The position numbers and the translations under genes were made by a program. Shown here piece by piece: positions 1 to 64,000 of a stretch of 64,000 nt of DNA (the first letter of the stretch is position 1; each line of letters starts with the position of its first letter). The DNA is from Bradyrhizobium nitroreducens (lineage in GTDB: Bacteria > Pseudomonadota > Alphaproteobacteria > Rhizobiales > Xanthobacteraceae): NCBI RefSeq assembly GCF_002776695.1, contig NZ_LFJC01000003.1, forward strand, positions 6,679,984-6,743,983. The letters are read 5' to 3'. The notes under the pieces were generated by a model. That model saw nothing but the letters and a program-made list of their open reading frames with translations, was not told the origin of the DNA and searched no databases.

Positions 1-430
1 TCTGCATACCGGTCACAAGTTTCAAAGCCCGCTTGGGATCGCCCTGGTGACCAGCATGCTGGTCGTTGTCGTCACTGGATTTGTCGGGCGCTACTACCTG
101 CCGCAGACCGCGATGGAGCTGCGCCAGCAGCAGTCGCATCTGGCGACCTTGAGATCGGCCTACGAGCACATGGCGTCGGCGATGTCGTCGCCCGATCGGG
201 TGGTGCGCGACGGGGCCGCGGTGCCCGCATCGGCGCCGCCGAACGTGCCCGTGCTGCAACTCGTCGATGGCATTTCCGATCTCGAATCGGCGATCGGATC
301 GAGCGAAGCAATCAAGAAGATCTTCCTGCAGTGGATCGGGCTGCATGTCGTGGCGGCGATCGTCATGTATGCGCTGCTCGCGGTGCATGTGGTGGCCGAG
401 GTCTATTACGGGCTGCGGTGGCTGGCGTGA
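1..430 (+). CDS. C-terminal part of a membrane protein, possibly a b-type cytochrome or reductase subunit (partial)
   Basis: The reading frame is open to the left edge, so the start lies outside the window. About 142 residues are visible, beginning at base 2. There is a hydrophobic segment near the start following a His-rich motif (HTGHKF), a soluble stretch with a helix rich in Gln and Ala, and a second membrane segment at the end (about the last 30 residues) that contains further histidines. Paired His around membrane helices next to a multihaem cytochrome gene would fit a haem-b electron-transfer subunit, but this is inference. The stop codon overlaps the GTG start of the following cytochrome gene (GTGA), which implies translational coupling. 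I do not recognise the family with certainty. Confidence 0.6.
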   Translation, partial: LHTGHKFQSPLGIALVTSMLVVVVTGFVGRYYLPQTAMELRQQQSHLATLRSAYEHMASAMSSPDRVVRDGAAVPASAPPNVPVLQLVDGISDLESAIGSSEAIKKIFLQWIGLHVVAAIVMYALLAVHVVAEVYYGLRWLA

Positions 431-1206
431 CGATCAGGGGCGTGCTCTACGCCGTAGTCGCGACATTGGCCGTCGCAAGCGCGGCCGTCGTATCGATCGC
501 TCTCTATCAGGGCAGCGCCGAGCTGGTCCCGGGCTGGACGAGATTCGTGACGCCCGGGCCGCTCTCCGGGAAGCATGCATTTCTGTCCGACAGATGCGAG
601 AGCTGCCATACGCCGGTCAGGGGTGTCGATCCGGTGGCCTGTATCTCCTGTCACGCGCCTTCCGCCGCGGATCTCGCCAAGCAGTCGACGGCATTTCACG
701 CCGCGGCGGGCAGTCAATGTTCCGGCTGCCATCTCGAGCACATCGGCGAACTGCGACCGATCAGGATGGATCACGCCTCACTGCTGCAGGTCGCTCGGCC
801 TTCCCCCGGCGGGGCATTGTTCGACCGGGCCGATTCCCATCAATTGACGGCGGACCTGAAGACATTTCTGGGCCTGCCAAAGTCCGACCGGCGGGAAAGG
901 GCGGAGCTCGATTGCGCCAGCTGCCACAGCAACCGGGAGCCGCACCGCGAATTGTTCGGACGGGACTGCGCGGATTGTCATGGGCTCGCGTCCTGGAAAA
1001 TCGCCGGTTTCCTGCCCCCTTCGCCGACGTCGAAGGACTGCGCCCAATGCCATCAGGCGCCGCCGAGCCACTATATGGGACACTTCGTCATGATGGATCG
1101 GATGATCGCGGGGCAGGAGCACGCATCGGTCGATCAATGCTTTCTGTGTCACAGAACCGACTCGTTCAACGACATCAAAGGCGTCGGCTGGATGAAGCAT
1201 CATTGA
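427..1206 (+). CDS. Seven-haem c-type cytochrome, membrane-anchored
   Basis: The protein has seven CXXCH haem-attachment motifs (CESCH, CISCH, CSGCH, CASCH, CADCH, CAQCH, CFLCH), spread from about residue 57 to 240 of 259. An N-terminal hydrophobic helix (residues about 5-28) should export and anchor it in the periplasm. Additional histidines near the motifs could be distal haem ligands. The GTG start at 427 overlaps the stop of the upstream membrane protein and gives a sensible signal anchor; an in-frame ATG at 331 lies inside the upstream gene and is unlikely. Known families with this pattern carry electrons between membrane quinol oxidases and periplasmic acceptors. The partner and substrate are not evident. 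A possible alternative is a tetrahaem/NapC-related or cytochrome c3-like group. Confidence 0.85.
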   Translation: MTIRGVLYAVVATLAVASAAVVSIALYQGSAELVPGWTRFVTPGPLSGKHAFLSDRCESCHTPVRGVDPVACISCHAPSAADLAKQSTAFHAAAGSQCSGCHLEHIGELRPIRMDHASLLQVARPSPGGALFDRADSHQLTADLKTFLGLPKSDRRERAELDCASCHSNREPHRELFGRDCADCHGLASWKIAGFLPPSPTSKDCAQCHQAPPSHYMGHFVMMDRMIAGQEHASVDQCFLCHRTDSFNDIKGVGWMKHH

Positions 1207-1439
1207 CCGGCGCGAGTGTGCGACGGAGATGGGTGCTTCACATTACAGAATCCAGTGAAAAAAATATGAGGCTCATTTCGCGCTGAATCGCACGGCACAA
1301 TGGGCGCCGAGCCTTGAAATTCCGCGGAGTGCACGACGCTCATCGTCGCTCTTGCGTTGACGATGCCGCCTGTGTCGTTTTCTGTTGGCCGTCCTTGCAA
1401 CCAGAGCTATACGTTCCGGGTCAAGGGAACGGTGCTCAG

Positions 1440-1850
1440 ATGATTGGCTTGAGAAAGCCAAGGCGAAGATGGTGGGGATGGCTTGTCGCCGTCGCCTATT
1501 TGCTTGCCTCGATGACACCGTCCCTCGCGATCTCGAGCGTTCCCGATGCATCGATCCAGTGCGATGATCGGCTCGATCAGCCCGCGCATACGCACGAGCA
1601 TCGTGAAAGTGCCGGGGCCGCGGTGCATTCGCATGACGTTGCGATGGCTGGGGATTGCGAAGACGACAAGGACCGGCCCGGCGACCGGCATGCCACCTGC
1701 TGCGGCTCGGTGCTGTGCTTCAGCGCCGTGTCGCCTCAAGCCCCTGGGATCGCGCAATTCGTGTCCCCGCACTCGCGCTGCGAAGCGCAGCCGGACGTGA
1801 TCGGCAACGAAGGCGCGTATCGCCGCCACTATCGTCCCCCCATCGCCTGA
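1440..1850 (+). CDS. Small exported His/Cys-rich protein, possible metal binder
   Basis: The 136-residue protein begins with a basic region (RKPRRRWWGW), a hydrophobic stretch and a likely signal-peptidase site near residue 35. The mature part is rich in His (HTHEH, HSHD) and has a Cys pair (ATCCGSVLC) followed by further Cys. The ATG at 1440 was chosen because it places the signal peptide at the N terminus; the longer frame from 1314 adds a non-conserved leader. The composition suggests periplasmic copper or other soft-metal binding, but no named family is recognised. It lies between a multihaem cytochrome and an ECF sigma factor that itself has a Cys-rich tail. Confidence 0.6.
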   Translation: MIGLRKPRRRWWGWLVAVAYLLASMTPSLAISSVPDASIQCDDRLDQPAHTHEHRESAGAAVHSHDVAMAGDCEDDKDRPGDRHATCCGSVLCFSAVSPQAPGIAQFVSPHSRCEAQPDVIGNEGAYRRHYRPPIA

Positions 1851-2165
1851 GATAGCTCCCGAAGGCCGTACTGCTCCGCTCCAGGTCCGAGCGCGGATCG
1901 ACACGTCTGTGGCGGGTGCCATACCCGGCGGATGACGGCGATGCGCGCCAGGGACTCGCGTGGCGCTGCGCGTCGAGCGGAGGGAGCCGACAGGGCGATC
2001 ATTGGCTCGCGGCAAGGCGGGGGACCGCGCGAGCTCCGCATTGAGCGACCTCTCGCGACCTGTCGTTCGTGAGCTGCTGCCACCGCGATTCGCGCTCGCG
2101 CGCGATCGGACGAATTTTCGCTCCTCCAAAGCGATCTGCCGAATGGCATGCAAGGACAATAGGTC
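1851..2165. other. Non-coding gap between the His-rich protein and the ECF sigma gene
   Basis: No convincing gene is seen here on either strand; the open frames lack good start signals and family resemblance. The last bases contain an AAGGA ribosome-binding site just before 2166. A promoter for the sigma gene is expected here but no clear -35/-10 pair could be assigned. Confidence 0.5.
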
Positions 2166-2777
2166 ATGAAATCGCCGAACGAGAATCCGCCGGGACAGGC
2201 GGCCGGTTTCCAGGATGTGCAGGACACGGTCGTTCGTGCTGCGCTCGTCGGCAGCTACGATCGCCTGCGCGGTTATCTGCAGCGGCGTCTTGGCGGTCGG
2301 GCCGAAGCGGAAGAGGTGCTCCAGGCGTTCATGTTGCGCGCGCTGGAGCGGTCCGGCGATATCCGCGATGCGGACTCGGTCCGAGGCTGGCTGAGCAGGG
2401 TTCTGGCGACGACCATTGCGGACTTCCACCGCCAGGCATCACGGAGCAGGACGCGGGAGATGTCGTTTCCAAATGAGCTCAACAATCGTCTCGCGGCCGA
2501 CCAGGACAGCGCGGCGAATGCCGCGGTTTGCGACTGTCTTCATGCTCATCTGTCGTTGCTGAAGCCGGAGCATGCCGAGGTCATCAGAAGGCTCGATCTC
2601 GGCGGCGAGCCGCGGGAAACGGTTGCCGCTGATCTTGGCGTGACCGTGAACAACCTGACCGTTCGGCTTCACCGCGCAAGGCACGCGCTGAGGGAGCGCC
2701 TCGAGCGGACCTGCGTCGTCTGCCTGGAAGAGAGCTTCTGGGAATGCCGCTGCGCCGACAACCGAAGCTCGACCTAG
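2166..2777 (+). CDS. ECF-type sigma factor with a cysteine-rich C-terminal tail
   Basis: The 203-residue protein has a sigma region 2 (about residues 28-95, including RLGGRAEAEEVLQ and RGWLSRVLATTIADF) and a region 4 helix-turn-helix (about 120-175, with ETVAADLGVTVNNLTVRLHR). It therefore redirects RNA polymerase to its own promoters. After region 4 there is an extra tail with Cys at about 183, 186, 194 and 196 (CVVC and CRC). Cys-rich tails of this sort occur in metal-responsive ECF factors such as CorE, where the tail senses the metal directly and no anti-sigma factor is needed. No anti-sigma gene is seen nearby, which fits. Placement in that group is inference. The 3' end overlaps the convergent GGDEF-EAL gene by four bases. 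Confidence 0.85.
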   Translation: MKSPNENPPGQAAGFQDVQDTVVRAALVGSYDRLRGYLQRRLGGRAEAEEVLQAFMLRALERSGDIRDADSVRGWLSRVLATTIADFHRQASRSRTREMSFPNELNNRLAADQDSAANAAVCDCLHAHLSLLKPEHAEVIRRLDLGGEPRETVAADLGVTVNNLTVRLHRARHALRERLERTCVVCLEESFWECRCADNRSST

Positions 2778-5509
2778 CCGGCCTCGCGGCGGCGGTTCTC
2801 CTGGCCGCCGCGCTGGGCGAGCCGGCTGCGATGCAGCGCGAACAGCTCCAGCACCTTGTCGGCCGGCTTTGCGGCGCTGAACAGATAGCCTTGCATCTCG
2901 GAACAGCCGAGCGCGCGGAGCAGGCGCTGCTGCTCCTCGGTCTCGACGCCCTCGGCCGTGGTGGTCATGCGGCGCGCGGTCGCCAGATTGACGACGGCCT
3001 GGACGATGCTCGCGGAGCCGTCGGGACCGGCGATGTCGTCGACGAAACAGCGGTCGATCTTGATCTTGTCGAACGGGAAGCGGTGCAGATAGCTCAGCGA
3101 GGAGTAGCCGGTGCCGAAATCGTCGAGCGCGATGCGAACGCCGATGGCACGGAGCTGGTGCAGGATCGTGAGCGCGGCGTCATCGTCGCGGATCAGCACC
3201 GCCTCGGTGATCTCGAGCTCCAGCCGGCTCGCCGGCAGGTTCGAAGCGGCGAGCGCCGACATGATCTTCAGCGCCAGCGTGCCGCTCTTGAACTGCACTG
3301 GCGAGACGTTGACGGCGAGGCGGATGTCGTCAGGCCAGCTTGCGGCATCGCGGCAGGCGGTCGCCAGCACCCATTCGCCGATCTCGTTGATCAGGCCGGT
3401 ATCCTCGGCGATCGGGATGAACTCTGCCGGCGAGACCATGCCACGCTCGGGATGGCGCCAGCGCACCAGGGCCTCGCAGCCGGTGATGCGATCATCCTTC
3501 AGGCTGAGGCAGGGTTGGTAATAGACCTCGAGGCCGCCTTCGCGCCCCCCTTGGGCGATGGCGTGGCGCAGGTCGCTCTCGAGCTGCCGGCGCTCGCGCA
3601 CCTTGGCATCCATTTCCGGCTCGAAGAAGCGATAGGTGTGGCGTCCGGCGGACTTGGCGGCGTACATCGCCATGTCCGCGTTCTTGAGGACCTGGTCGAG
3701 CGCGATGCCGTGTTCCGGTGCGAGCGCGATGCCGATGCTGGCATCGGTGATGAGATGATGGCCCAGGCAGTCGAACGGCGCACGGATGGCCTCGAAGATC
3801 CGCGCGACGAGCTCGTTGACCTGATCGAGCGACGTCACCGCGCTCTGGACGATGGCGAATTCGTCGCCGCCGAGCCGAGCCACGAAATCCGCCGGGCCGG
3901 CGCAGCGGCGCAGGCTCGCGGCAACCGATTTCAACAGCTCGTCGCCGACGAGATGGCCGAGCGCGTCGTTGACGCCCTTGAACTCGTCGATGTCGATGTA
4001 ATGCACCGCGATCTGTTCGCCGTTGCCGACGGCGGCCAGCTCTTCGCGCAGATGCTCGTGGAACATGGTGCGGTTGGGCAGGTCGGTGAGCGCGTCGTAA
4101 TGGGCGAGGTGGGTGATGCGCTCCTCGATGCGGCGGCGCTCGGTGATGTCCTCATGGGTCGCCACCCAGCCCCCATCCGCGAGCGGCTCGTTGAGAATGT
4201 GGATCGAGCGGCCATCTGCGGTATCGACCACCATGGAATTGCGAATGTGGATGTCCTTCAGGACGAGCGCGACGTAGGCGTCGACATTCCCCGTGAACGA
4301 GCCGGTCGCCTTGCGATGGGCGATGATGTCGTGGAAGCTGCAGCCGGGCCTCACAACGTCGGCGGACAAGCCGTACATCTCGATGTAGCGCTGGTTGCAG
4401 ACCACCATCCGCCGCTCGGCGTCGAACAGCAACAGGCCCTGCGTCATGTTGTTGACGGCGCGGTCGAGCCGCTGTTTCTCCAGCGTCAGCCGTTCGCGCG
4501 AGGCACGGTGCTGCTCCAAGAGCTTGCGCACGACTGCGATCAGCACGCCGGCGATCGCGAGCGCGGAAGCGCCGGCGACCGAGATCAGCATGCCGATCTG
4601 CTCGCGCCAGTCGGTCAGGGCCGCCGCGCGCGTCGTGGTGGCCATCATCAGGATCGGGAAATGGGGCAGGGCGCGCGAGGAGATCAGCCGATCTTCTCCG
4701 TCGACCGGGCTGACGAAGCGCCCGGCGAAGTGATCGAGGCCGAAAACCCTCTGCTGCTCGAATGAGCCGGTCTTGAAGTTCCGCCCCATCAATTCGCTGG
4801 AATGTGGATAGCGGGCGAGCAGCGTGCCGTCCCGATGCAGCATCGAGATCGTCGCACCTTCACCGAGCACGACGGAGGCGAAGAATTTTTCAAAGTTGGC
4901 GGGCTCAATCCCGCGTCCGACCACGCCCAGGAATTCACCGTTCGGACCGAGGATCCTCCGGGCTACCAGGATGGTCCAGGCACCGGAGATCCGGCTGTGC
5001 AGCGGCTCGATCAGGACATCCGGCGCATTGGGATCATACTTGAATGTGCGAAAATAGGCGCGGTCAGCCATGTTGACCTTGGGCACCGGCCACGCCGTCG
5101 ATGAATTGATCAGATTGCCTTCGGCATCGATGATATTGACCCCGCCGATATAGGGTAGCGCCTCGATCTTCGATCGCAGCATCTGGTGGACGCTTCGATC
5201 CGAGAGGCGCGTGCGGAAGTCCGCGACGCTGGCAATGCCGATCGAACGCGCGTGATCGACGAAGTCTCGCTGGATGACCGCGAAATCCTGCAATTGCTGG
5301 TCGAAGTGATGGGCCAGCATCAGCACGGTGTTCTCCAGCTCGCGGCCGGAGTTGCGCAGCGCTCGCTCGCGGAAATTCTGCGCCATCAGGACGGAGCCGA
5401 TGGCGATGGCCGCGATCAGCAGGGTGCCGCCCACCACCAGCCAGCGGATCGGTCCGCTGCGCGCAAAGACCTGTTCAAAGAGGCGACTGCCGAATCTCGT
5501 CGTCATCAT
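2774..5509 (-). CDS. Membrane-bound c-di-GMP enzyme with Cache, PAS, GGDEF and EAL domains
   Basis: The 911-residue protein has a first membrane helix (about 20-42), a large periplasmic Cache-type sensor (about 45-290), a second membrane helix (about 300-320), a PAS domain (about 345-455), a GGDEF domain (about 460-625) and an EAL domain (about 640-890). The GGDEF signature is intact (LGGDEFAIV), so diguanylate cyclase activity is possible, and the EAL signature is present (CEALVRW), with the conserved DDFGTGYSS loop, so phosphodiesterase activity is also possible. Such proteins set c-di-GMP levels that control motility and surface attachment. The ligand is unknown. The orphan Flp pilin gene lies about 320 bases upstream and divergent, a suggestive but unproven link. 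Confidence 0.92.
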   Translation of the reverse strand: MMTTRFGSRLFEQVFARSGPIRWLVVGGTLLIAAIAIGSVLMAQNFRERALRNSGRELENTVLMLAHHFDQQLQDFAVIQRDFVDHARSIGIASVADFRTRLSDRSVHQMLRSKIEALPYIGGVNIIDAEGNLINSSTAWPVPKVNMADRAYFRTFKYDPNAPDVLIEPLHSRISGAWTILVARRILGPNGEFLGVVGRGIEPANFEKFFASVVLGEGATISMLHRDGTLLARYPHSSELMGRNFKTGSFEQQRVFGLDHFAGRFVSPVDGEDRLISSRALPHFPILMMATTTRAAALTDWREQIGMLISVAGASALAIAGVLIAVVRKLLEQHRASRERLTLEKQRLDRAVNNMTQGLLLFDAERRMVVCNQRYIEMYGLSADVVRPGCSFHDIIAHRKATGSFTGNVDAYVALVLKDIHIRNSMVVDTADGRSIHILNEPLADGGWVATHEDITERRRIEERITHLAHYDALTDLPNRTMFHEHLREELAAVGNGEQIAVHYIDIDEFKGVNDALGHLVGDELLKSVAASLRRCAGPADFVARLGGDEFAIVQSAVTSLDQVNELVARIFEAIRAPFDCLGHHLITDASIGIALAPEHGIALDQVLKNADMAMYAAKSAGRHTYRFFEPEMDAKVRERRQLESDLRHAIAQGGREGGLEVYYQPCLSLKDDRITGCEALVRWRHPERGMVSPAEFIPIAEDTGLINEIGEWVLATACRDAASWPDDIRLAVNVSPVQFKSGTLALKIMSALAASNLPASRLELEITEAVLIRDDDAALTILHQLRAIGVRIALDDFGTGYSSLSYLHRFPFDKIKIDRCFVDDIAGPDGSASIVQAVVNLATARRMTTTAEGVETEEQQRLLRALGCSEMQGYLFSAAKPADKVLELFALHRSRLAQRGGQENRRREAG

Positions 5510-5829
5510 ACTGGATCATTGCCTGCACACGTCAGGATCAATTCTTGGCCCCGGAAGCATCCGTTGGTTTACGGGAACGATGTGGAGGCGAAGTTAGGAA
5601 GCGCGGTTAACGCGATGTGAACGGCCGCGCACAAAGGCAATCGATGCGCGCGCAGAACATGCGCGACGAGACCTGCAGAAGTTGCCGCAGGCGCTGGCCT
5701 TGCCGGTCAATTCCTGCCGGTCGGGTCGCGATCAAGGAGGACTTAACCATCTAAGGTGCTGGCGAGCCTTGCGCGGGCATTGGCACGTGAATTGCGAGCA
5801 CGCCTGTCGGGACACCGAGAGGAAACACG
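5510..5829. other. Divergent intergenic region between GGDEF-EAL gene and flp pilin gene
   Basis: No gene is recognised here. The region must hold promoters for both flanking genes. A GAGAGGA ribosome-binding site precedes the pilin start. No convincing operator or repeat was found. Confidence 0.5.
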
Positions 5830-5994
5830 ATGAAGAGCACCTTGAAGAACTTTCTCGCCGACGAGCGCGGTGCGACCGCGATCGAATACGGCCTGATCGC
5901 CGCCGGCATCGCGCTTGCGATCATCACCGTCATCAACGGCCTGGGCGCCAGGCTCAACACGAAATTCACATCGATCAGCACTGCGCTGAAGTAG
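5830..5994 (+). CDS. Flp/Fap-type pilin
   Basis: This 54-residue protein has the hallmark of Flp type IVb pilins: a short basic leader (MKSTLKNFLADERG), then ATAIEYGLIAAGIALAIITV, a hydrophobic helix with Glu at position 5 of the predicted mature protein. Processing by a CpaA/TadV-type prepilin peptidase is expected after the Gly. The product would polymerise into an adhesive Tad pilus. A GAGAGGA ribosome-binding site precedes the ATG. No cpa/tad assembly genes are present in the window, so this is an orphan pilin locus. It is transcribed towards moaC, ending seven bases from the moaC stop. Confidence 0.92.
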   Translation: MKSTLKNFLADERGATAIEYGLIAAGIALAIITVINGLGARLNTKFTSISTALK

Positions 5995-6000
5995 CGACGA

Positions 6001-6564
6001 TCAGGCGCGGTAATGGCCGGACTTGCCGCCGAGCTTCTCGGCCAGGTGAATGCCCTCGATGCGGACCCCGCGCTCGACCGCCTTGATCATGTCGTAGATG
6101 GTGAGACAGGCCACCGACACCGCGGTGAGGGCCTCCATTTCGACGCCGGTCGGTCCCGTCACTTTGACGCTGGCGCGCACCACGCAGCCGGGCAGCTTCG
6201 CGTCCGGCTCGATGTCGACAGTCACCTTCGACAGCGCGAGTGGATGACACAGCGGGATCAGCTCGGAGGTGCGCTTGGCGGCCATGATGCCGGCGATGCG
6301 GGCCGTGCCGAGCACGTCGCCCTTCTTGGCGTTGCCCGAGACGATGAGATCGAGCGTTGCCTTGGTCATGATCACGCGGCCCTCAGCGACCGCGAGCCGC
6401 TCGGTGGCCGGCTTGTCCGAGACGTCGACCATCCGCGCGTCGCCGGAGGCGCCGATATGGGTGAGGGCGGGGCCGGCCTTGGCCTTGAGGAATTTGGCCT
6501 TCAGGAGTTTGGCCTTTAGGAGCTTGGCCTTGGCAGGTTTGGTCGTGGAAGCCTTGTGCGCCAT
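6001..6564 (-). CDS. moaC: Cyclic pyranopterin monophosphate synthase MoaC with a Lys-rich N-terminal extension
   Basis: MoaC converts the MoaA product (3',8-cyclo-GTP) to cyclic pyranopterin monophosphate in molybdenum cofactor synthesis. The conserved core begins at about residue 35 ([18 protein letters not shown]) and includes ELIPLCHPL and [16 protein letters not shown]. The usual protein is about 160 residues; this one has 187 because of an N-terminal stretch built from repeats of a five-residue unit ([15 protein letters not shown]). The start at 6564 lies one base after the trpC stop, so the two genes are probably co-transcribed and coupled. An internal start nearer the core cannot be excluded, but no obvious one is seen. 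Confidence 0.93.
6477..6545 (-). repeat. Short 15-bp tandem repeat inside the moaC 5' coding region
   Basis: About three imperfect copies of a 15-base unit (plus-strand form aggagtttggccttt) lie in tandem. They encode the KLLKA-type repeats of the MoaC extension. The phase is kept with the reading frame. Confidence 0.8.
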
Positions 6565-6565
6565 G

Positions 6566-7387
6566 TCAGCGCGTACCGGTCGCGCGCGCGGATGTCTCGC
6601 GCGCGAGCAGCGTGCGCGTCGCCGCGGTGACATCGGCCTGCCGCATCAGGCTCTCGCCGACCAGGAAGGTCGACATGCCGACGCGCTCTAGCCGGGCGAG
6701 ATCGGCGGGCGTGAAGATACCGCTCTCACCGACCATCAGGCGGTCCGAAGGAATCAGCGGTGCAAGGGCCTCGCTGGTCGCAAGCGTGGTTTCGAAGGTA
6801 CGCAGATTGCGATTGTTGACCCCGATCATCGGCGACCGCAGCTTCAGCGCCCGGTCGAGCTCGGCGCGGTCATGGATCTCGATCAGCACGTCCATCCCAT
6901 AGGCAGTCGCGGCGTCTTCGAGGTCTTTGGCCGTGGCGTCGTCGAGCGCAGCCATGATGATCAGGATGCAGTCGGCGCCGTGCGCGCGGGCTTCCGCCAC
7001 CTGATAGGTGTCGAACATGAAATCCTTGCGCAGCACCGGCAGCGACGTCGCCGCGCGTGCCGCCACCATGAAATCGAGATGGCCCTGGAACGAGGGGGAG
7101 TCGGTCAGCACCGACAGACAGGCCGCACCGCCGGCCTCATAGGCCTTCGCAAGCGCGGGCGGATCGAAATCGGCGCGGATCAGCCCCTTCGACGGCGAGG
7201 CCTTCTTCACTTCCGCGATCAGCGCGTAGTCGCCATTGGCGTGCTTGGCCCTGATCGCCCGCAGGAAGCCGCGGGGCGCGGCTTGCGCCTTGGCCTTCGC
7301 CTCGACCGCCGACAGCGGTTGCGCGCGCTTGGCGGCCGCGATCTCCTCGCGCTTGTAGGTTTCGATCTTGGTCAGGATGTCCGACAT
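6566..7387 (-). CDS. trpC: Indole-3-glycerol-phosphate synthase
   Basis: TrpC closes the indole ring of indole-3-glycerol phosphate in tryptophan synthesis. The 273-residue protein is a TIM barrel with the expected motifs: [37 protein letters not shown] and MVGESGIF, including the catalytic Lys and Glu residues. The length is normal. It follows trpD by seven bases and is followed by moaC after one base, a gene order common in alphaproteobacteria. Confidence 0.97.
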
Positions 7388-7394
7388 GTCAGGC

Positions 7395-8408
7395 TCAGCC
7401 GTTCGAGACCGCGATCAGATGCTTCAGGCGCGTGTTCGCCGCGCCGCTGTCGAGCGACTTCGCGCCGATCGCAACGCCCTCCTTGAGGTCCTTGGCTCGT
7501 CCGGCCACGACCAGCGCGGCGGCGGCGTTCATCAGGGCCACGTCGCGATAGGGGCTCGGCTTGCCCATGAGCACGCTTTGCAGCGCGATCGCATTGGCGT
7601 CGGCGTCGCCGCCCTTGAGAGCGCCGGGCTCGCAGCGCGGCAGGCCGGCGTCCTCCGGCGTCACCTCGAAATTCCGGATCTCGCCATTGCGGAGCGCGGA
7701 GACGAAGGTCGGGCCGGTGAGGGTGATCTCGTCGAGACCATCGGAGCCGTGCACCACCCAGGCGGATTCGGAGCCGAGATTCTTCAGCACCTGCGCCAGC
7801 GGCTGCACCCATTGCCGGGAGAACACGCCGACCATCTGCCGCTTCACGCCGGCCGGGTTGGACAGGGGACCGAGCAGATTGAAGATCGTGCGCGTGGCGA
7901 GCTCGACCCGGGTCGGGCCGACGTTCTTCATGGCGGGATGATGGGCAGGGGCGAACATGAAGCCGATGCCGCATTCGCGGACGCAGCGGCCGACCTGCTC
8001 GGGCTTCAGGTCGATCTTCACTCCGAGCGAAGCCAGCACGTCTGCGGCGCCCGAGCGCGATGACAGGGCGCGGTTGCCGTGCTTGGCCACCGGCACGCCG
8101 GCGCCCGCGACGATGAAGGAGGCGCAGGTCGAGACGTTGACCGAGCCGGAGCCGTCGCCGCCGGTGCCGACGATGTCAACGGCGTCTGCGGGCGCATCGA
8201 CCGTGAGCATCTTGGAGCGCATCGCCGCAACCGCGCCGGTGATCTCGTCCACGGTCTCGCCGCGCACACGCAGAGCCATCAGCAGGCCGCCCATCTGCGA
8301 GGGCGTGGCCTCGCCGCTCATCATGGCGTCGAAGGCGGAAGCGGCTTCGTCACGCGACAGGCTGGCGCCGGTCGCCACTTTTCCAATGATCGATTTCAGG
8401 TCGTCCAT
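7395..8408 (-). CDS. trpD: Anthranilate phosphoribosyltransferase
   Basis: TrpD transfers the phosphoribosyl group from PRPP to anthranilate. The 337-residue sequence has the glycine-rich PRPP loop ([15 protein letters not shown]), the [21 protein letters not shown] segment, here in slightly shortened form [17 protein letters not shown], and the [16 protein letters not shown] region that contacts anthranilate and PRPP. It is in an operon with trpC and moaC. No trpG or trpE is present beside it; the upstream gene on the same strand is a foldase, 14 bases away. Confidence 0.97.
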
Positions 8409-8422
8409 CGCGTGCTTTCAAC

Positions 8423-10324
8423 CTACTGCTGGTTCGCGCCGGTCACTTGCGCGAAGGCGGCCTGATTAATGGTGGTCCCGATGTCGGTTTCAAGCTTGTT
8501 GACGTAGGCCGCAACCTGCTCCTCGGTCTGGGCACGGTCGAGGCTCTCCTTCAGCTTCTTGACTGCATCGGAGGCGGCATCGACCGGGGGATCGACGATG
8601 TCGGTGACGCGGTAGACGATCACCTCGGTGCCGCCGGTCACCGGCGTCTGGCCGACACCGTCCTTGGCGGCGCGGAAGGCGGCCGACACGACCGCCGCGG
8701 GCACGCTGGCGGGCGTGTCGTCGCGCTTGAAGCCGTTTGCGGTCTCGACCTTGGCGCCGATCGCTGTGGCTTCGTCGGCGAGCTTGCCGCCCGCTTCGAG
8801 CTTCTGCACGATCTCGGTCGCCTTGGCCTTCAGCTTGGCCGCGATCTGATCCTGGCGCCAGCGCGCCTCGACCTGGTCGCGGACCTCGTCGAGATTGCGG
8901 TCGCGCGAGGGCGTGATGGCGAGCACGTCGTACCAGACGTAGCCGCCCTTGAACGAGATCGAGTCGTTGTCGACGCCGACATCGGTGTTGAAAGCCTGCG
9001 AGACCACGTCGAGGCCTTGCGGAATGTTGGCGACCAGCTGGCCGTTCGGGGCGCGGCCGGAGCGGTCGACGGCGTCGATGGTCACGGCGGTGAGGCCGAG
9101 CTTCTGCGCCGCGTCGATCACGCTGGCGCCGCCGCCGCGCTCGTCTTCCATCTTGTCGCGAAGGTCGTTGACCTTGACGCGCGCACGCTCGGTGGCGAGC
9201 TCGCGCTTGATGTCGCCGGCAAGCTTCGCATAGTCGGCCTCGGCGCCCGGCTCGATCTTGTCGACCTTGACGATGGACGTGCCGAGCGCGCCCTGGATCG
9301 GCTGGCTGATCTCGCCGGCGGGAAGCGCGAAGGCGGCTTCGCCGACCGCAGCATCCAGCGAAGACTTGGTGACGAGGCCAAGGTCGACATCGGAGGCACT
9401 CAGCCCACGCTCCTTGCCGAGGTCCTCGAACGACATGCCGCCGACGAGACGCTCCCGGGCGGCCTGCGCTTCAGCGGCGTTGGGGAAGACGATCTGCTGG
9501 ATCTGGCGCTTCTCCGGCGTGCCGAGCCGGTCCTTGCGCTGCTCGAACACCTTCTTGGCGTCCTCGTCCGACACCTCGCTCCACTTGCCGATCTCTTCCG
9601 GTGAGACCACGACGAAGGAGATCTTGCGATATTCAGGCGCGCGGAACTGGACCTTGTGATCCTCGAAATAGGCCGCGAGCGCTTCGGGCGAGGGCGCGTC
9701 GATCTGGCCTGCCTGGGCGGCATCGAGCCTGACGAATTCGATGGTGCGCTGCTCGTTCTGGAAGCGCGTCAGCACGTCGAGCATGGTTTTCGGCGGCTCG
9801 AGGCCGGCGCCGATCGTGCCGGTGATCTGCCGGCGCAGCGACACCTTGCGCTGCTCGGCGACGTAGCGCTGCTCGGTATAGCCGAAATTGCGGATCATGG
9901 CCTGGAAGCGGTTCGCATCGAAATTGCCGCCGACGCCCTTGAAGTTGGGGTCGTTCATGATGACCTGGCGGATCTGGTCGTCGGACTGGCCGAGTCCGAG
10001 CCGGCGCGCCTCCTCGTCGAGGGCGGCTTCCGCGATGGTCTGCTGCAGCACCTGGCGGTCGAGGCCGAAGGCACGCGCCTGGTCGGGCGTCAGCGGACGG
10101 CCGAACTGGCGGCTGATCTGTTGCAGGCGGTCGGTGTAGATCTGACGGAACTCGTTCAGCGAAATCTCGGTGCTGCCGATCTTGGCCACCGTCGACTGCC
10201 CGAAGCCCTTGAAGATGTCGGCGATTCCCCAAATGCCGAAACTGACGATCAGCACGCCCATTACGATCGCCATAATGGTCTTGCCGACCCAGTTTGATGA
10301 GGCCTTGCGCATTCCTCGAAGCAT
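8423..10324 (-). CDS. PpiD-like membrane-anchored peptidylprolyl isomerase / periplasmic foldase
   Basis: The 633-residue protein starts with a basic segment and one membrane helix (about residues 12-34, IMAIVMGVLIVSFGIWGIADIF), followed by a SurA/PpiD-type N-terminal domain and a parvulin-like domain around residues 265-360 (PEKRQIQQIVFPNAAEAQAA). It should sit in the inner membrane facing the periplasm and help outer-membrane or secreted proteins fold. The ATG at 10324 (MLRGMRKASSNW) was chosen over the longer frame because it puts the membrane anchor at the N terminus. Parvulin domains in PpiD are often inactive, so isomerase activity is uncertain. Confidence 0.9.
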   Translation of the reverse strand: MLRGMRKASSNWVGKTIMAIVMGVLIVSFGIWGIADIFKGFGQSTVAKIGSTEISLNEFRQIYTDRLQQISRQFGRPLTPDQARAFGLDRQVLQQTIAEAALDEEARRLGLGQSDDQIRQVIMNDPNFKGVGGNFDANRFQAMIRNFGYTEQRYVAEQRKVSLRRQITGTIGAGLEPPKTMLDVLTRFQNEQRTIEFVRLDAAQAGQIDAPSPEALAAYFEDHKVQFRAPEYRKISFVVVSPEEIGKWSEVSDEDAKKVFEQRKDRLGTPEKRQIQQIVFPNAAEAQAARERLVGGMSFEDLGKERGLSASDVDLGLVTKSSLDAAVGEAAFALPAGEISQPIQGALGTSIVKVDKIEPGAEADYAKLAGDIKRELATERARVKVNDLRDKMEDERGGGASVIDAAQKLGLTAVTIDAVDRSGRAPNGQLVANIPQGLDVVSQAFNTDVGVDNDSISFKGGYVWYDVLAITPSRDRNLDEVRDQVEARWRQDQIAAKLKAKATEIVQKLEAGGKLADEATAIGAKVETANGFKRDDTPASVPAAVVSAAFRAAKDGVGQTPVTGGTEVIVYRVTDIVDPPVDAASDAVKKLKESLDRAQTEEQVAAYVNKLETDIGTTINQAAFAQVTGANQQ

Positions 10325-10483
10325 TTGGTCCAACTTGTTTTGGTCAGGAGGGGAACGGGAGCGCGTCTTAATGCAGATTCCGCAAAAGCGCGTCACCAAA
10401 TTGATCAATCATCATAAAGTGGCGGCTTTCCCCCCGCAACCTCAGGTCAGGCGACCGCTGGGAGCTGCGGTTAAAGCCCCCAA

Positions 10484-10545
10484 AGCGTTTTCCAGCGAAG
10501 TGGACCCCGGTTCGCGTCAGAAAACGCGTCAAAACAAGAATCTGG
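10484..10545 (+). repeat. Diverged, truncated copy of the 107-bp dispersed repeat
   Basis: The stretch matches bases of the full copies at 20151-20257 and 50087-50193 in the section from the AGCGAAGTGGA block to the CGTCAAAACAAGAATCT block, with several substitutions. The flanking hairpin arm and the terminal CTAGAGC inverted ends are missing. Confidence 0.85.
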
Positions 10546-10602
10546 AACTGCAGCAGGTCCTCTGCTAGCGCATGCGCAAACCTCATTTTGCTGGAAATTG
10601 AC

Positions 10603-11358
10603 ATGACCGACGCCATCCGCCCCCTGATCGCCGGCAATTGGAAAATGAACGGGCTGAAGGGCTCGACTGCCGAATTCGACGCCATGCTCAGCGGCGCGGC
10701 AGATGTGGCCGCCAAGGCCGATCTGCTGGTCTGCCCGCCGGCGACCCTGATCGCGGCCTTTGCCGACAAGGCGCGCGGCAAGAAGGTCGCGGTAGGCGCC
10801 CAGGATTGCCATCCCAAGGCCTCCGGCGCCCATACCGGCGATATCGCCGCCGAAATGCTGGCGGATGCGGGCGCGAGCGCCATCATCGTCGGCCATTCCG
10901 AGCGTCGCGCCGACCACGGCGAGGGCGATGCCCTGGTCCGGCTGAAGGCGGAGGCTGCCTGGCGTGCCGGGGCGACGGCGATCGTCTGCATCGGCGAAAC
11001 CCAAGCCCAGCGCGACGCCGGCCAGACCCTCGACATTCTACGCGGCCAGCTTGCCGGCTCGCTGCCCGATAGCTCGACCGCCGCCAACCTGATCGTGGCC
11101 TATGAGCCGGTCTGGGCGATCGGCACCGGCCTGACCCCGACCGCCCAGGATGTCGAGCAAATCCATGGATTTATCCGGGAACTCCTGACCTCCAGGTTCA
11201 AGGCCGATGGCGCCAGGATGCGCATCCTTTATGGCGGCTCGGTCAAGCCCTCGAACGCGGCCGAGCTGATGGCAGTCAAGAACGTCAACGGCGCCCTGGT
11301 CGGCGGCGCCAGCCTGAAAGCGGCTGATTTCCTTGCGATCGCGAAAGGGTGCCCCTAG
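10603..11358 (+). CDS. tpiA: Triosephosphate isomerase
   Basis: TpiA interconverts dihydroxyacetone phosphate and glyceraldehyde 3-phosphate. The 251-residue sequence carries all key motifs: GNWKMNG with the substrate-binding Lys, GHSERR with the electrophile His, and [11 protein letters not shown] with the catalytic Glu, then the phosphate-binding YGGSVKP. The ATG at 10603 was preferred to the TTG at 10588 because it starts the standard [13 protein letters not shown] sequence. The gene heads the tpiA-secG-pyrG run. Confidence 0.98.
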
Positions 11359-11363
11359 CTAAT

Positions 11364-11414
11364 CCAAAGCTTTGGTTCGGGACCGATCGGGGGTGGCAAT
11401 ACCCCCTCCGATCG
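11364..11414 (+). terminator. Hairpins after tpiA, possible terminator or processing site
   Basis: A perfect 12-base palindrome (CCAAAGCTTTGG, 11364-11375) is followed by a stem-loop at 11384-11414 with outer arms CGATCGG and CCGATCG and an inner GGGT/ACCC pairing. There is no clear run of T after it, so intrinsic termination is uncertain. Confidence 0.45.
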
Positions 11415-11497
11415 TGTAACACCGCGCAACTTCAGGAAAACCCGCGAAGCGCGATCGGCCGCCGTCAGGCGCCGTCCGCTTGTGACGGAAGGGCACC

Positions 11498-11884
11498 ATG
11501 CAGACCGTTGTCATCGTCATCCACCTCATGATCGTCGCCGTCATGATCGGCGCCGTCCTGCTCCAGAAGTCGGAAGGCGGCGGCCTCGGCATGGGCGGCG
11601 GTGCGGGTTTCATGTCCAGCCGCGGCACCGCGAATCTGTTGACGCGGACCACCGCGATCCTGGCGGCGGGCTTCTTCCTCACCAGCATGTTCCTGTCCTG
11701 GCACGCGGGCTACAGCCGTGCGCCGTCCTCGATCATCGGCACGCCGGCCTCGCAGGGCCAGCCGGCCGGCGGATCGCCGGTCGCCCCGCCGACCTCGGGC
11801 GGCATCCTGGATTCGCTGAAGAAGGCCGACGAGCAGCAGCAGGCACCGGCCCCGACCGGCCCACAGGTGCCGCGCTCGCAATAA
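11498..11884 (+). CDS. secG: Preprotein translocase subunit SecG
   Basis: SecG is a small inner-membrane partner of SecY and SecE that assists SecA-driven protein export. The 128-residue protein has two membrane helices (about 2-20 and 50-70) with the conserved loop LLQKSEGGGLGMGGG and the SSRGTANLLTRTT segment between them. A Pro/Gly/Ala-rich tail follows, longer than in enteric SecG but usual in alphaproteobacteria. It lies between tpiA and pyrG, its typical position in this order. Confidence 0.97.
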   Translation: MQTVVIVIHLMIVAVMIGAVLLQKSEGGGLGMGGGAGFMSSRGTANLLTRTTAILAAGFFLTSMFLSWHAGYSRAPSSIIGTPASQGQPAGGSPVAPPTSGGILDSLKKADEQQQAPAPTGPQVPRSQ

Positions 11885-12038
11885 AGCAGGGGGGCCATGC
11901 AGGGCGGCTGCTACCGTCCTGCATCAAAGATCCCCATCAAGGCACTGTCACCACTCTTAGTTTTGGCTCACCCACAGGCCCGCAAAATCTTTGGGGCGGA
12001 ATACGAATCGCTTTGGCGAATCGAATTCGAGGGATTAG

Positions 12039-13682
<1,644 letters not shown>

Positions 13683-13687
13683 CCAGC

Positions 13688-13975
13688 TCAACTTGCTCTC
13701 TTGACCATCTTGCGCAACGCGGCGTCGATCTTCGATTGCCAGCCAGGGCCCTTCGCCTTGAAGTGTTGTACGACTTCGGGGCTGAGCCGGATCGACACTG
13801 GAATTTTGGTCGGAGCCTTCTGCGGCCCGCGCTTGCCGACCATGGAGGCGAGCTGACTCGGCTTCATGTCTCCCAGCCGGATGCCGGCCGGAAATTTGGT
13901 CGCCTTCGCGAAATCCTCTCGCGTCCACTCGGGGTTTTCCCGATCGATCGTCGATCGCTTAGCTTTCCGGGACAT
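13688..13975 (-). CDS. brnA: BrnA-type antitoxin and repressor
   Basis: The 95-residue protein has the BrnA layout: a charged N-terminal part (MSRKAKRSTIDRENPEWT) and a C-terminal ribbon-helix-helix (KIPVSIRLSPEVVQHFKAKGPGWQ). In characterised pairs BrnA binds and neutralises BrnT and represses the operon. Its start overlaps the 3' end of brnT by 17 bases, the usual toxin-first arrangement. Confidence 0.88.
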   Translation of the reverse strand: MSRKAKRSTIDRENPEWTREDFAKATKFPAGIRLGDMKPSQLASMVGKRGPQKAPTKIPVSIRLSPEVVQHFKAKGPGWQSKIDAALRKMVKRAS

Positions 13976-14219
13976 AGCGTTTCAATTCCTTGGCATGGGC
14001 ACGTCGCAGGCTGATTGGTCGATATCGATCGTCACGAATGGTGAACACCAGGCAATGCGCGACGCCATCGATGAACCCGTAAGCCCGATAGCGCGGATCG
14101 CCGTAGTCAAAAGGTTCGACGCTGACGATGGCTCGAACCTCCATATCCGACCAACGCGCGAGCGAGATGCCGTGCTTCGCGACATTGGCCGCATCTTTCG
14201 CTGGATCGAAATCGGCCAT
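13959..14219 (-). CDS. brnT: BrnT-type ribonuclease toxin
   Basis: The 86-residue sequence matches the BrnT family (DUF497): FDPAKDAANVAKHGISLA at the N terminus, then a beta-sheet core ending in YRPISLRRAHAKELKRY. BrnT toxins are RelE-fold ribonucleases that block translation. The ATG at 14219 gives the family start; the longer frame to 14372 adds unrelated sequence. The His, Arg and other residues of the family active site appear to be present, so the toxin is probably intact. A palindromic operator lies directly upstream. Confidence 0.9.
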   Translation of the reverse strand: MADFDPAKDAANVAKHGISLARWSDMEVRAIVSVEPFDYGDPRYRAYGFIDGVAHCLVFTIRDDRYRPISLRRAHAKELKRYVPES

Positions 14220-14223
14220 TTTT

Positions 14224-14235
14224 TCGTATATACGA
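14224..14235. promoter_or_regulatory. Perfect palindrome upstream of brnT, likely operator
   Basis: The 12-base perfect palindrome TCGTATATACGA begins five bases upstream of the brnT start codon. Its position suits autorepression by the BrnT-BrnA complex through the ribbon-helix-helix of BrnA. This is inferred from location and symmetry. Confidence 0.6.
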
Positions 14236-14307
14236 TTTGTGCGCCGCGGGGTCAATCGCGATGGTATCGTGGCTTCGTCGGACCGCAACCTGGGCCGGCG
14301 CTCTGCC

Positions 14308-14961
14308 TCAGGGCGCAAGGCTGCAGTCGCGCTCGGTCTCCCACCTCGCTTGCGTCGATACCTCCGGCGCAACCGATCCCGTGATCAGCTTCATCTGTGG
14401 CCGCCGCGTCAGCCTGTAGACGGCGGCGGGCGGCACGTTGAGCAAGGTGCGGTCCAGGAGCTTTGCGCGCAGGCCCAGCCGGTCGAGCACGGGCCGCGGC
14501 ACCGGGCAGCTCATGCCATAGGTGAACTGGTAGAAGGCGCCGCCGGGACGGACATAGCTGAACGCACCGCTGAGGATCGAGATCACCTTGCGCCTGCTCA
14601 TGTTCAGCAGCGGCAGGCCGCTCACCACCGCGCCGACGGGCGCGCCCTCATAAAGCCGCTCGGTCGCAAGCCGGCCTGCATCCATCCACAGCACGCGCGA
14701 GCCGGGAAAGCGCATCTGCAGGAGCTTCATGAAGTCGGAGCCGTATTCGATCAGCGTGAGGTCCTGCGGACGGACGCCGCGTTTGAGCAGCTTGTAGGTG
14801 AACGCGCCGGTGCCGGGACCGAGCTCGAGGATAGGTCCCGTCGTCGCACTGATCTCGCGGGTGATGAGATCGGCGAGCGCCGCACCCGATGGTGCGACCG
14901 CGCCGACCCGCCGCGGGGACGACATCCAGGACAGGAAGAACGAAAGAAAATCGTTGGGCAT
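14308..14961 (-). CDS. Phospholipid N-methyltransferase, Sinorhizobium PmtA type
   Basis: The 217-residue protein is a class I SAM-dependent methyltransferase with the motif LELGPGTGAFT and an upstream signature of rhizobial phospholipid methyltransferases (FLSWMSSPRRVGAVAPSGAALA). These enzymes methylate phosphatidylethanolamine toward phosphatidylcholine, a lipid important for symbiotic rhizobia. The ATG at 14961 (MPNDFLSFFLSW) was preferred to upstream in-frame starts. Bradyrhizobia have several pmt paralogues, so which step it catalyses cannot be told. It is a single gene transcribed away from the two-component system downstream of its start. Confidence 0.85.
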   Translation of the reverse strand: MPNDFLSFFLSWMSSPRRVGAVAPSGAALADLITREISATTGPILELGPGTGAFTYKLLKRGVRPQDLTLIEYGSDFMKLLQMRFPGSRVLWMDAGRLATERLYEGAPVGAVVSGLPLLNMSRRKVISILSGAFSYVRPGGAFYQFTYGMSCPVPRPVLDRLGLRAKLLDRTLLNVPPAAVYRLTRRPQMKLITGSVAPEVSTQARWETERDCSLAP

Positions 14962-15068
14962 GCGCACTCCGGATCTTGGTTGCACCTCAATTGGAGGCGC
15001 GGCGCATGCAGTGTCGCGGGAGCGCATTGCGACAGCATTGCGCTACGGGGCGCAAATACCAAATTGAA

Positions 15069-16454
15069 TCAGCTCTGCCGCACTTCCGGCAGCGTCATCC
15101 GGAAGCAGGCGCCGCCCTCCGGTCCGTCCGCGACCGAAACGTGGCCGCCATGCAGCTGCACGATCTCGCGCACCATGTTGAGGCCGAGGCCGGCGCCGCG
15201 ATCGAGCGGCGTCAGCCGGTAGAACGGCTCGAAGATCTGCTCGCGCTGATCGGCGGGAATGCCGGCGCCTTCGTCCGCGACCTCGATGCTCGCGGGCCTG
15301 CCGACGCGAATCCCGATCGTGCCGCGGCGCGGGCCGTGCTGGATTGCATTCTGCACGAGATTGGTCAGCGCGCGCTCCAGCGCCGCCGCATCGCCCATCG
15401 TCTCGATCGGTGTCGCCGGCGCGTCGAGCGCCAGCTCGTAGCCCGCGGCGATCGCCAGCGGCGCGAGATCGGCGGCGACGCCTTGCGCAACGGTGACGAG
15501 ATTGACGCGCGTGAAAGGATGGCCGCAGCGGTCGAGCCGCTGGATATCGAGCAATTGTTCGGCAAGCGTCGCCAGCCGCGCGGCATCCTCCATGAGACGG
15601 GTCTTGTCCGGCCCAGGGGCCAGTGACTCCAGCCGTGTGTTCAGGATCGCGATCGGTGTACGAAGCTCGTGCGCGGCATCCGCAACGAAGCGCTTGTGGC
15701 GGGCATAGCCCTGGTCGAGCCGCGCCAGCGCGTCGTTGATCGCGGTCACCAGCGGCATGACCTCCAGCGGAATCCGCTCTACCGGCAGCCGCGCGCCGCG
15801 CTGATGGATATCGATGCGCCTGGCCTCGTCCGCCGCGCTATCGAGCCCCCTGAACGCGCGGCGCACGATCATCGGCGTCGCGATGAACGTCGCCGTTCCC
15901 ATCAGCAACAGGCCGGGCAGGGCGAGGCCGAGGAACGCAAGGGATGTCATGAACAGCGCCTTGGCGCCGATCAGACGTCCTTGCGTCGCCGTGATGACCT
16001 GCACATTGCCGGCATCGGTGTCGACCCGCTTCAGCCGTGCCGCCGGCTTGCGGGGATCGTCCTCGAACATCTGCCAGCCGAGCCGCGCCTGGCTGATCTG
16101 GTCGAGGCCGTTGCCGATCGCGGCGAATTCGGCCGGCACGGTGCCTTCGCTCAGGATGCGACCCTGCCGGTCGCGCACAAGGAACCAGAGGTCGGGCGTC
16201 TCGCTGCGCAAGTGCTGCAGCTCGGCCGTCCGCCGCAAGGCCAGTCCGCCTTGTGCGTCGCGCATGAGCGCGCGCTGGACGACGTCGATGACACGGTCCT
16301 CGTCGCGCTCGGCGAGCACGAAGCCGGAGGCGCACAACGCTCCGACCACGACGGCGACAAGTGCAAGGAGCAGCGCGGCCTGGAGCGACAGCAGGCGCCA
16401 GCTCAGGCGCGAGCGCAGGCAATAGGGATCGTGGTGCGCGCTGATCGTGCTCAT
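15069..16454 (-). CDS. Sensor histidine kinase (OmpR-partner type)
   Basis: The 461-residue protein has a membrane helix near residues 22-45, a periplasmic sensor region, a second membrane helix around 165-190, a HAMP-like linker, and a HisKA/HATPase core with the H-box HELRTPIAILN, the N-box NLVQNAIQHG, and the G-boxes DEGAGIP and GAGLGLNMV. It should phosphorylate the response regulator encoded just upstream; the genes overlap by four bases (ATGA). The signal is not evident. Confidence 0.94.
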   Translation of the reverse strand: MSTISAHHDPYCLRSRLSWRLLSLQAALLLALVAVVVGALCASGFVLAERDEDRVIDVVQRALMRDAQGGLALRRTAELQHLRSETPDLWFLVRDRQGRILSEGTVPAEFAAIGNGLDQISQARLGWQMFEDDPRKPAARLKRVDTDAGNVQVITATQGRLIGAKALFMTSLAFLGLALPGLLLMGTATFIATPMIVRRAFRGLDSAADEARRIDIHQRGARLPVERIPLEVMPLVTAINDALARLDQGYARHKRFVADAAHELRTPIAILNTRLESLAPGPDKTRLMEDAARLATLAEQLLDIQRLDRCGHPFTRVNLVTVAQGVAADLAPLAIAAGYELALDAPATPIETMGDAAALERALTNLVQNAIQHGPRRGTIGIRVGRPASIEVADEGAGIPADQREQIFEPFYRLTPLDRGAGLGLNMVREIVQLHGGHVSVADGPEGGACFRMTLPEVRQS

Positions 16455-17125
16455 GGCAGCTTCTTCAGGAGGTAGCCGACACCGCGAATGCCGTGGATCT
16501 CGATGCCGGCGTCGGCGTCCGCGAGCTTTCGCCGGAGCCGCGAGACGTGCGTGTCGAGCGCGTTGGACTGGATCTCGTCGTCGAAATTGTAGACCGCCTC
16601 TTCCAGCGCCGAGCGCAGCACGGTCCGGCCCATGCGGCGGACCAGCGCTTCGAGCACCAGCAGCTCGCGGCGAGGCAGCTCGAACGGCACGCCGTCGATA
16701 CTGGCCTCGCGATGACTGAGGTCGAAGGCGAGGCGGCCGGCACGGATCACGTCAGGGGAGAGGCCCGCCGGCCGCCGCAGCACGGCGCGCAGCCGCGCCA
16801 GCAGCTCCTCGACTGCAAACGGCTTGGACAAATAATCGTCGGCGCCGCTGTCGAGCCCGGCGATGCGGTCGGCGAGCTCGCCCCGCGCAGTCAGGACGAT
16901 GATCGGCACGCCGTCGGCGCGCGCGCGGAGCTTTGGGATCAGGGCGAGGCCATCGCCGTCAGGAAGCTGGCGGTCGAGCAGGACGGCGGCATGGACGTCG
17001 GCCGAGATGGCCTCCTCCGCCTCGGCCAGCGTCGGGGCGTGGTCCACCACCATGTCGTAGCGCTTCAGCGCCGAGGCCAGGGCGCCGGCCATCTCCGCTT
17101 CATCCTCGACCAGCAAAATCCGCAT
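16451..17125 (-). CDS. OmpR-family response regulator
   Basis: The 224-residue protein has a receiver domain with the acidic pocket (LLVEDEAEM), the phospho-acceptor Asp in VLLDRQLPDG, the conserved Thr (VLTARG) and the Lys in LSKPF, then a winged-helix DNA-binding domain (NALDTHVSRLRRKL and GIRGVGYLL). The ATG at 17125 is the family start; the longer frame to 17683 runs through the divergent region. It is the first gene of the two-gene operon with the histidine kinase. Confidence 0.95.
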   Translation of the reverse strand: MRILLVEDEAEMAGALASALKRYDMVVDHAPTLAEAEEAISADVHAAVLLDRQLPDGDGLALIPKLRARADGVPIIVLTARGELADRIAGLDSGADDYLSKPFAVEELLARLRAVLRRPAGLSPDVIRAGRLAFDLSHREASIDGVPFELPRRELLVLEALVRRMGRTVLRSALEEAVYNFDDEIQSNALDTHVSRLRRKLADADAGIEIHGIRGVGYLLKKLP

Positions 17126-17314
17126 GTGACAGGCACCCAGGCTGCGACTGAGCCTTTGTAGCGGCCCGATCATTGCGGCAGCATTGCGGGAGTCCGGCGC
17201 GGCGCCGGACGCGCAAGCCATGCGCGGAGCGCCGCGGGGGGCGGCCGGTCCGGGCTCAAGACACCCTCGCGGGCAGCCGCTATAACCGCCGGACCTGTTC
17301 AGGGAGGAACATGA

Positions 17315-17641
17315 ATGATCTACGAAATGCGCGTTTATCGCTGCGTGCCCGGCCGCCTGCCGGCGCTGTTGAAGCGGTTCGAGACCGCCACGCTGAAGAT
17401 CTGGGAGAAGCACGGCATCAAGCAGGCCGGCTTCTTCACGACCTTGATCGGCGAATCCAACCAGGAGCTGACCTATTTCCTCGCCTGGGAGTCGCTTGCC
17501 GAGCGCGAGACGAAGTGGGGCAAGTTCATGACCGATCCGGACTGGATCAAAGCACGCGCGGAGAGCGAAGCGGACGGCCAGATCGTCGGCAATATCGTCA
17601 GCCAGATCCTGACGCCGACTGCCTTCTCGGCCGTGAAGTAG
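17315..17641 (+). CDS. NIPSNAP family protein
   Basis: The 108-residue protein starts with MIYEMRVYRCVPGRLPALL, typical of NIPSNAP ferredoxin-like alpha/beta barrels, and contains the conserved LTYFLAWESLAERE segment. Members are small cytosolic proteins with no agreed biochemical role in bacteria. It is divergent from the response regulator gene and lies about 125 bases ahead of kdsA. Confidence 0.9.
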   Translation: MIYEMRVYRCVPGRLPALLKRFETATLKIWEKHGIKQAGFFTTLIGESNQELTYFLAWESLAERETKWGKFMTDPDWIKARAESEADGQIVGNIVSQILTPTAFSAVK

Positions 17642-17767
17642 GAATCTGCCGCGGCAAGGGCGGCGCCGGCAGCCCCGGCGCAACCCTGATATTCGGATGG
17701 CCTGGGCCGAATAGGGTTGATCCGACCCTCGTGGCGGCTATGGTCGCGCCGAAACGAGGGATTTGTC

Positions 17768-18616
17768 TTGAGCTCTTCGCATTCAGCGGCGCCGGTCGTC
17801 ACCATCGGAAAGGTCAAGTTCGGCAACGATCTGCCGATCTCGATCATTGCCGGACCATGCCAGCTCGAAAGCCGCCAGCATGCGCTGGAGGTCGCCTCCG
17901 CGCTGAAGGAGATCGCGGCGCGGCTGAACATCGGCCTCGTCTACAAGACCTCGTTCGACAAGGCCAACCGCACCAGCGCGTCCGCGGCGCGCGGCCTGGG
18001 TCTTGCGCAGTCGCTGCCGATCTTCGCCGAAATCCGCTCCTCGCTCGGTCTGCCTGTCCTGACCGACGTGCACGAGGCCACGCAATGTGCCGAGGTGGCG
18101 CAGGCCGTGGACATCTTGCAGATTCCTGCCTTCCTGTGCCGGCAGACCGATCTGCTGCTGGCGGCGGCTGCGACCGGCAAGGTCGTCAACGTCAAGAAGG
18201 GGCAATTCCTGGCGCCGTGGGACATGGCGAACGTCGTCGCGAAGATCACCAGCGCCAACAATCCCAACGTGCTCGTCACCGAGCGCGGGGTGTCGTTCGG
18301 CTACAACACGCTGGTCTCCGACATGCGCGCGCTGCCGATCCTGGCACGCACCACCGGTGCGCCCGTGATCTTCGATGCCACCCATTCGGTGCAGCAGCCG
18401 GGCGGGAAGGGTGCCTCGTCGGGCGGTGAGCGCGAATTCGTGCCGGTGCTCGCACGCGCGGCGGTTGCCGTCGGCGTTGCCGGCGTCTTCATCGAGACCC
18501 ATCCCGATCCCGACCGCGCGCCTTCGGACGGACCCAACATGGTGCCGCTGCGCGAGTTCGAAGGGCTGATCGCCAGGTTGATGGCGTTCGACGCGCTGGC
18601 AAAGAACCCGCGCTGA
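17768..18616 (+). CDS. kdsA: 2-dehydro-3-deoxyphosphooctonate aldolase (KDO 8-P synthase)
   Basis: KdsA joins arabinose 5-phosphate and phosphoenolpyruvate to make KDO 8-phosphate for lipopolysaccharide. The 282-residue sequence has [11 protein letters not shown], the [11 protein letters not shown] loop, and [11 protein letters not shown]. The TTG at 17768 is chosen as start because it follows a GAGGG ribosome-binding site at suitable spacing and gives the usual [18 protein letters not shown] start; an in-frame ATG at 17717 would add 17 untypical residues. The stop overlaps the ATG of the next gene by one base. Confidence 0.95.
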
Positions 18617-19824
18617 TGCAGAAGAGCGAGGCGCGGCCGCACGACCACGGCTTGCCGACGGCGCTCTACGTCATCTCGGGCGCAAGCTTTGCCGCGGCCC
18701 TGTCGGCGCGGGCGCTCGATCCGGTGCTGCCGCATGTCGCCGAGGATTTCGGCGTCAGCATCGCGACCGCCGCAGGCTTTGCCGCGGTGTTCGCCTTCAC
18801 CTTCTCGATCATCCAGCCGATCATCGGCGCTGCCGCCGATCTGTTCGGCAAGACGCGGCTGATGATCGGCTGCCTGGCGCTGCTCGGCCTCGCCAACATC
18901 CTCGGCGCATTTTCGACCTCGTTCTCGGTTCTGTTTGCGACCCGCATTCTCGCCGGCATCGGCTCGGGCGGCGTGTTTCCGGTGGCGCTCAGCCTGACCA
19001 GCGATCTCGTCGGCCCCGAGAAACGCCAGGTTGCGATCAGCCGCACGCTTGCCGGCGCCATGACGGGCAATCTGCTCGGTGCCTCGGCCTCCGGCCTGAT
19101 CGGCGATTTCCTCGGCTGGCGCGGCGTGCTGGCGGTGCTCGGCGGGCTGGTGATCATCGCATCGATCGCGGTCGCCGCCGGCTTTCGCGGCGCCAGGGTC
19201 AAGCATCCCCCGAAGACGAGCCTGTCGGCGCTGAGGGCGGGCTATCGCACCATCTTCACCAACCCGAACGCCTATGTCTGCTACTCCGCGGTGTTCATCG
19301 AAGGCTGCTGCGTGCTCGGCCTGTTTCCCTACATCGCCTCGTTCCTGTTCGAGCTCGGCCAGACATCGCTGTCGATCGCCGGCCTGGTCATTGCGGGTTT
19401 TGCGGTCGGCGGCCTGTTCTACACGCTGACGGTGGCGCGGCTGCTGCCGTGGCTCGGCGTCAAGGGCATGATGATCGTGGGCATGACGCTGGTTGCCTCG
19501 CAGCTCGTTGCCGTCGCGTTCGGGCCGCGCTGGGAGGTGCAGGCCCTCAATCTCATCGTGATGGGCTGGGGCTTCTACATCGCCCATGGCTGCCTGCAGG
19601 TCTTCGCCAGCGAGCTCTCGGTCGAAGCGCGCGCCACCGCGCTGTCGCTGCATTCGTTCTTCTTCTTCATGGGGCAGACCGTGGGGCCGCTCGCCTATGG
19701 TTTCGGGCTCCAGCATGCCGGCAAGATGCCGACCCTGGTCGCAAGCGCGGGGATCATGGTGGTACTCGGCTTTGTCTGCGCCCGGCTGCTGAAGCAGCGG
19801 GCTCCGGCTGACGCGCGGGCGTGA
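18616..19824 (+). CDS. MFS transporter, translationally coupled to kdsA
   Basis: The 402-residue protein has about 12 membrane helices in two halves, with the MFS loop motif between helices 2 and 3 (AAADLFGKTRLMIG). The N terminus is cytoplasmic. The substrate is unknown; the pattern is that of drug/arabinose-efflux-type (DHA1) exporters. Because its ATG overlaps the kdsA stop (TGATG), it is probably expressed with kdsA, though a link to KDO metabolism is not known. Confidence 0.9.
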   Translation: MQKSEARPHDHGLPTALYVISGASFAAALSARALDPVLPHVAEDFGVSIATAAGFAAVFAFTFSIIQPIIGAAADLFGKTRLMIGCLALLGLANILGAFSTSFSVLFATRILAGIGSGGVFPVALSLTSDLVGPEKRQVAISRTLAGAMTGNLLGASASGLIGDFLGWRGVLAVLGGLVIIASIAVAAGFRGARVKHPPKTSLSALRAGYRTIFTNPNAYVCYSAVFIEGCCVLGLFPYIASFLFELGQTSLSIAGLVIAGFAVGGLFYTLTVARLLPWLGVKGMMIVGMTLVASQLVAVAFGPRWEVQALNLIVMGWGFYIAHGCLQVFASELSVEARATALSLHSFFFFMGQTVGPLAYGFGLQHAGKMPTLVASAGIMVVLGFVCARLLKQRAPADARA

Positions 19825-19885
19825 TGGAACAGCAGGCGCCGGAAACTAAATCGGACGTCCTGCCTCGCACGTGCTAGAGCCGGGG

Positions 19886-20101
19886 ATGACAAAGTTTCTC
19901 ATCGCAGCGCTGCTCGCCATAAGTCCAGTCGCTGCACAGACGTCCGAAGCGCAACCCAAGCCATCGCTGACGGATCGCGAGCAGGTACAGGCAGATCGCG
20001 CTAAGGCGGCCGTCGAGGAAAGGAACGCGCCGACCGCGCGTCCATGGGACAGAGATGCCAGCGGCAAACGTCCCTGGGAAAAGTTGACCGCCCCCAAGTA
20101 G
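19886..20101 (+). CDS. Small exported protein of unknown function
   Basis: The 71-residue product has a short signal peptide (MTKFLIAALLAISPVAAQ) and a charged mature region ending in RPWDRDASGKRPWEKL with two related RPW(D/E) units. The ATG at 19886 was chosen because it starts the signal peptide. No family is recognised. Confidence 0.55.
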   Translation: MTKFLIAALLAISPVAAQTSEAQPKPSLTDREQVQADRAKAAVEERNAPTARPWDRDASGKRPWEKLTAPK

Positions 20102-20150
20102 CGCGGCGCGAGGCGAGACCCGGCATCGCGCTTCGCTGACCGCGCGACTG

Positions 20151-20257
20151 CTAGAGCTCTTTCGAGCGAAGTGGACACCGGTTCGCGTGAAGAAAACGCG
20201 TCAAAACAAGAATCTAGAGCTTCGGTTCTGATTCAATCAGAACCGAAGATGCTCTAG
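20151..20257 (+). repeat. Full-length 107-bp dispersed repeat (copy 1)
   Basis: The element runs from CTAGAGC to its inverse GCTCTAG and contains a perfect 14-bp hairpin arm pair (20220-20233 with 20235-20248, reading cttcggttctgatt and its complement). A copy at 50087-50193 has the same length and ends, lies in the opposite orientation, and differs at about four positions. The right end overlaps the stop codon of the MFS gene at 20254. Confidence 0.92.
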
Positions 20258-21456
20258 CGCTTCAGGGCGAAGGTGAGCAGGGCTGCCGCCCCAAGGGCCA
20301 CGCCGACGCCGAACACGCAGGCGTGCCACCCGAAGGCGTCGAACAGGCGCCCGAGCACCGCCGTGCCGACCAGCCCGCCGCAGAAATAGCACGCAAGATA
20401 GGTCCCGCTGGCGATGCCGCGGTTGTCGGCAGCCGCCTGTCCGACAAAGCCTGTCGCGGCGGCCTGCGCGAAAAATGTGCCGACGCCGACCAGAACCATA
20501 CCGGTGAGGACTTCGCTCAGATGTGGCATCAGCATCAAGGGCAGACCCAGGCCGGCGACGGCGAGCGCGCCCCAGATCGTCGGACGCGTTCCGAACCGCG
20601 CGGCCACCTTGCCAGCCAGAAGCGTCGTGACGACCGACGGCAGGAAGACGAAATAGACGAGGCCGAGATCCATCATGCCCAATGCCAGCGGCGGCCGCAC
20701 AAGCACGAAATTGACGAAAGTGAAGGTGCCGATGAAGGCGAACAGAATGCAGAAGCCGATGCCGAAGGCCGCGCACAGCCTCGGATTGCGCCAATGCGCG
20801 ATCATGGCCTTGAGCGGTGAAGCGGCCGGCATCATCGTATGCATCGGCTGCACGCGTCGAATCGTGAAATAGACCAGCACAGCGCCGACGAGGTTGAGGG
20901 CCGCGAACAGATAGAAATTCCAGGCAAGACCTAGTCCGTCGGCGACGGCGGCCGAGATCAGCCGTCCCACGAGATTGCTCGCGACATTACCGGTGATGTA
21001 GGCGGCAAAGGCGCCGCCGGCGTCAATCGCGCTGCATTGCTCGCCGAGATAGGCGAGGGTGAGCGCGAAGGCGGACGCCATGCACAGGCCCTGCGCGATC
21101 CGCAAGACGGTGAAGACGGCAAGATTCGGTGCCGAGGCCAGCAGGCTGGTGGGGATCGCCAGCAGTGCCAGGCTGAGCAGGATGCCGGTCCGCCGGTTGA
21201 TGTGCGGGCTGAGAAAGCCGACGACGAGGCTGGCTGCGGCCATGCCGAAGGTGCTGGCGTTGACGGCAAAGCCCATCGCGGCGGGCGTGACGTCGTAATG
21301 GCGCGCGAGCGTGGGCAGGATCGCCTGCGTCGCGAAGAGATCGACGACGGTCAGGAATGCGGTGAGGCCGATCACGAGCGAGCGCAGTGCCAGACCCGGC
21401 GAGTGCGCGTCCAGCGCCATCGCGGCCGGTTTGATCGACGCGGAAAGATCGGTCAT
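20254..21456 (-). CDS. MFS transporter, AraJ/YnfM-like
   Basis: The 400-residue protein has about 12 membrane helices and the helix 2-3 loop motif (LSPHINRRTGILLS). Its DHA1-like sequence suggests efflux of small molecules. The last codon pair and TAG stop fall in the end of the dispersed 107-bp repeat, so the C terminus has probably been set by repeat insertion. The next gene upstream is a cupin on the same strand, separated by a palindromic repeat. Confidence 0.9.
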   Translation of the reverse strand: MTDLSASIKPAAMALDAHSPGLALRSLVIGLTAFLTVVDLFATQAILPTLARHYDVTPAAMGFAVNASTFGMAAASLVVGFLSPHINRRTGILLSLALLAIPTSLLASAPNLAVFTVLRIAQGLCMASAFALTLAYLGEQCSAIDAGGAFAAYITGNVASNLVGRLISAAVADGLGLAWNFYLFAALNLVGAVLVYFTIRRVQPMHTMMPAASPLKAMIAHWRNPRLCAAFGIGFCILFAFIGTFTFVNFVLVRPPLALGMMDLGLVYFVFLPSVVTTLLAGKVAARFGTRPTIWGALAVAGLGLPLMLMPHLSEVLTGMVLVGVGTFFAQAAATGFVGQAAADNRGIASGTYLACYFCGGLVGTAVLGRLFDAFGWHACVFGVGVALGAAALLTFALKR

Positions 21457-21476
21457 GGCACGATTTCTCTCGACTT

Positions 21477-21575
21477 GTCATTCCGGGCTGGTGCGAACGG
21501 GACGTGCAAAGCGCGGGCCGGCGCACCAGACCCGGAATCTCGAGATTCCGGGTTCGCTGCGCGCTCCGGAATGAC
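21477..21575. repeat. Palindromic intergenic repeat, family B (copy 1)
   Basis: The element begins GTCATTCCGGG and ends CCGGAATGAC, with a perfect 22-base palindrome in its middle (21531-21552, centred on CTCGAG). A related element is at 37304-37404. Such repeats recur between genes in Bradyrhizobium-type genomes. Confidence 0.88.
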
Positions 21576-21591
21576 GGAGCATTAAAAGCCG

Positions 21592-22074
21592 TTACATGTG
21601 GTGATCGTTGGGATCCTTGCGGACGTCGCCGACGTAGAGAATGACGGTCTCCTTGCCGAGATTCTTCCACCAATGCGAGGTGCCGTTGACCTCGGGACGG
21701 ATGTCGCCGGCCTTGTGCACGATCGGATCGACGCAGTTGGAGGCGTATTCGACGATCTCGCCCTGCTGCACGAAGATCAACGCGGGACGGTCGTCGTGGC
21801 TGTGCCAGGGCACGATGCCGCCGGGCTCGATGGTCAGCTTGCGAAAGCGCAGCTCGCGCCCCTCGATATGGGCCGGCTGCTTGCCGAGGTCGATCGCACC
21901 GAGCGTGACATCGGTAACGCCGACGGGCTTGTAGTCGACCATCTGCTGGGCGTTGGGCTTGATCTTGCCGGCCGGACATTCGCCGGCAACGACGGGCTGC
22001 GCCGAGAGCGTGAGGGCGCCGGCGATGGCAAGGCCGGGCCAGATCAGACGGAACGAGGGATGGCTCTGGGACAT
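21592..22074 (-). CDS. Exported single-domain cupin protein
   Basis: The 160-residue protein has a signal peptide (about residues 1-30) and a cupin barrel with the metal-binding motif (IVPWHSHDDRPALIFVQQGE) and a second His-containing motif (GTSHWWKNLG). Two Cys (GECP and SNC) could form a disulfide in the periplasm. The function is not known; cupins of this size often bind a metal and a small ligand. Confidence 0.85.
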   Translation of the reverse strand: MSQSHPSFRLIWPGLAIAGALTLSAQPVVAGECPAGKIKPNAQQMVDYKPVGVTDVTLGAIDLGKQPAHIEGRELRFRKLTIEPGGIVPWHSHDDRPALIFVQQGEIVEYASNCVDPIVHKAGDIRPEVNGTSHWWKNLGKETVILYVGDVRKDPNDHHM

Positions 22075-22313
22075 GGGGAGGTCTCCTGTGTTGGCCGCAA
22101 CCGCGCTGGTCGCCGGCTATGACGGGAGCTTCATCGAGATCGCGTCCATCCTGAAATGCCGGCTTGCTCTCGATGCGATAGCGGTGCGCTATCTCGATGC
22201 GCGGTGGCTATCGATCCGATTGGGCAACGGCATTTCCGCTTTCGCGGCATTCGGCGTCCGATGACAGGGCGCCCGATTGGCGGGCGTCGACGTCAATCCC
22301 GAGGAGCACCCCC

Positions 22314-22598
22314 ATGCCGAAATTGTCCAAGACTCTGATCGCCACCGCCGCTTTTGCGGTCATCGCCACTTCCGCGTTCTCGGAGGCCGCCTGGGACTTC
22401 AAGGCCGGCATGGCCTATTTCTATGGTGGCCCCGGCAAGATGTCGGCGATGGCGATGGCCCCGGCCGAGAAGAACCACGAGGCCATGATGAAGAACGCCA
22501 AGAAGGTGCCCGACAACACCGTCTTCTTCATGAGCAACGGATCGCTGTACTCCACCTCGGGACGGCTCGATCCGACCGGAAATTTCTACGTGAACTGA
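22314..22598 (+). CDS. Small exported protein of unknown function
   Basis: The 94-residue protein has a signal peptide (MPKLSKTLIATAAFAVIATSAFS) and a mature part rich in Met and Lys (KMSAMAMAPAEKNHEAMMKN), ending FFMSNGSLYSTSGRLDPTGNF. A GAGGAG ribosome-binding site precedes the ATG. I do not recognise a named family; Met-rich composition might suggest metal binding but this is weak. Confidence 0.75.
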   Translation: MPKLSKTLIATAAFAVIATSAFSEAAWDFKAGMAYFYGGPGKMSAMAMAPAEKNHEAMMKNAKKVPDNTVFFMSNGSLYSTSGRLDPTGNFYVN

Positions 22599-22614
22599 AC
22601 GGGGCCTGGCATCG

Positions 22615-22637
22615 CGGCCGCCCCTTGCGGGCGGCCG
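22615..22637 (+). terminator. Hairpin after the small exported protein gene
   Basis: A perfect 9-bp stem (CGGCCGCCC with GGGCGGCCG, loop of five) lies 16 bases after the stop codon. The T-run that follows is poor, so it may act as a 3' stabilising hairpin. Confidence 0.55.
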
Positions 22638-22681
22638 AACCGGGAATCTAATATTCGCCTTGGAGAATGCCGGAGCAGAAG

Positions 22682-23398
22682 ATGACATCTCTCTCGCCTG
22701 CCGATGCCGAACAGCTCAGGCTTGCCTTCCAGCGCTGCCGCGACATGGACGGCACGCTGAACGAGCAGCTCCGTGCCTATGCCGATGCCAGCCGTGCGGT
22801 GTTTCCGGCCTATGGCGAGGCCGTCGATCGCCTGGTGGCGAGATTGGGCGGTAACGGCGGCGGCGAGACCGCGCCGCGCCCGGGCGATGCGATGCCGCCA
22901 TTCATGCTGCCGGACGAGGGCGGGCGTCTCGTCACGCTGCCGTCGCTCCTGGAGCGCGGTCCGCTCGCCGTGATGTTCTTCCGCGGCCATTGGTGTCCCT
23001 ATTGCCGGCTCAACGTCCGCGCCGTGGTCCAGGCGCTCGACCGCATCAGGGCGATCGGGGCGCAGGTCGTCGCGGTGATGCCGGAGACACAGGAATACAC
23101 TGGACGCCTCAAGGCCGAGTCCAGCGCACCGTTTCCAATCCTGACCGACCTCGACAACGGCTATGCGCTGTCGCTCAATCTCGCGATCTGGCTCGGCACC
23201 GAGATCCAGCGCCTGCTGTCCTACCAGGATATGACAAAATTCCACGGCAATGACGGCTGGATGCTGCCAATCCCGGCGGTGTTCGTGGTCGGCCGCGACG
23301 GCATCGTGAAAGCGCGCTTCGTCGACCCCGATTTCCGCAAGCGCATGGAGATCGACGATCTGCTCGCGGCACTGGAGAGCGCGAGCCGGGAGAACTAG
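22682..23398 (+). CDS. AhpC/TSA-type peroxiredoxin-like protein
   Basis: The 238-residue protein has an N-terminal helical part and a thioredoxin-fold AhpC/TSA domain from about residue 65 with the active-site segment FFRGHWCPYCRLNV, which carries a CXXC pair rather than a single peroxidatic Cys. It probably reduces peroxides or disulfides in the cytosol. The ATG at 22682 has a GGAG site at good spacing; the ATG at 22667 would be too close to its upstream GGAG. Confidence 0.85.
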   Translation: MTSLSPADAEQLRLAFQRCRDMDGTLNEQLRAYADASRAVFPAYGEAVDRLVARLGGNGGGETAPRPGDAMPPFMLPDEGGRLVTLPSLLERGPLAVMFFRGHWCPYCRLNVRAVVQALDRIRAIGAQVVAVMPETQEYTGRLKAESSAPFPILTDLDNGYALSLNLAIWLGTEIQRLLSYQDMTKFHGNDGWMLPIPAVFVVGRDGIVKARFVDPDFRKRMEIDDLLAALESASREN

Positions 23399-23412
23399 CC
23401 GCGCACACTCTT

Positions 23413-23570
23413 TACCCTCTCCCCTTGGGGAGAGGGTGGCTCGGCGCGAAGCGGCGAGACGGGTGAGGGGTTTCTCTCCGCATGTGCCGTCGCTCGCGGA
23501 GACATACCCCTCACCCAAGCGAGTCTGCGTCTACCGGCGTCGCTGCCCTCTCCCACAAGGGGAGAGGGCA
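23413..23570. repeat. Palindromic intergenic repeat, family C
   Basis: The element has CCCTCTCCCCTTGGGGAGAGGG at its left end and a related CCCTCTCCCACAAGGGGAGAG at its right end, with TGGCTCGGCGCGAAGCGGCGAGACGGGTGAGGGG-type sequence between, here summarised as several inverted parts. It occupies nearly the whole gap between the peroxiredoxin and LysR genes. Confidence 0.82.
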
Positions 23571-23604
23571 CAGCAACACGCGTCTCACCTGGTGCAACGC
23601 TCCA

Positions 23605-24486
23605 CTACCCCGCGATCTTGCGCCAGTCGGCGCCGCGCAGCATGCGCATCACGGCATTGGCGACTGCCGTTCGCTGCCGGCCGGCCACGCCGTAAAGGCT
23701 GACGGTGCGGCGGGCATCCAGCCCGGCGACGGTGGCGCGCGTCAGCGTGTCCGGCAAAGGCGAGGTGTGCGGCACCATGGCAACGCCGATGTCGGCTTCG
23801 ACCAGCTCGATCAGGTCGCGCTCGCTCGAGATCTCGTGGCCATGCTCGATGCCGTGCTCGCGCAGGCTCGCGGAGATGCGGCGCGCGTGCTCGCAGAAGG
23901 TCCGGCTCAGCAATTGCTCGGAGCGCAGATCCTCCAGCTCGATGCTGCTGCGGCCCGCCAGCCGGTGTCCGTCGCCAACGACGAGCTCGAAGCTCTCCGT
24001 GAACAGCGGCCAGACGTCGAGCCGGTCCCAGGCCTCGTCGATCTCGGCGGCGATGCCGAGCTCGGCCTCGCCCTTCTTGAGGAAATCGCCGACCTCGCGG
24101 GCCGTCCCGCGCAGGAAGCGCAGCTCGAGCCGGTTGAACTGCCGCCTGATCTCGTTGAGATGGGGAATCAGCAATGCCAGATCGATCGAATGCGTCAGCG
24201 CGATACGCAGCGCGCCGACCTCGCCGCTCTTGAACGAGGAGGCGAGCGAGCGCGCGCCGGCTGCGGCGTCATAGCACTGCTTCAGCAGCGGATGCATGCG
24301 CTGGCCGAGCTCGGTCAGTTGCGCCGCCGGTCGCTCGCGGCGAAACAGGTCGCCACCAAGCTCGGCCTCCAGCTGCTTGATCGCGCGCGTCAGCGAAGGC
24401 TGCGTGACGTTGCACTCCTCCGCCGCGCGCGTGAAATTGAGCAGCTGCGCGACTGCGAGGAAATAGCGGACCTGATGCATTTCCAT
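23605..24486 (-). CDS. LysR-family transcriptional regulator
   Basis: The 293-residue protein has an N-terminal winged helix-turn-helix (MHQVRYFLAVAQLLNFTRAA through QPSLTRAIKQLEAELGG) and a periplasmic-binding-fold effector domain. The ATG at 24486 is the family start. It is divergent from the 3-hydroxybutyrate dehydrogenase gene and separated from it by 177 bases, the usual arrangement for a LysR regulator and its target, so it may control ketone-body or polyhydroxybutyrate use. Confidence 0.92.
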   Translation of the reverse strand: MEMHQVRYFLAVAQLLNFTRAAEECNVTQPSLTRAIKQLEAELGGDLFRRERPAAQLTELGQRMHPLLKQCYDAAAGARSLASSFKSGEVGALRIALTHSIDLALLIPHLNEIRRQFNRLELRFLRGTAREVGDFLKKGEAELGIAAEIDEAWDRLDVWPLFTESFELVVGDGHRLAGRSSIELEDLRSEQLLSRTFCEHARRISASLREHGIEHGHEISSERDLIELVEADIGVAMVPHTSPLPDTLTRATVAGLDARRTVSLYGVAGRQRTAVANAVMRMLRGADWRKIAG

Positions 24487-24663
24487 GAATCGGCTCCCAG
24501 CAAGACGGCGCGACCTTATCCGATCGGGCCGTCGAATGACATCCCAGCCGCAATAGCGCGCGCCTATGGATTCGGAAGCCAGCCGGTATTTCCGTTCGGG
24601 CGACCGATCTTCCAGGGTCTTGCGAAGGCTGGGAGCCCAGTCATCGCCAATGGAGGTCGTGTC

Positions 24664-25488
24664 ATGAACATACCGCTGAAGCCGCAGACGTCTCAGCCGG
24701 CACGCGCGCTGGCCGGCAAGGTGGCGCTGGTCACGGGATCGACCAGCGGTATCGGTCTCGGCATCGCGCGTGCGCTGGCGGCGGCCGGCGCCGACGTGGT
24801 GCTGAACGGCCTCGGCGTCGCCGCCGAGATCGGCAAGGTACGCGAGCAGATCGTCGCCGAGTTCGGCGTCAAGGCGAGCTATTCGCCGGCGGATATGACG
24901 AGGCCCAAGTCGATCGCCGAGATGATCGCGGCGACCATCGCCGAGTCCGGCCGGCTCGACATCCTCGTCAACAATGCCGGCATCCAGCATGTCGCGCCGC
25001 TCGAGCAGTTTCCGGTCGAGAAATGGGATCAGATCCTCGCCATCAACCTGACCTCGGCCTTCCACACGACGCGGCTCGCGCTGCCGGCGATGCGGCAGAG
25101 CGGTTTTGGGCGGATCATCAACATCGCCTCGGCGCACGGCCTGGTCGGCTCGCCGTTCAAGGCAGCCTATGTCGCAGCCAAGCACGGCATCGTCGGTCTG
25201 ACCAAAGTCACGGCGCTGGAGACTGCGGAGGAGGGCATCACCTGCAACGCGGTCTGTCCCGGCTACGTCTCTACGCCGCTGGTCGAAGCGCAGATCGACG
25301 GGCAGGCCAAGGCGCACGGCATTTCCCGCGACCAGGTCATTCGTGACGTGCTGCTGGCGCAGCAGCCGAACAAGCGCTTTGCAACGGTCGAGGAACTCGG
25401 TGCGCTGACGGTGTTCCTGTCGACGGACGCGGCCGCGTCGATCACCGGGATCGCGCTTCCCGTCGATGGCGGCTGGACGGCGCATTGA
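24664..25488 (+). CDS. bdhA: 3-hydroxybutyrate dehydrogenase (short-chain dehydrogenase)
   Basis: The 274-residue SDR protein has the cofactor loop TGSTSGIGLGIA, the NNAG motif (LVNNAGIQHV), the catalytic Ser and Tyr-Lys (SAHGLVGS, AYVAAKHGIVG) and the substrate-side IQHVAPLEQFP segment of D-3-hydroxybutyrate dehydrogenases. It oxidises 3-hydroxybutyrate to acetoacetate with NAD, a step in use of polyhydroxybutyrate. The patatin gene begins one base after its stop. Confidence 0.9.
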   Translation: MNIPLKPQTSQPARALAGKVALVTGSTSGIGLGIARALAAAGADVVLNGLGVAAEIGKVREQIVAEFGVKASYSPADMTRPKSIAEMIAATIAESGRLDILVNNAGIQHVAPLEQFPVEKWDQILAINLTSAFHTTRLALPAMRQSGFGRIINIASAHGLVGSPFKAAYVAAKHGIVGLTKVTALETAEEGITCNAVCPGYVSTPLVEAQIDGQAKAHGISRDQVIRDVLLAQQPNKRFATVEELGALTVFLSTDAAASITGIALPVDGGWTAH

Positions 25489-25489
25489 C

Positions 25490-26686
25490 ATGAGCCGGCG
25501 CAACAAGTCGAATATTCGACCAATGCAGGAGCCTGACATGAACGGCAGACACGACAAAACACCGGGCAAGGGTCACGACCTGCCGGGTCAGGTCGTTCTC
25601 GTGCTTCAGGGCGGCGGCGCGCTCGGTTCCTATCAGGCCGGCGTCTACCAGGCCCTGCACGAGGCCGGCATCGAGCCGGATTGGGTCATCGGTACCTCGA
25701 TCGGCGCCATCAACGCGAGCCTGATCGCCGGCAATCCGCGGGAGCATCGACTTGCGCGCCTGAGGGAATTCTGGAAGCGGATGGAGCAGAAGCCGGTTTG
25801 GGACTGGCGATCCGCGTTTCCCGGCTTCAACGAGAAGCTGGCCTATTGGTCGACCGTCACGCACGGCATTCCCGGTTTCTTCCGGCCCAATCCGCTGGCA
25901 CATGCCGGCGATTCCTATCCGCTCGGCGCCGACAACGCGGGCTATTATTCGACCGCGCCGCTGGAGAAGACGCTGAGCGAGCTGGTCGATTTCGATCTCG
26001 CCAATCGTTGCGCGCCGCGTCTGACGGTCGGTGCGGCGCACGTCGGCACCAGCCAGATGCGCTATTTCGACAGCCGTGACGGCGAACTGACGGTGAAGCA
26101 TGTGATGGCTTCGGGCGCGCTGCCGCCGGCCTTCCCGGCGGTGCGCATCGACGGCGAACTCTATTGGGATGGAGGCATCCTGTCGAACACGCCGACCGAG
26201 GCGGTGTTCGACGACAATCCGCGACGGGATTCGCTGATCTTCTCCGTGCATTTGTGGAATCCCGTCGGCGCCGAGCCGACGACGATGGCGGAGGTGCTGA
26301 ACCGCCACAAGGACGTGCAGTATTCCAGCCGCATTTCGAGCCAGATCGCACGCCAGCAGCAGGCCCACCGCCTGCGCCATGTCATCAACCAGCTCGCAGC
26401 GCGGCTTCCGGAGGCCGAGCGTAACGATCCCGCGGTGAGGGAGTTGACGAGCTACGGCTGTCCGACCCGCATGCATGTGGTGCGGCTGCTGGCGCCGCAG
26501 CTGGAGCTTGAGACCCACACCAAGGATATCGACTTCAGTCCGTCGGGGATCACGCGGCGCTGGCACGCTGGTTACGCTCACACAAAGTCGGTGCTTACGC
26601 GCAAGCCGTGGGTCGGCGAGTTTGATCCGCTGGCCGGCGTGGTGCTGCACGAGCATACGGACGAGATGCCCATGGCAGCGGAATAG
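25490..26686 (+). CDS. Patatin-like phospholipase with a C-terminal DUF3734-type domain
   Basis: The 398-residue protein has the patatin oxyanion loop (LQGGGALGSYQAG), the Ser nucleophile in GTSIGA and the catalytic Asp in WDGGILSN. After about residue 230 it carries an extra domain typical of patatins found next to bdhA. It should hydrolyse acyl esters; linkage with bdhA suggests a role around polyhydroxybutyrate granules or lipid turnover. Further in-frame ATGs (25523 and 25538) are alternatives, as the first 20 residues are poorly conserved. Confidence 0.9.
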   Translation: MSRRNKSNIRPMQEPDMNGRHDKTPGKGHDLPGQVVLVLQGGGALGSYQAGVYQALHEAGIEPDWVIGTSIGAINASLIAGNPREHRLARLREFWKRMEQKPVWDWRSAFPGFNEKLAYWSTVTHGIPGFFRPNPLAHAGDSYPLGADNAGYYSTAPLEKTLSELVDFDLANRCAPRLTVGAAHVGTSQMRYFDSRDGELTVKHVMASGALPPAFPAVRIDGELYWDGGILSNTPTEAVFDDNPRRDSLIFSVHLWNPVGAEPTTMAEVLNRHKDVQYSSRISSQIARQQQAHRLRHVINQLAARLPEAERNDPAVRELTSYGCPTRMHVVRLLAPQLELETHTKDIDFSPSGITRRWHAGYAHTKSVLTRKPWVGEFDPLAGVVLHEHTDEMPMAAE

Positions 26687-26703
26687 AGCCGCTCATCATC
26701 GAA

Positions 26704-27708
26704 TTGCCACAGGCCCTGCGGATCGTCGGCGATCCGCAAGGCGAAAGGCCCTGGCAAGTGGTGTCAGCGAACGATCTCGAGGCAGCCCTCGATCAGGTCC
26801 GCGCCAACGCGGCGGGACCGATGGCGGGCGTGTTCGGTCCTGACACGCTGACCTGGCGGATCGACCGTGAGGCCGTCATCTTTCTCGGTGCCGGCCGCGC
26901 GCTGTTGCTGCAGCTGGCCCATCCCTGGGTGGCGGCTGCCATCGCCGAGCACTCCAAGACCTTTGCCGATCCGATCGGACGTTTCCATCGCACTTTCGAC
27001 ATCGTCTTCGCCATGGTGTTCGGCTCGCTCGACCGTGCCTTGCTGTCGTCGCGGCAGCTGCACCGGCGCCACGGCATGATCGTCGGAGAGATGCCCGAGA
27101 CGGTCGGCCCCTTTGCTGCGGGTTCGCGCTATTGTGCCAACGACATCGCCTCGCTGCGCTGGGTTCATGCGACGCTGGTCGAGACCGCGTTGATGGCGCA
27201 CGATTTGGTCTTGCCGCCATTCTCTGTGGAGGAGCGCGAGCGTTACTGGACCGAGAGCCGGCTGTTCGGTGCCTTGTTCGGATTGACGGCGGTCGATTTG
27301 CCGGGGGACTGGGCCGGCTTTGCTGCTTACAATGCCGCGATGGTGCAGTCGGATACGTTGACCGTCAGCCCGGCAGCACGCGAGATCGCCATGCAAATCT
27401 TCTCGGGCGCGCGTCCGTGGCTGCGGCCGCCGCGATGGTATCGCGCGATCACGGCGCGAATGCTGCCGGAGCGATTGCGATCTGGCTTCGGGTTTAGGCT
27501 CGATGAGCGGGACAAGAGCGCGGCCGACAACGCGCTGACATGGATCCGGCGCATCTATCCGAAATTACCGGACCGGCTGCGCTATGTCGGTCCCTACCAG
27601 GAAGCGCAGGCGCGCTTGCGCGGCGAGCCGCAACCCGACTGGATGATCCGCTGCCTTAACAGGGCCTGGATTGGACGGCCGCAGATGGACGTGCGCGGGA
27701 AGGGGTAA
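26704..27708 (+). CDS. MpaB-family (DUF2236) oxygenase-like protein
   Basis: The 334-residue helical protein has the MpaB/DUF2236 features: GRALLLQLAHPWVAAAIAEH near residue 65, FHRTFDIVFAMVFGS, and RWVHATLVETALMAHD. These histidines bind haem in characterised members of the family. The reaction here is unknown. The start is taken as TTG at 26704, 17 bases after the patatin stop; there is no strong ribosome-binding site and a later start is possible. It is probably co-transcribed with bdhA and the patatin. Confidence 0.85.
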   Translation: MPQALRIVGDPQGERPWQVVSANDLEAALDQVRANAAGPMAGVFGPDTLTWRIDREAVIFLGAGRALLLQLAHPWVAAAIAEHSKTFADPIGRFHRTFDIVFAMVFGSLDRALLSSRQLHRRHGMIVGEMPETVGPFAAGSRYCANDIASLRWVHATLVETALMAHDLVLPPFSVEERERYWTESRLFGALFGLTAVDLPGDWAGFAAYNAAMVQSDTLTVSPAAREIAMQIFSGARPWLRPPRWYRAITARMLPERLRSGFGFRLDERDKSAADNALTWIRRIYPKLPDRLRYVGPYQEAQARLRGEPQPDWMIRCLNRAWIGRPQMDVRGKG

Positions 27709-27726
27709 GTTTTCTGCTCTCAGCTC

Positions 27727-27858
27727 CGTCATCCTGAGGTGCGAGCAGCGCGATGCAGACGCGTCGCGCCGGGAGCCTCGAAGGATGCGCGGCCCCGCTG
27801 CTGCAGCAGGGCCGTCGCCCTTCGAGGCTCGCCAAAGAGGCGAGCACCTCAGGGTGAC
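27727..27858. repeat. Palindromic intergenic repeat, family D
   Basis: The element starts GTCATCCTGAGGTGCGAG and ends with the near inverse CTCGCCAAAGAGGCGAGCACCTCAGGGTGAC-type sequence, with inner inverted parts GGAGCCTCGAAGGATG and CCTTCGAGGCTC. It sits in the convergent gap between the MpaB gene and glgA. Confidence 0.85.
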
Positions 27859-27897
27859 GGTGATGGATAGGTGCGCACGACGGGGAACGTCTCGGCC

Positions 27898-29313
27898 TCA
27901 CACCGAGGCCAGCTTCCGATACAGCGCGTTGTAGCTGCCGGCCGAGATGGTCCAGGAGAACGACCGTCCCATGGCACTGCGGCGCATGGTGTCGAGCTGG
28001 TCTTGCGCCATGAAGGCGGAGAAGGCCCGGCGGACGCCGCCGAGGAAGGAATCGCGCGAGGGCTTCGAGAACAGGAATCCGGTCTCGCCGTCGGTGATGG
28101 TCTCGGCAAGGCCGCCGGTCTGGTGCCCGATCGGCAGCGAACCGAAGCGCTGGGCGTACATCTGGCTGAGCCCGCACGGCTCGAAGCGCGAGGGCATCAG
28201 CGTGAAATCGCTGCCGGCAAAGATGCGGCGAGCTTGCGCCTCGTTGAAGCCGATCACCACGCCGATGGCGTCGGGGCGGCGGCGATGCGCGTCGATCAAG
28301 GCCTGCTCCAGCGCCGGCTCGCCGGACCCGGTGACCACGATCTGCCCGCCGGCATCGACGATCTCGTCGGCCGCCGACAGCACGAGGTCGATGCCCTTCT
28401 GGTGCACGAGGCGCGCGACGATGCCGAACATCGGGCCGCGCGACACCGCCAAGCCGAACTGCTTGCGCACGTAATCCGCATTGGCCCTCTTGCCGGCCCA
28501 GTCGCCGGCGCCGAACTGCTGGGCAAGCTGGGCACAGGAGCGCGGGTCCCAGCTCTCGTCGATGCCGTTGAGGATGCCGGTGAGCTCGGAGGCGTCCGAG
28601 CGCAGGCGGAGCAGGCCCTCCAGGCCGCAGCCGAATTCCTCCGTCGTGATCTCGCGCGCATAGGTCCCGCTGACGGTGGTGAGGTGCGAGGCGTAGACCA
28701 GCCCGGCCTTGAGGAAAGAGACCTGATCATAGAATTCGACGCCGTCGATGTGGAAGGAGCTCTCCGGTGCGCCGATGCGCCGCAGCGCCTCCTTCGGGAA
28801 GAGGCCCTGATAGGCGAGGTTGTGGATGGTCAGGATCGACGGCAGCTTGGCGCCGCGCCAGGCGAGATAGGCCGGCACCAGCGAAGCCTGCCAGTCATTG
28901 GCATGGATCAGGTCTGCTGCCCAATTCTTGTCCAGCTTGCCCATGGCCAGCTCAGCGGCTGCCGAGGCAAAGCGCGCGAATCGGATGTCGTTGTCCGGCC
29001 AGTCGCGCCCGGACTCGTCGCCATAGGGATTGCCGGGCCGGTCGTAGAGCTGTGAGCACAACAGCACGTAGACGGGCATTCCGTCCTTGGTCGCGGCTCG
29101 GCCGAGCGAGCAGGCGGGCATCTCCGCGAATGCCGGACAGCGGCCAACGATCTGAATATGCGTGAGTTGCTCGATGATGTCGCGATAGCCGGGCAACATG
29201 ATCCGGATATCGGCAAAGGGGCGAAGAGCGCGGGGCAGAGCAGCGGACACGGCGCCGAGTCCGCCGACGCGGACGAAGTCGTCCATCTCCGTGGTGACGA
29301 ACAAGACCCTCAA
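27898..29313 (-). CDS. glgA: Glycogen synthase
   Basis: GlgA transfers glucose from ADP-glucose to a growing alpha-1,4-glucan. The 471-residue protein has the GT5/GT-B layout: an N-terminal glycosyltransferase domain beginning MRVLFVTTEMDDFVRVGGLG, and a C-terminal domain with SRFEPCGLSQMYAQRFG and the TGGLAETI motif. The Lys of the usual KxGGL ADP-glucose-binding motif is Arg here (RVGGL). No other glg gene is adjacent. Length is normal for the family. Confidence 0.93.
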   Translation of the reverse strand: MRVLFVTTEMDDFVRVGGLGAVSAALPRALRPFADIRIMLPGYRDIIEQLTHIQIVGRCPAFAEMPACSLGRAATKDGMPVYVLLCSQLYDRPGNPYGDESGRDWPDNDIRFARFASAAAELAMGKLDKNWAADLIHANDWQASLVPAYLAWRGAKLPSILTIHNLAYQGLFPKEALRRIGAPESSFHIDGVEFYDQVSFLKAGLVYASHLTTVSGTYAREITTEEFGCGLEGLLRLRSDASELTGILNGIDESWDPRSCAQLAQQFGAGDWAGKRANADYVRKQFGLAVSRGPMFGIVARLVHQKGIDLVLSAADEIVDAGGQIVVTGSGEPALEQALIDAHRRRPDAIGVVIGFNEAQARRIFAGSDFTLMPSRFEPCGLSQMYAQRFGSLPIGHQTGGLAETITDGETGFLFSKPSRDSFLGGVRRAFSAFMAQDQLDTMRRSAMGRSFSWTISAGSYNALYRKLASV

Positions 29314-29505
29314 GAACAGCTGCCCTCTTCCGATCCCGTTTGCTGCTATGCAAGAACGGGTCCAGTTGCCCAGGAATTTCTTAAAGCCCGCCCACGCGGC
29401 GCGTCTTTTCGGTAAACACTTTCCTACTCAGCCGCCGCCCTCTAGGGTCGCCGCATCAACTAGAGAGAACTTCCGTAGTTCCAAAAACCCGAGGACGCGG
29501 CACGT

Positions 29506-30702
29506 ATGCAGCTAGCAGATAAGCATGAGGGGACGACGACAAAGGCCTTCGCAGGCCTGCGGGTCCTGGATTTTTCGACGACCATCGCAGGTCCTCACTG
29601 CGCGCGGATGCTAGCTGATATGGGCGCCGAGGTCATCAAGATCGAGACCGACGGCGGGGAGACGATGCGGACCCGGCCACCGCTGCGTAACGGCTGCAGC
29701 ACCGCGTTCGGCCAGCTCAATGTCGGCAAGAAGAGCATGGTCCTCGACCTCAAGTCCGAGGACGGCAAGGAGGCTGTGCGCCGGCTGGCCGCGACATCAG
29801 ACGTTCTGGTTGAGAACTTCCGTCCCGGCGTGATGCACCGCCTGCGGCTCGACTATGACAGGCTGCGCGCGGTTAATCCGCGGCTGATCTATTGCTCGAT
29901 CTCCGGCTACGGCCAGACCGGCCCCTCGGCCGAGCTGCCTGCTTACGCCCCGGTGATCCACGCGGCCTCAGGCTACGACATGGCGCATCTCGCCTACCAG
30001 CCGGGCCGCAACCGTCCGGACTATTGCGGCATCTACCACGCCGACGTCGTCACCGGGACCTACGGTTTCGGCGCGATCGCGTCCGCGCTCTATCAGCGCA
30101 CCGTGACGGGGATCGGCCAGCACATCGACGTCTCCATGCTGGAAACGATGCTGTCGCTGACTCTGACCGAATTGCAGAGTGCCCAATTCGCGGTGAAGCC
30201 GCCGCCGCGCCCGATGTTCGGCCCGACCGAGACGGCCAATGGCTACGTCATGATCACGGTCGCCAGCGAGAAGACCTTCCAGGCATTGATGGGCGTGATC
30301 GGGCACCTCGACTGGATCACCGACCCGCGCTTTGCGACCTATGCGGCTCGCCGCGACAACTGGGCCGAGGTGATGGACGGGGTCGAAGCCTGGTCGCGGC
30401 AGCTCACGACCGACGCCTGTCTCGCAGCACTCGGTGGGGCCGGCGTGCCGGCTTCGGCCTATCGCACCGTGTCCGAGGCGCTAGCCGATCCGCAGCTCGC
30501 GCACCGGCAGGCGCTCTCCGAGGTGCGGGACGAGGGCGGCTCGTTCCAGGTGCTCAACCTGCCATTCCGGATGTCGGGCGCCGACATCACGCCCGGCAAG
30601 ACGATGGCCGTGCTCGGCGAGCATACCGATGGGCTGCGCCATGAGATCGGCCTCGCTGACGACGCGCCAATTCCGACAGGCAAAACAGCCGCGACACGCT
30701 GA
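29506..30702 (+). CDS. Family III CoA-transferase (CaiB/BaiF)
   Basis: The 398-residue protein has the family start GLRVLDFSTTIAGPHCARMLADMGAEVIKIE, the DVLVENFRPGVMHRLRLDY motif and the GYGQTGP loop. The likely catalytic Asp is in the IYHADVVTG segment. It moves CoA between carboxylic acids; the acids are not evident. It lies 131 bases ahead of the peptide ABC operon and in the same direction; co-transcription is possible. Confidence 0.92.
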   Translation: MQLADKHEGTTTKAFAGLRVLDFSTTIAGPHCARMLADMGAEVIKIETDGGETMRTRPPLRNGCSTAFGQLNVGKKSMVLDLKSEDGKEAVRRLAATSDVLVENFRPGVMHRLRLDYDRLRAVNPRLIYCSISGYGQTGPSAELPAYAPVIHAASGYDMAHLAYQPGRNRPDYCGIYHADVVTGTYGFGAIASALYQRTVTGIGQHIDVSMLETMLSLTLTELQSAQFAVKPPPRPMFGPTETANGYVMITVASEKTFQALMGVIGHLDWITDPRFATYAARRDNWAEVMDGVEAWSRQLTTDACLAALGGAGVPASAYRTVSEALADPQLAHRQALSEVRDEGGSFQVLNLPFRMSGADITPGKTMAVLGEHTDGLRHEIGLADDAPIPTGKTAATR

Positions 30703-30833
30703 GCAACATTGCGCCGCACCTGCGGCGTTTGATCTGTCGCGCGTGCCCCTTGCCGTCGCGAGCATTTGTCGCCAATCTCGCCTCCAGTCATTCAGCGATC
30801 CGAAACATCGGACGAGGGATCCCGGGAGGAACC

Positions 30834-32378
30834 ATGACGAAGTCTGCTGCTGCGGCGCGCAAGCACGCGCCGATTTTCCTTGTTGCGGCATTTGCGCTCC
30901 TTCCGCTGGCTGAGCCCGCGCAGGCGCAGAAATCCGGCGGCAGCATCACCGTCGGCCAGGAGCTGGAGATTGCGGGCTTCGATCCGCTCAAGGTCGGCGT
31001 CTACGACACCTCCACCTTCACCGCGGCCGCCGCGATCTTCGATACGCTGACGACGCTCGACGACAAGGGCGAGGCCGCGCCCAAGCTCGCGGTGTCCTGG
31101 ACTCATTCCGACGACTACATGACCTGGACCTTCAAGCTGCGCCAGGGCGTGACATTCCACGACGGCACGCCGTTCAATGCCCAGGCCTTCAAGGAGAATT
31201 TCGACCGGCAGAAGGACCCGGCCAACAAGTGCCGCTGCGCCTTCTACATCACCAACGTCAAGGAGGTGCTGGCGCCCGACAACGACACCATCGTCTACAA
31301 GCTCACCGATCCCTCGGTGAACCTGCCGGCGACGATTACCATCCAGAGCCAGAACAACGTCATTCATTCGCCGACGGCCTGGAAGACCAAGGGCGACGAC
31401 TACAACCGCAATCCCGTCGGCACCGGGCCCTACATCCTGAAATCCTGGACCGCCGGCGACCGCATGGTGCTGGAGAAGAATCCCAACTACTGGGACAAGG
31501 GCCGCCCCTATCTCGACCGCATCGTCCTGAAGCCGCTGCCTGACGCGCAGTCGCGTTTCGCCTCGCTGCAATCTGGCGAGGCCGACATCATCTGGGACGA
31601 CGAGGCTGACGCCGACAATATTTTGAAGGCGCAGAAGGACTCCAAGCTCACCGTTCACACCTACAAGGGCTCGGGCGCGCAGGTTTACGCCTTCAACACC
31701 AAGGTCGCGCCGTTCGACGACGTCCGTGTGCGCCAGGCGCTGGTGATGGCGATCGACCGTCCGAAGATGTCGCAGGCGATCAGCAACGGCCTGAGCCGGC
31801 CCGCCAGCAATCCCTATGGCGACGGCTCCTGGGTCAAGTGCAAGGACGACGGCGCGCTGCCCTTCGACGTCGAGAAGGCCAAGGCGCTGATCAAGGATTA
31901 CGGCAAGCCGGTCGAGTTCAAGACGCTGGTGACCGCGACGCCTAGGGGCCGCATGGTCGGCCAGGTGCTGCAGCAGTTCTGGAAGCGCGTCGGCGCCAAC
32001 ATGGAGATCGAGCAGGTCGACCAGGCCACGATTCCCTCGCGCGCCTTCACCCGCCAGTTCCAGATGACGCCCTGGCGTATCGTCGATCTCGCCGATCCGG
32101 ATCCGCAGATGTACGCGAATTTCCGCAGCGGCAGTCCGCTTGCGCTCGCCGGCTTTTCAAATCCCGAGCTCGACAGGCTGCTCGACCATGCACGCGTCAC
32201 GGCCGATCCCGGCCAGCGGACCGAGGATTACTGCGCCATCAGCCGCCTGATCAACAAGGAGGCGATCTGGTTCTGGACCTTCCAGAACACCTATTACGCG
32301 CTGTCGAGCGCCAAGCTGAAGGGCTTCCCGAAGATCTACAACAGCGTGATCGATGTCTCGATGACCTGGCTGGAATGA
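30834..32378 (+). CDS. Peptide-type ABC transporter substrate-binding protein
   Basis: The 514-residue protein has a signal peptide ending near AEPAQAQ and the SBP family 5 fold, with GQELEIAGFDPLKVG, LRQGVTFHDGTPFNA and PVGTGPYILKSW. It should bind dipeptides, oligopeptides or related solutes in the periplasm. The ATG at 30834 follows a GGGAGGA ribosome-binding site. It is the first gene of a complete five-gene importer. Confidence 0.93.
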   Translation: MTKSAAAARKHAPIFLVAAFALLPLAEPAQAQKSGGSITVGQELEIAGFDPLKVGVYDTSTFTAAAAIFDTLTTLDDKGEAAPKLAVSWTHSDDYMTWTFKLRQGVTFHDGTPFNAQAFKENFDRQKDPANKCRCAFYITNVKEVLAPDNDTIVYKLTDPSVNLPATITIQSQNNVIHSPTAWKTKGDDYNRNPVGTGPYILKSWTAGDRMVLEKNPNYWDKGRPYLDRIVLKPLPDAQSRFASLQSGEADIIWDDEADADNILKAQKDSKLTVHTYKGSGAQVYAFNTKVAPFDDVRVRQALVMAIDRPKMSQAISNGLSRPASNPYGDGSWVKCKDDGALPFDVEKAKALIKDYGKPVEFKTLVTATPRGRMVGQVLQQFWKRVGANMEIEQVDQATIPSRAFTRQFQMTPWRIVDLADPDPQMYANFRSGSPLALAGFSNPELDRLLDHARVTADPGQRTEDYCAISRLINKEAIWFWTFQNTYYALSSAKLKGFPKIYNSVIDVSMTWLE

Positions 32379-32385
32379 TGGCGCG

Positions 32386-33336
32386 ATGCTGAACTTCGTC
32401 GTTCGGCGGCTGCTTGCCATGCTGCCGGTGCTGCTCGCCGTCTCGCTGCTGACGTTCCTGATCGCCTCGCTGCTGCCGGGCGATCTCGCTCTCGTCATCC
32501 TGGGCGATCAGGCGACGCCTGAGAATGTCGCGGCGCTGCGCCGCGACATGGGGCTCGATCAGCCGCTGTGGTGGCGTTATCTGAGCTGGCTCGGCCATGT
32601 CCTGCAGGGCGATCTCGGCCGCTCGTACCGCACCGGGCAGACGGTGCTGCAGGCGGTCGCCGAGCGCATTCCGGTCTCGCTCCAATTGATGCTGATGGCC
32701 GAGTTCATCGGCCTCGTGATCGGCGTTCCGGTCGCGATCGCCTGCGCGGCACGGGCCGGCGGCGCGTTCGACCGCTTCATGACCGGCAGCGCGTTCGCGA
32801 TCCTGTCGATGCCATCCTTCCTGGTGGCGATCCTGCTGATCTATCTGTTCGCGCTCGAGCTGCACTGGCTGCCGGCGACCGGCTATGTGCCCTTCACCGA
32901 AGAGCCACTGAACAATCTCCGCTTCTTCGTGCTGCCGGCGCTGACGCTGGCGCTGGCCGAATGGCCGGGAATCATGCGGGTGCTGCGGTCCGACATGATC
33001 GCGACCCTGCAGGAGGACTATATCGCGCTGGCGAAAGCGAAAGGTCTCAAGCCGGCGCGCATCCTGTTCGTGCATGCGCTGAAGCCGTCGTCGCTGACGC
33101 TGGTGACGGTGACCGGCATCAATATCGGCCGCCTGCTCGGCGGCACGCTGATCGTGGAATCGATCTTCGCGCTTCCGGGCATCGGCCGGCTCCTGGTCGG
33201 GGCGATCTACACCCGCGATCTCGTCATCCTCCAGGGCGTGGTGCTGCTGGTCGCCTGCGGCTTCGTCATCGTGAACTTCATCGTCGACATGCTCTACGCG
33301 GTGCTCGACCCCAGGATCCGTCATGGCCACGCTTGA
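32386..33336 (+). CDS. Peptide-type ABC transporter permease (DppB-like)
   Basis: The 316-residue protein has six membrane helices and the family N terminus MLNFVVRRLLAMLPVLLAV. The EAA-type loop is in DYIALAKAKGLKPARILFVHALKPS. It begins seven bases after the binding protein gene and its 3' end overlaps the second permease gene by 14 bases. Confidence 0.94.
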   Translation: MLNFVVRRLLAMLPVLLAVSLLTFLIASLLPGDLALVILGDQATPENVAALRRDMGLDQPLWWRYLSWLGHVLQGDLGRSYRTGQTVLQAVAERIPVSLQLMLMAEFIGLVIGVPVAIACAARAGGAFDRFMTGSAFAILSMPSFLVAILLIYLFALELHWLPATGYVPFTEEPLNNLRFFVLPALTLALAEWPGIMRVLRSDMIATLQEDYIALAKAKGLKPARILFVHALKPSSLTLVTVTGINIGRLLGGTLIVESIFALPGIGRLLVGAIYTRDLVILQGVVLLVACGFVIVNFIVDMLYAVLDPRIRHGHA

Positions 33337-34195
33337 GCTTTCGATAAAGGACGACGCGACGGCCGCCCCCAGCAGGCGCAAGCGCAGGCTCGGCCTGTTG
33401 TTCTGGATCGCGAGCACCTGGCTCGTGATCATCCTGGCCCTCGCGATCCTCGCCCCGGTGCTGCCGTTGCAGAACCCTGTCGACATGGACATGCTGGAGC
33501 GCCGCGCGGCGTTCTCTACCGAGCACTGGCTCGGTACCGACGGGCTCGGCCGCGACGAGCTCGCCCGCCTGATCTTCGGCGCGCGGGCCTCGCTGACGGT
33601 CGGGCTGATCGCACCGATGATCGGCCTGACCATCGGCGGCGCGTTCGGCCTGCTGGCCGGCTATTTCCGCGGCCGGTTCGAGACGCTCGTGGTCGGCAGC
33701 ATGGACGTGCTGCTCGCCTTTCCGCCGCTGATCTTCGCACTCGCCGTGACCGCCTATCTCGGCCAGTCCGTCCCCAACCTCACCCTGATCCTCGGCGTAC
33801 TCGGCATTCCCGCCTTCATGCGGGTGGCCCGCGCGGCGACGCTGACGCTGGCGCGGCGGGAATTCGTGATCGCGGCCGAGGCGCTGGGGGCCAGTCATGC
33901 GCGCATCCTCGTGCGCGAGCTGTTGCCGAACGTGATCCTGCCGCTGCTGGCCTTCTTTCTGCTCGGCGTCGCCGTCACCATCGTGGTCGAGGGTGCGCTG
34001 TCCTTCCTCGGCCTCGGCGTGCCGCCGCCGATGGCGAGCTGGGGCAGCATGATCGGCGAGGGGCGCGACAGCCTCGACGTCGCGCCGCGGCTGGCCTTCC
34101 TGCCGGCGGCGGGGCTGTTCCTCACCGTGCTGGCCTTCAACCTGGTCGGAGATACCTTGCGGGCACTGACCGACCCGCGTCAGGGGGCGCTGTGA
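33323..34195 (+). CDS. Peptide-type ABC transporter permease (DppC-like)
   Basis: The 290-residue protein has an N-terminal cytosolic stretch, six membrane helices, the HWLGTDGLGRDELARLIFGAR segment that marks DppC-type permeases, and an EAA loop in EFVIAAEALGASHARILVREL. It pairs with the upstream permease and overlaps the next ATPase gene by four bases. Confidence 0.94.
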   Translation: MATLELSIKDDATAAPSRRKRRLGLLFWIASTWLVIILALAILAPVLPLQNPVDMDMLERRAAFSTEHWLGTDGLGRDELARLIFGARASLTVGLIAPMIGLTIGGAFGLLAGYFRGRFETLVVGSMDVLLAFPPLIFALAVTAYLGQSVPNLTLILGVLGIPAFMRVARAATLTLARREFVIAAEALGASHARILVRELLPNVILPLLAFFLLGVAVTIVVEGALSFLGLGVPPPMASWGSMIGEGRDSLDVAPRLAFLPAAGLFLTVLAFNLVGDTLRALTDPRQGAL

Positions 34196-35181
34196 GCACG
34201 CTCCTGACCATCGCGGACGTCGTGGTCGAGCTGCCGACGCCGCGCGGAAACCTGCGCGCTGTGGATCACGTCGATCTGTCGCTCGAGGCGGGCCGCACGC
34301 TCGGCATTGTCGGTGAATCCGGCTGCGGCAAGACCATGCTGTCGCGCGCGGTGTTGCAGCTGCTGCCGAAGAAGGCGAAGCTCACGGGACGCGTGATGTT
34401 CGACGGCCAGGATCTGGCGCGCCTCGCGCCGGAAAGCCTGCGGCGCCTGCGCGGGCGAGACCTTGCGGTCGTGTTCCAGGACCCCATGACCTCGCTCAAT
34501 CCGGTGCTGACGATCGGCACGCAGCTGATGGAGACGATCCAGGAGCATCTCGAGCTCGACGCGTCCGCTGCGATGGCGCGCAGCATCGAGCTGCTGACGG
34601 CCGTCGGCATTCCCGCGCCGGAGCAGCGGCTCGCGCAATATCCGCATCAATGTTCCGGCGGCATGCGCCAGCGCATCGCGATCGCGATCGCACTGTCCTG
34701 CGAGCCGAAGCTCCTGATCGCGGATGAGCCGACCACCGCGCTCGATGTCACCATCCAGGCACAGATCCTCGATCTGCTTGCGCGCGAGCAGCGCCGCCGC
34801 CACATGGCGATGATCATCATCACCCACGATCTCGGCGTCGTTGCCGGCCGGGCTGACGAGGTCGCGGTGATGTATGCGGGCAGGGTGGTGGAGCGCGCGC
34901 CGACGCAAGCCTTGTTCAAGCGCATGCATATGCCCTACACCGAGGCGCTGTTGGCCGCGATCCCGAAGCTGGATGCCGCGCCGCATACTCCGCTGCCGGC
35001 CATCTCAGGCCGGCCGCCGGATCCGACACGGCCACTGCGCGGCTGCTCCTTTGCGCCGCGTTGTCGCTATGCCGCAGGCCGTTGTCACGAGGCCAAGCCC
35101 GCGCTGACGAGCGCGGAGACGCCTGGACATCTCTATGCCTGCTTCCACCCGATCCAGATGGCGGCGGGAGTTGACGCATGA
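34192..35181 (+). CDS. Peptide-type ABC transporter ATP-binding protein (DppD-like)
   Basis: The 329-residue ATPase has Walker A (GESGCGKTM), the Q-loop ([11 protein letters not shown]), the signature (CSGGMRQR), Walker B ([12 protein letters not shown]) and the H-loop (ITHDLG). The C-terminal oligopeptide-type extension carries Cys residues ([15 protein letters not shown]) that may hold an iron-sulfur cluster as in some DppD/OppD proteins. Start and stop overlap the neighbouring genes by four bases each. Confidence 0.95.
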
Positions 35182-36149
35182 TGCAGCTTGCCGTGCGGGC
35201 CGAGCCGCTTCTGGACGTCGATCATCTCGTCGTCGAATATGGTCTCGGCAACAAGACGGTTCATGCCGTCTCCGGCGTCAGCCTGCAGGTCGCGCGCGGC
35301 GAGACGCTGGGGCTGGTCGGCGAATCCGGCTGCGGCAAGTCGACGCTGGGGCGCGCGGTGCTGCAATTGCGCCGTGCCAAATCCGGCCGCGTGCTGTTCG
35401 ACGGCGAGGATCTGACCGCGATGGAGGGCGAGGCGCTGCGCAAGATGCGCCGCCGCGTGCAGCTCATCTTCCAGGACCCGATCGCCTCGCTCAACCCGCG
35501 GCGGCGGATCGGCGACATCGTGGCCGAGCCGCTGATCATTGCCGGCGTCAAGGACGCCGCCGAGCGCAAGCGCAGGGTTCACGAAGTGCTTTCGGCGGTC
35601 GGGCTCGACCCCGAGCTCGTGGCGAACCGCCTGCCGCACGAATTCTCCGGGGGGCAGTGCCAGCGGATCTGCATCGCGCGATCGCTGGTGCTCAACCCGG
35701 AGTTCATCGTCTGCGATGAGCCGGTTTCGGCGCTCGACGTCTCCATCCGCGCGCAGATTCTCAACCTGCTGGAGGAGATGAAGGCGCGCTTCGGGCTGAC
35801 GCTGCTGTTCATCGCGCATGACCTCGCAGTGGTCAAAGCGGTCAGCGACCGCGTCGCGGTGATGTATCTCGGCCGGCTCTGCGAGGTCGGTCCGTCCGAG
35901 CAATTGTTCGCCAAGCCCGTTCATCCCTATACGGACCTGCTGTTGCAAGCGATTCCGGTTCCTGATCCGGACGTCCGTCCCGTCGAGGGGGTGGCCGTTG
36001 GCGAGCCGCCATCGCCGATTGCGCCGCCGTCCGGCTGCCGCTTTCGCACCCGCTGCCCGCGGGCTGATCAGCGATGCAGCGCGGAGATACCGGAGTTGCG
36101 CGAGGTCGCCCCCGGCCAGTTCGCAGCTTGCCATCATCCGCTGGCCTGA
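35178..36149 (+). CDS. Peptide-type ABC transporter ATP-binding protein (DppF-like)
   Basis: The 323-residue ATPase has Walker A (GESGCGKST), Q-loop (IFQDPIASLNP), signature (FSGGQCQR), Walker B (FIVCDEPVSALD) and an H-loop (IAHDLA). Its C-terminal extension has the Cys-rich GCRFRTRCPRADQRC. It completes the importer operon. Confidence 0.95.
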   Translation: MMQLAVRAEPLLDVDHLVVEYGLGNKTVHAVSGVSLQVARGETLGLVGESGCGKSTLGRAVLQLRRAKSGRVLFDGEDLTAMEGEALRKMRRRVQLIFQDPIASLNPRRRIGDIVAEPLIIAGVKDAAERKRRVHEVLSAVGLDPELVANRLPHEFSGGQCQRICIARSLVLNPEFIVCDEPVSALDVSIRAQILNLLEEMKARFGLTLLFIAHDLAVVKAVSDRVAVMYLGRLCEVGPSEQLFAKPVHPYTDLLLQAIPVPDPDVRPVEGVAVGEPPSPIAPPSGCRFRTRCPRADQRCSAEIPELREVAPGQFAACHHPLA

Positions 36150-36224
36150 ACTAAGACCGGTTTGTCTGGCCTTGCCGGCCATGGCATGGTGGCGCGGCGA
36201 CAAGAAGCATGCGGGAGGACGCCA

Positions 36225-37292
36225 ATGAAGAGTTTCAAGGTTGCCGATTTCAAGGCGCCGCTGCAGGAGTTCGACGAGGCGACGCCGCAGCCGACGGGCA
36301 CGCAGGTGTTGATCAAGGTGAAGGCCGCCGGCGTCTGCCACAGCGATCTCCACATCTGGGAAGGCGGCTACGATCTCGGCCATGGCCGCAAGCCGCTGTC
36401 GCTGAAGGATCGCGGCATCAACCTGCCTCTGACCATGGGCCACGAGACGGTCGGCGAGGTCCTGGCGTTCGGGCCGGACGTCAAGCCCATCGATCAGGGC
36501 GATCTCAAGCTCGGCGATGTCGGCCTCGTCTATCCCTGGATCGGCTGCGGCAAGTGCGCGACCTGCCTGGCCGGTGATGAGAACATGTGCCTGACGCCGC
36601 GATCGCTGGGCGTCTATTGCGACGGCGGTTATGCCGATCACATGCTGGTGCCGCATCCGCGTTACCTGCTCAACCTGGAAGGCCTCGATCCCGCGACGAC
36701 CGCTCCTTATGCCTGCTCGGGCGTCACGACATACAGCGCGCTCAAGAAGGTGGAGCAGCATTTCGACACGCCGATCGTGATGTTCGGCGCCGGCGGCCTC
36801 GGCCTGATGGCGCTGTCGCTGTTGAAGGCGATGGGCGGCAAGGGCGCGATCATGGTCGATATCGACGCCAGGAAGCGGGAGGCGGCCGAAAAAGCCGGCG
36901 CGCTCGCCACCGTCGATCCCAAGGCGCCGGATGCGCTGGAGCAGCTTGCCAAGAAGGCAGGTGGGCCGATCCGTGCCGTGATCGACCTCGTCGGCAATGC
37001 CGCTACGACGCAGCTTGGTTTCGACTGCCTTACCAAGGGCGGCAAGCTCGTCATCGTCGGCCTGTTCGGCGGCGGCGCGACCTGGGCGCTGCCGCTGATT
37101 CCAATCAAGGCGATCACGATCCAGGGCAGCTATGTCGGAAACTTGCGTGAAACGCAGGAGTTGCTCGACCTCGTGCGCACCAAGAAGATACCGCCGATCC
37201 CGGTGACGACGGCACCGCTCGCCAAGGCCAACGACGCGCTGGTGCAGTTGCAGCAGGGGGCGGTGGTCGGCCGCACGGTGCTGACGCCGTAG
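36225..37292 (+). CDS. Zinc-dependent alcohol dehydrogenase (MDR family)
   Basis: The 355-residue protein has the catalytic zinc site (GVCHSDLH and GHETVGEV), the structural zinc Cys cluster (CGKCATCLAGDENMC) and the NAD-binding loop (GAGGLGLMALSLL). It oxidises alcohols or reduces aldehydes; the substrate is not known. The ATG at 36225 follows a GGGAGGA site and gives the family start MKSFKVADFKAPL. Confidence 0.93.
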   Translation: MKSFKVADFKAPLQEFDEATPQPTGTQVLIKVKAAGVCHSDLHIWEGGYDLGHGRKPLSLKDRGINLPLTMGHETVGEVLAFGPDVKPIDQGDLKLGDVGLVYPWIGCGKCATCLAGDENMCLTPRSLGVYCDGGYADHMLVPHPRYLLNLEGLDPATTAPYACSGVTTYSALKKVEQHFDTPIVMFGAGGLGLMALSLLKAMGGKGAIMVDIDARKREAAEKAGALATVDPKAPDALEQLAKKAGGPIRAVIDLVGNAATTQLGFDCLTKGGKLVIVGLFGGGATWALPLIPIKAITIQGSYVGNLRETQELLDLVRTKKIPPIPVTTAPLAKANDALVQLQQGAVVGRTVLTP

Positions 37293-37303
37293 TTTCTCTT
37301 TAC

Positions 37304-37404
37304 GTCATTCCGGGGCGATGCAAAGCATCGAACCCGGAATCTCGAGATTCTCAGGTGCGCAATTGCGCACCATAGTTCGGTCCTGCGGACCGCCCCGGAA
37401 TGAC
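37304..37404. repeat. Palindromic intergenic repeat, family B (copy 2, with a different inner palindrome)
   Basis: The ends match the copy at 21477-21575 (GTCATTCCGGGG and CCCCGGAATGAC), and the CCCGGAATCTCGAGATTC core is shared. The right part differs and holds its own 18-base perfect palindrome (37354-37371, GGTGCGCAATTGCGCACC). Confidence 0.87.
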
Positions 37405-37423
37405 ACCTCTCTTAGGAACCCTC

Positions 37424-38503
37424 ATGTCCGCAAACAACGCCTTCCACATTGCCGTGCTCGCCGGTGACGGCATCGGTCCCGAAGTCATGGCACCGGCGCT
37501 CGAGGTGCTGCGCAAGGTCGGCGACAAATCCGGCCTGAGCTTCCGCTTTACCGAGGCGCCGGCCGGCGCCACCAACTATCTTGCCACCGGCAAGTCGATG
37601 CCGGACAGCACGATCAAGCTCTGCGAGGATGCCGACGCGATCCTGCTCGGTGCCTGCGGCCTGCCATCGGTGCGCTACCCGGATAACACCGAGATCGCGC
37701 CGCAAATCGAGCTGCGCTTCATCTTCGATCTCTATGCCGGCGTGCGTCCGGCGCGTCTCATTCCGGGGGTGCCTAGTCCGATCGTCGGCGCCGACCAGCG
37801 CGGCATCGATCTCGTCGTGATCCGCGAATCCACGGAGGGCCTGTTCGCCTCGATGGGCAAGGGTGTCGTCACGCACGAGGACGCGCGCGAGACCATGGTG
37901 ATCACGCGAAAGACCTCCGAGCGCCTGTTCGAGTTCTCGTTTCGCTTGGCCGAGCGGCGCAAGGCGCGCGGCAAGCCCGGCGCATTGACCTGCGTCGACA
38001 AGGCGAATGTGTTCAAGGCCTTTGCGTTCTTTCGCGGCATCTTCGACGAGATCGAGAGGAAACATCCCGGCGTGAAGACCGACCGGCTCTATGTCGATGC
38101 CTGCTCGGCGATGCTGGTGAAGCGGCCCTGGGATTTCGACGTGATGGTGATGGAGAACATGTTCGGCGATATCGTCTCCGACATCACCGCGAGCCTGATC
38201 GGCGGCCTCGGCATGGCGCCGTCGGCCGACATCGGCGACAAATATGCGGTGTTCCAGCCGTGTCACGGCACCGCGCCTGACATCATGGGGCAGGGCAAGG
38301 CCAATCCCACCGGCATGATTCTGTCGGCGGCGATGATGCTGGACTGGCTCGCCGAGAAGCATGGTGTGGACAGCGCGGCGGAAGCCGGCGAACAGATCGA
38401 GCGTGCGATCGATCAGGTCTATGCCGGGGGCATCAAGCCGATGGAATTTGGCGGCAGCAATGGCACGGCGGATATCACCAAGGCGGTGCTCGGGGCGCTG
38501 TAG
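37424..38503 (+). CDS. Isocitrate/isopropylmalate dehydrogenase family protein
   Basis: The 359-residue protein has the beta-decarboxylating dehydrogenase features: VLAGDGIGPEVM, the RESTEGLF segment, the YVDACSAMLVKRPWDFDVMV metal-binding region, and the NADH site (QPCHGTAPDIMGQGKANPTG). It oxidatively decarboxylates a 2-hydroxyacid such as 3-isopropylmalate, tartrate or a similar acid. It lacks leu neighbours and is probably a paralogue of LeuB. The ATG at 37424 was chosen over 37400, which lies in the repeat. Confidence 0.9.
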   Translation: MSANNAFHIAVLAGDGIGPEVMAPALEVLRKVGDKSGLSFRFTEAPAGATNYLATGKSMPDSTIKLCEDADAILLGACGLPSVRYPDNTEIAPQIELRFIFDLYAGVRPARLIPGVPSPIVGADQRGIDLVVIRESTEGLFASMGKGVVTHEDARETMVITRKTSERLFEFSFRLAERRKARGKPGALTCVDKANVFKAFAFFRGIFDEIERKHPGVKTDRLYVDACSAMLVKRPWDFDVMVMENMFGDIVSDITASLIGGLGMAPSADIGDKYAVFQPCHGTAPDIMGQGKANPTGMILSAAMMLDWLAEKHGVDSAAEAGEQIERAIDQVYAGGIKPMEFGGSNGTADITKAVLGAL

Positions 38504-38519
38504 TCGACGCGCGCGCATG

Positions 38520-38541
38520 AAAAAGGAGCCCTCGGGGCCCC
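38520..38541 (-). terminator. Intrinsic terminator of the small secreted protein gene
   Basis: On the minus strand a GC-rich 7-bp stem (GGGGCCC with GGGCTCC, one G-U pair, loop CGA) is followed by TTTTT. It lies about 10 bases after the stop of the gene at 38550-38831, and is also in the convergent gap with the dehydrogenase. Confidence 0.8.
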
Positions 38542-38549
38542 TTCGTCGT

Positions 38550-38831
38550 TTACCAGCGACGCCAGTGGCGGTGGCCGTAATAGCCGTATGGCCGTGGCCC
38601 GTAAATGCGGCGCGGGCCGTAATAGCCATAGGCACGGTAATAGTTCGGTCGCCACCAGCAGCGACCCCAGGCATTGCAGACCATGCGCACCTGATCGACA
38701 TTTGCGGCCGGCCCGCTTGCGACGCGGTCGGCCTGCGGAATGCCGTTCGGCATCGCGGCGATCGCCTGCCCTGACGCGAGCGCCGCGCCGCCCAGGGCAG
38801 CCAGACCAAGAACAGCAAATTTGAGTTTCAT
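38550..38831 (-). CDS. Small secreted Tyr/Arg/Gly-rich protein
   Basis: The 93-residue protein has a signal peptide (to about residue 25), then a short region with paired Cys (VCNAWGRCWWRPN) and a low-complexity tail of YYGPRR and YGYYGHRHW-type repeats. This layout is common among small exported proteins of bradyrhizobia. The function is unknown; cell-surface association is plausible. A clear intrinsic terminator follows. Confidence 0.85.
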   Translation of the reverse strand: MKLKFAVLGLAALGGAALASGQAIAAMPNGIPQADRVASGPAANVDQVRMVCNAWGRCWWRPNYYRAYGYYGPRRIYGPRPYGYYGHRHWRRW

Positions 38832-38930
38832 CGCAATCTCCCTCTTTGGTGGCGGAAGAACTTGCGAGGGATCAGTTGGTTGCTATCGCGGTACGCGTTG
38901 TCGAGGAATTTAATCTTCCTGAACGTTGGT

Positions 38931-39746
38931 TCACTTCCCCTGGAACTTCGGCTTCCGTTTCTCCATGAAGGCCTGGCGGCCCTCACGGAAGTCCGCACTG
39001 TCCATGCATGCGGTGCCGATCGCCTTGATCGCCTCCATGTCGCGTCGGCTTTCGTCCTTCAACACTTGCGCGATGGTGATCTTGGCGGCCTTGATCGCGA
39101 GCGGCGCGTTCTGCGAGATCGTCTGGGCAATCGTCATGGTCTCGCCCCAGAGCTCGTCGACAGGGAACACGCGCTCGACCAGGCCGATGCGCACGGCCTC
39201 GGCGGAATCGATCCGCATGCCCGTGTACATCAGAAGCCGCGCCCAGGACGGGCCGACCAGCGACACCAGGTGGCGCAGGCCTTCAAAGCCATAGGCGATG
39301 CCGAGCCTGGCCGCGGGAATGCCGAACTGGCTGCCGTGTGCGGCGAGGCGGATGTCGGCGAGCATCGCGACCTGCATGCCGCCGCCGAGACAGAAGCCCT
39401 CGATGCAGGCGATGGTCGGCTTGGGGTAGTCGGCGAGCAGAGCGCGCTGGGCTGCGCTGCGCCTGGCATATTCCTCGGACGCGGCCGCGTTATGCCGCGT
39501 CTTCTCGAACTGGCTGATATCGGCCCCTGACACGAACGCCTTGCCGCCCGCGCCGCGCAGGATGACGACGCGTACCGTCTCGTCGTCGCGCAAGGCCGTC
39601 AGCGCCTCGCCAAATCCCTCCCACATCTCCAGCGACATCGCGTTGCGCTTGGCGGGATTGTTGAAGGTGATCACGCCGACGCCATCGGTGACGTGCTTGA
39701 GGATCTTGCCGTCGGCGTAGGATGTTTCACCGGAGATGTCTGGCAT
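38931..39746 (-). CDS. Enoyl-CoA hydratase/isomerase family protein
   Basis: The 271-residue crotonase-fold protein has the oxyanion-hole segments (KAFVSGADISQF and IEGFCLGGGMQVAM). A Glu is found in the SAEAVRIGLVERVF region as in hydratases. It probably acts on a fatty acyl- or aromatic acyl-CoA intermediate. The start at 39746 gives the usual N terminus. It stands alone between a small secreted protein and the L,D-transpeptidase gene. Confidence 0.9.
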   Translation of the reverse strand: MPDISGETSYADGKILKHVTDGVGVITFNNPAKRNAMSLEMWEGFGEALTALRDDETVRVVILRGAGGKAFVSGADISQFEKTRHNAAASEEYARRSAAQRALLADYPKPTIACIEGFCLGGGMQVAMLADIRLAAHGSQFGIPAARLGIAYGFEGLRHLVSLVGPSWARLLMYTGMRIDSAEAVRIGLVERVFPVDELWGETMTIAQTISQNAPLAIKAAKITIAQVLKDESRRDMEAIKAIGTACMDSADFREGRQAFMEKRKPKFQGK

Positions 39747-39866
39747 CGCGCGCTCGCTTGTCGTGGGGCAAGCGCAATGTGCGGCCCCGACAGGGCCGGG
39801 GTCAACCGCGGCAAGGCGAGGGGCTTCGCAACAGCCTTTGCAGCGCTTGCATGGCGGCAGACGTGC

Positions 39867-41216
39867 CTACCGCGTCACATGCATGTGTGCGGTCAGCGGA
39901 TGGCTGCCGGCATTGCTGAAGAACGCCGCCTCTTCGGCAGTCGCCTCCAGCAACTGCTCGTCCTGGTTATAGACGTCGTTGCGGAACTGGACGGTCTGGT
40001 CCTTCGTCATCCACGCCGTGAGATAGATCCAGGCCACCGGCACCTTCCTGGCCATGGCGACCTCCAGATGCTGTCCGGTCGCGATCTCCGCATCGATCGC
40101 GGCGCGACTCCATTTCGGCTGATCCTTGAGCAGCCAGGCGGCGAGATCGCGTACATTGTCGACGCGCGAGCAGCCATGGGAATCGAAGCGGTAGTCGTCA
40201 CTGAACAGGTTCCGCTGGTTGGTATCGTGCATGTAGACCGAATAGGAATTCGGCATGTCGATCTTCACGGCGCCAAGCGCGTTGAAGCTGCCGTTGTGCT
40301 GACGCACCGTGAAGTTCGGCGTGTGCGTGCCCGACCAGTCGACCGAATGCGGGTCGATCGGATTGTCGTGGGCGTCGAGCACCTCCATGTGCATGCGCGA
40401 CAGGTAGGTCGGGTCCTTGCGCATATGCGCCGAGATCTCGGTCTTGGCGATCGAGGCCGGCACCGTCCAGGTCGGGTTGAGGACGACGCTGGTGATCTGG
40501 GCCGTCAGTGTCGGCGAGGGCTTCTCGGTCTTGCCGACGATGACGCGATAGCGCCGCACCACGACGTCGTTCTCGACCGCCTCGGCAAAGGCGGCGGGGA
40601 TGTTGACCACGACATAGCGCTGTCCGAAGCCGAAGTTCATGTTCTCGAGCCGCTGCAGCGAAGCTTCGAGCTGCCGGATGCGCTTCTGCACGGAGACGTT
40701 CATCGCGGCGATCGTGCGCGGCGTCATCGCGCCGGTTGGGGCCAGTCCGTGGCGGGCCTGGAAGCGCTTCACCGCGTCGGCGAGGTCCTGGTCGAACGCG
40801 CCGCCCGTCTTGTCGGCGGCGAGATCGCCGGAGAGGATGAGCCGCTTGCGCAGCAGCTCGTCGTTGGCGCCCTGGGCGCCGGGTGCGAACTTGGCATCTG
40901 CCGGAATGGTCGGCCAGCCGCCGCGCACCGCGAGATCGGAATAGCTGAGCGCGGCGTCCCTGATGCGCTGCGCAGAGCCCTCGTCATAGGTCGGCTCGTG
41001 CGTCAGCGCGAGCGCGGCGGCCGAACGGCTTTCCGGCGTCGAGGCGGGCGTCATGGCAGTTTTCGGCGCGGCCGCGTGGGCCGGATTGGCGGCAGACGGG
41101 ACCGTCCCTGCCGTTGCCGGCCTGGGTGTCGCCTGGCCGATGGTCTCGGTTTGCGCCACCGCAGAGGCGCTGGCGAGCATGCCGACGGCGAGGATCATCG
41201 CATGGCGTTTCGACAT
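39867..41216 (-). CDS. L,D-transpeptidase (YcbB/LdtD-like, YkuD domain)
   Basis: The 449-residue protein has a signal peptide (MSKRHAMILAVGMLASASAVAQ), a peptidoglycan-binding motif around residues 165-195 (LADAVKRFQARHGLAPTGAM) and a YkuD catalytic domain with the signature HGCSRVDN, which contains the nucleophilic Cys. It should form 3-3 cross-links in peptidoglycan or attach proteins to it. The ATG at 41216 was chosen because it starts the signal peptide; 41225 is an alternative. Confidence 0.92.
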   Translation of the reverse strand: MSKRHAMILAVGMLASASAVAQTETIGQATPRPATAGTVPSAANPAHAAAPKTAMTPASTPESRSAAALALTHEPTYDEGSAQRIRDAALSYSDLAVRGGWPTIPADAKFAPGAQGANDELLRKRLILSGDLAADKTGGAFDQDLADAVKRFQARHGLAPTGAMTPRTIAAMNVSVQKRIRQLEASLQRLENMNFGFGQRYVVVNIPAAFAEAVENDVVVRRYRVIVGKTEKPSPTLTAQITSVVLNPTWTVPASIAKTEISAHMRKDPTYLSRMHMEVLDAHDNPIDPHSVDWSGTHTPNFTVRQHNGSFNALGAVKIDMPNSYSVYMHDTNQRNLFSDDYRFDSHGCSRVDNVRDLAAWLLKDQPKWSRAAIDAEIATGQHLEVAMARKVPVAWIYLTAWMTKDQTVQFRNDVYNQDEQLLEATAEEAAFFSNAGSHPLTAHMHVTR

Positions 41217-41455
41217 GTGTCCCATTTTCCTCAGGAGAGCGAGGCCCGGGCGGGCCCCTCGCATTGGCATTGCGGGCCGCCCCGCTGCGGGGCGCCGATT
41301 CGCGAAATCGGCGAGAAACTAGAGCTTCGGTGTTGAGGTCCCATTAAGCACCGCAGACGGAAAAGCTCCGCGCGTCCGGTGCTGAGCCTCTCGACTGGGT
41401 CGCGGCGAGGTGGGGACGGGTTCGCGAAAAAAGCAGGGACGGCGGGAAAAGGTCA
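41217..41455. other. Region upstream of the L,D-transpeptidase gene
   Basis: No gene is recognised. A hairpin at 41293-41313 (CGCCGATT with AATCGGCG, five-base loop) lies in what would be the 5' leader of the transpeptidase gene. Its function is unknown. Confidence 0.4.
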
Positions 41456-41612
41456 AGAAAAAGGGCGGCCAGGCCGCCCTCAGAACCAAGGCCACGCGCG
41501 GGAAGGCGCGCGGGCCAGATCCGATTCGAGAGGTCTGGTCCGGCCAGTCTCGTTCAATCCGGCCGCGCCCCCGTGACGCGGCGGATTGAAGATCGGCCGT
41601 GAAGACCAGACC
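41456..41612 (-). ncRNA. Candidate structured RNA with three hairpins, ending in a terminator
   Basis: On the minus strand, just after the XRE gene stop, three stem-loops follow one another. The first (41612-41532) is a long interrupted stem built from GGTCTGGTC/GACCAGACC, CGGCC/GGCCG, TTCAATCCG/CGGATTGAA and CCGCG/CGCGG. The second (41516-41490) pairs a GGCC-GCGCG arm with CGCGC-GGCC. The third is the terminator at 41480-41462. This layout resembles trans-acting or 3'-UTR-derived small RNAs. Whether it is a separate transcript or part of the XRE mRNA cannot be told from sequence. Confidence 0.6.
41458..41480 (-). terminator. Intrinsic terminator after the XRE gene and its structured 3' region
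   Basis: The minus strand reads AGGGCGGC, loop CTG, GCCGCCCT, then TTTTTC. The 8-bp stem is perfect and the T-run is clear. Confidence 0.85.
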
Positions 41613-41623
41613 GTCGATCGATC

Positions 41624-42028
41624 TCAGCTTTCGTTCGCCGCGATCGATTCCATCAGCGAAACGAGCTGGCGCTGCACCGTCTGATCCTTGATCTTGCTGT
41701 AGGCGCGCAGCAGGCGGAGGCTGAAGGCCGAATCGAGGAACAGCAGGCTCTCGACCTCGCGCGCCTTGTTGTCGCCGTCGTAGAAGAAGGTCACAGGCAC
41801 GTCGAGGGCGGAGGCAATCTGCTGCAGGCGAGCCGCGCCCACGCGATTGACGCCCTTCTCGTACTTCTGGACCTGCTGGAAGCTGACGCCGAGCTTCTCG
41901 CCGAGCTCGGCCTGCGAGATCTTCATCTCGACGCGCCGCAGACGAATCCGCTTGCCGAGCTCGATGTCCGGCTTGCCGGCACTACGCTGCTTCATTCTCT
42001 TTGCCGCTGCTTTCATCTCTGTTCTCAC
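41624..42028 (-). CDS. XRE-family regulator, PraR/PhrR-like
   Basis: The 134-residue protein has a helix-turn-helix (ISQAELGEKLGVSFQQVQKYEKGVNRVG) and the C-terminal part seen in rhizobial PraR/PhrR and similar regulators (ALDVPVTFFYDG). Relatives repress quorum-sensing, biofilm or stress genes. The GTG at 42028 overlaps the stop of the LysR gene (GTGA), pointing to coupling; an ATG four codons later (42016) is an alternative. It is followed by a structured RNA and terminator. Confidence 0.87.
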   Translation of the reverse strand: MRTEMKAAAKRMKQRSAGKPDIELGKRIRLRRVEMKISQAELGEKLGVSFQQVQKYEKGVNRVGAARLQQIASALDVPVTFFYDGDNKAREVESLLFLDSAFSLRLLRAYSKIKDQTVQRQLVSLMESIAANES

Positions 42029-43074
42029 CTTTGTTCTTCGGTTGAAAATCCCCCGAAGAGCTGGGTCAGGGGTTCGCCCATATAGGAGTCCTTGAATTCA
42101 TGCGGGTGCACGAACTCTTCCTTAAACCACGGGAAACGAGCCGGATTGAAAGCCTCGATCAGCCAGTCAATCATGTGCCGCACGCGCGGAATACGGCCGC
42201 TACCGGGATGGTAGGACAACCAGATATCCAGCGGTCGGTTCAGCTCGACCTCCAGTGGAATTAGTTTTCCGCCAAGCGCAATGGCATAGCTCGGGAAGAC
42301 GCCGATGCCGGCGCCGTTCGCGACCGCCCAATAGTTGGCGCTCGAGACGTTGGTCTTCATGACCAGAAGGTCACGTTCCGAAACGCCCGGGAAGAAGCTC
42401 TCGAAGGATTCCTTGGCGGCGAGCTGGTCGGCGAATTGCAGCACCAGGCGATGCTTGATCAATTCCGCCGCCGATCGCGGCGCGCCATGCTTTTCGATGT
42501 ATTTCTCGGAGGCCCAGAACATCAGGTGCATGCGGCCGAGCCGTACCAGCTTGATGTCGAGTGCCGAAGGACGGGACAGATGAATGGCGACGTCGGCCTC
42601 GTGGCGCGAGACGTCGGCCGAACGCATCGCGCAATGCAGGTCGACCAGGATCTTCGGATAGGCCTGCTGGAATTCGACCAGGCGCGGGGCGAGCCAGAAC
42701 GTGCCGAGGCCCTCGGTGACGGCAACCCGGACCTCGCCAGACAGCGCGTTGGCCATCGAATCGCTGGCGCGCAGCACGTCGAAAGTGGCGGCCTCCATGC
42801 GCTCGACGGCAGAGACGACCAGCGCGCCTTCATCGGTCAGATGGGTGCCGTGGACGTCACGGGTGAACAGGGTGGTGCCGGTCTGGCGCTCGAAATCGTC
42901 GATCCGCCGGCGCACGGCGTTGATCGACAGCGACAGGCGCTCGGCCGCCGACCGGAAACTTCCGCATCGGACGACTTCGAGGAATATGCGGGCCGCATCC
43001 CAATCCGAGAGGCCGCTGAGATTTGTCTTTGGGCGTTCCGCCAGAAGAACGCCCCTTTCCGCCAAGGAGTGCAT
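42025..43074 (-). CDS. LysR-family transcriptional regulator
   Basis: The 349-residue protein has a LysR-type helix-turn-helix (ARIFLEVVRCGSFRSAAERLSLSINAVRRRIDDFE, in short ARIFLEVVRCGSFRSAAERL) starting near residue 28, preceded by an unusually long N-terminal tail, and an effector-binding domain. The end, beyond residue 310, is longer than usual for the family. It forms an operon with the downstream XRE gene through a four-base overlap. A later start is possible but none is obvious. Confidence 0.88.
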   Translation of the reverse strand: MHSLAERGVLLAERPKTNLSGLSDWDAARIFLEVVRCGSFRSAAERLSLSINAVRRRIDDFERQTGTTLFTRDVHGTHLTDEGALVVSAVERMEAATFDVLRASDSMANALSGEVRVAVTEGLGTFWLAPRLVEFQQAYPKILVDLHCAMRSADVSRHEADVAIHLSRPSALDIKLVRLGRMHLMFWASEKYIEKHGAPRSAAELIKHRLVLQFADQLAAKESFESFFPGVSERDLLVMKTNVSSANYWAVANGAGIGVFPSYAIALGGKLIPLEVELNRPLDIWLSYHPGSGRIPRVRHMIDWLIEAFNPARFPWFKEEFVHPHEFKDSYMGEPLTQLFGGFSTEEQR

Positions 43075-43558
43075 ACAAGTCCCTTCGGGTGGCTAAACTG
43101 GCAGAATCTGGCGCAAACCACAACCACGGCGGGTTGGGGGATGGTGAGTTTTGAACCGTCATCCTTACTATCTGGTGGGTGGTATTGGGATGCTGTCATG
43201 GGGTGGGAATCGGGCGGATTTTTCGTCCGTATGAGGGGTGTGGCGTGAGTTCCGTTGCGAGCCGTGAAATGGCTGCGGGATTGCAGGCGCTGTCCGCAAC
43301 AATCGTTTTCGCGCGCAACCCGGCGCCCTGTCTTTCAATGGATCAATCGTCGCGCGCCGGACGTTTCCCGGCCGATCGCTTCGATGGCGTGCAACGGCGC
43401 AGCGCGGCGATGGTCGCGGGAACCGCAGTTCCACAGCAGGAACACGCTGAAATCAGGTTCGGAGGCACCGCAGCCTCATGCTATCCTCGCGGCTCCATCG
43501 GGGCCGAAGGGGTCGTCGCAATCACATCTCGCAGGCCGAATTAACGGAAAGAACGCCG
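43075..43558. other. Gap upstream of the LysR-XRE operon
   Basis: Open frames here on both strands lack recognisable domains and good start signals. The region presumably holds divergent promoters for the LysR gene and the small gene at 43559. Nothing else is seen. Confidence 0.5.
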
Positions 43559-43825
43559 GTGTCGCATTCAGACGAACAGTTGCAGTCGGTCCTGGAAACG
43601 CTCGAGGAGTGCCGCAGGGTTCTCACCGCGTGCAACAGCCGTGAGTCGGCCGAGTTGCTGTCCATTGTCATCCTGGACGTCAGGATGAAGCTCAAGGGAA
43701 TTGACAGCGCCGATCTCAAGGCGCTGTGCGACGAAATGTTGCGGAGCGCCGCGAGCGAGCCGCCATCTCCTTCCAAGCAGACGCAGGACCAGCCCCGGCG
43801 TCCGCTGCTCCGCGTGGTGAAGTAG
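43559..43825 (+). CDS. Small conserved-looking cytosolic protein
   Basis: The 88-residue product (GTG start at 43559, GGAAAG site ahead) is largely helical, with SDEQLQSVLETLEECRRVL and a second helical part (LLSIVILDVRMKLKGI). It has no signal peptide or membrane helix. No family is recognised. The longer frame from 43478 adds an Arg-rich leader that looks non-coding. Confidence 0.55.
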   Translation: MSHSDEQLQSVLETLEECRRVLTACNSRESAELLSIVILDVRMKLKGIDSADLKALCDEMLRSAASEPPSPSKQTQDQPRRPLLRVVK

Positions 43826-43836
43826 CCGCGCCGCCG

Positions 43837-43858
43837 AATCTCGCTTTTTGGCGAGATT
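43837..43858 (+). terminator. Hairpin after the small gene
   Basis: AATCTCGC pairs with GCGAGATT around a TTTTTG loop, 11 bases after the stop codon. There is only a short T-run after it, so termination is possible but not certain. Confidence 0.45.
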
Positions 43859-44031
43859 TGCGCGCGTCCCGATGCCGCACCTGTGATCGCAGACGGCATC
43901 GGGAGGAGCCCTGGTTATGTGCGCCTCTGTTGCGCATTCCCCGGCATCGGCTACACCAGAGCCGGTTCGGCTCCGGGCCGGGCGCATTTTCCGCGCGCCG
44001 TACCGGCACCTGAGATGGCTCAGACGGCATC

Positions 44032-44763
44032 ATGCAAAATGTTTCGATCCCGGCGGCGCTGATTGCCGGCCTCGTCAGCTTCCTCTCGCCTTGCGTCCTG
44101 CCGCTGGTCCCGCCCTATCTGATCTACCTCACGGGCGCCACGATCGAGCACGTCGAGAGCGACGAGCCGGTCTCGGCCTCCAGGCGCGCGATCATGATGT
44201 CGGCGCTGCTGTTCGTGCTCGGCTTCTCCACCGTGTTCGTCGCGCTCGGCGCCAGCGCCTCGCTGATCGGCGGGCTGATCCGCGCCTGGTCGGCGGAACT
44301 GTCGATCCTGGCCGGCATCGTCATCATCGCGATGGGACTGCACTTCCTGGGTTTGACGCGTATCGGCCTCTTGATGCGCGAGGGGCGGCTGCCGATCCCG
44401 AAGCCCGTCGGCCTCTGGGGCGCCTATGTCATGGGCCTCGCCTTCGCCTTCGGCTGGACCCCCTGCATCGGCCCCATCCTCGCCGCGATCCTCTCGGTCG
44501 CCGCGGCTGAGGCAACGGTGACGAAGGGCGCCGGCCTGCTCGCGGTCTATTCCGCGGGTCTCGGCATTCCCTTCCTGGTCGCCGCGCTGATGATCGAGCA
44601 GTTCTCCGCGCTGTTCGCGCGCATGAAGGGCCACCTCGTCAATGTGGAGCGCGCCATGGGTGTGTTGATGGTGATCACCGGCATCGGCTTTCTCACCGGC
44701 GCGGTCTCGAATGTGAGCATCTGGCTGCTGGAGACGTTCCCGGCGCTGCAGACGATCGGGTAG
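44032..44763 (+). CDS. ccdA: Cytochrome c biogenesis protein CcdA
   Basis: CcdA passes reducing power from cytosolic thioredoxin across the membrane to periplasmic thiol proteins for cytochrome c maturation. The 243-residue protein has six membrane helices and the paired Cys in helices 1 and 4 (FLSPCVLPLVPP and GWTPCIGPILAAI), both flanked by Pro as is normal. The ATG at 44032 gives the usual start. It is a single gene here. Confidence 0.94.
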   Translation: MQNVSIPAALIAGLVSFLSPCVLPLVPPYLIYLTGATIEHVESDEPVSASRRAIMMSALLFVLGFSTVFVALGASASLIGGLIRAWSAELSILAGIVIIAMGLHFLGLTRIGLLMREGRLPIPKPVGLWGAYVMGLAFAFGWTPCIGPILAAILSVAAAEATVTKGAGLLAVYSAGLGIPFLVAALMIEQFSALFARMKGHLVNVERAMGVLMVITGIGFLTGAVSNVSIWLLETFPALQTIG

Positions 44764-44987
44764 CACGTGTGCCATGCGCCTTTTCGGAGCGGGACCCGAG
44801 AACTCCGGGATTGGCAAAGGTTATTCCTGCGATGCTCCAAGCACATCGTTCACTGGAATGTCTCGCCATATCCGGGACGATGGACGGAGGCCATCCTGGC
44901 CGTCTGGAATTGTCGCAGGCAGGACCGCAAGCAGCCGAAGCGGGCCCTCGGATGTGTCGCGGACGCCGCGCGTCTCCTGATGATTTG

Positions 44988-45032
44988 AACCGGGACGCGC
45001 GCTCGCGAACGTCGTGAGCGCGCGCCCCGGTT
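44988..45032. terminator. Strong hairpin between convergent ccdA and metallo-hydrolase genes
   Basis: A 17-base arm (44988-45004) pairs with 45016-45032 with one mismatch, around an 11-base loop. It lies about 20 bases after the stop of the metallo-hydrolase gene on the minus strand and is followed by TTTCGTCT on the plus strand, so it could stop transcription from both sides. Confidence 0.6.
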
Positions 45033-45052
45033 TCGTCTGACCCAACAAGCTG

Positions 45053-45970
45053 TCAGTAGTCCCAGAACACCGGCACCCAGCGGAAGGCGTCGCCGTCTGT
45101 CGCGACGCGTCCAACGGACGGGAACGGCAGATGGGTGGCGACCAGCATCTCGCCGGTCTCGGCAAGCTCCCGCAGCAGGCGGACACGAACGCGCGCAGCC
45201 TCCTCGGGGTCGTGCTCGAAGCCGTTGTACCATTCGGGCTGTTCGAACCCGACCGCAAACACGGCGTCGCCGGCGAATGTCAGCGCCTCGCCGCCGGACG
45301 CCACGCGAACCACGCTGTGCCCCGGGGTGTGGCCGCCGGTACGACGAGCGATGACGCCGGGCGCAATCTCCTGCGTCTCCTCGAATGTCCGCAACTGGCT
45401 GCCATACTCCTTCACGAACCGCTTGGCGGTGGCTCGAAGTGCATCCGGAAAACCTTGCGGCATGTTGGTGTGGGAGAAGTCGGGTGCTTCCCAGAACTTG
45501 ACCTCGGCAGCGGCCGCATGGATCCGCAGGTCCTTGCGCAGCCGCTGCTTCACGCCGTCGACGAGCAGCCCGCCGATGTGATCCATATGCAGGTGGGTCA
45601 GCACGAGGTCGGTCACCGACGACAGATCGATGCCGGCGGCCTCCAGCCGCTTGATCAGCTGACCGGCGCGCGGCAAGTGCAAGTTGGGGTCGGATCCGAG
45701 GCCGGCGTCGATCAGGATGGTCTTGCCGCCGCTGCGGACCATGACCGCATTGAGCGCCCAGTCGAATGCGTCCTGTGGCAGGAACATGTCGTGCAGCCAG
45801 GCCGCACGCTCGGCTGGGGCCGCGTTGTGCGCCAGCATTGTGGTCGGCAACGGTAGCACGCCGTCGCTGACCACCAGCACGTCGATGTCGCCGATCTTCA
45901 GCGCGTAGCGCGACGGAACGAGCTCTTCGGGGCCCGATGACACGGGATATGAGGTGTTGTGCAGGTTCAT
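45053..45970 (-). CDS. MBL-fold metallo-hydrolase (tandem paralogue 1)
   Basis: The 305-residue protein has the metallo-beta-lactamase fold with the zinc motif THLHMDHIGG, a later His (GHTPGHSV) and the metal-bridging Asp (FAGDAVFA). No signal peptide is present, so it acts in the cytosol. The family includes lactonases and organophosphate-type hydrolases; the substrate is unknown. A close paralogue (46173-47087) lies upstream in the same direction. A mini-frame (MNRMIHNTQEKQT) precedes it and overlaps its ATG (ATGA). Confidence 0.9.
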   Translation of the reverse strand: MNLHNTSYPVSSGPEELVPSRYALKIGDIDVLVVSDGVLPLPTTMLAHNAAPAERAAWLHDMFLPQDAFDWALNAVMVRSGGKTILIDAGLGSDPNLHLPRAGQLIKRLEAAGIDLSSVTDLVLTHLHMDHIGGLLVDGVKQRLRKDLRIHAAAAEVKFWEAPDFSHTNMPQGFPDALRATAKRFVKEYGSQLRTFEETQEIAPGVIARRTGGHTPGHSVVRVASGGEALTFAGDAVFAVGFEQPEWYNGFEHDPEEAARVRVRLLRELAETGEMLVATHLPFPSVGRVATDGDAFRWVPVFWDY

Positions 45971-46172
45971 GTCTGTTTCTCCTGAGTGTTGTGGATCATC
46001 CGATTCATCTTTGAAAACCTCTTCTCTCTCTCTCTTGGCGCTCAGTTCTGGGGGAAGACCGCGCCTCCGCTTTGCGAAGCGCGGATGATGCCGGTGAGAT
46101 GTTCAGAGACTGGCGAGGCGTCGGCATCGGCGTCGCCGCTCGATCCGGTGATTGTCGTTGTCCCATGAGTGG

Positions 46173-47087
46173 TCAGTAGTCCCACCAGGCCGGCACCCAC
46201 CGAAACAGGTCGCCGGCGGTTGCGACCCGGCCGACAGACGGGAACGGCATGTGCGTGGCCACCAGCCACGCGCCGGTCGCGGCGAGCTCGCGCATGAGCC
46301 CAATCCGGACGCGGGTCGCCTCCTCGGGATCGTGCTCGAAGCCGTTGTGCCACTCGGGGTGGTCGAACGAGACCGGGAATATGGCGTCGCCTGCGAACAT
46401 CAACCGGTCGCCACCGGACGCAAGACGGACCACGCTGTGCCCGGGGGTATGGCCACCAGTGCGACTGACGACCACTCCCGGCGCGACCGCGTGCTCTTGC
46501 TCGAAGGTGCACAACTTGTTGCGATACTCATCGGCAAACTGCCTGGATGCTCGCCGGGCCAGGTCTGCGAGCGCCGGCGGCATTCCGGTGCGGGAGAAAT
46601 CGGGCGCCTCCCAGAACTTGACCTCGGCGGCCGCCACATGGATCCGCAGATCCTTGCGCAGCCGTTCCTTCACGCCGTCGACGAGGAGCCCGCCAACGTG
46701 GTCGAAGTGCATGTGAGTCAGGACCACGTCGGTCACCGACTCCAGGTCGATGCCGGCGGCCTGCAGTCGCAGGCCCAGCTGCCCGGCCCGCGGAAAGTCC
46801 GGGTACTCCGCTCCGAGCCCGCTGTCGATCAGTATGGTCCGGTCGCCGCTGCGCACCACGACCTCGTTCAGCGCCCAGTCGAACGCCTCCCGCGACAGGA
46901 ACATGTTGTCCAGCCACGCGCCCCGGAGAGCCGGCTCGGCGTTGGTGGCCATCGACTCCGCGGGTGGTGTCAGCACGCCGTCGCTGATCACCATCACGTC
47001 GATCTCACCGACCTTCAGAGCATAACGCGACGGAACGAGCTCGTCGGGTCCTGGTCTGCCGAAACGTCCAAATTCGTGCAGATTCAT
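46173..47087 (-). CDS. MBL-fold metallo-hydrolase (tandem paralogue 2)
   Basis: The 304-residue protein is very similar along its whole length to the neighbour at 45053-45970, with THMHFDHVGG, GHTPGHSV and FAGDAIFP. It has no signal peptide. The ATG at 47087 aligns with the paralogue start; an in-frame ATG at 47126 (MNRTIRNTQEEAN) would add 13 residues. Gene duplication followed by divergence explains the pair. The next gene upstream is a pyridine-nucleotide flavoprotein. Confidence 0.9.
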   Translation of the reverse strand: MNLHEFGRFGRPGPDELVPSRYALKVGEIDVMVISDGVLTPPAESMATNAEPALRGAWLDNMFLSREAFDWALNEVVVRSGDRTILIDSGLGAEYPDFPRAGQLGLRLQAAGIDLESVTDVVLTHMHFDHVGGLLVDGVKERLRKDLRIHVAAAEVKFWEAPDFSRTGMPPALADLARRASRQFADEYRNKLCTFEQEHAVAPGVVVSRTGGHTPGHSVVRLASGGDRLMFAGDAIFPVSFDHPEWHNGFEHDPEEATRVRIGLMRELAATGAWLVATHMPFPSVGRVATAGDLFRWVPAWWDY

Positions 47088-47158
47088 GTTGGCCTCCTCC
47101 TGAGTGTTGCGGATCGTCCGATTCATCTTCGAAGACTCCTCTGCTCGCATGCTGATGT

Positions 47159-48364
47159 TCAGAGACTGGTCACGCGCTCCGGATCTGCCGATGCGAGCGC
47201 AGCGGCGCGCTCGGCCTTCGGCGGATAGATCCAGACGGTGTTGATCTCCTGTTTCGTCTTCTTGGCGATGTCGCCGACCATCTCGACCTTGCGCTCCCAG
47301 CCGCGCGTGAACAGCGCGCCGGCTTCGCCGAGGTCGAGGCAGGTGACGTAGGCCTTCTGGTGGTACGGTCTGGTCGGAACGCCCAGCAGCTCCGCGGCGG
47401 CGTTGTTGCCGGCAAAGGCGCCCATCCGCGTGGCGTGCTGGCACGACATCAGCGCATAATTGCCGGCATCGTCGCAGGCCGCGCGGGCGGCATCGCCGGT
47501 CGCGAAGACGCCGGCGACAGCGGGCACGCGCAGGTCGCGATCCACCAGCAGCCGACCGAAATTGTCGCGCTCTGCGGGAATCTGCGTCGTCAGCGGCGCG
47601 GCGCGGATGCCGGCCGCCCAGACCACCGTCTCGGTTTCGATATGCTCGCCGGTCGACAGCGTCACGCCGGATCTGTCGAGCGCGGCGACGCCAGCGCCGA
47701 GCCGGGTCTCCACGCCGAGCTTGCGCAGAGCTTCCGCGATCACGGGGCGGGGGCCGTCACCCATGTCAGGCGCGATCGCGCTGTTGCGCTCGACGATGAT
47801 CACGCGCGTTTTGGCATCCTTGCCGAGGATCTTGCGCAAACGTGCGGGCAATTCGGTTGCGGCCTCGATGCCCGTAAAACCGCCGCCGGCGACGACGACC
47901 GTATCGCGTCCATTCACGGCCGGCCGGTCGGCGAGACCGTGCAGATGCTTGTCCAGTGCGATCGCGTCATCGAGCGAGTCGACGCTGAAGCCGTGCTCGG
48001 CAAGGCCGGGAATGTTGGGGCGGAACAGGCGGCTGCCGGTGGCGACCACCAGGCGGTCGTAGGACAGAGTTTTCTTCGCGCCCTTTGCAGTCGTGATCTG
48101 CACCGTCCGCGCCTCGGTGTTGACGGTCTCGGCGCTGCCCTGGATGTAGTCGACGTCGATCGCCTCGAGGACATCGAGCAACGGCGCCGTCAGGGCTTCC
48201 GGCTTCGGCTCGTAGAGTCGCGGGCGGACCACCAGCGTCGGCTCCGGTGCGATCAGCGCGATCTGGAGATCATCAGGCGAAACGCCCTGGATGTCGCGCA
48301 GGCGGGCAGCGGAGAGGGCGGCGTACATGCCGGCAAAGCCGGCGCCGATGACGAGCAGTCGCAT
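47159..48364 (-). CDS. NDH-2-like FAD/NAD(P)-dependent oxidoreductase
   Basis: The 401-residue flavoprotein has two dinucleotide-binding loops (VIGAGFAGMYAAL for FAD, VVAGGGFTGIEAA for NAD(P)H), the VVATGSRL linker and the GVFATGDAAR motif. It resembles type II NADH:quinone or disulfide reductase-like dehydrogenases. A CAGGAG site precedes the ATG at 48364. It lies downstream of the AraC gene and upstream of the metallo-hydrolases, all on the minus strand, and may be part of one regulon. Confidence 0.92.
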   Translation of the reverse strand: MRLLVIGAGFAGMYAALSAARLRDIQGVSPDDLQIALIAPEPTLVVRPRLYEPKPEALTAPLLDVLEAIDVDYIQGSAETVNTEARTVQITTAKGAKKTLSYDRLVVATGSRLFRPNIPGLAEHGFSVDSLDDAIALDKHLHGLADRPAVNGRDTVVVAGGGFTGIEAATELPARLRKILGKDAKTRVIIVERNSAIAPDMGDGPRPVIAEALRKLGVETRLGAGVAALDRSGVTLSTGEHIETETVVWAAGIRAAPLTTQIPAERDNFGRLLVDRDLRVPAVAGVFATGDAARAACDDAGNYALMSCQHATRMGAFAGNNAAAELLGVPTRPYHQKAYVTCLDLGEAGALFTRGWERKVEMVGDIAKKTKQEINTVWIYPPKAERAAALASADPERVTSL

Positions 48365-48485
48365 GTGGTTTGACTCCTGGGTTTGGTGGCTCGGAACGCG
48401 CGCACGTCGTCGCCGCCGCCTGGTGTCGGCAGAGCCTGCCGCGATCGGCGACGATGCGAAGAGGTGAAACGGAGACCGCCGGGCC

Positions 48486-48776
48486 TTATGGCGCGGTGCA
48501 GTTCGGCAGAGAGGACAGCAGCGCAGGGCCCTCACATGCCGCCGGGCAGCTTCTCGGGCCGGATGGCCAGCTGCGCAAAGCTGCCGGCACCATCGGTTTT
48601 CGGAGCCAACCCTGATTGATCAGGATCGACGTCGCGGGATTGACGCTTTGCGCAGCCTGGACCGGCGCTTCTTCGGCTGTCGGCTGGGTGAAGCGTACGG
48701 TCAGCGAGAGCCCGTACAGCAGCGCGGTCGTGACGGCTTTCCGTCGCGGCGCGATCGCAAGGTGTTTCCAGTCCAT
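48486..48776 (-). CDS. Possible small protein (uncertain)
   Basis: A 96-residue frame begins MDWKHLAIAPRRKAVTTALL with a GGAG site ahead. The first half has a weakly hydrophobic segment (TTALLYGLSLTV). The second half is rich in Pro and Ser and looks non-coding. It lies between the AraC and flavoprotein genes, in a gap of about 500 bases (48365-48872). It may be spurious. Confidence 0.35.
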   Translation of the reverse strand: MDWKHLAIAPRRKAVTTALLYGLSLTVRFTQPTAEEAPVQAAQSVNPATSILINQGWLRKPMVPAALRSWPSGPRSCPAACEGPALLSSLPNCTAP

Positions 48777-48872
48777 CGTCGGTCTCCGTCCGCGTCGTGC
48801 GATGCCAGATGTTTAGCGAACCAGATATTCGATTGCCCCAGAGCGATTGCCGTCCCTGTCGCGAGATTGCTG

Positions 48873-49832
48873 CTAACGCATGCGCCTGCGCCAATCGCTC
48901 GGCGTTTCTCCCGTCAGCTTCCTGAAGGCGGCGGCGAAGGCGGTCTGCGAGGAATAGCCGAGCGCCGCGGCGATCGAGACGATCGCTTCGTCGCTCCCCC
49001 GCAGCATGTTCATGGCCTGCTCGAGCTTGTGCTGGCGCAGCCAGGCATGCGGCGAGAGCCCGGTGCTTTCCTTGAAGGCCCGGCAGAAGTGAAATCGCGA
49101 GAGTCCGGCATCGGACGCCAGCGCATCGAGCGAGACGTCCGCATCGCTGTCCGAACGCAACCGTTCGATCGCGCGGAGCAGGACCTTCGGCGACAGCCCA
49201 CCCATGGTCGGCTGGAACGTGGGGGGCGAACCAGTGTGGGCGACCAGCAGGCGCGTGGCCAGAAGATCCGTCAGCTGATTGCGGAACAACGTATCCAGGG
49301 CCCCGTTGCCCCCGAGCGCCTCCGCTGCGCTCAAGAGCAGCCTGGACGTAATCGGGTCAGGATGCGCCGTCCGCTCCAGCAGGTCGGCCGGCTTGGTGGT
49401 CCCGGCCTCGTCGGCAATGCGCTTCAGTGTTGCATTCGGAAGATAGAGCTGGACCACATCGACAGGCTTCGGAATGTCCCATCGGGAGCTCGATCCCTCC
49501 GGAATGATGATCACGACTCCAGGGCGAAACGTCCCGATCGCAACCGATTTTCCCGACCGCCGCTCCATGCGCTGCATCATGCCGTTGTACGCCATGATCA
49601 CGTGGTGGCTCATGGGCTCCACGACGTCGTGCAATGGATCGTGTTTCCAATGGGCGATCCCGGCGCCGGAGGAGTCCAGTGCCACGCGAGTCGGTTCGGT
49701 CCTGAGCACCCGCGCCATCTCCGCATCGGCGGCGCGCCGTTCGCAGGTCGAGCCATTGTCCGGCTCTGCGCCAGGTGCGGCCGGCAAGCCCTTGTGTGAG
49801 GGATTGCGCATGAGTGTGGTGCTCCCGATCAT
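48873..49832 (-). CDS. AraC-family transcriptional regulator
   Basis: The 319-residue protein has a C-terminal double helix-turn-helix of the AraC type (SLDALASDAGLSRFHFCRAF and IAAALGYSSQTAFAAAFRKL) and an N-terminal ligand-sensing part. A GGAGGAG site precedes the ATG at 49832. The genes downstream on the same strand (flavoprotein and two metallo-hydrolases) are its likely targets. Confidence 0.9.
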   Translation of the reverse strand: MIGSTTLMRNPSHKGLPAAPGAEPDNGSTCERRAADAEMARVLRTEPTRVALDSSGAGIAHWKHDPLHDVVEPMSHHVIMAYNGMMQRMERRSGKSVAIGTFRPGVVIIIPEGSSSRWDIPKPVDVVQLYLPNATLKRIADEAGTTKPADLLERTAHPDPITSRLLLSAAEALGGNGALDTLFRNQLTDLLATRLLVAHTGSPPTFQPTMGGLSPKVLLRAIERLRSDSDADVSLDALASDAGLSRFHFCRAFKESTGLSPHAWLRQHKLEQAMNMLRGSDEAIVSIAAALGYSSQTAFAAAFRKLTGETPSDWRRRMR

Positions 49833-50244
49833 TGCGTGCTCCTCCCGATCGGCTCAGGTTGTGGATCAGGTTCCCGTATTTATACGGGGCGGCGCAGGTT
49901 CTATGCGCTGCAAAGGCTTGGGGTCTTTCCTCAAGCGGCCATGCTTTGTCCGATCCTGCTCCAAGCAGGCGCGCGCTTTCGCAAATGCACGATGGGTGGC
50001 GCCGGGTTGCGCGAGACCTTGAACGGAGATCTTGTGAAAGACGTTTTATGACAAAAGGTGCAGCAGGCCGTCACATAGCCATCGTTCTAGAGCACCTTCG
50101 GTTCCGATTGAATCAGAACCGAAGCTCTAGATTCTTGTTTTGACGCGTTTTCTTCACGCGAACCGGTGTCCACTTCGCTCGAAAATGCTCTAGCGAGCGC
50201 GTGCGGCATCGGCGATGATCGGCGCTGATGTCACTCCGGCTGGT
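49833..50244. other. Intergenic region with a dispersed repeat
   Basis: No gene is recognised between the AraC gene and the HWE kinase gene. The right half holds the 107-bp repeat (50087-50193), ending about 50 bases from the kinase stop. The left half carries the promoter region of the AraC gene. Confidence 0.6.
50087..50193 (-). repeat. Full-length 107-bp dispersed repeat (copy 2, inverted)
   Basis: Read on the minus strand, it has the same ends (CTAGAGC and GCTCTAG) and the same order of parts as the copy at 20151-20257, with only about four base differences. The hairpin arms (cttcggttctgatt type) have one substitution. Confidence 0.92.
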
Positions 50245-51753
50245 TCAGCGCGCCTCGTCCAGCGTGCAGACCACCGTGCAGACCACGCCGCGCGGCAGGA
50301 AGTCGACGGTCGCCTCGCCGCCGAGCTGGTCGCGCGCGCTGCGCTCGATCAGGCGCGAGCCGAAGCCGCGCCGTACCGGCGCCGTCACCGGCGGTCCGCC
50401 GATTTCGGTCCAGATCAGCCGGAGCCGCGGCTTCGGGGCGTCGGTGATGACCTCCCAGTCGAGCGTCACGCGGCCGGACTCGTTGGACAGCGCGCCGTAT
50501 TTCGCAGCGTTGGTGGCGATCTCGTGCACGATCATCGACAGCACCACGGCGAGACGCGGCGACAACGGCACGGCGGGACCAGCCATGCGGATGCGGTCGG
50601 GGTTGTTCAGCAGGAATGGCTGTAGCGCGCGGGCGATCACATCCCGGAGCTCGGAGCCCGCCCATTTCTCCTGGCTCAGGAGATTATGAGCTTCGGCCAG
50701 TGCACCGAGCCGGCCCTCGAACTTGGTCCGTTCGTCGCGGCTGGCGCTGCGGAAGGTCTGCACGGCGATCGCCTGCATCAGGGCCAGCGTATTCTTGACG
50801 CGATGGTTGAGTTCGTCGATCAGCAGATTGTGCAGCATCTCGCCGCGCGCGATCGTGGTCGCCATCCTGACCGCGAAGGTGAGGCCGGTCAGCAGCAGGA
50901 TGCCGCCGATCAGGCTGGTGATGGCGATGTTGCGCCAGAGCGGCGCGATCAGCGAGCTCTCGGCGACGCCGGCCACGACCGTCCAGCCGGTCAGGCGCGA
51001 CTTGGTAAAGGCGGAGGACAGCGCCACCCCGTCGAGCGAGACGCTCGAAAGGGTCGCTTCCGACGTGCGAGACATCGCATCGTATAGGACGCCGGAGGCC
51101 TGCTTGCCGATCGTCTCGCTCGGGTTCGGTACGCGCGCGAATACGACGCTCTTGGTGTCGAGCAGGGATACGGTCCAGAGCTGGTCGGGGCGCTGCTTCT
51201 CGACAAGCTCCTGAAAGATGCTGATCGGCGGACTGAAGCAGAGGTCGTAGATCACCTCGCCGTCGCGAAACACCGGAACCTCGACGGTGAGCACCCGCCG
51301 TCCGTTGATCGCGCCGACGAACAGGTCGGAATATTGCGGCGATCTATTCGCAAAAACTCTTTCGATGGTCCCGAGATTGCCGCGCGCCGGCAGGCTTGCG
51401 GTGTCCTCCGTCGCGGAGGAGAACAGCAGCCGGCCCTTGCGATCGGAGATCAGCACCAGGCCGCCCCTGCCATACTGCTCGACGAAGCCGAGCGCGATGC
51501 GGCGGAAGCTCTGGAAGTCGTCGTTACGCAGCGAATTGGTCAGCGCGAGCACTTGCAGGCCGCCGGTCATGCGCTGAACTTCGGAGTCCAGGACGAGACG
51601 CATGCTGCGCACGTTCTCCAGCACCCGGCGCGTCGCATCGCCGCGGTCCTGCCTGTAGTTGTAGACGGCGATACCGACCGCAAAGACGATCAGCGGCAAC
51701 ATCGTTCCCGTGACCAGAAGAGCGAGTCGGACCGGCAGGGTGAGCTTTGACAA
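50245..51753 (-). CDS. Membrane-bound HWE-type histidine kinase
   Basis: The 502-residue protein has a membrane helix (about 5-25), a periplasmic sensor of the Cache type (about 30-270), a second membrane helix (about 285-305), and an HWE/HisKA_2 kinase core with the phospho-acceptor His in DELNHRVKNTLA and the ATP-binding part (VLSMIVHEIATNAAKYGAL). No response regulator lies beside it. The start is taken as TTG at 51753, since the ATG at 51891 adds a Pro/Arg-rich leader that does not look coding. Confidence 0.88.
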   Translation of the reverse strand: MSKLTLPVRLALLVTGTMLPLIVFAVGIAVYNYRQDRGDATRRVLENVRSMRLVLDSEVQRMTGGLQVLALTNSLRNDDFQSFRRIALGFVEQYGRGGLVLISDRKGRLLFSSATEDTASLPARGNLGTIERVFANRSPQYSDLFVGAINGRRVLTVEVPVFRDGEVIYDLCFSPPISIFQELVEKQRPDQLWTVSLLDTKSVVFARVPNPSETIGKQASGVLYDAMSRTSEATLSSVSLDGVALSSAFTKSRLTGWTVVAGVAESSLIAPLWRNIAITSLIGGILLLTGLTFAVRMATTIARGEMLHNLLIDELNHRVKNTLALMQAIAVQTFRSASRDERTKFEGRLGALAEAHNLLSQEKWAGSELRDVIARALQPFLLNNPDRIRMAGPAVPLSPRLAVVLSMIVHEIATNAAKYGALSNESGRVTLDWEVITDAPKPRLRLIWTEIGGPPVTAPVRRGFGSRLIERSARDQLGGEATVDFLPRGVVCTVVCTLDEAR

Positions 51754-51901
51754 ACGTGGTCGTCCCGGTTCCGGGCGCAGCGGCGCCGGATTATGATTTT
51801 GGGCCGACCATACGGGTGGGGCCTGCCGGACGCCACGATTTTCGTATTTGGCGGGCCGTCTGCAACGGAACTCTACAGCTCCGTCCGGCACGCCCTGCGC
51901 G

Positions 51902-51994
51902 TCAGCTCATGCTGATTGCGGTCACTCGTAGACACATGGCGTAGACAGCCGCCAGGCCAAGCCCGGCGATCCGGGCCTCTCGATGCGACATCAT
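51902..51994 (-). CDS. Possible 30-residue protein
   Basis: The frame reads MMSHREARIAGLGLAAVYAM and continues for ten more residues, with an AGAGGTGA site ahead of the ATG. It has one hydrophobic stretch. It follows the hairpin at 52012-52036. Too short to be sure; included because of the good ribosome-binding site. Confidence 0.4.
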   Translation of the reverse strand: MMSHREARIAGLGLAAVYAMCLRVTAISMS

Positions 51995-52011
51995 GCGATC
52001 ACCTCTGCGAA

Positions 52012-52036
52012 GCCGACCGCCGTCAAGGCGGTCGGC
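52012..52036 (-). terminator. Perfect 10-bp hairpin between two small frames
   Basis: GCCGACCGCC pairs with GGCGGTCGGC around a 5-base loop. It lies 12 bases after the stop of the frame at 52049-52342 and just before the 30-residue frame. No T-run follows on the minus strand. Confidence 0.5.
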
Positions 52037-52048
52037 CTCCTGCCGTGC

Positions 52049-52342
52049 TCAATCGATCTCCTGAACGACCGTGCGCGAGCCGGGATCCACCAGCATCACG
52101 CGATCACCGGAGGCCACCTGCACTAAGCCCGCAGCACGCGGCGAGCGGGTCTGTGCGTGCAGCGCACAGGTCCGCAAGTCTTCGTATCTGAAGGAAGTGG
52201 TCTCACCGCCCGCCCGCGGGGGCCCGAGTTGCAGTGCAACAGGTCGTGGCGGGGTGCCCTGCGACGAAGGAGTCCGTTCAGCGCCGGCGAAATGACTTCC
52301 GTCCCGCCGGGGATTTTCATACGCTTCTCTCGCAAGCCGCAT
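52049..52342 (-). CDS. Possible small protein of unknown function
   Basis: The 97-residue frame ends with a plausible folded segment (GLVQVASGDRVMLVDPGSRT). The N-terminal half is Arg/Pro-rich and no clear ribosome-binding site is seen. A strong hairpin follows the stop. It is divergent from the TRAP operon. Real coding status is uncertain. Confidence 0.38.
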   Translation of the reverse strand: MRLAREAYENPRRDGSHFAGAERTPSSQGTPPRPVALQLGPPRAGGETTSFRYEDLRTCALHAQTRSPRAAGLVQVASGDRVMLVDPGSRTVVQEID

Positions 52343-52397
52343 ACCGGCTTCACTCACGCCCCGGCGACAGGGACGGAGCATCAAAGGGAGGGAGACG

Positions 52398-53396
52398 ATG
52401 AAGCGAAGGTCATTTCTCGCTGGGTTCGGTGCGACCACCGCGGCGGCCGTGATCGGCACGCCCTCGATCCTCAGGGCGCAAGCGCCGATCACGCTCAACG
52501 GAGCCGTGCAGTTCAACGACGATCACGCTTTCAATCGGGCGCTGATCCGGTTCGAGGAGCTGGTGAAGAAATATTACGGCAAGCCCGTCAATTTCACCCT
52601 GCACAAGAACTCCTCGCTCGGCCTCGAGAAGCAGTATTTCGAGTACATGTCGCAAGGCAAGGCCGTCGATTACGGCATCGTCTCGCCCGCTCACATGTCG
52701 ACCTTCGCCAAGGCGGCCCCGTTCATCGACGCGCCCTTCGTGTTCAAGGGCATCGAGCACATGAACAAGGTGGTTGAAGCCAACATCCTGGCGCCGATCG
52801 CCGATGAGGTCGCGGCGAAAGCCGAGGTTGTCCTGATCGGTTATTCCGGCGGCGGCATCCGCAACATCTTCGCCAACAAGCCGCTCAAGAACCTTGCCGA
52901 TCTCAAGGGGCTCAAGGTTCGCGTACAGGGCGCGCCGATCTGGTCGAAGACCTTTGCCGCAGTCGGCATGAGTCCGACGGTGATCGCCTATAACGAGATC
53001 TACAACGCGATTCAGAACGGCGTGATATCGGCTGGCGAAAACGAGGCGGCCGGTGTCGAAGCGATGAAGTTCTACGAAGTGGCGCCACATCTCAATCTGA
53101 CCCAGCATGCCGTGTCGATCCGGCCGATCTGCTTCTCGGTGAAGACGCTGAAGACCCTGCCGAAGGATTTGCAGGACGCGATCATGAAGGCCGGCAAGGA
53201 GGCAGGCGATTACGGCCGTCAGCTGGAGTCGAGCGAAGAGGTCGTCAAGCTCGATACGCTCGAGAAGGCCGGCAAGCTCAAGCGCGTTCCGTTCGAGGAG
53301 CGGGACGCCATGAAGAAGCTCGCCGACCCCGTGATGGCCACCTACGCCAAGGAAATCGGTGCGGAAGGCATTTTCGAGAAGATCAACGTCGCCTGA
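52398..53396 (+). CDS. dctP: TRAP transporter solute-binding protein DctP
   Basis: The 332-residue protein starts MKRRSFLAGFGATTAAAVIG, a twin-arginine-like signal, and has the DctP-family layout: a first lobe with QYFEYMSQGKAVDYGIVSP, and the second with LKGLKVRVQGAPIWSKTFAA and an Arg that usually pairs with the carboxylate of the ligand. It should bind an organic acid in the periplasm. The first gene of a complete DctPQM importer. Confidence 0.92.
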   Translation: MKRRSFLAGFGATTAAAVIGTPSILRAQAPITLNGAVQFNDDHAFNRALIRFEELVKKYYGKPVNFTLHKNSSLGLEKQYFEYMSQGKAVDYGIVSPAHMSTFAKAAPFIDAPFVFKGIEHMNKVVEANILAPIADEVAAKAEVVLIGYSGGGIRNIFANKPLKNLADLKGLKVRVQGAPIWSKTFAAVGMSPTVIAYNEIYNAIQNGVISAGENEAAGVEAMKFYEVAPHLNLTQHAVSIRPICFSVKTLKTLPKDLQDAIMKAGKEAGDYGRQLESSEEVVKLDTLEKAGKLKRVPFEERDAMKKLADPVMATYAKEIGAEGIFEKINVA

Positions 53397-53482
53397 GCTT
53401 GTTGCAATCCGCCGACGGCATGTCCGGGCAAGCCCCGCTTCTTGCCCGGCCGTGGCGGATGAGCTGCCCGCACGGAGCCCCA

Positions 53483-53998
53483 ATGTCCGAAATACCCGTC
53501 CCGTCCGCACCGTCGCTGTGGCGCCGCGTCACGGCGGCCTATGCGAAGTTGCTGGAGATCCTCCTCGCGGCCTGCGTCGGCATTCTCGTCATTCCCGTGA
53601 CGCTGCAGATCATCTCGCGCTACACGCCCTTCATACCGTCCTACATCTGGACGGAGGAAATGGCGCGCTTCCTGTTCGTCTGGACCATCATGATCGGGGC
53701 CATGGTGGGCGTGCGGGAAGCGCAACATTTCGAGGTCGACGTGTGGCCGGATCTGTCGCGGCGGTCAGAGGCCGCGGTGCGGATCCTCGCGCGTCTCGGC
53801 GTACTGGCGCTGGCACTCGTGTTCGTGGTGGCCGGATTGGAGTTTACGCGCTTCGCCTGGAACAGAACGTCGGAGCTGGCCGATCTGCCGCTTTGGCTGA
53901 TTCACGTTGCGTGGCCCGTTGCCGGCGTGACCTGGATCGTCTTCGCAGGTGAACAGATCCTCGATGAAATGCGCGTCCTGGTCGGAGCACGGCGATGA
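53483..53998 (+). CDS. dctQ: TRAP transporter small permease DctQ
   Basis: The 171-residue protein has four membrane helices and the family motif region (YIWTEEMARFLFVWTIMIGA). The ATG at 53483 follows a GGAG site; earlier in-frame starts lie in the region after dctP and look non-coding. Its stop overlaps the dctM start by four bases. Confidence 0.92.
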   Translation: MSEIPVPSAPSLWRRVTAAYAKLLEILLAACVGILVIPVTLQIISRYTPFIPSYIWTEEMARFLFVWTIMIGAMVGVREAQHFEVDVWPDLSRRSEAAVRILARLGVLALALVFVVAGLEFTRFAWNRTSELADLPLWLIHVAWPVAGVTWIVFAGEQILDEMRVLVGARR

Positions 53999-55314
53999 GC
54001 GGCAATGTACTCTCCGCCGGTCAGGCCGCATTGCTGCTGTTCGGGGTCTTCGTCGGCCTGCTCATCGTGCGCGTGCCGGTCGCGTTCGCGCTCGGCCTTG
54101 CCTGCGTGCCGATCCTGCTGATCGAACCGCATCTGTCGCTGATGACGCTCGCGCAGGAGACCTTCAACGCCTACAATTCATTCATCCTGCTTGCGGTGCC
54201 GTTCTTCCTGCTGACGGCGAACCTGATGAGCATCGGCGGCATCACCGACCGCCTGGTGGCGCTGTCCCGCTCGATGGTCGGACACTGGCCGGGCTCGCTG
54301 GCGCAGATCAACGTCGTGCTGTCGGTGTTCTTCGCCGGCATCTCGGGCTCCTCCACCGCGGATGCGGCGAGCCAGTCCAAGATCTTCATCGATGCGCAGA
54401 CCAAGGAGGGTTACGACCTTTCGTTCTCGATCGCGATCACCGCGGTGTCCGCGGTGCTTGCCGTGATCATTCCGCCCTCGATCCTGATGATCGTGTGGGG
54501 CGGGCTGATCTCGACCTCGATTGCGGCTATGTATCTTGCCGGCATCGTGCCGGGCCTCTTGATTGCGGGCGCGCAGATGGCGACGGTGCACATCTACGCG
54601 GTGCGTCGCGGCTACCCGACCTATCCCAAGGCGAGCTGGGTCGAGATGCGATGCGCGATCTGGCGGTCGATACCGGCCCTGATGACGCCGTTCATCATCG
54701 TCGGCGGCATTTTGCTCGGGTGGTTTACCGCGACGGAGTCCGCCTGCGTCGCGGTGCTCTATTCCGTAGCGCTTTCCGCGTTCTTCTATCGCGAGACGGG
54801 CCTGCGCGAATTGTACAAGGCGCTGCTCGACACCGGGCGCCTCGCCGGCGTTGCCCTGTTCTGCGTGGGCACGGCGAGCGCGTTCGGCTGGTTGCTGGCC
54901 TACTACAAGATCCCGCAGGAGCTTTTGGCGAATGTCTCGACCTGGGGCATGGGGGCGGTCGCCGCGGGCTTCTTCATAGCCTTCTGCTTCCTGGTGGTGG
55001 GCTGCTTCCTCGACGCCATCCCGGCCATCATCATCGTCGGCACCGTGCTGGAGCCGCTCGCCAAGTCCGTCGATCTCCATCCCGTCCAGTTCGCGATCAT
55101 TTCCATCGTGTCGCTGGCGTTCGGACTGGTGACGCCACCCTATGGCCTGTGCCTGATGATCGCCTGTTCGATCGCGGGCGTGCGGCTGCGCTATGCGTTG
55201 AAGGACACCGTGATCATGCTGATCCCGATGCTGCTCGTGCTCGCGGCGGTCATCGTCTGGCCGAGCGTGTCGCTGTTCTTGCCGCGCCTGATCGTGCCGG
55301 AGATGCTCAAATGA
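53995..55314 (+). CDS. dctM: TRAP transporter large permease DctM
   Basis: The 439-residue protein has about 12 membrane helices and the DctM signatures VFFAGISGSSTADAASQ and PPSILMIVWG. It uses the sodium gradient together with DctQ and DctP to import the solute. The ATGA overlap couples it to dctQ. Confidence 0.95.
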   Translation: MSGNVLSAGQAALLLFGVFVGLLIVRVPVAFALGLACVPILLIEPHLSLMTLAQETFNAYNSFILLAVPFFLLTANLMSIGGITDRLVALSRSMVGHWPGSLAQINVVLSVFFAGISGSSTADAASQSKIFIDAQTKEGYDLSFSIAITAVSAVLAVIIPPSILMIVWGGLISTSIAAMYLAGIVPGLLIAGAQMATVHIYAVRRGYPTYPKASWVEMRCAIWRSIPALMTPFIIVGGILLGWFTATESACVAVLYSVALSAFFYRETGLRELYKALLDTGRLAGVALFCVGTASAFGWLLAYYKIPQELLANVSTWGMGAVAAGFFIAFCFLVVGCFLDAIPAIIIVGTVLEPLAKSVDLHPVQFAIISIVSLAFGLVTPPYGLCLMIACSIAGVRLRYALKDTVIMLIPMLLVLAAVIVWPSVSLFLPRLIVPEMLK

Positions 55315-55365
55315 GCGTCGGAGCGGCGATCCCGCGGCTGGCGGCCGCGGGATCGATGCGATCGG

Positions 55366-56640
55366 CTACAGATTGCTCTCGGTGATCGCGGCATAGACCA
55401 TGCTGCGGAGCTCGCGGCGGATCGGATAGGCGCTCGACGGCAGCACCTGTGTCATGAAGATCGCGATCAGCTCCTCGGCCGGGTCGATCCAGAACGAGGT
55501 CGTGGCAGCGCCGCCCCAATTGTATTCGCCGGGGCTGCCGGCGATCAGCGTTTCGGCGGGGCGCATCGTCACGGCGAAGCCGAGGCCGAAGCCGATGCCG
55601 TTATAAGCCGCTTCCGAGAACAGCGAACGCGACACTTCCGGCAGCGCCCGCCCGCCCGGAATGTGGTTGCTGGTCATCAGCGCCAGCGTCTTCGGCCCGA
55701 TCAGCCTGACGCCGCCGAGCTCGCCGCCGTTGAGCAGCGCGCGGCAGAAGGTGAGATAGTCGGCAACCGTCGAACAGAGGCCGCCGCCGCCGGAAATGAA
55801 AGAGGGCGGCGAGAGGAACGAGCTGGTCGTCGGATCGTCCTGCAGCGTCATGCCCTCGCGCCGCTGGCCCGCGTGGAAGGTCATGCCGCCGCCGGGGTCC
55901 GCCGAGTAGCAGGCGGCGAAGCGGTGCGCCTTGGAGGCCGGGACATGGAAATCGGTGTCGGTCATGCCGAGCGGATCGAGGATCCGCTGCTTCAGGAACT
56001 GCTCGAACGGCATGCCGGAAATCTTGCCGACGAGGTAGCCGACCACGTCGGTCGAGACCGAATAGTTCCAGGCTTCGCCCGGCGAGAATTCCAGCGGGAT
56101 CTTCGCAAGGCCCTCGATCATGGTCTGCAGCGTGCCTGATTTCTCGACCTCACCGATCTTTTCGCTGCGATAGGCGGCATCGACATTGGAGCGCTGCTGG
56201 AAGCCATAGGTGAGGCCGGAGGTGTGGCGCAGCAGGTCGACGATCAGCATCGGCCGGGACGGCGGCCGGGTTAGGAAGGCCGGGTAGGTGCCGGCGACGA
56301 AGACACCGAGATCCCTCCATTCCGGAATGTATTTGGCGACGGGCTCGTCGATCGCGACGAGGCCTTGCTCGACCAGCATCATGAAGGCGACGCTGGTGAG
56401 CGGCTTGGTCATGGAATAGATGCGGTAGATGGTGTCATCCTTGACCGGCAGCTTGCGCTCGACATCGGCAAAGCCCTGAACCGAGCTGTGCGCAATCTTG
56501 CCGCGGCGGTAGACCAGAAGATGCGTGCCCGGGAAGCGGCCGGCATCGATGTACCGGCTCTTCAGATGCGCATCGATGCGGTCGAGCGCGGGCTTGGACA
56601 TGCCGACGGATTCGGGCGAGGCGGGGGTGGGCGCGAGCAT
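55366..56640 (-). CDS. Serine hydrolase of the beta-lactamase/class C fold
   Basis: The 424-residue protein has the SxxK motif ([10 protein letters not shown]) and the YxN-like segment ([11 protein letters not shown]), as in EstB-type esterases and penicillin-binding-protein relatives. It lacks an obvious signal peptide. Esterase or peptidase activity is more likely than antibiotic resistance. It is convergent with dctM. Confidence 0.9.
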
Positions 56641-56803
56641 CAGTTCCTCCGGGCGATTTTGTCGGAAAGTTGATAGCGAAATGGCGGCCTCATTCCAAGC
56701 CGGTTGCGCTTAACGCTGCCCCGCCGACTGGTGTAGGCTCGCCCCTGGAACGCTTCCAGAGAGCCCAATCGGGCCAACGAGAAAAACGCGAGGGCAAACG
56801 CTT

Positions 56804-57721
56804 ATGACCCAGTTCAACGAGACCGATCTCACCGAAGCCGTCGTCAGGAGCTTCGATAGCACGCCCAATCCGCGCGCCAAATTCCTGCTCCAGGAATTGG
56901 TGAAGTCGCTGCACGATTACGTGAGCAAGACCGGCCTCACCTTCGAGGAATGGGATTACGCCATCGATTTCCTGACCCGTACCGGGCAGAAATGCACCGA
57001 TACCCGCCAGGAATTCATCCTTTTGTCCGACGTGCTCGGCGTCTCCATGCTGGTCGACGCCGTCAACCATCGCGACCGCGAGGGCGCCACCCAGACCACC
57101 GTGCTGGGACCGTTCTATGTCGGCGAGCACAAGGTGACCGCGCACGGCACCGACATCTCGCCGAACAACCAAACCGGCGAACGGATGTTCGTGCAAAGCC
57201 GCGTCACCGACCTCAAGGGCAAGCCTCTCGCGGGCGTCCCGGTCGACGTCTGGCATGCCGATGACGACGGCTTCTACGATTCCCAGAAGCCGAACTATGA
57301 CGAGGTCGGCGCCTCGGCGCGGGCGCGCTTCATCACCGATAGCGACGGCCGCTTCTTCTTCCGGACCATCTTGCCGTGCAGCTATCCGATCCCGACCGAC
57401 GGTCCCGTCGGCGAGATGATCGTGCAGACCAAACGGCACCCGATGCGCCCCGCCCATGTGCACTTCCTGGTCAACGCAAAGGGCTACGAGCCGCTGATCA
57501 CCCACGTCTTCATGGACGGCGACAAATATCTCGATTCCGACGTCGTGTTCGGCGTCAAGGACGACCTCATCGCCAAGGTCGAGCCGCGCAACGACCCGGC
57601 GATGCCCGACGGCACCAAGGCGAGCGGGCCGTGGCACCTGATGACCTACGAATTCCACCTCAAGCCCGGCGGCGGCATGGCGCCGAAGCCGCTGGGGACC
57701 AGGACGGCGGAGCCGGCGTGA
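56804..57721 (+). CDS. Intradiol ring-cleavage dioxygenase (catechol/hydroxyquinol 1,2-dioxygenase type)
   Basis: The 305-residue protein has an N-terminal helical dimerisation domain (about 20-95) and the beta-sandwich catalytic domain with TVLGPFYVGEH, GVPVDVWHADDDGFYDSQ and the iron ligands in PCSYPIPTDGPVG and RPAHVHF. It opens an aromatic diol ring between the two hydroxyls. Catechol, chlorocatechol and hydroxyquinol are all possible substrates. No other aromatic pathway genes are seen nearby. Confidence 0.92.
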   Translation: MTQFNETDLTEAVVRSFDSTPNPRAKFLLQELVKSLHDYVSKTGLTFEEWDYAIDFLTRTGQKCTDTRQEFILLSDVLGVSMLVDAVNHRDREGATQTTVLGPFYVGEHKVTAHGTDISPNNQTGERMFVQSRVTDLKGKPLAGVPVDVWHADDDGFYDSQKPNYDEVGASARARFITDSDGRFFFRTILPCSYPIPTDGPVGEMIVQTKRHPMRPAHVHFLVNAKGYEPLITHVFMDGDKYLDSDVVFGVKDDLIAKVEPRNDPAMPDGTKASGPWHLMTYEFHLKPGGGMAPKPLGTRTAEPA

Positions 57722-57866
57722 GGCCGGATCAAGGGTCCTCGCTCATCGGAAGGGCAGTGCCGTTGAGGCATTTCTCTCTCGCCCAACATAGGCCTTGCGC
57801 CGATTGCGCAATGGGTAGCTAGTGTTCGTCTCAGCGCACCACGCTACCCGGCCGTCGGAGGGGGCA

Positions 57867-58031
57867 ATGCAAAACTACATCAATCACGAAAACATCAGAC
57901 GTTATCAGAAGCTGATCGCCGTCAGTGAGGGTGACCCGTCACGCGACGAAGCACGGCACCAAACGTTGCTACGACTCCTGGACGAGGAAAAGGCCAAGGA
58001 CGAGAGGCCACACGACTGGCCAAACGTCTGA
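57867..58031 (+). CDS. Small cytosolic protein (54 residues)
   Basis: The product MQNYINHENIRRYQKLIAVS continues with DEARHQTLLRLLDEEKAKDE, a helical layout seen in many short proteins of bradyrhizobia. A GGAGGGG site precedes the ATG at 57867. Function unknown. Confidence 0.75.
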   Translation: MQNYINHENIRRYQKLIAVSEGDPSRDEARHQTLLRLLDEEKAKDERPHDWPNV

Positions 58032-58077
58032 TCAGGGCCGTTCTGATCCAGTTTGCGGCTTCCTTTCGAAATGGAAC

Positions 58078-58161
58078 CTGCGTTTGCGTGTGGCGGGAGT
58101 ATCGAGACTCCCAATGAGCCGTCGCGATATCGCCGACTATCCTGGATTGACATTGGAGAAG
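58078..58161 (+). pseudogene. Remnant of a Crp/Fnr (FixK-like) helix-turn-helix
   Basis: The frame reads LRLRVAGVSRLPMSRRDIAD followed by YPGLTLEK. This closely matches the DNA-recognition helix-turn-helix of FixK/FnrN-type regulators (commonly LPMSRRDIADYLGLTIETVSR), with a Pro in place of Leu. The rest of the protein on either side is missing, so this is a decayed fragment. Confidence 0.7.
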
Positions 58162-58309
58162 CCCGCTGGGCGCCGATTGTCGATTGCAACATTGTTGGGT
58201 CGCGTTCTGAACATAAAGCCTGAGCACATTGGTCCGATCACCGTCCGTTGTTGGCTACTATCGGTGACAGAGAGTGCTGCATGCTCCCGCCCATCAAGGA
58301 GCATCGGAT

Positions 58310-58489
58310 ATGTCACACTATAAAGCCTACCTTATCTCCCGAGACGGCCACCACATTAAAGCCGTCAACCTTGAGTGCGTTGACGATGACGCGGCAAAGA
58401 CACGCGCTGAGCAACTGACGGACTTTAGTGATGTCGAGCTATGGGAGCACGCCCGCAGAGTTGCGAAGTTTGGCACCAAATCTGACTGA
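58310..58489 (+). CDS. Small cytosolic protein (59 residues)
   Basis: The product begins MSHYKAYLISRDGHHIKAVN and ends in a charged helix (DVELWEHARRVAKF). It looks like a compact beta-beta-alpha fold common in short proteins of bradyrhizobia. An AAGGAG site precedes the ATG at 58310. Function unknown. Confidence 0.7.
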   Translation: MSHYKAYLISRDGHHIKAVNLECVDDDAAKTRAEQLTDFSDVELWEHARRVAKFGTKSD

Positions 58490-58644
58490 AGACGCTGGCC
58501 GCGGGTTTCCCTGCCGCCCATTCCCCGTCGGTCGCCGCCGCGCAAGAAGTCAGAACAGTTCTTGGCAGGCTGCTTTGTTCTGACCGGCCGTATACGCCCG
58601 CTTGGCCACCAGCAGCCGCCGTCTGTGCCTCACGATCTCATCCT

Positions 58645-60384
58645 CTAACGCGCGTGCAGCAGCGCCAGCAGCACGACCACCGCGCACGCCAGCGCCGCCG
58701 AAGTCAGCTTCCAGAACATCAGCGGGCTGCGCTCCAAGAGCGGCGTGATCCGGGTGTTGAGATAGGCCGGATTGGGCGAGCGAAGCTCGAAGACGAATTC
58801 TGACAGGTCCTCGTGCCGCTTGTAGGGATCGGGATGCAGCGCGCGCCTGAGCGCACCGTCGACCCAGGCGGGCACGTTGCGGTCATCGCCGGCCGGGCGG
58901 TACTGCAGCCTCCGCACGTCCGCCTTGCGCCGGACCTTCGCGATCTGGGCGCCATAGGGAAGCTTGCCCGTGAGCATCTGGTAGCAGATCACGGCCAGCG
59001 AGAACATGTCGGAGCGTGGCGAGCCGCCTTGCCCGAGAAAGTATTCCGGCGCCGTATACTGGACCGTGCCCAGAATCTCGTCGGCCTCGTCCGGCGGCGC
59101 CGCTTCCGCGACGCCGGCAACCCTGACCGATCCGAAGTCGATGATCTTCGCGGTGCCGGTCTTGTCGATCAGGATGTTGTCGGGCCTGAGGTCCTGATGC
59201 AGCATCTCCATGCGGTGGAAGGCGCGCAGGCCTGCGGCGATCTGCTCGATGAGGCCCCGCACGGTTTCGAGATCCGGGCGCGGATTGTCGGTCATCCACT
59301 GCCTCAAGGTCTGGCCTTCGACGAATTCGGTCGCCACATAGAGATAGCCGCGCCGCCGCGACTGTGACAGCGGCTTCAGAACGTGCGGGCTGTCGATCCG
59401 GCGTGCGATCCACTCCTCCATCAGGAAGCGCTTGAGATAGGCCGCATTGTCGCGCAAATCGACCGATGGCAGCTTGAGCGCGACCGGCTGCTCGGTCTCG
59501 GTGTCGACGGCAAGATAGATGTGACTGCGGCTGCTGCCGTGGATCTCGCGGACGATCCGGTAGCCGTCGAACAGCGCCCGCGGCTCCGGCAGCGGGGGAA
59601 GCGGCAACTCCGAGGTCTGGTTGAAGATGCCGGCCGGCTCGCGCTGCGGCACCGCGTCGATGCGAATGATCTGGACGGTGATGTTGTCGTCGCTGCCGCG
59701 CCGGTAGGCTTCCTCGACGATCGCCTTTGCCGCCCCGTCGAGCTCGGCGGCATGCTCGGTCAGCGCGCCGGTGATGAAACGCGCGTCGACGAACTCATAG
59801 GCCCCGTCGGTCGCCAGCAGGAAGGTGTCGCCGGCTTCGACCTCGAATGCCTGGTAGTCGATCTCGAGCTGCGGGTTGATGCCGAGCGCGCGGCCGAGAT
59901 AGGTCTGCTCGGACGAGACGATGATGCGGTGATCGTCGGTCAGCTGCTCCAGCGCCTTGCCCGCGACGCGGTAGATGCGGCAGTCGCCGACATGGAAGAC
60001 GTGCGCGGTGGTCGCCTTGATGACCATGGCGCTGAGGGTACAGACATAGCCCTTGTCGCGGTCATAGGCATATTGGCTCTTGCGCGTCTGCGCATGAAGC
60101 CAGGAATTGGTGGCATCCAGCACGCGGCGGGCGGAGGTCTTCACCGTCCAGGATTCCGACGTGCAGTAGTAATCCATCAGGAAGCTCTTGACCGCCGACT
60201 CGCTGGCGATCTGGCTCACGCTGCTAGAGGAGATGCCGTCGGCAAGGACCGCGGCGATGCCTTTCAGGCCGAGCAGCGGCTCCTCGGGAATGAGGACGCC
60301 GTGAAAGTCCTGGTTGACGGGCTTGCGACCCTTGTCGGAGTGCTGGCCGACCGAAATCAGAAGTCCGCGGGTCATCGTCATCAC
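58645..60384 (-). CDS. Fusion of PP2C phosphatase and Ser/Thr protein kinase, membrane-anchored
   Basis: The 579-residue protein has a PP2C domain (about 10-245) with the metal-binding segments NQDFHG, LADGIS, HVGDCRIY and GSDDNITV, then a eukaryotic-like kinase domain (about 275-535) with the ATP Lys (VALKLPS), HQDLRPDNILID in place of the usual HRDLKPEN loop, and DFG (IIDFGS). A C-terminal membrane helix follows. Fusions of this kind are known near nitrate assimilation genes in other proteobacteria, including Pseudomonas aeruginosa. It may tune nitrogen uptake, but targets are unknown. It lies 56 bases after the FocA/NirC gene on the same strand. Confidence 0.93.
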   Translation of the reverse strand: MMTMTRGLLISVGQHSDKGRKPVNQDFHGVLIPEEPLLGLKGIAAVLADGISSSSVSQIASESAVKSFLMDYYCTSESWTVKTSARRVLDATNSWLHAQTRKSQYAYDRDKGYVCTLSAMVIKATTAHVFHVGDCRIYRVAGKALEQLTDDHRIIVSSEQTYLGRALGINPQLEIDYQAFEVEAGDTFLLATDGAYEFVDARFITGALTEHAAELDGAAKAIVEEAYRRGSDDNITVQIIRIDAVPQREPAGIFNQTSELPLPPLPEPRALFDGYRIVREIHGSSRSHIYLAVDTETEQPVALKLPSVDLRDNAAYLKRFLMEEWIARRIDSPHVLKPLSQSRRRGYLYVATEFVEGQTLRQWMTDNPRPDLETVRGLIEQIAAGLRAFHRMEMLHQDLRPDNILIDKTGTAKIIDFGSVRVAGVAEAAPPDEADEILGTVQYTAPEYFLGQGGSPRSDMFSLAVICYQMLTGKLPYGAQIAKVRRKADVRRLQYRPAGDDRNVPAWVDGALRRALHPDPYKRHEDLSEFVFELRSPNPAYLNTRITPLLERSPLMFWKLTSAALACAVVVLLALLHAR

Positions 60385-60440
60385 CAGGGGAGAGGAGCCT
60401 CACCCTGCGCGGGCGAGGCTCACCTGTCGAGACGTTTCGC

Positions 60441-61280
60441 TCAGGCGACGACGCGGGGCTTCGCGGCCTTGTCGACCTGGCGCTTCGGCAGGGTCATGAC
60501 GTGCGTGGCGTAGAGCGTCATGCCGGTGAAGGCGAGGCCGCCGACGAGGTTGCCGAGCACGGTCGGGATCTCGTTCCAGATCAGATAATCCATGATCGAG
60601 AACTTTGCGTGCAGCATCAGGCCCGACGGGAACAGGAACATGTTCACGACGGAATGCTCGAACACCATGTAGAAGAACACCAGGATCGGCATCCACATCG
60701 CGATGACCTTGCCCGGGACGGAGGTCGAGATCATGGCGCCGACGACGCCGGTCGAGACCATCCAATTGCAGAGCATTCCGCGCATGAACAGCGTCGCCAT
60801 GCCAGCCGCACCATGCGCGGCATAACCGAGCGTTCGGCCCTCGCCGATGTTGCCGATCGCGGCGCCGACCTTGTCGGGCGCCTGCGTGAAGCCGAACGTC
60901 GTGACGAAGGCCATCATGAAGGCCACCGTGAAGGCGCCGGCGAAGTTGCCGACGAAGACCAAGCCCCAATTGCGCAGCACGCCGCCGAAGGTGACGCCGG
61001 GACGCTTGTCGATCAAGGCGAGCGGCGAGAGCACGAACACGCCGGTCAGGAGGTCGAAGCCCAGCAAATAGAGCATGACGAAGCCGACCGGGAACAGCAG
61101 CGCGCCGACCAGCGGCTGGCCGGTGTTGACGTTGATCGTGACGGCGAACCAGGCCGCCAGTGCCAGGATGGCGCCGGCCATGTAGGCGCGGATGATGGTA
61201 TCCCGGGTGGACATGAAGATCTTGGACTCGCCTGCATCCACCATCTTGGTGACGAATTCCGAAGGCGCGAGATACGACAT
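60441..61280 (-). CDS. Formate/nitrite transporter (FocA/NirC family)
   Basis: The 279-residue protein has six membrane helices and conserved FNT segments (GFVMLYLLGFDLLTGVFVLS in the N-terminal half, VNMFLFPSGL in the C-terminal half). FNT channels carry formate, nitrite or similar monovalent anions. Divergent nitrate ABC genes suggest nitrite. An AAAGGA site precedes the ATG at 61280. The kinase-phosphatase gene follows. Confidence 0.92.
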   Translation of the reverse strand: MSYLAPSEFVTKMVDAGESKIFMSTRDTIIRAYMAGAILALAAWFAVTINVNTGQPLVGALLFPVGFVMLYLLGFDLLTGVFVLSPLALIDKRPGVTFGGVLRNWGLVFVGNFAGAFTVAFMMAFVTTFGFTQAPDKVGAAIGNIGEGRTLGYAAHGAAGMATLFMRGMLCNWMVSTGVVGAMISTSVPGKVIAMWMPILVFFYMVFEHSVVNMFLFPSGLMLHAKFSIMDYLIWNEIPTVLGNLVGGLAFTGMTLYATHVMTLPKRQVDKAAKPRVVA

Positions 61281-61454
61281 CAATGGTTCCTTTGCTTCGT
61301 AAGTGAGACCGACACGCCCCTGGCGAGAGCGCGGCTGAACATCATGGGTCGTGCGGGCTGGTTGCCGCACACGAGGGCTATGGGAGGTCTGGAAGCCTTG
61401 GGAATCGCGTCACGACGACTGAGCCGAGGAGGGCCGCGAAGCAGTTGAGCTTCC

Positions 61455-61493
61455 GGTTTGCAGCCGCCAGAGGCTGCAATAATGCGGCAAACC
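61455..61493 (-). promoter_or_regulatory. Hairpins in the leader of the FocA/NirC gene with two alternative pairings
   Basis: On the minus strand the GCAGCC arm (61477-61472) pairs with GGCTGC (61465-61460) around a six-base TCTGGC loop. Alternatively GGTTTGC (61493-61487) pairs with GCAAACC (61461-61455). The two structures exclude each other. They lie just downstream of the predicted start point near 61509. Confidence 0.5.
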
Positions 61494-61519
61494 GCAGTCT
61501 TCGTTGACGCAGAAGGAAA

Positions 61520-61535
61520 TGCAAGTTGCGTGCCG
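61520..61535 (-). promoter_or_regulatory. Sigma-54 type promoter for the FocA/NirC gene
   Basis: The minus strand reads CGGCACGCAACTTGCA, a near-perfect match to the -24/-12 consensus TGGCACG-N4-TTGCA with correct GG-N10-GC spacing. The start codon is 240 bases downstream, leaving a long leader. Confidence 0.75.
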
Positions 61536-61628
61536 TGGCGGGGAGGCTGAAAGATCAAGCAATATCAATCGGATGGTACCTGCTGCGATCCTGCTTTGGC
61601 GCATCTTGCCGCCTTTTGCTTGAGCGCT

Positions 61629-61663
61629 TGCACAACGTTTGTGCGTCGCACAATTGTTGAGCA
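61629..61663. promoter_or_regulatory. Two NtrC-like binding sites
   Basis: TGCAC-N7-GTGCG at 61629-61645 and CGCAC-N7-GAGCA at 61647-61663 resemble the NtrC consensus TGCAC-N7-GTGCA; the first is one base off. They lie about 70-95 bases upstream of the nrtA start point and 125-150 upstream of the FocA/NirC one, good enhancer positions for both. Confidence 0.55.
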
Positions 61664-61702
61664 GACCGCAAATTCCGCGTGCGGAACGGATCTGCGGTAG
61701 TC

Positions 61703-61718
61703 TGGCGCGATAACCGCA
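61703..61718 (+). promoter_or_regulatory. Sigma-54 type promoter for nrtA
   Basis: TGGCGCGATAACCGCA keeps GG-N10-GC spacing; it departs from the consensus at the TT of the -12 element. Start of transcription would be near 61729. Confidence 0.55.
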
Positions 61719-61728
61719 AGCATTTGAT

Positions 61729-61955
61729 TAATCGTCGTTTTTGACGGAGGCGCGCTTGGCATGAAGCTTGAATGGTTCCAGGCCGACGCCATTGAAGCCG
61801 TCCCGCGAGACTTCTCATCCGATTTGCTGACGCCACCCGAACGGGGGTCTCCCCGTCGCGCGTTCGCATGCGCCCTTTTCGGGCGTCACGGACGGACGGG
61901 CTGCTCGTGCGCACTGACGCAATCATTCGCAACGACGCAAAGGACGACACCGCCT
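61729..61955 (+). promoter_or_regulatory. Long leader of the nrtA gene with hairpins
   Basis: The leader of about 227 bases contains CGTC/GACG with a six-base loop (61734-61747 region), ACGGGG/CCCCGT (61841-61856, loop GTCT) and CGCCC/GGGCG (61871-61885, loop TTTTC). Nitrate genes in related bacteria have NasT-type antitermination in such leaders. A specific ANTAR-binding motif could not be shown here. An in-frame ATG at 61761 lies within the leader but the protein start it would give is not family-like. Confidence 0.45.
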
Positions 61956-63275
61956 ATGACCAAGCGCATTCGCCGGCCCTCCGAGACTGGCCTCAGCCGC
62001 CGTCAATTGTTGAAAGCCGCCGGCTCTACCGCGGCCCTTCTCGCCGCCGCCAAGCTGAATTTCCCCGCCGGCGCCTTCGCGCAGGATGCAGGTCCCGAGG
62101 TCAAGGGCGCCAAGCTCGGTTTCATCGCGCTCTCCGATGCCGGCCCATTGTTCGTCGCCAAGGACAAGGGCCTGTTCGCCAAATACGGCATGCCTGACAC
62201 TGACGTGCAGAAGCAGGCGTCGTGGGGCACCACGCGTGACAACCTCGTGCTCGGCTCGGAAGGCAACGGCATCGACGGCGCGCACATCCTCACCCCGATG
62301 CCGTACCTGATCTCGGCCGGCAAGGTGACGCAGAACAACCAGCCGACGCCGATGTACATTCTGGCGCGGCTCAATCTCGACAGCCAGTGCATCTCCGTCG
62401 CCAATGAATATGCCGACCTCAAGCTCGGCGTCGATGCTTCGCCGTTCAAGGCAGCCCTGGAGAAGAAGAAGGCCTCGGGCAAGGCGGTGAAGGCCGCGAT
62501 GACTTTCCCGGGCGGCACCCACGACCTCTGGATTCGTTATTGGCTCGCCGCCGGCGGCATCGATCCCGACAAGGACATCGAGACCATCGTGGTGCCGCCG
62601 CCGCAGATGGTGGCCAACATGAAGGTCGGCACCATGGACTGCTTCTGCGTCGGCGAGCCATGGAACCTGCAGCTGATCCATCAGAAGATCGGCTATACCG
62701 CGGTCACCACCGGAGAACTCTGGAACAAGCATCCCGAAAAATCCTTCGGCATGCGCGCCGCCTTCGTCGACAAATATCCGAAGGCTGCCAAGGCGCTCCT
62801 GATGGCCGTGATGGAAGCCCAGCAGTGGGCGGACAAGGCCGAGAACAAGGCCGAGCTCGCCGCCATCATGGGCAAGCGACAGTGGATGAACTGCCCGGTC
62901 GAGGACGTGCTCGACCGCACCTCGGGCAAGTTCGATTACGGCATCCCCGGCAAGGTGGTCGAGAACTCGCCGCACGTCATGAAGTACTGGCGCGATCACG
63001 CCTCCTATCCGTTCCAGAGTCACGACCTCTGGTTCCTTACCGAGGACATCCGCTGGGGCAAGTATGAGGCGAACTTCGACACCAAGGCGCTGATCGCCAA
63101 GGTCAACCGCGAAGACATGTGGCGGGATGCGGCCAAGACGCTCGGCGTTGCGGCTGCCGAGATTCCGACCTCGACCTCGCGCGGCAAGGAGACCTTCTTC
63201 GACGGAAAGGTGTTCGATCCCGAAAATCCGGCGGCCTATCTGAAGTCGCTCGCGATCAAGCGCGTCGAAGTCTGA
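61956..63275 (+). CDS. nrtA: Nitrate ABC transporter substrate-binding protein NrtA/CmpA family
   Basis: The 439-residue protein begins with a twin-arginine signal (SRRQLLKAAG) and has the NrtA/CmpA binding fold with KLGFIALSDAGPLFVAKDKG and TMDCFCVGEPWN. It captures nitrate in the periplasm for the NrtB permease encoded downstream. The ATG at 61956 was chosen as it places the Tat signal at the N terminus. A hairpin follows the stop. Confidence 0.93.
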   Translation: MTKRIRRPSETGLSRRQLLKAAGSTAALLAAAKLNFPAGAFAQDAGPEVKGAKLGFIALSDAGPLFVAKDKGLFAKYGMPDTDVQKQASWGTTRDNLVLGSEGNGIDGAHILTPMPYLISAGKVTQNNQPTPMYILARLNLDSQCISVANEYADLKLGVDASPFKAALEKKKASGKAVKAAMTFPGGTHDLWIRYWLAAGGIDPDKDIETIVVPPPQMVANMKVGTMDCFCVGEPWNLQLIHQKIGYTAVTTGELWNKHPEKSFGMRAAFVDKYPKAAKALLMAVMEAQQWADKAENKAELAAIMGKRQWMNCPVEDVLDRTSGKFDYGIPGKVVENSPHVMKYWRDHASYPFQSHDLWFLTEDIRWGKYEANFDTKALIAKVNREDMWRDAAKTLGVAAAEIPTSTSRGKETFFDGKVFDPENPAAYLKSLAIKRVEV

Positions 63276-63284
63276 TGCAGCCCT

Positions 63285-63307
63285 GCGGCCGCCCGCGAGG
63301 CGGCCGC
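63285..63307 (+). terminator. Hairpin between nrtA and nrtB
   Basis: GCGGCCGCC pairs with GGCGGCCGC around a 5-base loop, 9 bases after the nrtA stop. With no T-run it may stabilise the upstream message, raising NrtA over NrtB, as is usual for binding-protein genes. Confidence 0.6.
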
Positions 63308-63337
63308 TTCGTCTTGGGAAGCCGGAGAGATATTGCG

Positions 63338-64000
63338 ATGAACATGCCTGCCACGAAGATTGAGGTTGAGACCGCGACGCCTGCGGCCAGCGCCGCGCCG
63401 GTCGTCGCGATGACGCCGAAGCGCCCGCCGCGCAGCGAGGCTTACGCGCGCATGGCAAGGGAGACTGCGGTGCGCGTGATCCCGCCGCTGGTCGTGATCG
63501 CGCTGCTGACACTCGTCTGGGAGCTGGTCTGCCGCCGCGCCGGCTCGGCGCTGCCGCCGCCGTCAAAAGTGTTCAAGGACACCAAGGAGCTGATCCTCGA
63601 TCCGTTCTTCGATCATGGCGGCATCGACAAGGGGCTGTTCTGGCATCTCTCCGCCAGTCTTCAGCGCGTGGCGCTGGGCTATTCGCTCTCGGCGATCGCC
63701 GGCATCGCGCTCGGCGTGCTGGTCGGGCAGTCGGTCTGGGCGATGCGCGGACTCGATCCGCTGTTCCAGGTGCTGCGCACCATTCCGCCGCTGGCCTGGC
63801 TACCGCTGTCGCTCGCCGCGTTCCGCGACGGCCAGCCCTCGGCGATCTTCGTCATCTTCATCACCTCGATCTGGCCGATCATCATCAACACCGCGGTCGG
63901 CATCCGCAACATCCCACAGGACTATCGCAACGTCGCCGCGGTGGTGCAGCTCAATCCGCTCGAATTCTTCTCCAAGATCATGATCCCGGCGGCCGCGCCC
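63338..64000 (+). CDS. nrtB: Nitrate ABC transporter permease NrtB (partial)
   Basis: The gene runs off the right edge; 221 residues are visible. After a Pro/Ala-rich cytosolic start (MNMPATKIEVETATPAASAA) come membrane helices (VIPPLVVIALLTLVWELVC) and the loop PLAWLPLSLAAFRDGQPSAI typical of NrtB-family permeases. The ATG at 63338 is preceded by GGAGAG. It forms the membrane channel used with NrtA. Confidence 0.92.
   Translation, partial: MNMPATKIEVETATPAASAAPVVAMTPKRPPRSEAYARMARETAVRVIPPLVVIALLTLVWELVCRRAGSALPPPSKVFKDTKELILDPFFDHGGIDKGLFWHLSASLQRVALGYSLSAIAGIALGVLVGQSVWAMRGLDPLFQVLRTIPPLAWLPLSLAAFRDGQPSAIFVIFITSIWPIIINTAVGIRNIPQDYRNVAAVVQLNPLEFFSKIMIPAAAP

Follow-up and report, generated by a model that had tools for sequence, protein, structure and literature searches.

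The window analysed here, a stretch of 64,000 nucleotides from a Bradyrhizobium genome, carries two divergently transcribed transporter genes, together with a third gene that follows the left one:

60441-61280, minus strand: gene for a FocA/NirC-type formate/nitrite transporter (focA/fnt; Pfam Form_Nir_trans, 207.1 bits)
61956-63275, plus strand: nrtA, nitrate ABC transporter binding protein (Pfam NMT1_2, 357.3 bits; start set by the promoter position)
58645-60384, minus strand: PP2C-protein kinase fusion gene, directly after focA

A longer in-frame reading frame would start nrtA at an upstream ATG at 61761, but we rejected this start since it lies inside the predicted nrtA promoter (61756-61772, see below), and therefore took 61956 as the start. 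Downstream of nrtA are nrtB and nrtC, assigned by position and sequence, and some 3 kb further on lie narK, a gene for a NirB-like flavoprotein and one for a molybdopterin oxidoreductase of the nitrate reductase/formate dehydrogenase type.

We searched the DNA of 146 genomes of the genus and obtained matches in 141 of them. Fifty matches span the whole focA-nrtA region, and all 50 were used as the divergent class; their alignment has 51 rows for 50 genomes, as the genome under study was entered twice (L003 and L033). Among the matches listed (more exist in both cases), 39 nrtA loci whose match lacks the focA part form a second class, and 20 focA loci whose match lacks the nrtA part form a third, giving 70 focA loci (50 divergent and 20 third-class) and 89 nrtA loci (50 divergent and 39 without focA). 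The PP2C-protein kinase gene adjoins focA in all 20 third-class loci among the matches listed, which suggests a shared role of the two genes.

The intergenic region contains the following elements:

61520-61535, minus strand: sigma-54 -24/-12 promoter of focA/fnt, CGGCACGCAACTTGCA, 11 of 12 consensus letters
61630-61662 (centre 61646), no strand: tandem NtrC-like palindromes, GCACAACGTTTGTGC-gtc-GCACAATTGTTGAGC, the sole 16/16 tandem in the window
61668-61682, no strand: third, weaker NtrC-like site, GCAAATTCCGCGTGC, mean pairwise identity 0.838 within a spacer of 0.626
61703-61718, plus strand: right-hand -24/-12 element of the preliminary description, 9 of 12 letters, probably no promoter
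61756-61772, plus strand: conserved predicted sigma-54 promoter of nrtA, TTGGCATGAAGCTTGAA, of the form GG-N10-GA, pattern found in 89 of 89 nrtA loci among the matches listed

The preliminary description of this DNA had noted a near-perfect -24/-12 element pointing left to the FocA/NirC gene, and comparison bears this out. In it, a GG at -24 and a GC at -12 are separated by 10 bp in a near-consensus setting, and GG-N10-GC is retained in 70 of the 70 focA loci among the matches listed. It is one of six sites with at least 10 letters and GG together with GC or GA on both strands of the 64-kb window. Another strong sigma-54-like site, TGGCACGTGAATTGCG, with 11 of 12 letters, is located at position 5781 on the plus strand of the window.

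On the right, the pattern TTGGCAY-N5-TTGAA, which carries 9 to 11 consensus letters, is the element shared by all nrtA loci among the matches listed. It has GG at -24 and the 10-bp spacing, with GA instead of GC at -12. This need not disqualify it as a promoter, because TTGA also occupies the -12 position before the glnK-like PII gene (TTGAT in 29 and TTGAC in 1 of the 30 loci returned from 40 genomes, all 40 of which had a match) and before narK, where it reads TTGAA. A dyad over the nrtA -24/-12 element (GGCAC..GTGCC), noticed by eye, is absent from several nrtA loci and was dropped.

With start points predicted from the -12 elements, the leaders can be delimited and have the following features:

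61494-61510, minus strand: focA leader hairpin P1, GCGUC[AACGAA]GAC(U)GC, at the predicted +1 (61509)
61473-61488, minus strand: focA leader hairpin P2, GCCGC[AUUAUU]GCAGC, the usual loop G4 (61480) being A in this genome
61460-61477, minus strand: terminator-like stem GCAGCC[UCUGGC]GGCUGC, mutually exclusive with P2, no U run after it
61785-61802, plus strand: nrtA leader hairpin P1, GACGCC[AUUGAA]GCCGUC, 2 nt past the predicted +1 (61783)
61841-61856, plus strand: GC-rich stem ACGGGG[GUCU]CCCCGU in the nrtA leader, from the alignment; its counterpart in Bradyrhizobium sp. DOA9 was printed as an RpoN site
61929-61938, plus strand: tentative second A1/G4 hexaloop, GC[AACGAC]GC, with a very short stem, abutting the nrtA ribosome-binding site

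The two leaders had been described as twins of about 225 bases; the focA leader, at about 229 nt from 61509, agrees with this length, but the nrtA leader, at about 173 nt from 61783, does not. Each begins with a hairpin whose hexaloop has A at position 1 and G at position 4, the letters given for ANTAR recognition in the portion of PMC3369931 used here. In nrtA, A1 and G4 of the P1 loop are invariant in 89 of 89 loci among the matches listed, with positions 2, 3, 5 and 6 varying and with a search pattern that left G4 free; A1 falls at +8 or +9. In focA, GTC[AAYGAH]GAC was found in 70 of 70 loci among the matches listed, the pattern being written with A1 and G4 fixed so that the count is one of patterns found, and A1 falls at +5 to +12. 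The narK leader has the same first hairpin, with the loop AACGAC.

The focA leader has a second hairpin, P2 (GCCGC[ANNGNN]GCAGC), whose hexaloop has A1 and G4 in 28 of 31 aligned leaders from the 50 of the divergent class; the exceptions are the genome under study, the sole case of G4 loss, and two leaders with loop indels. The 3' arm of P2 is at the same time the 5' arm of the terminator-like stem, in which 96.8% of the cells are paired across the 31 leaders. The two mutually exclusive pairings noted earlier for the left leader are both conserved, and the leader hairpins are real. As predicted from sequence, the focA P1, P2 and GC-rich stem are a two-hairpin ANTAR layout with A1/G4 hexaloops over a terminator-like stem, this genome lacking G4 in P2. 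A long-range anti-P1 helix in the focA leaders reaches nine pairs in a single leader of the 50 in the divergent class, and hence we do not claim it; in third-class loci among the matches listed it has nine pairs in 18 of 20, the changing loop base staying paired (C-G or T-A/T-G).

No clear second ANTAR hairpin was found beside P1 in the nrtA leader, only the distant, very short one at the ribosome-binding site. There, GC[ANNGNN]GC precedes the Shine-Dalgarno sequence in 50 of 50 divergent-class leaders and in 22 of the 39 other nrtA leaders among the matches listed (again counts of a pattern written with A1 and G4 fixed). RNAalifold applied to 48 nrtA leaders returned P1 and two short stems with no compensatory pair, and a competing GCCGUCC/GGACGGC helix was seen in single folds. 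Across the three leader families, two of the six pairs of the P1 stem have both partners changed (14 cells, versus 7.4 ± 1.7 in shuffles), with the inner pair 37-46 unpaired in 15 of 30 rows; the covariation score of the stem is 0.170, and one slid control scored higher (0.218). Covariation is weak overall, absent from most leader tests and limited to one pair in the alignment of the focA terminator-like stem, because the leaders are too conserved. The Rfam scan of both leaders that had been proposed as a check returned no ANTAR or other real match, its two sub-threshold hits (E-values 2.7 and 3) looking like chance. A scan for U-run terminators gave two hits, against 1.6 expected from shuffled sequence; both are plus-strand hits that precede the nrtA start, so that neither leader could use them.

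That the leaders each add a further layer of control, as proposed earlier, is thus supported by comparison: an A1/G4 hexaloop hairpin stands at the predicted 5' end of either transcript. One alternative accepts the sigma-54/NtrC control and has the leader hairpins act on translation or RNA stability instead of antitermination. It would account for the lack of a usable U-run terminator and for the hexaloop abutting the nrtA ribosome-binding site in all 50 divergent-class leaders, but at nosR of B. diazoefficiens NasT acts as an antiterminator (PMC6712156, in the part of that work used here), and the succession of P1, P2 and stem in focA is the antitermination layout depicted in the corresponding portion of PMC3369931. 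We therefore regard this alternative as unlikely and retain antitermination by NasT as the preferred reading of the leaders.

Between the two promoters, the two NtrC-like sites previously placed at 61629-61663 were recovered as a tandem of GCAC-N7-GTGC (61630-61644) and GCAC-N7-GAGC (61648-61662). All 16 core letters are present, and the next best place in the 64-kb window has 14; in 2000 mononucleotide shuffles of the intergenic region, a score of 16 occurred once and of 15 six times. The tandem scores at least 15/16 in 49 of the 51 divergent-class rows (this genome counted twice), and in 37 of 39 nrtA loci and 18 of 20 focA loci of the other classes among the matches listed. The enhancer had been described as one pair, and while the conserved tandem agrees with this, the third, weaker site at 61668-61682, which is as conserved as the pair (0.838 vs 0.832), had been missed. 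A similar block stands before narK, recognised by eye, whose arms form a 33-bp palindrome interrupted only at its centre.

The centre of the pair (61646) lies 112.5 bp from the GG of the focA -24 box and 112.5 bp from that of the corrected nrtA -24 box. In the 50 genomes, the left arm measures 111.9 ± 1.6 bp, with 47 genomes within 1 bp of 112.5 (L013 and L053 are 2 bp off and L029 is 11 bp off), and the right arm 112.5 ± 0.9 bp, with 49 within 1 bp (L044 is 6 bp off); both arms are within 2 bp of 112.5 in 48 of the 50. The two spacers are just 54% and 63% identical across these genomes, and the leaders, at 82-86% identity, vary more in length than the arms (standard deviations of 4.2 and 2.0 versus 1.6 and 0.9). 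The narK promoter of the same genome has the same tandem, likewise at 112.5 bp. In nrtA loci with a tandem score of at least 15 among the matches listed, the arm is 111.5-116.5 bp (24 loci) or 126.5 bp (13). Third-class loci among the matches listed have a focA arm of 133.5-146.5 bp (15) or 167.5-179.5 bp (3), narK-partner arms of 136.5-137.5 bp (10) or 112.5 bp (L089), and, in L090, an arm of 114.5 bp to the nrtA partner. Since the distances differ in these other loci, equal arms of fixed length characterise the divergent focA-nrtA class and not all relatives, and the non-fixed focA arm of the third class counts against a universal rigid geometry.

That one enhancer drives transcription in both directions, as had been suggested, is supported by this comparison, in which a conserved tandem keeps nearly fixed and equal distances to both promoters. 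Alternatively, the promoters could be independent, with the central site serving mainly one gene and the shared layout being a by-product of close packing. Indeed, nrtA keeps its own tandem in the 37 of 39 listed loci mentioned above whose match lacks focA, and therefore sharing is not required for nrtA. However, the near constancy of both distances across diverged spacers in 50 genomes would be hard to reconcile with such independence, as would the fact that focA, where its match lacks nrtA, retains the tandem along with a divergent partner: among the 20 third-class loci listed, this is narK in 11, an nrtA-like paralogue (35-39% identity) in 6 and a diverged nrtA (86%) in 1. In the remaining 2 (L091 and L092), none of the six searched proteins lies opposite focA, and these are also the two loci in which the promoter and P1 are present and the tandem site is absent. 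We thus consider independent promoters distinctly unlikely; in the reading that we prefer, one shared enhancer, the predicted regulatory hub is one that outlives changes of its divergent partner.

As to the protein that would bind the enhancer, NtrC-like or receiver-domain proteins are numerous in this genome (101 matches), so that another enhancer-binding protein, e.g. NtrX, might bind the tandem palindrome in place of NtrC; one of the matches exceeds the NtrC cut-off (747.3 bits versus 558.6). However, the 15-bp GCAC-N7-GTGC is the form of NtrC sites, and the glnK-like gene, a usual NtrC target, has similar single palindromes about 115 and 154 bp before its sigma-54 element. A related consensus is quoted for NtrC (PMC5424462), and the paired palindromes found here lie within the range of distances, about 80-150 bp upstream of the promoter, that is quoted in the part of PMC13207237 used here. 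Binding by a protein other than NtrC is accordingly quite improbable, and we take NtrC as the likely activator.

That nrtA is instead transcribed from the weaker right-hand element at 61703-61718, with a 225-nt leader, is hardly credible: this genome does have GG-N10-GC there with 9 of 12 letters, a score reached by 31 sites of the window having GG with GC or GA (itself included), but no more than 3 of the 50 genomes (4 of 51 rows) combine GG with GC at this place, the consensus there being CTATAA, the site is 58.5 bp from the enhancer centre, and an element with 9 to 11 letters, 54 bp downstream, is found in all 89 nrtA loci among the matches listed. Alignment among Bradyrhizobium genomes, which had been proposed as a check, thus confirmed the left -24/-12 element and the NtrC boxes but not the right box, and we moved the predicted nrtA promoter to the conserved site.

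Published data bear on the same two genes. In Bradyrhizobium sp. DOA9, rpoN mutants have lowered expression of nrtA, nrtB, fnt, nirA and glnK, and RpoN sites are printed for nrtA and fnt, CGGGGGTTCCCCCGT and CGGCAGGCCGCCCGC, at -103 and -74 (PMC13207237, Table 1, in the part of that paper used here). Both lie, at the printed distances, inside the leaders of L028, which we took as DOA9; they are downstream of the conserved -24/-12 elements, and the one for nrtA is the GC-rich leader stem.

The genome under study has NasT, with its ANTAR domain, beside a NasS-like gene, next to which is a gene in the usual place of nirA. A NasT match with an E-value of 1.5e-80 or better was found in 144 of the 146 genomes of the genus; G100 and G096 match less well, and in G045 NasT is in two pieces. 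Since nearly all genomes have it, the distribution of NasT is uninformative on co-loss. A second ANTAR-domain frame (47.9 bits) is located at C1:7456167-7456322 (L094) of the same genome. In B. diazoefficiens, according to the portion of PMC6759348 used here, NasT hairpins are predicted for the leaders of narK, bjgb, nirA and coxS, and among the genes that fall in a nasT mutant only coxS and nirA have clear ones; narK rises in the nasT mutant under denitrifying growth, and is reported to fall under nitrate assimilation in another study cited there. The nrtABC genes of that species are dispensable for growth on nitrate, as stated in the part of PMC4724949 available.

We also searched for the arrangement elsewhere with a covariance model, R1, consisting of the promoter and the first hairpin. 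In this genome, its three strong matches (58.3, 49 and 47.2 bits) are all members of the training set, and the next scores 22.1 bits. Twenty-three of 119 genomes of the family match; the 20 loci read outside the genus, with one further hit giving no locus, lie before focA (5), nrtA (5), nirB-like genes (8) or none of these (2; L186 and L192). The gene nirB is outside the R1 training set, and two of the eight nirB-like genes were confirmed by HMM. A looser script pattern, requiring a sigma-54 element and then an A1/G4 hairpin within 450 bp before focA, was found at 8 of 47 loci outside Bradyrhizobium and at 19 of 32 inside it, while the controls gave no case on the opposite strand, none within coding sequence and 1 in 940 shuffles. 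The eight outside the genus include Azospirillum and Ramlibacter, in which the stem is a different one, AAGCC/GGYYU. R1 missed the hairpins before the focA relatives of Azospirillum, Ramlibacter, Acetobacteraceae and Methylobacterium, where the looser pattern found them; L241, L243, L249, L251 and L255 are such relatives from Acetobacteraceae, Ramlibacter and Azospirillum, with sigma-54 elements followed by A1/G4 hexaloops on different stems. In the genome under study, the gene in the usual place of nirA after nasTS (L124, C1:279764-282818) has a leader with TGGCACGCAACTTGTA and a later hairpin, CAGC[AACGAA]GCUG. R1 scores this gene, with its sigma-54-like element and A1/G4 hairpin, only weakly (E-value 0.92); it may be under the same control, its hairpin lying at a greater distance from +1.

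Taken together, these observations point to one NtrC enhancer, two sigma-54 promoters and NasT control in each leader, a reading to which we assign a probability of roughly 0.8; the identity of the binding proteins (NtrC and NasT), both start points and the termination step we infer from the sequence. According to this reading, phosphorylated NtrC would bind the tandem, together with the third site (61630-61682), under ammonium shortage. From there it would reach sigma-54 polymerase by looping over the same 112 bp in either direction, to the focA promoter on one side and to the relocated nrtA promoter on the other, and an ANTAR hairpin would open each of the two transcripts. NasS, sensing nitrate or nitrite, would free NasT, which would bind the hairpin or hairpins and thereby keep the leader from folding into a transcription-halting stem. 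As NtrC activation and NasT leader control would both be needed, the two genes would require low ammonium as well as nitrate or nitrite, and both transporter genes are thus probably expressed jointly, and only under ammonium scarcity in the presence of nitrate. A more elaborate version, which is tentative and in our judgement rather unlikely as a whole, would make the region a rigid symmetric two-way device, in which a near-palindromic NtrC assembly with 112-bp arms forms one activator complex serving, or alternating between, two transcripts, each exposing a NasT hairpin on leaving the polymerase; in nrtA, NasT might then bridge the 5' hairpin to the second hexaloop at the ribosome-binding site.

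This analysis places the nrtA promoter at a site present in every nrtA locus examined (89/89 among the matches listed), shows that both published DOA9 RpoN sites for nrtA and fnt fall in leaders, and makes nrtA and fnt/focA likely additions to the set of NasT targets. With two arms that are equal and nearly constant across 50 genomes, the locus is a natural system of two promoters, one that would control nitrate/nitrite transport in soil and root-nodule bacteria, in which the range of distances tolerated by a sigma-54 enhancer can be tested directly.

Our literature search recognised no paper describing the arrangement; most subscription journals lay outside its coverage, so that it gives no proof of absence. 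The combination of NtrC/sigma-54 with ANTAR antitermination is already known as a regulatory kind. The Klebsiella nasF operon is under NtrC control, and, as is predicted for the present genes, it combines general nitrogen control of the promoter with control of the leader by nitrate (NasR antitermination), but it is one operon with the sensor NasR, whereas here there would be two divergent units with NasST. The dual-hairpin leaders of EutV, NasR and AmiR, as described in the portion of PMC3369931 used here, share the A1/G4 hexaloops and, in focA, a second hairpin that overlaps an arm of the GC-rich stem; they differ from the present leaders in that P1 here begins within about 10 nt of the predicted sigma-54 start, nrtA has no close second hairpin and no U-run terminator was found in either leader. 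In the RpoN regulon of DOA9, nrtA and fnt likewise have neighbouring locus tags and are both repressed without RpoN, but in the relevant part of PMC13207237 their RpoN sites are printed within the leaders and not at the conserved -24/-12 elements. The NasST regulon of B. diazoefficiens, narK-bjgb-flp-nasC and nirA, involves the same kind of gene cluster (blr2803-09; PMC4724949, in the part available) and the same NasS-NasT pair, but the portion of PMC6759348 used here does not name nrtA or a divergent fnt/focA as having NasT leaders and describes no shared enhancer. What is new in the present locus, as predicted from its sequence, is a shared enhancer at equal, nearly fixed arms combined with a hairpin at each 5' end.
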